Of a DNA stretch of 20,192 nucleotides, positions 1-20,192 are shown piece after piece. Position 1 is the first letter of the stretch; the number at the start of each line of letters is the position of its first letter. Under the pieces are notes generated by a model. The model was not told where the DNA came from. It did not search any database and saw only the letters and a list, made by a program, of their open reading frames with translations. This DNA is from a virus. The DNA lies in IMG/VR virus record IMGVR_UViG_3300012030_000021, positions 1-20,192 of that record. The stretch is one strand, 5' to 3'. A program made the position numbers and the translations under genes.

Positions 1-59
1 GGTCACGCGCAAGCCGCAATGTTTCTCTAGATGCGAACGAAAAAAATGGTGTCCGTCCG

Positions 60-587
60 ATGGCACTAGTAAACAAAAAAACATTGGCAGAAATGTGGCG
101 CAAGGATCCCCGGCAAATTACGCGTTGGGTTGAAGATGGAATGCCTCACACCAAAGAAACCACCGGGCAACGGGAAGTTCTTTTTGATGTTTGCGATGCT
201 ACGGAATGGCGAATATCGCACCAGATGGATAAAAAATTTGGGGAACTTGAAAGGCATAAATTAAGCCAGGCTAAATCGCAGGCGGAGTTATTAGAAATAG
301 AAGTACGTAAAAAGAAAGAAGAAACAATTGTTGTGCAGCAGCTTGAAGATTATCTATTTCCAATATTCCATAACTTTAGATCTAAAATACTTGGTTTACC
401 AAGCGCATTAGCACACGTTATTGCACCGATGAAAGAAGTTACAGAAATTGAAAACACATTACGTGAAAGGCTTTTTCAAGCCCTAGAGGAACTTGCAATA
501 TATGACAGATCAAAACTTATTACTGGAAGAGATATTACGCAACGTCGTAAGGTTGGTATCACCCCCGCCAATACTGAAAGTAAGTGA
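60..587 (+). CDS. terS: Terminase small subunit, lambda Nu1-like
   Basis: This is the DNA-recognition subunit of the packaging motor, expected to bind the phage cos/pac region and load the large terminase. The N-terminus (residues 3-29, VNKKTLAEMW then ITRWVEDGMP) reads like the winged helix-turn-helix of lambda Nu1, which begins MEVNKKQLAD. That alignment supports ATG 60 as the start although no Shine-Dalgarno is visible before it. Residues about 58-95 are charged and helical, and the C-terminal half is helical, as expected for oligomerisation and large-subunit contact. The length of 175 aa is close to Nu1 (181 aa). The 3' end overlaps the large-terminase gene by 86 bases. The same frame is open upstream to the window edge, so an N-terminal extension from an outside start cannot be excluded. 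Confidence 0.85.
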   Translation: MALVNKKTLAEMWRKDPRQITRWVEDGMPHTKETTGQREVLFDVCDATEWRISHQMDKKFGELERHKLSQAKSQAELLEIEVRKKKEETIVVQQLEDYLFPIFHNFRSKILGLPSALAHVIAPMKEVTEIENTLRERLFQALEELAIYDRSKLITGRDITQRRKVGITPANTESK

Positions 588-2397
588 GTGGGCCGACGAA
601 TTTAGATTTTTAAGTAGTGAATCAAGCGCGGAGCCGGGCAAATACTATAGCAGTCGTGCGCCATATCAGCCCGGCATTATGGACGCGGTTAATGATCCTG
701 AAATTGAAATGATCGTTTTAATGGCTTCCGCGCAGGTCGGCAAAACTGAAATACTTAATAACATAATAGGTTATTTTATTGATCAAGATCCGGCCCCGAT
801 GTTGGTAATACAACCCACTTTGTCGATGGGTAAAACTTGGAGTGAAGATCGCCTTTCGCCTATGGTTAGAGATACACCCCGGCTTTCAGATAAAATAAAA
901 CTTAACAGCCGCGACGGTGGCAACACGATCTTTCACAAAAAATTTCCGGGCGGGCATATAACTATTGCCGGTGCAAATTCCCCTGCATCACTTGCAAGCC
1001 GCCCTGTTCGGATCGTTATACTTGATGAGGTTGAACGCTTCCCAAATTCTGCTGGTGATGAAGGCGATCCAACAAGCCTTGCAGAAAAGCGCACAACAAC
1101 ATTTTGGAATCGCAAAATTGTGCAAGTTAGTACCCCAACGACAAAACAAAATAGGAAAATCGGGGCCGCTTATGATTTATCTGATATGCGAAAATATTTT
1201 GTGCCTTGCCCGCATTGCGCGGAAAAGCAAGTTTTAACATGGGAAAGATTAGATTTCAAAGATCCCGAAAACCCTGTTTATATTTGCGAGCATAACGGGT
1301 GTGTTATAGATCACAGCGACAAAACATTTATGCTTAAACATGGCGAGTGGCGAGCCACCGGGAAGGCTGGAAGTACCGCCGGTTTCTATTTAAATGAATT
1401 ATACAGCCCTTGGAGTACGTGGCGGCGCATGGTAGAAACTTTTTTAAAAGTGAAACATGATCCAACAAAATTAAAAACTTTTGTTAATACCGCGCTAGGT
1501 GAAGAATGGGACGATGATTATCTTGAAGGTGACGGCGTTAAATCGGAGGGGGTAGCAGCACGGGCCGAAGAATATAAATTTGATATTCCCGATGGTGTGG
1601 CCCTGCTTACTGCTGGTGTTGATATACAAGATGATCGTATTGAAGGGGAAATTTTAGGCCACGGCCTTAACGATGAAACATGGAGTATTGATTATTTTGT
1701 TATTCATGGAAACCCCGGATCAAAGGAAACTTGGCAAGCATTAGATGACACTTTAGAAAATAAATTTTATCACGAATCCGGCGCGGCCTTTACTATTGCT
1801 TGCGCTTGTATTGATTCTGGTGGTCACTTTACCGATGAAGTTTATCAATATGCAAAATTTAAAAAGCGTCAAGGCCGAACATTTTTCCCAATAAAAGGAT
1901 CTAGTAGTTATAACCAACCGATTGTTGCAAAACCTTCTTTGAATAATGCGTACCGGGTAAAATTATTTTCAGTTGGTACCGACACCGCCAAAGATACAAT
2001 TTATTCTAGGTTGCTAAACACAGAACCGGGGCCGGGCTTCTGTCATTTTCCATTGAAATATGACGATGAATATTATAAACAGCTTACAGCAGAAAAAAAA
2101 GTTACTCGTTACCTTGGCGGCAAACAGCGTAAAAGATGGGAAAAACCAAAGGCCCGCCGCAATGAAGCATTAGATTGCCGGGTTTATAATTTGGCAGCTT
2201 TTGCAATTTGTGGTAAACACATTGATCAAGTTAACGCGCGGGTAATAGCAAGAATACAAGAAGCATGGGCAAAAAAAGGCCCAACCCGTAGCGCAGAAAA
2301 AAAAGAAATAACAAGCAAAAAGAAAAAAATAACTACACAAGAAGCTATAAAACGGGTTAGAATGAAGAAAAGTAAAATTGGCAACCAAAGTAAATAG
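502..2397 (+). CDS. terL: Terminase large subunit, GpA family (ATPase and nuclease)
   Basis: This is the motor ATPase and endonuclease that translocates and cuts phage DNA at the portal. With ATG 502 as start (631 aa) it shows the GpA-family opening (PPPILKVSEWADEFR, then SSAEPGKY and RAPYQPGIMDA), a Walker A-like AQVGKT at residues 77-82, and Walker B VILDEVE with Asp175/Glu176. A zinc-ribbon-like CPHC at 236-239 pairs with a later CEHNGC. The C-terminal RNase H-like nuclease has acidic candidates Asp374 (GVDIQDD), Asp438 (IDSGGH) and Asp558 (EALDCRVYN). A TTG at 493 also lies in frame, but AGAGGA at 485-490 is only 2 bases from it and 11 from ATG 502, so 502 is preferred. The tail is Lys-rich. 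GpA-type enzymes usually make cohesive ends, suggesting a cos site near the window start. Confidence 0.95.
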   Translation: MTDQNLLLEEILRNVVRLVSPPPILKVSEWADEFRFLSSESSAEPGKYYSSRAPYQPGIMDAVNDPEIEMIVLMASAQVGKTEILNNIIGYFIDQDPAPMLVIQPTLSMGKTWSEDRLSPMVRDTPRLSDKIKLNSRDGGNTIFHKKFPGGHITIAGANSPASLASRPVRIVILDEVERFPNSAGDEGDPTSLAEKRTTTFWNRKIVQVSTPTTKQNRKIGAAYDLSDMRKYFVPCPHCAEKQVLTWERLDFKDPENPVYICEHNGCVIDHSDKTFMLKHGEWRATGKAGSTAGFYLNELYSPWSTWRRMVETFLKVKHDPTKLKTFVNTALGEEWDDDYLEGDGVKSEGVAARAEEYKFDIPDGVALLTAGVDIQDDRIEGEILGHGLNDETWSIDYFVIHGNPGSKETWQALDDTLENKFYHESGAAFTIACACIDSGGHFTDEVYQYAKFKKRQGRTFFPIKGSSSYNQPIVAKPSLNNAYRVKLFSVGTDTAKDTIYSRLLNTEPGPGFCHFPLKYDDEYYKQLTAEKKVTRYLGGKQRKRWEKPKARRNEALDCRVYNLAAFAICGKHIDQVNARVIARIQEAWAKKGPTRSAEKKEITSKKKKITTQEAIKRVRMKKSKIGNQSK

Positions 2398-2405
2398 CGT
2401 ACATT

Positions 2406-2969
2406 ATGACAACAACCGTACCTAGTATTGAACCAGATTGTTTTATTGTAGGCGATTCCGTAACATGGAAGCGTAGCTTTGATTGCTACCGTGCAAGCGA
2501 TGGTTGGACTTTAACATATAGCATCAAAGGTGCCGCAAACATTGTTGATGTTGTTGCCGCGGCTTCTGGTGATGATCATCTTGTTACAATTTCTGCCGCC
2601 ACGACGGGCGCATATACTGCCGGTGATTATTGGTGGCAAGCAAAGGCTTCAAAAGCTGGTGAAGTTATCACCGTTGATCATGGCACCCTTGAAATACTTG
2701 CGGATCTAAGTACATTATCTGCCGCACATGATGGGCGCACCCATTATCAAATTGTGCTTGATGCGCTAGAAGCCACATTACAAGGCAAGGCCACACTTGA
2801 TCAACAAAGTTATTCTATTTCGGGCCGTTCTATTTCTCGTTTATCACCACAAGAAATTTTAGATTGGATTGATAAATATAGATCGCTTGTAAACCGCGAC
2901 AAAAATAAAGAAGCCTTGCGCCGGGGAACTGGCAAAGGCTCTAACAAAGTAGGGGTTAGGTTTACATGA
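2406..2969 (+). CDS. gpW-like head-tail connector with N-terminal beta domain
   Basis: This 187-aa protein sits between large terminase and portal, where lambda has gpW. Residues 1-100 look beta-rich (DSVTWKRSF, GWTLTYSIKG, AGDYWWQA, VDHGTLEIL), like a small Ig-type fold. Residues about 110-187 look helical, with SISGRSISR at 137-145 followed by SPQEILDWIDKYRSLV. This resembles the gpW-type joining domain, whose C-terminus also carries a GR-V motif before a helix. It probably seals the packaged head below the portal or gives the tail its docking surface. Lambda gpW is only about 68 aa, so the N-terminal domain is extra. The stop overlaps the portal start (ATGA), implying coupled translation. 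The family is assigned by position and motif; the function is inferred. Confidence 0.6.
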   Translation: MTTTVPSIEPDCFIVGDSVTWKRSFDCYRASDGWTLTYSIKGAANIVDVVAAASGDDHLVTISAATTGAYTAGDYWWQAKASKAGEVITVDHGTLEILADLSTLSAAHDGRTHYQIVLDALEATLQGKATLDQQSYSISGRSISRLSPQEILDWIDKYRSLVNRDKNKEALRRGTGKGSNKVGVRFT

Positions 2970-4489
2970 ACATAATGAACTTCTTTAAACGAAACAAAAA
3001 ACCGGCCCCGGCTCAAAAGCGGGGCTTTACTGCTGCAAAAATGACAGATCTAACGGCTGGTTGGGGAACAACAACCGTATCTTTAGACAGTGAATTACGC
3101 GGGGATCTAAGAAGTTTACGGGCAAGGTCAAGAAATTTAGCGCAAAACGATCCATATTTTAAAAGATTCCTACAACTTGCCCGCCAAAATGTGGTTGGAT
3201 CTAATGGGATTCGCTTAAAATCTGATGTACAAGAAGAAACAAAAGACGGTATTAAAAGAGATGAAGCCGCAATAAAAACTATACAAGCAGCGTGGAACGA
3301 TTGGGGCCGTGCTGAAAATTGCACCGTTCGTAAAAATGTAACGTGGCGCATGTTTCAAGAAGTGGCATTACAACAGGCTATGCGTGATGGTGAAGTATTT
3401 ATACGAAAGATTAGAAACTACAAGGGCAATGATTATAAATTTGCGCTTGAAGTTATTAATGCTGATAACCTAGATGAAGGCTTTGAAAAGCGGTTATCTA
3501 ATGGCAATTATATTAAAATGGGTATTGAGTTTGATAAATGGAGTACGCCCATTGCGTACCATTTTTGGAAAAACCCGCCTAACGAATATACCATTACAAC
3601 GCACCAAAGAAACGAAAGGATCTGCGTACCTGCAAAGGATGTGATCCATTTATTTATGCCAGAAGATCTTTCACAAAGCCGCGGCTTTCCGTGGGGCGTA
3701 ACATCTATGTTAAGAACTCAAAAGCTTAATGGTTACGAAGATGCAGAAGTATCGGCAGCACAGGCCGCGGCCCGGCATATGGGCTTTTTTATGTCAGCAG
3801 ATGGCGAAAGCTATAATGGCGATGGTAACGGCACTAGCGCAAGCGGTAAAGAACGGCCTGTATCTGAAATGGAAGGCCTGGAATATGAGCAATTGGCACA
3901 CGGCATAGAATATAAATCCGCAAATAAAGAGCATCCAACGGGCGCATATGAAGCATTTATTAAAGGTGTGCTACGTGGCATAGCTTCCGGCCTTGGTATT
4001 GGCTACAACACACTTGCAAATGATTATGAAGGTGTAAACTTTTCTTCATTGAGGCAATCCAATCTAACGGAAAGGGATTGTTGGCGTTCGGTGCAAAAGT
4101 GGCTTATTGAAACTTTGCACGAAGAAGTATTTACCGATTGGCTATGGATGGCATTAGCTACAAGGAAAGTTGCCTTGCCTCTTGATAAGTTTGATAAATT
4201 TAAAGCCGCTAAATGGCAACCGCGCGGGTGGCAATGGGTTGATCCTTTGAAAGAAATCAATGCCAATAAGGAGGCTATTAATAATAATCTTACTTCTGCA
4301 ACCGAAGTTGCGGCGCAACAAGGCTATGATCTAGAAAGTATTTATAAAGATATTGCCGATGAAAAGAAATTACGGGCAAAATACGGTATAGCGGAGGTAG
4401 TAGAAGCGGCCCCGGCGGCGCAACCATTGCCCGAAGGTGATGCCGACGACGACGCCGCCGACAACAAGCAAAAACCAAAAAAGGATTGA
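2966..4489 (+). CDS. Portal protein, lambda family
   Basis: The portal forms the twelve-subunit ring at the capsid vertex through which DNA enters and leaves and onto which terminase and tail dock. The 507-aa product has the expected order: a basic N-terminus, RARSRNLAQNDPYFKRFL, then GSNGIRLKSD, a WNDWGR segment, RDGEVFIR, the EVINADNLD patch, PAKDVIHLF, then RGFPWGV and LNGYEDAEVSAAQ, all typical of lambda gpB-type portals. The Asp/Ala-rich tail (about 480-507) looks disordered. ATG 2966 is preceded by a GGGGTTAGG purine stretch and overlaps the upstream stop; a second in-frame ATG lies at 2975. No frameshift or truncation is visible. Confidence 0.93.
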   Translation: MNIMNFFKRNKKPAPAQKRGFTAAKMTDLTAGWGTTTVSLDSELRGDLRSLRARSRNLAQNDPYFKRFLQLARQNVVGSNGIRLKSDVQEETKDGIKRDEAAIKTIQAAWNDWGRAENCTVRKNVTWRMFQEVALQQAMRDGEVFIRKIRNYKGNDYKFALEVINADNLDEGFEKRLSNGNYIKMGIEFDKWSTPIAYHFWKNPPNEYTITTHQRNERICVPAKDVIHLFMPEDLSQSRGFPWGVTSMLRTQKLNGYEDAEVSAAQAAARHMGFFMSADGESYNGDGNGTSASGKERPVSEMEGLEYEQLAHGIEYKSANKEHPTGAYEAFIKGVLRGIASGLGIGYNTLANDYEGVNFSSLRQSNLTERDCWRSVQKWLIETLHEEVFTDWLWMALATRKVALPLDKFDKFKAAKWQPRGWQWVDPLKEINANKEAINNNLTSATEVAAQQGYDLESIYKDIADEKKLRAKYGIAEVVEAAPAAQPLPEGDADDDAADNKQKPKKD

Positions 4490-4565
4490 CAACGAAATAA
4501 AAAGGTTAATTAAACCAAAAGTTTTGTTATAGTATCTGTATCACTTATTATTTAAGGGGCTAAAA
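4486..4565 (+). promoter_or_regulatory. Candidate promoter region ahead of the capsid gene
   Basis: This is the first sizeable intergenic gap in the late block. It is AT-rich and contains a perfect TTGACA (4486-4491, overlapping the portal stop) and, 36 bases further on, TATAGT at 4528-4533, which is a good -10. The TTGACA has no convincing -10 at 16-18 bases, and the TATAGT has only a weak TTAATT (4506-4511) as -35, so neither pair is a clean sigma-70 promoter. The 11-mer TTTGTTATAGT (4523-4533) recurs exactly in the second control region at 19157-19167. The capsid gene then has a strong AAGGGG Shine-Dalgarno. A capsid-boosting promoter is an inference. Confidence 0.35.
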
Positions 4566-6449
4566 ATGAAAACAAAAGACAAAATACAAGTAGGCACGTT
4601 GTTTAGGGCTATGCCTCTTAGTAATATTGACGAAGAAAAAAGAACCGCAGAAATATCCTTTTCAAGTGAATTACCAGTTGAAAGGTTTTTTGGCGATGAA
4701 ATACTTGATCATGCAGTTGATAGCGTGCGCCTTGAGTGGCTGAATTCAGGCCGCGCACCATTACTTGCAGACCATAACAATAGTGTGCATGATCAAATTG
4801 GAGTTATTGAAAAGGCCGAAATCGGCGGCGACAAGAAAGGCCGTGCCGTTGTGCGCTTTGGGAAAGGTGCATTAGCCGAAGAACTTTTTAATAATGTGAA
4901 AGACGGGATTATGTCGGCGGTTTCCGTTGGCTATCGTATTCACAAAATGGTACTTCAATCCTCAGAAGATGCGAAAGATGTTTTTCGTATTACAGACTGG
5001 GAACCACTAGAAGTATCGCTTGTTTCCGTTCCCGCGGATAAAGATGTTGGTTTTGGCAGGGATGCACAAACCGGCGGAAAGTGGGACGTAGACGTTAAAC
5101 GTAATGAAACCCCTTTAAAACCTAATTTGGAGTCTACGGACATGAAAACTAAAAACCAACCATTACGCGCACCAGAGAACGAAGGCGGCGCGGCAGCAGC
5201 AACGGGAATTTCCGAAGCTGATGTAAAAGCAAGATCTGCAATAGCGGTTAAAAATCGTGATGCAGAAGTTGCACGTATTATTGAAATCGGGAAAAAGTTT
5301 AACCAAGGCGACGCGGCTACTGCTGCCATTCGCGATGGTCAAACAAGCGATAGCTTCCTTGATTTTGCTCTTTCTAATTCTGATGAAGCCGAGGCGGTAC
5401 GCTCAACCGGTGAAATCGGACTTACTAAAAAAGAAGGCGAAGGCTTTAGCTTTTTACGTGCAATGAATGCGGTTGATTCTGGTAATTGGACAGGCGCAGA
5501 ATTTGAAAAAGAAGTTTGCGAAGCAACCCAAAAACTAAACAAATCCCGTAAATATGATGGCTTGGCTATTCCTATGGATGTTATGCTTTCCGGTAATGAA
5601 CGTACAGCAACTAAAATGATGCAACGTGATTTATCTGCTGGTGTACTTGATTCTGGTGGTTACTTGGTTGGCACAACACATGCAAGCGGTTCATTTATTG
5701 AATTGTTACGCGCTCAATTGCTACTTTCAAAACTTGGTGTTCGTATTCTTTCGGGCCTTGTTGGTAATGTTGCTATTCCTAAACTTACAGGCGGTGCAAC
5801 TGCTTATTGGGTTAACGAAGGCTCAGACGTTACAGAAAGCACACCGGGTACGGGAAGTGTTACTTTAACACCTAAAACAGTTGCTGGTCATGTTGATGTA
5901 ACACGTAAGTTATTGAAACAATCTAGCCCTGATGTTGAATCGTTGATACGTGAAGATCTTGCACTTTCAATTGCTCTTAAAATCGAAGCTGCTGCATATA
6001 ACGGTACCGGTGCTTCTGGTGAGCCTTTAGGAATCCTTAATACTACTGGTATTGGTTCTGAAACTTTGGGTACTCCTGCAACATTTGGTGATTATGTAAA
6101 CATGGAAACCGAAGTTGCTACCGACAATGCTTTATTTGGATCCCTTAACTACGTTATGACTCATGCCCTAGCCGGTGACGCTAAACAGAACCTTAAAGCT
6201 TCTGCTGTATCTGGTTTTATTTGGGATAAAAACGAAGTTAACGGACACCCTGCATATCGCACTTCGCAAATGCCAACAGGCAAAGCAATCTTTGGAAACT
6301 TCCGCGATGCAATTATTGGTGAGTGGGGTTCTTTGGATCTTACGCTTGATAAATCCAATCAAAACAAATCCGGTGGCATGGAAATTGTTGCGATGCAAGA
6401 TATTGATTTTGCAGTACGTCACGCAGAAAGTTTTTGTGCAGGAGTTTAA
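4566..6449 (+). CDS. Fused prohead protease, scaffold and major capsid protein (HK97 type)
   Basis: This one 627-aa reading frame joins two normally separate head proteins. Residues 1 to about 170 match the HK97-type prohead protease (peptidase U35): PLLADHNN with His70, a MSAVSVGY block whose Ser120 is the likely nucleophile, and EPLEVSLVSVPAD with Glu149. Residues 193 to about 300 are charged and probably helical, like the HK97 delta/scaffold domain. Residues about 300-627 are the HK97-fold shell protein: DSGGYLVGTTH, ELLRAQLLLSKLGVR, GNVAIPKLTGG, AYWVNEGSDVTES, then DLALSIALKIEAAAYNGTG and EPLGILNTTGIG. The protease would cut the scaffold and release the mature shell subunit. A Shine-Dalgarno plus ATG at codon 193 could make the 435-aa capsid precursor separately. 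A hairpin follows the stop. Confidence 0.92.
   Translation: MKTKDKIQVGTLFRAMPLSNIDEEKRTAEISFSSELPVERFFGDEILDHAVDSVRLEWLNSGRAPLLADHNNSVHDQIGVIEKAEIGGDKKGRAVVRFGKGALAEELFNNVKDGIMSAVSVGYRIHKMVLQSSEDAKDVFRITDWEPLEVSLVSVPADKDVGFGRDAQTGGKWDVDVKRNETPLKPNLESTDMKTKNQPLRAPENEGGAAAATGISEADVKARSAIAVKNRDAEVARIIEIGKKFNQGDAATAAIRDGQTSDSFLDFALSNSDEAEAVRSTGEIGLTKKEGEGFSFLRAMNAVDSGNWTGAEFEKEVCEATQKLNKSRKYDGLAIPMDVMLSGNERTATKMMQRDLSAGVLDSGGYLVGTTHASGSFIELLRAQLLLSKLGVRILSGLVGNVAIPKLTGGATAYWVNEGSDVTESTPGTGSVTLTPKTVAGHVDVTRKLLKQSSPDVESLIREDLALSIALKIEAAAYNGTGASGEPLGILNTTGIGSETLGTPATFGDYVNMETEVATDNALFGSLNYVMTHALAGDAKQNLKASAVSGFIWDKNEVNGHPAYRTSQMPTGKAIFGNFRDAIIGEWGSLDLTLDKSNQNKSGGMEIVAMQDIDFAVRHAESFCAGV
5129..5144 (+). 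promoter_or_regulatory. Internal ribosome binding site and in-frame ATG in the protease-capsid fusion
   Basis: GGAG at 5129-5132 lies 9 bases before ATG 5142-5144, which is codon 193 of the fusion and in frame. Initiation here would give a 435-aa protein starting MKTKNQ, strikingly like the MKTKDK start of the full fusion. It would hold only the scaffold and capsid domains. The position is exactly at the expected protease/scaffold junction. Use of the site is inferred, by analogy with lambda Nu3 made from inside gene C. Confidence 0.55.
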
Positions 6450-6468
6450 TAGCTCTTGTTGAAAAACG

Positions 6469-6490
6469 GGGGGCCGCTTATGTGGCCCCC
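6469..6490 (+). terminator. Strong GC hairpin after the capsid gene
   Basis: A 9-bp stem GGGGGCCGC / GTGGCCCCC (one G-U pair) closes the 4-base loop TTAT, 19 bases after the capsid stop. The following TATACTGTTTTAAA is T-containing but not a clean U-tract. It could be a leaky terminator or a 3' mRNA-stabilising structure that raises capsid expression over the downstream genes. Confidence 0.6.
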
Positions 6491-6526
6491 TATACTGTTT
6501 TAAACAAATAAAAAAAAGGTAATTTT

Positions 6527-7000
6527 ATGTCTAAAATTAAAACAATCAATATATTGCGCGGTGTTGGTATTAACGGCGTTATGTATCAACCAGGTAAAAC
6601 AGTTAGAGTTTCAGAAGAAGTTGCAACACAGTTGCTACGCACTAGCAAAGCCGAATTGGCCCCAGAAAAAAAAGAATCAATAAGCCACGCGCAAAAACTA
6701 GAAGAAAAACAAGAAGGCCCGGCGGCTACAACAGAGCATCAAGATAAAGTTGCAGCAAATAAAGAAGGTGCCGGCAAGCCCGCACCAACCGGCGCAACTG
6801 ATGAAGAAAAATTTGTCGCTGTAAAAGAAGCAATTGCTTCACTTGATGAAGATAATAAAAAGCTTTTTAATAGCGAAGGTGAACCGCTTTGTAATGTTTT
6901 ATCTGATAAGGTAGGCTTTAAAGTTGATGGAAAGTTACGCGATGAAGCAACGCTTTCAATCATGGCGGATGCAGAAGAAGAAGAAAAAGTAGGCGAGTAA
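6527..7000 (+). CDS. FI-like two-domain protein between capsid and FII-like genes (function uncertain)
   Basis: The 157-aa product occupies the slot of lambda FI, between capsid and FII genes. Residues 1-44 form a compact domain (INILRGVGINGVMYQPGKTV, then RVSEEVATQLL and a TSKAEL end) reminiscent of the C-terminal part of lambda gpFI and of small domains in Mu-like phage proteins that read '...G..y.pG..v.v....A..L...G.A'. Residues about 45-92 are a Lys/Glu/Pro/Ala-rich, probably disordered linker. Residues about 93-157 form a second small helical domain (VKEAIASLDEDN, GEPLCNVLSDKVGFKV) like the C-terminal domain of Mu-type HI1506 proteins. It may assist DNA packaging or act at the capsid surface. 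The AAAAGGT upstream is an acceptable Shine-Dalgarno. Confidence 0.5.
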   Translation: MSKIKTINILRGVGINGVMYQPGKTVRVSEEVATQLLRTSKAELAPEKKESISHAQKLEEKQEGPAATTEHQDKVAANKEGAGKPAPTGATDEEKFVAVKEAIASLDEDNKKLFNSEGEPLCNVLSDKVGFKVDGKLRDEATLSIMADAEEEEKVGE

Positions 7001-7005
7001 AAAAT

Positions 7006-7308
7006 ATGGCGTTCACCGAAGATTTTACCGAGTTTTTCAACACCGACGATTTTGCCGTTACTGCTTCTTATACAGAAACCGGGCAAAGTGCCGTTAATGT
7101 TGATGGAATCTTTGACGATGAATATTTACTTGAAGAAGGCGGAAGCGTTGGCTTTGCGAGTAGCACCCCGGTTTTCCATTGTGCTACCTCTAGCGTTTCC
7201 GCCGCCGCCCCTAACGATCTTATTACAATAAATGGTACTAATTATACCATTGTAAATGTTAGGCCGGACGGATCAGGAACAACAATTTTAATACTAACGG
7301 AAGTGTAA
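7006..7308 (+). CDS. Head-tail joining protein, lambda gpFII-like
   Basis: This 100-aa protein starts 5 bases after the previous stop. It reads MAFTEDFTEFFNTDDFAV, then a DGIFDDEYLL segment, a central STPVFHCATSSV strand and a C-terminal LITINGTNYTIVNVRPDG with GTTILILTEV. This is the layout of the lambda gpFII / Phage_attach family of head-tail joining proteins: a short N-terminal helix, a 'gifd.ey' loop, and an end strand with '..I.g..Y.v....pDg.G...l.L'. It would bind beneath the gpW-like ring and form the platform for the tail terminator. Lambda gpFII is 117 aa, so the length fits. The next gene starts 1 base after its stop. Confidence 0.75.
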   Translation: MAFTEDFTEFFNTDDFAVTASYTETGQSAVNVDGIFDDEYLLEEGGSVGFASSTPVFHCATSSVSAAAPNDLITINGTNYTIVNVRPDGSGTTILILTEV

Positions 7309-7309
7309 A

Positions 7310-7750
7310 ATGCACGGTAGACAACAAATAAGGGATGCACTAGCGACGGCCTTAACGGGCCTTACAACAACGACAACAAATGTTTTTGTTTCGCACACAT
7401 ACCCTATGGACACGGCAAAGCTTCCCGGAATAATTATTTATACAAAAAGTGAAACATCAAATCTTGCGAGTATTGGCAGCAACCCGCTTATAGAACATGA
7501 TTTAGAAGTTGCCATTGAAGCATATGTAAAATCAAATTCGGGTGCCGATGATACAATTGATACCATCCAAAGCGAAATTGAAACCGCAATTGGTGCTTCC
7601 ACAGCCGTACAAAATCTTGTAAAATGGATTATACCGGAAAGCGTGGACGTTCAATTAATGGGGGAAGGCGAAACTTCGGCAGTTGTTGGCGTTTTCGTTT
7701 TTAATGCCCGATATGTTACCCGCGAGGGTGCGCCCGATACTATTATATAA
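7310..7750 (+). CDS. Tail terminator, lambda gpU-like
   Basis: The product is 146 aa, with an N-terminal helix (GRQQIRDALATALTGL), the TYPMDTAKLPGIIIYTKSE strand pair, a central EHDLEVAIEAYVKS segment, a helix DTIDTIQSEIETAI, and a C-terminal beta section ending VVGVFVFNARYVT. This order matches the lambda gpU family, which caps the finished tail tube and forms the tail side of the head-tail joint. Its place directly before the tube gene is that of U in lambda. No separate gpZ-like gene is present, so a gpZ/gpU assignment could be argued; the DALxxxL...LPxIxVY pattern favours U. It has no strong Shine-Dalgarno and is probably translated by coupling. Confidence 0.7.
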   Translation: MHGRQQIRDALATALTGLTTTTTNVFVSHTYPMDTAKLPGIIIYTKSETSNLASIGSNPLIEHDLEVAIEAYVKSNSGADDTIDTIQSEIETAIGASTAVQNLVKWIIPESVDVQLMGEGETSAVVGVFVFNARYVTREGAPDTII

Positions 7751-7782
7751 TGTTTAACTTTTATAACTAAGGAGTAATTAAG

Positions 7783-8184
7783 ATGGCTAATCATGCTGGA
7801 AAAGAAGGAACCGTTAAAATTGGTGCGAGTACAATAGCGGAAATTCGGGAATATAGTATTGAAGAAACCGGCGATACTGCCGACAATACTACCCTTGATA
7901 ATACTACGGGTTGGAAAACTCATTTAGCCACCTTTAGCGGCTGGAGTGGTAGCGTATCTTGCTATTGGGATGAAACAGACACTAACGGTCAACAAACCCT
8001 TACAATTGGTGCTTCTGTTACGTTAAATGTTTACCCGGAAGGCGCAGGTACCGCGGATGAATTTTATTCCGGCACCGCAACAGTTACAGGCATATCAAGG
8101 AAGGCGGCTTTTGATGGCATGGTTGAAGCGGAATTTTCCTTTTTAGGAAGTGGCGCATTAACTGCCGATCAAGTACCTGCTTAA
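7783..8184 (+). CDS. Major tail tube protein, gpV/TP901-1 type
   Basis: This is the 133-aa tail tube subunit. The sequence MANHAGKEGTVKIGAS, IREYSIEETGDTAD, DNTTGWKTHLATFSGWSGSV, CYWDETD, the GASVTLNVYPEG strand and a late TATVTGISRKAAFDGM, with EAEFSFLGSG near the end, follow the beta-sandwich tube-protein pattern of gpV N-domain and TP901-1 major tail proteins. It has no C-terminal Ig-like extension, unlike lambda gpV, so the tube should be smooth. A very good AAGGAG Shine-Dalgarno (7769-7774) precedes ATG 7783, fitting high expression. A hairpin lies just after the stop. Acidic residues are more common than basic, also usual for tube proteins. Confidence 0.88.
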   Translation: MANHAGKEGTVKIGASTIAEIREYSIEETGDTADNTTLDNTTGWKTHLATFSGWSGSVSCYWDETDTNGQQTLTIGASVTLNVYPEGAGTADEFYSGTATVTGISRKAAFDGMVEAEFSFLGSGALTADQVPA

Positions 8185-8197
8185 TAATAAAATTGGC

Positions 8198-8226
8198 TAG
8201 TGTGCCGTCATTCAGGCGGCGCACTA
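8198..8226 (+). terminator. Hairpin after the tail tube gene
   Basis: A 10-bp stem TAGTGTGCCG / CGGCGCACTA with one U-G pair closes a 9-base loop, 13 bases after the tube-protein stop. It is followed by ATTTCTATAAAAAAAAC rather than a U-tract, so full termination is doubtful. Partial termination or 3'-end protection would lower chaperone and tape-measure expression relative to the tube subunit. A GTG at 8200 inside the stem is not a credible start. Confidence 0.55.
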
Positions 8227-8256
8227 ATTTCTATAAAAAAAACAAAAGGTATTAAC

Positions 8257-8619
8257 ATGAAAGATAAAATTATTACTCGCGCATTACAGCATTATAAAGA
8301 TGTTTGCTCCGAAAATGAAAATCAAATTGAAATTCCTGAGTGGGGCGAGCCGGGCAAGCCACTTATTATTTGCTGGACACCGTTAACAATGACGCAAATA
8401 GCTATTTTGCAAAAAAAATCAAGTGATGATTACGATAGATTAGTACGCTTAATAGTTATGAAAGCGGAAACCCCGGATGGTGAAAAAATATTTGATGATC
8501 CTGTACATGATAAAATTAAACTTATGAAAGGTGCCTCGTCAGAAGTTTTAGGCCGTATTTCAAAAGCTATGTCGGCTGGTGTTGGCGATGTTGAAGAGGA
8601 AGACAGCGAGGGGGAGTAA
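8257..8619 (+). CDS. Tail assembly chaperone, G-like
   Basis: This 120-aa protein lies between the tube and tape-measure genes, where siphoviruses encode the chaperone that coats the tape measure during tail assembly. It is helical and acidic, with IPEWGEPGKPLIICWTPLTM, KKSSDDYDRLVRLIVMKAE, GEKIFDD and a Glu/Asp-rich C-terminus (VEEEDSEGE). The pattern of a short N-terminal strand region and then a helix ending in predicted disorder suits gpG-type chaperones. The start is ATG 8257, with AAAAGG 8 bases before it; the frame extends to a GTG at 8200 inside the hairpin, which I rejected. Its stop TAA overlaps the ATG of the next frame (TAATG). Confidence 0.72.
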   Translation: MKDKIITRALQHYKDVCSENENQIEIPEWGEPGKPLIICWTPLTMTQIAILQKKSSDDYDRLVRLIVMKAETPDGEKIFDDPVHDKIKLMKGASSEVLGRISKAMSAGVGDVEEEDSEGE

Positions 8620-8759
8620 TGGGCAACCCTGCCATATATAATATGTATAGGGTTGCCGAAGTATTGCATTGCACCTTAGAAGAAATGTGCGATAAAGTGA
8701 CATTACCAGCATTTATAGCATGGGTTAAATATCTGAATAAAAAAGAGGGTAAGAAATAA
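8619..8759 (+). CDS. Second tail assembly chaperone frame, T-like (46 aa)
   Basis: This small gene fills the space between the G-like chaperone and the tape measure. The 46-residue product begins MGNPAIYNMYRVAEVLHC and continues with LEEMCDKVTLPAFIAWVKYL. It resembles the T part of lambda-type G-T chaperones and the pattern 'A..lg.tl.El...mt..E...W..Y'. It overlaps both neighbours by TAATG, so it is coupled on both sides. It is in the -1 frame relative to the G-like gene, exactly the lambda relationship. The purine run GAGGGGGAG just upstream can serve as its Shine-Dalgarno or as a slip site. The in-frame open region upstream reaches only to 8595, so a fusion would need slippage in the last eight codons of the G-like gene. 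Confidence 0.7.
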   Translation: MGNPAIYNMYRVAEVLHCTLEEMCDKVTLPAFIAWVKYLNKKEGKK

Positions 8760-10270
8760 TGGCAAAAGGCTTAAAATTTACAATTACCGCCGTAGATAAA
8801 ACGCAAAGGGCCTTTTCCACTCTTAAAAACAATGTTCGGAAACTTGATAAAAACCTTGGTAAAGTTGGTTTGTCGCTAAAAGGATTAGGCATTACCGCCG
8901 CTGTTGCTTTTGGTGTACAGGCTGTAAAAAAAGTATTATCTTTTGGTGATTCCATAAATAAGCTTTCTATTCGTTTGGGCATTACCGAAGAGTCACTTTC
9001 ACGGCTTGCCCATGTTGCCACTATTTCAGGCATTGAATTTGAAGGGCTTTCTAAAAATGTACAAAAGATGGTAGGCAATATTTCGGATGCTTCAACCGGT
9101 ATTGGAACCGCAAAAGCTGCTCTTGATGAACTTGGTTTAAGTGCTACGGCCTTAAATCAAATGACACCAGAGCAGCAACTTGGAGTGCTTGCCGATGCCT
9201 TGGATGGTGTCCAAAATTCCGCGGATCGTGTGCGCCTCGCGGTTGATATATTCGGCGAACGTGGCGCGAATATGCTGCAAATATTTGAAGGCGGCAGCGC
9301 AACAATTAATAAACTTACTGCCGAAGCAGATGCTTTAGGTGCGACAATGAGCGGGCCACAAGCTAAAGCAATGGCAGATATAAACGATGCCGGCGCAAGA
9401 ATGAGTGCTTCATTTATGGGCATTGTAAAAACAATTGTTTCTTCTATGGCTCCGGCTATCATTTGGATTATTGATTTATTTACTAAATTATTTGTTACTA
9501 TTGGTAAAGTTGGTTCGTTTGTTAGCGAAAAGATTGATCAAATGGGCCTTGGTTTTGTATATATGGCTGAAAAACTAGGCTTAGTTGACGAAGGCATTGC
9601 GGATTTAGCCGCGCAAGAATTGTTTGAAAATATGAATAAAGACGTTAAAAAGCTAAATATTAACCTAGAAAAAACCGGTTTACATATTGAAAAGATAAAA
9701 GCCGGGACTAAAAAGCCGAAAAAAGAAAAAACCGACGCAAAAGAAGATGCCGAGTTACCTTGGAAAACCGGCGAAAGCGGCCTTAAAGATTTTGAAACAC
9801 AAGCAAAATCTACGGCTTCAATTTTCCAAGACACCTTTAAAACGGCAATAGGTTCTATAAATTCAGACTTTTCAAACCTAAAAGATGTTGCAAAAGACGC
9901 ATTTAATTCGATTGTTAGCGGCCTTGCTCAACAAGGCGTTTCTAGCCTTATGGGTAGTCTTGGCGGTAGTATCGGCGGTGGTACCGGCGGCGCAATTGCT
10001 GGTTTAGCATCAACATTTGCCGGCTTCTTTGCTGATGGCGGCACTATCAAACCCGGACAATGGGGAGTTGTTGGCGAGCGCGGCCCAGAGCTTGTACAGG
10101 CCGGAGCCTCTTCTATGAATGTTACGCCAAACGGCGGCGGCACCGGTGGTAGGCCAATAAGCGTAAACTTTAATATTAGTACGCCAAGCCCTGATAGTTT
10201 TAGAAAAAGCCAAGGGCAAATAACAGCACAAGCGGCGCAGGCAATACGCAGTGCCGGACGCAATTTATAA
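8759..10270 (+). CDS. Tail tape measure protein (short)
   Basis: This protein sets tail length and is ejected with the DNA. Its 503 aa include an N-terminal helical region (FSTLKNNVRKLDKNLGKVG), hydrophobic stretches at about 37-63, 228-250 (MAPAIIWIIDLFTKLFVTIG) and 394-424 (Gly/Ala-rich), and a Lys-rich hinge near 315-330. The characteristic tape-measure ending is FADGGTIKPGQWGVVGERGP followed by ELVQAG. The final SPDSFRKSQGQI and C-terminal RNL resemble the tape measures of gene transfer agents and related alphaproteobacterial phages. At about 1.5 angstrom per residue the tail would be about 75 nm, roughly half that of lambda (853-aa gpH). The start overlaps the chaperone stop (TAATG). Confidence 0.88.
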   Translation: MAKGLKFTITAVDKTQRAFSTLKNNVRKLDKNLGKVGLSLKGLGITAAVAFGVQAVKKVLSFGDSINKLSIRLGITEESLSRLAHVATISGIEFEGLSKNVQKMVGNISDASTGIGTAKAALDELGLSATALNQMTPEQQLGVLADALDGVQNSADRVRLAVDIFGERGANMLQIFEGGSATINKLTAEADALGATMSGPQAKAMADINDAGARMSASFMGIVKTIVSSMAPAIIWIIDLFTKLFVTIGKVGSFVSEKIDQMGLGFVYMAEKLGLVDEGIADLAAQELFENMNKDVKKLNINLEKTGLHIEKIKAGTKKPKKEKTDAKEDAELPWKTGESGLKDFETQAKSTASIFQDTFKTAIGSINSDFSNLKDVAKDAFNSIVSGLAQQGVSSLMGSLGGSIGGGTGGAIAGLASTFAGFFADGGTIKPGQWGVVGERGPELVQAGASSMNVTPNGGGTGGRPISVNFNISTPSPDSFRKSQGQITAQAAQAIRSAGRNL

Positions 10271-10279
10271 GGGTTAAAT

Positions 10280-10897
10280 ATGTCTTTTGTAGAAGTTCAA
10301 TTTCCTACCGATATTTCATATGGTGCCGATGGTGGTGCATTATTTTCAACTGATATTATTACCACCTATGGCGGGAGCGAGCAACGAAATATAAATTGGT
10401 CGGCCCCACTTGGTATGTGGACGGTAGAACATGGTGTGAAAACTATTGCACAACTTGAAATATTGATTGCATTTTTCCGGGCAAGGCAAGGCCGCGCGGT
10501 TGGTTTTAGATTCAAAGATTGGCTAGATTATCATGTTACCGCCGGCACTAACGGCAATATCGGTACCGGTGATGGTGTGGAAGTAGATTTTCAATTACGC
10601 AAACAATATATAAATGGTGGCGTAACAGTTAATAGGCCCATTACAAAACCGGTAGCTGCTGGATTACTTATTTATGTTGATGGTGTTTTACAGACGCTTA
10701 CAACTCATTATACAGTTGATGATACTACCGGCATTGTTACGTTTGTTACCGCGCCCGGTGATACTTTGGCAGTTACCGCCAGTTTTGATTTTGATGTTCC
10801 GGTTAGATTTGATATTGATCATATGAGCGCATCAATTCCAGCCTTTGAAACTGGATCTTGGGGCAGTATTCCAATTATAGAATTAAGGGTTGCGTAA
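10280..10897 (+). CDS. Distal tail protein, DUF2460 (GTA gp12-like)
   Basis: This is the first tail-tip gene after the tape measure. The 205-aa protein has the DUF2460/TIGR02217 signature: MSFVEVQFPTDISYGADGG, a TYGGSEQRNINWS block, ARQGRAVGFRFKDWLDY, and the FDVPVRFDIDHMSAS ending, then an IIELRVA tail. In Rhodobacter-type gene transfer agents the equivalent gp12 forms the hexameric distal-tail ring joining tube to baseplate hub. Start ATG 10280 follows GGGTTAAAT, a weak Shine-Dalgarno. The stop overlaps the next start as TAATG. Confidence 0.88.
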   Translation: MSFVEVQFPTDISYGADGGALFSTDIITTYGGSEQRNINWSAPLGMWTVEHGVKTIAQLEILIAFFRARQGRAVGFRFKDWLDYHVTAGTNGNIGTGDGVEVDFQLRKQYINGGVTVNRPITKPVAAGLLIYVDGVLQTLTTHYTVDDTTGIVTFVTAPGDTLAVTASFDFDVPVRFDIDHMSASIPAFETGSWGSIPIIELRVA

Positions 10898-11772
10898 TGA
10901 CAAGGCCAATATCAGCAGAATTACAAGCGCATATTGCACAAGAAACAACAAATTTAGCCGTTTTGTGGCGCATTACTAGAACCGACGGTATAATTATTAC
11001 TTATACAGACCATAATGAAGATATTATTTATTTAACTGAAACTTTCAAAACAACAAATTCTTTTGCGCCAACTTCTATTTCATCAAAAGACGATCTTTCA
11101 ACTGATAACTTAGATGTTATTGGTATTTTAGAGTTTAATTCAACTGATAATGATATTGCAGAACCGGATTTAGCGGCGGGACTTTATGATTTTGCACAAG
11201 TGGAAATAATGACTATTAACTATGAGGATGTTTCACAAGGCACTATATTGTTTTTAAAAGGCTGGTTGGGTCGCGTTACCGTGCAGGGCGGGCAATTTAC
11301 AGCAGAAATAAGATCATTAGCGCAGAAGCTTCAAAATAATATTGGAAGGGTTTATACGGCGGCTTGTGATGCAATCCTTGGTGATACAAGGTGTGGCGTG
11401 AGTCTTGGAAGCTTTACTTTTGCCGCGACGGTGGCAACAACAACCGACAATACTACTCTTACAGCAACAGCATTAACGCAGGCCGCGGCTTATTTTACCG
11501 GCGGGCAAATAACTTTCACCTCTGGTCTAAATAATGGCCTTTCTATGGAAGTAAAAGATTTTCTAGAAACAGAGGTTACCCTTGCCTTACCAATGCCGAA
11601 TACCATTGCTATAAATGACACCTTTAATATTATTGCTGGATGCGATAAGCTAAAGGCAACTTGCATTGCAAAATTTAGTAACATTGCAAACTTTCGGGGC
11701 TTCCCGGATATTCCCGGAAGTGATAAAATCCTTGAAACTGCTGGAACATTTAGTGCGGGTAGTGATGGATAA
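10897..11772 (+). CDS. Baseplate hub protein, DUF2163 (GTA gp13-like), probable Fe-S protein
   Basis: The 291-aa product carries the DUF2163 pattern. The N-terminus is RPISAELQAHIAQETTNLAV with WRITRTDG, and the FKTTNSFAPTSI block follows. The C-terminal domain is NIGRVYTAACDAILGDTRCG, a second CDKLKATC pair, and NFRGFPDIPGSDKI. Four cysteines, Cys157, Cys166, Cys249 and Cys256, are spaced as in GTA gp13 and lambda gpL, where they hold an iron-sulphur cluster in the tail tip. It should form the trimeric hub below the distal ring. The start is ATG 10897 (TAATG overlap), after AAGGG. The frame extends 13 codons upstream inside the DUF2460 gene, which I do not accept. Confidence 0.88.
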   Translation: MTRPISAELQAHIAQETTNLAVLWRITRTDGIIITYTDHNEDIIYLTETFKTTNSFAPTSISSKDDLSTDNLDVIGILEFNSTDNDIAEPDLAAGLYDFAQVEIMTINYEDVSQGTILFLKGWLGRVTVQGGQFTAEIRSLAQKLQNNIGRVYTAACDAILGDTRCGVSLGSFTFAATVATTTDNTTLTATALTQAAAYFTGGQITFTSGLNNGLSMEVKDFLETEVTLALPMPNTIAINDTFNIIAGCDKLKATCIAKFSNIANFRGFPDIPGSDKILETAGTFSAGSDG

Positions 11773-12256
11773 AAAATTAATAGTAAAAGAAGCAGAAAGC
11801 TGGATTGGGACTAGATTTCATCATCAAGGCCGCTTGAAGAAGCTAAACAAAGACCATACCGGCGGTGTTGACTGTATAGGTCTTGTTGTTGGTGTTGCCC
11901 GTGATCTTAATTTAAAGAGCCACAAGAGCGATAAAACCGGTAAACTGCTACCATTGTACAAATTCGATCAAGTAGACTACGCAAGGGAGCCACAAGGGCA
12001 GCGATTAAAAGCCGCCCTTGATGACTTTCTTACGCCAATAGCTAAAGAAGATTTAGAGCCTGGCGATATTATATTATTTACGATTGTTAAATATCCACAG
12101 CATGTAGGAATAGTTTGCGAACATCCATACGGCGGTTTATGTATCATACATGCACTTGAAGTTTCCCGATTTGTTTGTTCGCACGCTTTAGATGAAAAAT
12201 GGCTTGATCGTGCATGTGGTTTTTATCAATTCCGTAAAGAGGCTTTTGAGGGTTAA
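11765..12256 (+). CDS. NlpC/P60-type peptidoglycan peptidase of the tail tip (GTA gp14-like)
   Basis: This is a 163-aa cysteine peptidase expected to open the host cell wall during DNA entry. The papain-like triad is visible as Cys37 (GGVDCIGLV), His113 (YPQHVGIV) and His129 (CIIHALEV), with AESWIGTRFHHQG at the front and the LEPGDIILF strand between. The order and spacing match NlpC/P60 proteins that replace lambda gpK in GTA-like tail tips. The start ATG 11765 overlaps the hub-gene stop by 8 bases; GTG 11762 is an alternative start, and the frame runs further upstream within the hub gene, where an earlier start is unlikely. The stop is 2 bases before the large tip protein gene. Confidence 0.88.
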   Translation: MDKKLIVKEAESWIGTRFHHQGRLKKLNKDHTGGVDCIGLVVGVARDLNLKSHKSDKTGKLLPLYKFDQVDYAREPQGQRLKAALDDFLTPIAKEDLEPGDIILFTIVKYPQHVGIVCEHPYGGLCIIHALEVSRFVCSHALDEKWLDRACGFYQFRKEAFEG

Positions 12257-12258
12257 AT

Positions 12259-15200
12259 ATGGCACAGTTTGCAGGTAGAATTGTCGGAACGGTTGCCGGC
12301 GCGGCTGGTGGCTTCTTTCTTGGTGGCCCCGCCGGTGCGCTTCAAGGTGCCGCTATTGGTTATCAACTTGGCAGCGCAGTTGATCAATCTAATGCGCCTG
12401 ATTCATATTTGCCAGATGTTATCGGGCCGCGGCTTAGTGATTTAGAGGTGCAAAAATCCGCATACGGGGATATTATGCCTATTATTTATGGTTCGGTTAG
12501 GCTTGGCGGTAATATAATATGGGCGCAAAATATAAAAGAAACAGAGGTTAGAGAAACGCAATCTTCCAGTGGCGGTAAAGGTGGCGGGCCTTCTCAAATA
12601 CAAACTTCTGTTACGTACGCTTATTCCGCAACGATTGCAATTGCTATTTGCGAAGGCCCTATTGATGAAGTCGTTAGAATCCGCGCTGATGCTGCAATTT
12701 TAACGCTTGAAGATTTGCAGGATTCCGCCGGGAAAATAGAAATACATCTAGGGGCCGAAGATCAGGCGGTTAGTACAATATTAGAGTCATATGATGGTGT
12801 TGGTAATGTTCCAAATTATCGCGGTGTTGCGTATGTTGTTCTTGAAGATTTCCCGTTGGCGGCTTTTGGAAATCGTATACCTAATTTTAATTTTGAAGTA
12901 CGCCGGGATGTTCGTTTTGACGATGGCCTTGAAGATAAAATAACCGATGTTGTACTTATTCCGGGAAGTGGAGAGTTTGTATATTCACCAACAATAACTG
13001 ATAAAGCCGCCGTTGTTGATTCTGGTGGTGGTGATTATTACCAAAGCGGCAAAAAAATTAAGATGAATATGCACAATTATGATGATGTTGCAAATGTTAC
13101 ACTTGCGCTTGATCAAATGGAAAAGGCACTACCAAACCTTGAATATGTTGCGGTAATAGTTAACTGGTTTATTACTACAAGCGTTGTTGCAAATGCCGAA
13201 GTAATCCCAAAAGTTGAATTTAATAACACACAAGCACAAGTAACGCCTACGGAATGGAGCGTTGCCGGCCTCACCAGAGCCACCGCGCAAAAAGTCTTAA
13301 CTTTCCCTGATGGAAGCGCGACATATGGCGGCACCCCAACTGATGCAAGCGTTATTGCTTTATGTCAGGCAATAAAAGCTAAAGGCTGGAATGTAATGTT
13401 ATATCCGATGCCGCTTGTTGATACTACAGATCAAACAGTTGGTGAAACTAATAAACCTTGGCGGGGAAGGCTAGAACCAGTATTAGAAGCAGATGTTGAT
13501 ACCTTCTTTACTCGTACAAATGGCTATAATAATTTTATCCGCCATTATACGCAATTAACCGTTGGCGGTATTAACTTAAAAGATGTTGTCGATTCTTTTG
13601 TTATTGGTAGTGAATTGCGGGGGCTTACTACATTTACACCGGGTGCAGATAATTACCCAGCCGTAACGCATTTGGCAACTCTTGCCGGCAATGTGCAAAC
13701 CGACTTAGGCGGTACCCCGCTTGTAATATATGCCGCAGATTGGAGCGAATACCATAGTTTGGATGGCTATTATCATATGGACGAGCTATGGACTAATGCG
13801 AATATTGATGTTGTTGGTATAGATTGTTATTTTCCACTAACTGCCGATTTGCCGCAAAGTTCTATTACGCCGGAAGCTATAACGGCTGGTTGGGAAGGCG
13901 GTGAAGGTTGGGATTATTACTGGAATGAAGCAAGAGACACACAAACAAGCTATAGCGGTGATCCAACCTTTGCGTGGAAAAATATTGAATATTGGTGGGC
14001 TAATGCACATTTCCATAACGCCGACGATCCGGGAAGCCCTACGGGATGGACTGCAAAAATGAAACCGATCTGGTTTACTGAAATTGGTTTTCCGTCGGTT
14101 GATGGGGCCGCAAATCAACCTAATGTATTTGTAGATCCTTCAACTAGTGAAAGCTATTACCCGCGTGGAAGCCGCCGCCGCGTTGATTATTTAGCACAAA
14201 GGGAGGCACTAGAAACAAGCCTTGATTTTCTTGATACTCGCAATGGAGAGGCCGGCAATAGTGATTTAGTGCCCCGCCGCTTCGTATGGACATATGATGC
14301 ACGGCCCTTTCCTTTTTTCCCCGATATAACGCAAGTTTGGGCCGACGGCCCAAACTGGAAAACCGGGCATTGGATAAATGGCAAAGTTGGTATTTCATCA
14401 CTTGGCGCAATTGTTGCGGAGTTATTAGGCAAGGTAGGATTTACGCTTGCGGATTATGACGTTTTTAATCTTACTGATGGTGTGCAAGGCTTTGTAATTC
14501 GCAATCGCGGATCCGTCCGGGATATTATAGGAACGTTACAACTACCATATTTTTTTGATATGGTTGAAAGTGGCGGAATCCTTAAATTTGTTAAACGAGG
14601 CGGCGAATCTGCTGCAACAATTACCGAAGAAGAGCTTATACCGCTTGGCGATGATAATATACGTGTACCAGCCGAAATTACCAGATCAGAAGAAAGTTCT
14701 TTACCGGTGCGGGTCGATGTTTCTTATATTAACCGCCCTACTGGCTTCTTAATTAATACACAGACTTCACAACGGCAAACCGTTGAATCGGTTGATATTA
14801 TGACGATCAACTTACCCCTTGTTATGGATGATAGAATTGCAAAACAGGTTGCGGATAAAACCTTATATAATATTTGGATAGCCCGTACATTCTATAGCTT
14901 TACATTACCGCCCAAATACGCATATATCGAACCAACGGACATAATCACAGTAACATTAAATAATGTAAATCACGTTATAAGGGTCAAAGAAACCCAAATT
15001 GCCCGCGGCGGAGCTATAGAGGCAAGAGGAGTTGCCGAAGACGTTAGTACATATGATTTTTATACAGAGCCAGGAGAGCCTTCACCGCCTGTAATACCCG
15101 GAGAGAAAAACCCGGAAACAAGAATGGAATTAATGGATTTAAACGCTTTTCCATCTGATACCGACGGGCAAGGTACTTTGCGTATTGCGGTTGCATCCGA

Positions 15201-16041
15201 GGGGTTAGAATGGCGCGGGGCGGCGGTTTATCGTTCTGATGATGGCGGCGAAGCAGACGGCAATACCTTTGATGTTTTGCAGCAAACAACTAGTGAAACA
15301 ACCATGGGTAATGTCTATAGTGAAATTTTGGATTTACCGGCTAATATTTGGGATGATGCAAGTGAAATTTACGTTACATTAATTGCCGGTACTCTTTCAA
15401 GTGTCACCGAAACCGCTGTTTTAAATGGTGGTAATGCTTGTGTTTGTGGCAATGAAGTTATCCAATTCCAAACAGCAACCTTGATTGATACTAATGTATA
15501 TAAATTAACGCGCTTATTACGTGGGCGGCTTGGCACCGAAAGTGAAACCGGTAATCATTCACTTGGTGAAAGGTTTATTTTCCTTGACGCTGGTGTTATT
15601 AGGCAAGAAGTACCTTTGCAACTTATTAATATTGAAAAATATTATAAACCAGTTACAGTAGGTGCCACGGTTGCCGCCACTGCCGAAGTGGCATTTACTT
15701 ATAATGGTAATAAGTTTAAGCCGTTTTCCCCGGTGTGCATTGCCGCAACCCGCGACGGATCATTAAACATTGATATTACATGGATCCGCCGTACAAGACT
15801 TGGCGGCGAATGGCGTGATAATGTGGATGTGCCATTATCAGAAGAAACGGAAGCATACGAAATTGATATAATGGATGGCGTAACAGTGGTAAGAACATTA
15901 ACCAGCACAACGGAAACCGTGCAATATACTGCTGCCGATCAGATAACTGATTTTGGTAGTGAGCAAAGTAGCGTAGATGTTAATATTTATCAAATGTCAG
16001 TAATTATTGGGCGGGGTTATACCGGCCCTGCAACAATTTAA
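12259..16041 (+). CDS. GTA-type tail tip/host-specificity protein with TIM-barrel domain (gp15-like megatron)
   Basis: At 1260 aa this is the largest protein here and the central baseplate component. Residues 1-45 are a Gly/Ala-rich hydrophobic segment (AGRIVGTVAGAAGGFF). A glycoside-hydrolase-like TIM barrel occupies about 240-660, with NIDVVGIDCYFPL near 516-528. Candidate acidic residues are Glu452 (VIGSELRGLT) and Glu608 (WFTEIGFP), placed like the acid/base and nucleophile of clan-A glycosidases. From about 730 comes a Phage-tail_3-type region (DGVQGFVIRNRGSVRDII). The C-terminal third is beta-rich and includes KLTRLLRGRLGTE. This matches GTA gp15, which makes the trimeric tip binding the host envelope. 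Whether the barrel cleaves a glycan or only binds it is unknown. Confidence 0.93.
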   Translation: MAQFAGRIVGTVAGAAGGFFLGGPAGALQGAAIGYQLGSAVDQSNAPDSYLPDVIGPRLSDLEVQKSAYGDIMPIIYGSVRLGGNIIWAQNIKETEVRETQSSSGGKGGGPSQIQTSVTYAYSATIAIAICEGPIDEVVRIRADAAILTLEDLQDSAGKIEIHLGAEDQAVSTILESYDGVGNVPNYRGVAYVVLEDFPLAAFGNRIPNFNFEVRRDVRFDDGLEDKITDVVLIPGSGEFVYSPTITDKAAVVDSGGGDYYQSGKKIKMNMHNYDDVANVTLALDQMEKALPNLEYVAVIVNWFITTSVVANAEVIPKVEFNNTQAQVTPTEWSVAGLTRATAQKVLTFPDGSATYGGTPTDASVIALCQAIKAKGWNVMLYPMPLVDTTDQTVGETNKPWRGRLEPVLEADVDTFFTRTNGYNNFIRHYTQLTVGGINLKDVVDSFVIGSELRGLTTFTPGADNYPAVTHLATLAGNVQTDLGGTPLVIYAADWSEYHSLDGYYHMDELWTNANIDVVGIDCYFPLTADLPQSSITPEAITAGWEGGEGWDYYWNEARDTQTSYSGDPTFAWKNIEYWWANAHFHNADDPGSPTGWTAKMKPIWFTEIGFPSVDGAANQPNVFVDPSTSESYYPRGSRRRVDYLAQREALETSLDFLDTRNGEAGNSDLVPRRFVWTYDARPFPFFPDITQVWADGPNWKTGHWINGKVGISSLGAIVAELLGKVGFTLADYDVFNLTDGVQGFVIRNRGSVRDIIGTLQLPYFFDMVESGGILKFVKRGGESAATITEEELIPLGDDNIRVPAEITRSEESSLPVRVDVSYINRPTGFLINTQTSQRQTVESVDIMTINLPLVMDDRIAKQVADKTLYNIWIARTFYSFTLPPKYAYIEPTDIITVTLNNVNHVIRVKETQIARGGAIEARGVAEDVSTYDFYTEPGEPSPPVIPGEKNPETRMELMDLNAFPSDTDGQGTLRIAVASEGLEWRGAAVYRSDDGGEADGNTFDVLQQTTSETTMGNVYSEILDLPANIWDDASEIYVTLIAGTLSSVTETAVLNGGNACVCGNEVIQFQTATLIDTNVYKLTRLLRGRLGTESETGNHSLGERFIFLDAGVIRQEVPLQLINIEKYYKPVTVGATVAATAEVAFTYNGNKFKPFSPVCIAATRDGSLNIDITWIRRTRLGGEWRDNVDVPLSEETEAYEIDIMDGVTVVRTLTSTTETVQYTAADQITDFGSEQSSVDVNIYQMSVIIGRGYTGPATI

Positions 16042-16053
16042 AAAGGGGTAAAA

Positions 16054-17418
16054 ATGACAAATTCAAACAATCTTGCTTTTGCACTTATAGCATCAAACCA
16101 AAGCCAAAAAGAAGTTACGGCAAATGTCGCGCTTGTACAGATCGACGCAATTTTAAATGTTGGCGTTATTGATTTGGATCTTGCAACGCCTCCCGGATCG
16201 CCGGCAGAAGGCGATTTATATATTGTTGCTGCTGGTGGTACCGGTGATTGGGCAACACACGACGGCGATGTTACATATTTTTCAAATGGTGCATGGGTAT
16301 TTATAGATCCAAATGCCGGTTTCACTCTTTGGGTTACTGATGAAAACACGCTTTATACTTTTGATGGTGCTAATTGGATCCCTTCCGCCGGTATTTCGGT
16401 CTTTATAAGTGGCGGATCTAAACAAATATTACTTAATAAAACGGCCTTTACTGATAGTGCAAGTTTTATTTTCCAAAGTGCATTATCAAGCCGGGCCGAA
16501 TTTGGATTAATTGGAAGCGATGATTTCGGGCTAAAAGTTTCCCCGGATGGAACTACTTTTTACCAAGCTTTAGAATTTGATAATACTACCGGCAACATTG
16601 ATTTAAAACAGAATATAACGGCAAGCGGTGGTGATATAACAATTACATTTGAAATCTATGTTGGGCAAGGCTCTTTAGCTTCTGCCGGCACGGTTACTTT
16701 AATTGATGCCCTTGTTGGTGATCAATATAAAATTGTAGATCTGATGCTTTCCGGTGGTGGCACAAACTTTAGCGGTGGCGGTGGTGATCGCAACCTTTCA
16801 ATACAAGACACCAGCGGCACGGTTACATATGGCATTATCCCCGCGGCAACGCTTCAAGCAATAGCGCCGGCCCGTTGGGGTGATACTGGCCTTGCCTTTC
16901 CGGTTAGTGTTTATGATTTTCACGCCGCTACAACTGCCGGCGAAGATCTTGTTGTTAAATATTCAGGCGGAAGTGCCGATTATACTGCCGGTGATTTAAC
17001 TTTACGAGTTACCGCCAAAAAATTTATGCCTTCTTCTTTTGTAACGGTTGGGCAAGGCGACGTTGCAGCAGCAGCACAAAAAACTTTACTTTCTGGATCT
17101 GGTGCCGATCAATTCCGGGTAACAAATATTACTCTTGCCGGTTCAGGCACAAACTTTAGCGGTGGCGGTGGCGATAGGGATCTTGCTATACAGGATGCAA
17201 GCGGCACAACCGTTTATGCAATTATCCCGGCGGCGATATTGCAAGCTATTGCTTTTGGAACATGGGGGGGAACCGAAGTACCATATCCGGTAACGATAAC
17301 GGATATTGTAGTTTCGACAGTTGCCGGCGAAGATCTTGTTGCCGCATATACCGGGGGAACTACTGATTATACGGCTGGTAGTTTGTCATTGACAGTAGAC
17401 TATAAAAAGGTTGCATAA
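16054..17418 (+). CDS. DUF2793 tail fibre-like protein with duplicated C-terminal domain
   Basis: Residues 1 to about 110 are the DUF2793 module common in alphaproteobacterial phages: NNLAFALIASNQSQKEVT at the start, then ATPPGSPAEGDLYIV, DWATHDGDVTYFSNGAWVFI and the TLYTFDGANWIP strand. It is taken as the tip-attachment part of a fibre or receptor-binding protein. Residues 203-331 and 332-454 are two copies of a 129-residue-period beta domain, each with GTNFSGGGGDR, an IIPAA.LQAIA segment, and TAGEDLV ending in DYTAG. The protein (454 aa) follows the tip protein by 12 bases with a good AAGGGG Shine-Dalgarno and precedes lysis genes, the usual place for fibres. Receptor and partner are unknown. 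Confidence 0.8.
   Translation: MTNSNNLAFALIASNQSQKEVTANVALVQIDAILNVGVIDLDLATPPGSPAEGDLYIVAAGGTGDWATHDGDVTYFSNGAWVFIDPNAGFTLWVTDENTLYTFDGANWIPSAGISVFISGGSKQILLNKTAFTDSASFIFQSALSSRAEFGLIGSDDFGLKVSPDGTTFYQALEFDNTTGNIDLKQNITASGGDITITFEIYVGQGSLASAGTVTLIDALVGDQYKIVDLMLSGGGTNFSGGGGDRNLSIQDTSGTVTYGIIPAATLQAIAPARWGDTGLAFPVSVYDFHAATTAGEDLVVKYSGGSADYTAGDLTLRVTAKKFMPSSFVTVGQGDVAAAAQKTLLSGSGADQFRVTNITLAGSGTNFSGGGGDRDLAIQDASGTTVYAIIPAAILQAIAFGTWGGTEVPYPVTITDIVVSTVAGEDLVAAYTGGTTDYTAGSLSLTVDYKKVA
16660..17415 (+). repeat. Two tandem copies of a 387-bp coding repeat
   Basis: The two fibre domains begin at 16660 and 17047, exactly 387 bases (129 codons) apart. The best-conserved DNA is the GGCACAAACTTTAGCGGTGG run starting at 16759 and again at 17146. 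Elsewhere the copies have diverged at the DNA level while keeping the glycine-rich loop, the IIPAA and AGEDLV motifs, and the closing DYTAG. This indicates an internal duplication that is not recent. Confidence 0.8.
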
Positions 17419-17468
17419 CTTTAATTGCTTCAAATTACTAGGGTTTTAGGTTAATATAAATATACGGT

Positions 17469-17771
17469 ATGGGCGTTATGAAAGAATGGTTTGGCATTGA
17501 TTGCGGGGTTGTGGATATGGAAGAAAGAAGGGAAAGGCACAAAGGGCTTTACTTTGATCGCAAAATAACGGCAACGGCTATAATCGCTTTAATAACTTTT
17601 GTACTTTCTTCTGTATGGGCTTTGGCCGATTCGCGCACCCAATTAATCAACATGCAACTTGCCGTCGCTAAGAATACTAAGGCTTCCGATAAGGTGTTGA
17701 CAATGGAGGGTACTATTGAGGGAATTAAAGACGATGTTACACTTATTAAAAATCATTTAATAAAAAGGTAA
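17469..17771 (+). CDS. Small single-TM protein ahead of the endolysin (possible lysis accessory)
   Basis: The 100-aa protein has a charged N-terminal section with an MEERRERHKG cluster, one hydrophobic span at about 33-53 (ITATAIIALITFVLSSVWAL), and a C-terminal, probably coiled-coil segment ending EGIKDDVTLIKNHLIKR. The positive-inside rule puts the N-terminus in the cytoplasm and the coil in the periplasm. Small proteins of this layout next to endolysins act as holins, antiholins or inner-membrane spanins, but I cannot assign one of these. ATG 17478 (MKEWFG) is an alternative start. A 50-base AT-rich gap precedes the gene. The endolysin starts 5 bases after its stop. Confidence 0.6.
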   Translation: MGVMKEWFGIDCGVVDMEERRERHKGLYFDRKITATAIIALITFVLSSVWALADSRTQLINMQLAVAKNTKASDKVLTMEGTIEGIKDDVTLIKNHLIKR

Positions 17772-17776
17772 TTATA

Positions 17777-18292
17777 ATGTTTACAATAAAAGATACGATT
17801 GATCATATTATACAGACCGAAGGCGGATATGTAGACCATCCAAACGACAGCGGCGGGCCTACAAAATACGGCATTACTCTTGCCACTCTTGAAGATTACC
17901 GCGGGCATAAGCTGGATAAATCTGCAGTGGAAAGCCTCAAAAAAGAAGAAGCCTTTGAAATATACGAAGGCAAATATGTTATTGCCCCCGGCTTCAATCA
18001 AATAGACGATCCTAACCTATGTTTTATGGTTGTTGATGCTGGTGTACATAGTGGGCCACAAAGGGCCGCTAAGTGGCTCCAAAAGTCCGTTGGTGCCGTA
18101 GATGATGGAATTGTTGGCCCTGCTACTTTGAAGGCTGTAAATGTAATATCAACCGCCGGGCAAACTAGAAAGTTATTTATTGCCCAGCGCATCCGCTTTT
18201 TAGGCCGGTTAATAGAAAGAGATCATAAACAGGCGGTATTTGCCGCCGGTTGGTTTAATCGTATTAGTGAACAAATTGAAAAAATGGTTTAA
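17777..18292 (+). CDS. Endolysin, glycoside hydrolase family 108 with C-terminal peptidoglycan-binding domain
   Basis: This muramidase-type lysin degrades the murein at the end of infection. Residues 1 to about 92 contain the GH108 signature TEGGYVDHPNDSGGPTKYG, with catalytic Glu15 in the E-G-G motif, followed by the ALDK-like helix region and EIYEGKYV. Residues about 95-171 match the associated peptidoglycan-binding domain (WLQKSVGAVDDGIVGPATL). No signal peptide or transmembrane anchor is visible, so export depends on a holin. At 171 aa it is the normal full length for the family. It follows the one-TM gene by 5 bases and precedes the holin-like gene by 3. Confidence 0.93.
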   Translation: MFTIKDTIDHIIQTEGGYVDHPNDSGGPTKYGITLATLEDYRGHKLDKSAVESLKKEEAFEIYEGKYVIAPGFNQIDDPNLCFMVVDAGVHSGPQRAAKWLQKSVGAVDDGIVGPATLKAVNVISTAGQTRKLFIAQRIRFLGRLIERDHKQAVFAAGWFNRISEQIEKMV

Positions 18293-18295
18293 ATT

Positions 18296-18793
18296 ATGGA
18301 TCCTTTTACTTTAGCTTTCGGCCTCGCAAAGTTTGCCGGGCCAGTTGTTGCAAAATGGCTAGGTGGTGATAAAGGCGCAGAAGCGGCGCAAGACGTTATT
18401 GCAATTGCCGAACGTGTTACCGGTAGAAAGGGTATTGATGCTGAAAGCGCAATTGCAGCAGATCCGAAACTTGCCCTTCAATTTAAAAGCGCGGTTATGG
18501 ATAATGCAAAAGAACTTGATAAACTCTATTTAGCTGATAGACAGGATGCAAGGGATCGTGATTTAAAACTACATGAAATGGGTTATAAAAATAAGCGGGC
18601 CGACATAATGATTATTGTGGTTGGCCTTGCACTTTGCCTTGATATTTTCTTGCTATCATATTTTGAGTTAAAGCCGGAAATTATTGCTATATTTAATATG
18701 ATGGTTGGTGCATTATTAAAAATGCTTGGTGATGCTTTTAGTTTTGAATTTGGAAGTAGTCGCGGAAGCAAAGAAAAAGATTTTAAAAACTAA
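18296..18793 (+). CDS. Holin, GTA-type 3TM family
   Basis: This 165-aa membrane protein has the PF11351 (GTA_holin_3TM) layout: an N-terminal Gly/Ala amphipathic segment (PFTLAFGLAKFAGPVVAKWL, 3-22), a long soluble helical middle ending in the conserved DRQDARDRD (81-89), then two hydrophobic spans at 104-123 and 129-149. It ends in the characteristic FGSSRGSKEK. It would permeabilise the inner membrane to release the endolysin encoded just upstream. Despite the family name, only two spans are strongly hydrophobic here; the N-terminal segment may be the third. Confidence 0.85.
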   Translation: MDPFTLAFGLAKFAGPVVAKWLGGDKGAEAAQDVIAIAERVTGRKGIDAESAIAADPKLALQFKSAVMDNAKELDKLYLADRQDARDRDLKLHEMGYKNKRADIMIIVVGLALCLDIFLLSYFELKPEIIAIFNMMVGALLKMLGDAFSFEFGSSRGSKEKDFKN

Positions 18794-18808
18794 TTTAAAG
18801 GAAATGAT

Positions 18809-19081
18809 ATGTCTAAAATTGTAATGAATGCTCGCGCTACTAACGGTGCTGATGATAGTATAAAATTATCAGGTGGTGAAAAATCTGTTACTTTTAGTGG
18901 AACATGGGACGGAGCCACCGCGCAATTAAGTTATGCGCCCGGTGCCTCAAGTGTTTTTGTTGATCTAACTAGTGGGGCTTTTACTGCTGATGAAACAAAG
19001 GCCCTCTTTTTGGGTAGTGGGCGTTTAAAAGCAACTTTGTCAAGTGCTGGCACAACAGCTGTAAACGGTTATGTTGATTAA
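18809..19081 (+). CDS. Small beta-rich phage protein of unknown role
   Basis: The 90-aa product has no helix-rich part, signal peptide or TM segment. It reads as alternating short strands and turns: KLSGGEKSVTFSGTWDGATA, QLSYAPGA, VFVDLTSGAFTADE, GRLKATLSSAGTTAVNG. The FSGTWDGAT.QL... pattern with a closing Gly-Arg-Leu strand recalls small Ig-like beta-sandwich proteins found near tail or lysis genes in other phages, which may decorate the virion or bind the host surface. It has the best Shine-Dalgarno in this part (AAAGGAAATGAT before ATG), suggesting good expression, and is the last gene before the control region at 19082. Function is not known. Confidence 0.7.
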   Translation: MSKIVMNARATNGADDSIKLSGGEKSVTFSGTWDGATAQLSYAPGASSVFVDLTSGAFTADETKALFLGSGRLKATLSSAGTTAVNGYVD

Positions 19082-19103
19082 GTAAGGTATCTTTAAAAAA
19101 GAT

Positions 19104-19130
19104 TTGACATTCCATAAAATATTGTGTAAT
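19104..19130 (+). promoter_or_regulatory. Candidate sigma-70-type promoter of the second unit
   Basis: A perfect TTGACA (19104-19109) is followed, after a short 15-base spacer, by TGTAAT (19125-19130). The spacer is below the 16-18 optimum. A short AT-rich stem ATCTTT-AAA-AAAGAT (19089-19103) lies directly before it and could end late transcripts weakly. The location, in the only other large gap of the window, supports a new transcription unit starting here. Confidence 0.4.
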
Positions 19131-19140
19131 TGTTGATCAT

Positions 19141-19194
19141 GGGGCCGAACTATTGCTTTGTTATAGTCTAAGTTATGGTCTAAAATTTGGCCCC
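19141..19194 (+). promoter_or_regulatory. Inverted repeat flanking a 12-base direct repeat (possible operator or leader element)
   Basis: GGGGCCGAA (19141-19149) and TTTGGCCCC (19186-19194) are complementary over 9 pairs with one G-U, leaving a 36-base loop. Inside the loop are two adjacent copies of a 12-base unit, TTATAGTCTAAG (19161-19172) and TTATGGTCTAAA (19173-19184), 10 of 12 identical. The element ends 30 bases before the VVA0879-family ATG. It could be a repressor operator or, since it lies downstream of the candidate promoter, a structured 5' leader. Confidence 0.45.
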
Positions 19195-19224
19195 TACATC
19201 ATAAAACACCATTGAGGGTAAAAA

Positions 19225-19683
19225 ATGTCTACAAAATTACAAACCTTTTCCGTTAAAGAATTTGATTCATTATTAGAAAAACAAGGCGTTCGCAGTTCTC
19301 GCGACAACGCTTTTATTTGTCCGGCGTGTGATACCGTGCAAAGTATGAGAAGCCTTGTTATGGCTGGTTGCTCAAAAGAAAAGGTTGCTGATTATATAGG
19401 CTTTTCTTGTGAAGGTAGATTTTCACACGGTCAATCACCAACAGTAGCAAAGGAGCGAAATAACCGCGGTTGCAACTGGACTTTGGGCGGATTATTTCAG
19501 ATACATAAAGTTCTTTTAAAAGAAGGTGATCAAACACAACCCCATTTTGCCGCGGCAACACCAGAAGCCGCCCGCGATTTAGAAAAACATTTAATTGCCA
19601 GAAAGCACAAAGAAATTGCAACAAGCCTTGCCCGGATAAAACAGGCGGAAAAAAATGCCGGGGAGGCGGAAAAAAATGCCTAG
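19225..19683 (+). CDS. VVA0879 family protein (cysteine-rich, unknown function)
   Basis: I recognise this 152-aa protein as the VVA0879 family, found in many phages and prophages. Visible marks are FICPACDTVQS (Cys32, Cys35), MAGCSKEKVADYIGFSC (Cys49, Cys62), and the hallmark RGCNWTLGGLFQIHK (Cys83). Four of these cysteines (32, 35, 62, 83) could hold a zinc ion. The C-terminal 50 residues are helical and end in a seven-residue repeat, AEKNAGEAEKNA, produced by a DNA duplication. A GAGGGT Shine-Dalgarno sits before ATG 19225. The family's activity is unknown to me. Its position in a separate unit after the lysis genes suggests a host-takeover or accessory role rather than a virion part. Confidence 0.8.
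   Translation: MSTKLQTFSVKEFDSLLEKQGVRSSRDNAFICPACDTVQSMRSLVMAGCSKEKVADYIGFSCEGRFSHGQSPTVAKERNNRGCNWTLGGLFQIHKVLLKEGDQTQPHFAAATPEAARDLEKHLIARKHKEIATSLARIKQAEKNAGEAEKNA
19643..19680 (+). repeat. 17-base tandem repeat at the VVA0879/DUF6011 gene junction
   Basis: AGGCGGAAAAAAATGCC occurs twice, at 19643-19659 and 19664-19680, separated by GGGG, a 21-base (seven-codon) period. Each copy carries a ribosome-binding-like AGGCGG and an ATG in the frame of the next gene. The second ATG also gains GGGGAGG (19660-19666). Confidence 0.9.
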
Positions 19684-20116
19684 CTACACTTGCACCCGTT
19701 GCCACAAGCCTATTAAAGATCCTACCAGTGTAGAAAATGGCTTTGGCCCGGCATGTTTTACCCGGCTTAAAAAAACCATTGAAGAAAAACAAGGCGTAGA
19801 TCCGTTACTTACTTTCATACATGCCGAAGGCGATAACCCGGATATTGTTTTACAGCGGGATAATTGCGGCAACGCCTGTACAAATGTCCGGCAATATGTG
19901 GCCCGTCATTCTGCAACCGGCTTCGATTGGGGTGCTAATAACGGTGGTTCTGATGATTTAGCCTATAACATTTTATTACATTTTGGCATAAAAGGCCGGC
20001 AACTAGATAATTTATACCATCGTTTCCAGCTTGATTTTCTTGCTAATATTTCTCATGCCGGCGGAATTATCGAAGCTACAACAATTAATAAATGGATCAA
20101 TGAATATGCACACTAA
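19676..20116 (+). CDS. DUF6011 zinc-finger-like plus DUF6166-like two-domain phage protein
   Basis: The 146-aa product has two small domains. Residues 1-31 (CTRCHKPIKDPTSVENGFGP with a following ACFTRL) match the DUF6011 pattern, a compact motif with Cys6, Cys9 and Cys27 that probably binds zinc. Residues about 55-146, with TGFDWGANNGGSDDLAYNIL at 81-100, resemble DUF6166, which carries 'F.WGy.GSGP..LAl.iL'; here the Gly-Ser-Gly-Pro is replaced by Gly-Gly-Ser-Asp. The start at ATG 19676 has an excellent GGGGAGG 9 bases upstream. ATG 19655 gives seven more residues but has a poorer site. It overlaps the VVA0879 gene by 8 bases. The function of both domains is unknown; nucleic-acid or host-protein binding is a guess. 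Confidence 0.72.
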   Translation: MPSYTCTRCHKPIKDPTSVENGFGPACFTRLKKTIEEKQGVDPLLTFIHAEGDNPDIVLQRDNCGNACTNVRQYVARHSATGFDWGANNGGSDDLAYNILLHFGIKGRQLDNLYHRFQLDFLANISHAGGIIEATTINKWINEYAH

Positions 20117-20192
20117 AGCCACAATAAATATGATTAGAAAGATTTTTGATAAAGCTGTTAAAGAACACAATATAGAAAATCACAATATAGAA
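20106..20192 (+). CDS. Start of a further gene, truncated by the window end
   Basis: From ATG 20106 an open frame runs to the window edge (29 codons), beginning MHTKATINMIRKIFDKAVKE and ending in a repeated HNIEN motif. It overlaps the preceding gene by 11 bases, in keeping with the tight packing here. There is no clear Shine-Dalgarno (AATGAATATG upstream); ATG 20130 is an alternative start. It is too short to assign. Confidence 0.45.
   Translation, partial: MHTKATINMIRKIFDKAVKEHNIENHNIE
20166..20192 (+). repeat. 12-base direct repeat at the window edge
   Basis: CACAATATAGAA appears at 20166-20177 and 20181-20192, separated by AAT, a 15-base period encoding HNIEN HNIE in the truncated frame. 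It may continue beyond the window as a longer coding tandem array. Confidence 0.7.

Follow-up and report, generated by a model that had tools for sequence, protein, structure and literature searches.

The head gene of the phage analysed here very probably carries two nested translation starts, one for a 627-aa fusion of prohead protease, scaffold and major capsid protein and one for a 435-aa scaffold-capsid precursor, and this arrangement would hold across its whole family of fusion genes. The evidence is an in-frame SD and ATG at the protease/scaffold junction, conserved in distant homologues and recurring in two further families of fusions. The gene lies in a stretch of 20,192 nucleotides of viral DNA, called the window throughout.

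Protease, scaffold and capsid domains in a single frame

The features of the gene and its surroundings are listed below, all on the + strand.

4554..4559, +: AAGGGG, SD for the start of the full fusion (sequence; duplex -7.5 kcal/mol)
4566..6449, +: fusion gene for prohead protease, scaffold and major capsid protein, 627 aa (open frame; Pfam; phrog_617 over the full length)
4686..5045, +: Peptidase_S78 protease domain, residues 41-160 (Pfam; ordered in the AlphaFold2 model)
5037..5207, +: linker, residues 158-214, mostly of low confidence or disordered (pLDDT <50 at 158-169 and 184-214; hypervariable in homologues)
5129..5132, +: internal SD, GGAG (sequence; SD conserved in homologues)
5142..5144, +: internal start ATG, codon 193 (sequence; conserved alignment column)
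5142..6449, +: predicted second product, a 435-aa scaffold and capsid precursor (based on conservation of the internal start)
5214..5378, +: predicted scaffold helices, residues 217-271 (AlphaFold2 model; scaffold role assigned by location in the protein)
5655..6443, +: HK97-fold capsid domain, residues 364-626 (Pfam Phage_capsid; model matches)
6468..6491, +: terminator-like hairpin 3' of the fusion gene (z -4.1)

The first-pass annotation had placed protease and capsid protein in one 627-codon frame, and this was borne out by the open frame and by the two Pfam domains within it. The phrog_617 profile matches the window protein over its full length (residues 8-626 on 5-621 of 626, E 4e-139), and the S78 protease and PF05065 capsid domain of that family are found here in a single frame. 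The protein falls outside NF045541, with 170 bits against a cut-off of 525 and a match to residues 21-282 only. In the AlphaFold2 model of the 627-aa protein, residues 4-157 are ordered, pLDDT is below 50 at 184-214 and a helix spans 217-244. The capsid part has the HK97 fold, the model matching the R4C capsid (8gta, E 2e-22) and also HK97 heads. The hairpin directly after the gene is strong, and annotated terminators occupy the same place in Mano and Mica.

Several details reported earlier for the internal site were confirmed. GGAG is followed after 9 bases by the in-frame ATG of codon 193, and the two N-termini read from the sequence look alike, MKTKDK for the fusion and MKTKNQ for the internal product. 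In the structural model, codon 193 lies in the disordered linker at 184-214, between the protease and the first scaffold helix. The gene has 15 in-frame ATGs, of which only those at codons 1 and 193 are preceded by an SD, and the GAG within the internal SD is the rare Glu codon of this gene (6/45). The fusion's own SD is the stronger of the two, at -7.5 vs -5.9 kcal/mol of duplex energy, and the cost of opening the region is 4.8 kcal/mol at the fusion's start vs 7.5 at the internal one. Taken alone, without its relatives, the internal SD-ATG is only suggestive, because a strict SD precedes about 5% of internal ATGs in any case.

Conservation of the internal start

The homologues, found with the full fusion as query, comprised 20 phage relatives, 80 viral contigs and 80 bacterial-genome loci. 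In all 180, as in the window, the fusion is in one frame. Filtering by identity gave sets of 147 (<85%) and 88 (<60%). The junction ATG was defined as the first ATG past the protease GxGR motif, the SD being ignored in the choice. A strict SD was found at 98 of 147 junction ATGs (67%) vs 111 of the 2101 remaining internal ATGs in these genes (5%), an odds ratio of 36; in the <60% set it was found at 63 of 88. In a whole-gene alignment of the latter set, 87 sequences occupy the codon-193 column, with Met in 70 and Met plus strict SD in 50, whereas the runner-up internal column has Met plus SD in 8. The best internal column of a control alignment of portal genes has 8 of 77. An ATG with SD lies no more than 62 codons past the protease in 66 of 88 lineages vs 6.6% of random windows, and the junction ATG with SD is present on every deep branch of the 88-lineage tree.

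When synonymous codons were resampled with the protein kept, 52.9 +/- 4.6 SDs were expected at the 147 junctions, vs 98 observed. This null is high because K, E and R in the linker favour SD-like codons, and part of the signal is therefore residue choice. One codon register accounts for 78 of the 98 junction SDs and the others for 20. The spacing in the window, 13 nt from the first G of GGAG to the ATG, is the commonest in the family (42/98). The second residue is S, T, P, A or G at 45 of 88 junction sites vs 407 of 1254 other Mets; such residues are typical of true N-termini. RNA structure is low at the junction ATG, 7.3 kcal/mol vs 14.3 at other ATGs, but only weakly so against synonymous resampling (mean z -0.44); it is mostly a matter of composition and is given no weight here.

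If the site is used, the GGAG-ATG was expected to be conserved more than its flanking codons. On alignment of the homologues the SD-ATG emerged as the sole conserved feature of a hypervariable linker, down to about 40% identity. By these comparisons its conservation is far beyond chance. About a quarter of the homologues, cyanophages included, have no strict SD near the junction.

The cyanophage fusions L014, L017 and L019 keep the junction ATG and lack the SD there, while some of their other genes have one. About 200 extra N-terminal residues precede the protease in some roseophage and cyanophage fusions (L016, 772-3222; L017, 775-3285; L019, 832-3342; L020, 949-3333), and the extension in CRP-811 gives a weak Hva1_TUDOR match. 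A single-protein scan of the viral contig collection found no relative, so no close relative of the window could be compared, and the homologues behind the conservation share about 32-48% identity. The Arya fusion gene, used as a DNA query against E. coli genomes, gave no match. The nearest neighbour of the window in the tree is a locus (L110) from a MAG labelled Cloacimonadota, and Arcobacter prophages belong to the same 13-row clade.

Other fusion families

The phrog_617 fusions of Arya, VP882, phiHAP-1, FoX1, R4C and RcCronus resemble the window gene in domain order and over their full length, and nearly all phage fusions of this family have the junction ATG. None of the 20 phage records of the family annotates an internal start; each is annotated with one product.

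Two further families, NF045541 (S78 protease plus Phage_capsid_4; RcBaka) and NF045540 (ClpP-like protease plus Phage_capsid_4; F10 and MD8), likewise encode protease, scaffold and capsid in one gene with a single conserved SD-ATG at the boundary. They differ from the window gene in having Phage_capsid_4 as the capsid domain and, in NF045540, a ClpP-like protease. In NF045541 one column holds Met in 32 of 33 and an SD in 29 of 32, vs 12.6 +/- 1.6 SDs expected from synonymous resampling. In NF045540 both Met and SD are found in 12 of 12, vs 7.1 +/- 1.5 SDs expected, an excess that is modest because the set is small and the flanking residues are conserved.

The NF045541 profile matches F10 only from residue 232, and the NF045540 profile matches RcBaka only from 210. 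The part that F10 has in common with RcBaka therefore starts near the internal ATG (codon ~220 in F10), which suggests that proteases have been exchanged at this boundary. The three families are not fully independent, since each has a module in common with another. The earlier proposal that a second start yields scaffold plus capsid without the protease gains support from the conserved SD-ATG and from its recurrence in these two families.

A two-product model for the fusion gene

Ribosomes starting at ATG 4566 would make the 627-aa fusion as the minority product, and those guided by GGAG to ATG 5142 would make the 435-aa precursor without protease as the majority. Both products would co-assemble through their common scaffold and capsid parts, and the minority subunits would carry the protease covalently into the prohead. 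The protease would then cut off scaffold and protease to leave a shell of ~263-residue capsid domains. The window gene thus probably yields mostly plain capsid subunits and only a few that carry the protease. The meeting of protease and capsid genes as TAATG in the split phage phi39:1 speaks for this model as well. With the stronger SD at the fusion's own start, however, SD strength by itself gives no reason to expect more of the capsid-only product. Nor does the SD reveal the product ratio, because annotated starts are no more SD-like than internal starts or other genes (SD at 9/20 annotated fusion starts, 13/20 internal starts and 29/78 other genes).

The shell of R4C, a member of the phrog_617 family, is T=7 and contains 415 capsid proteins (PMC10276861). 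Its modelled capsid chain begins at the residue matching window residue 364, and the mature shell as modelled thus lacks all that precedes this residue. Were each of the 415 subunits a fusion, protease domains of 192 aa each would amount to an estimated ~8.8 MDa inside the prohead. HK97 Prohead I contains 415 capsid and ~60 protease copies, and D3 ~90 proteases (PMC12749128). These copy numbers fit the two-product model.

Alternative explanations

The conserved site might be unused. All subunits would then be made as fusions, with 415 protease domains per prohead, and the SD-ATG would be either a relic or simply a result of how the linker is composed. The single long frame, the strong SD at the first start and the absence of the junction SD in some members agree with this, as does the K/E/R-rich linker, in which SD-like codons are common enough to give 53 of 147 under the null. 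However, 98 SDs were observed against that null of 53 +/- 4.6. They fall in a single conserved column within a variable linker, the pattern recurs in two further fusion families, and a relic would not persist at 40% protein identity. We regard an unused site as unlikely and prefer internal initiation.

It is less likely still that the two parts are separated after translation, by the protease cutting itself off at the junction, with the conserved Met and SD having some other cause. Proteases of this family do remove N-terminal parts, and in R4C the mature chain, as modelled, begins near window residue 364. The junction residues are nevertheless hypervariable except for the Met, which is not the pattern of a cleavage site, and part of the signal is at the nucleotide level; cutting could also coexist with internal initiation. 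To the first-pass annotation the gene looked like two once-separate genes fused when a stop was lost, and a recent event of this kind, in the lineage of the window phage, would leave the old capsid start as a remnant. In phi39:1, where the genes are split, protease and capsid do meet as TAATG at this boundary, and the two N-termini of the window gene share MKTK. All homologues found with the full-length query are, however, already fused, and they come from several bacterial phyla, which places the event far back. The fusion is family-wide, widespread and known (phrog_617, NF045540, NF045541), so the joined arrangement is old. A recent stop loss was rejected and is the least probable of these readings. 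Two starts within an old fusion remain the preferred explanation.

Novelty and general implications

That protease and capsid protein can be fused is already known from NCBIfam, PHROGs, MD8 and Murka. The fusions of MD8 (PMC8508860) and Murka (PMC10892653) have been described, and an internal start is not mentioned in the MD8 section on the fusion gene or in the Murka passages on it. A literature search, with subscription papers outside its reach, gave no report of an internal start in protease-capsid fusions and no answer to how phages with such fusions avoid a protease on every subunit. Effantin et al. (Virology, 2010) reportedly studied the tripartite capsid gene of Gifsy-2, and an internal start may be discussed there. 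The internal start is thus presented as a new finding provisionally.

HK97-type heads require far fewer proteases than capsid subunits, and a conserved internal start would be a simple answer to how fusion phages meet this need. On balance, we favour the wider view that protease-capsid fusion genes are generally two-product genes. Protease modules would be exchanged at the internal start, and heads would be mosaics in which a minority of lattice subunits bear the protease covalently, its dosage being set by two ribosome sites. If true, the annotation of hundreds of head genes would be corrected. A two-start gene also suggests a route to covalent placement of an enzyme in a minority of shell subunits.

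Comparison with lambda and HK97

The likeness to lambda C/Nu3 drawn in the first-pass annotation seems apt. Lambda Nu3 is made from an internal start within C. The C gene has an in-frame SD-ATG inside the protease gene, AGGAGGGCGA-ATG with the SD AGGAGG, whose product has 131 aa. The GenBank entry for nu3 (L355) starts at an ATG without strict SD, giving 201 aa, and the in-frame ATG preceded by AGGAGG lies 210 bases downstream (433, 643). As in C/Nu3, an in-frame SD start inside the protease gene is found in the window and is conserved in its relatives, and in both cases the internal start would yield a protease-free assembly protein. The nested product of lambda is scaffold only, the capsid protein E being encoded by a separate gene, whereas the nested product of the window gene would include the capsid. 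HK97 genes 4 and 5 resemble the window gene in their S78-type protease, in an HK97-fold capsid protein that bears a scaffold domain at its N-terminus and in gene order. In HK97, however, protease and capsid are separate genes, and its protease is therefore not covalently tied to the shell.
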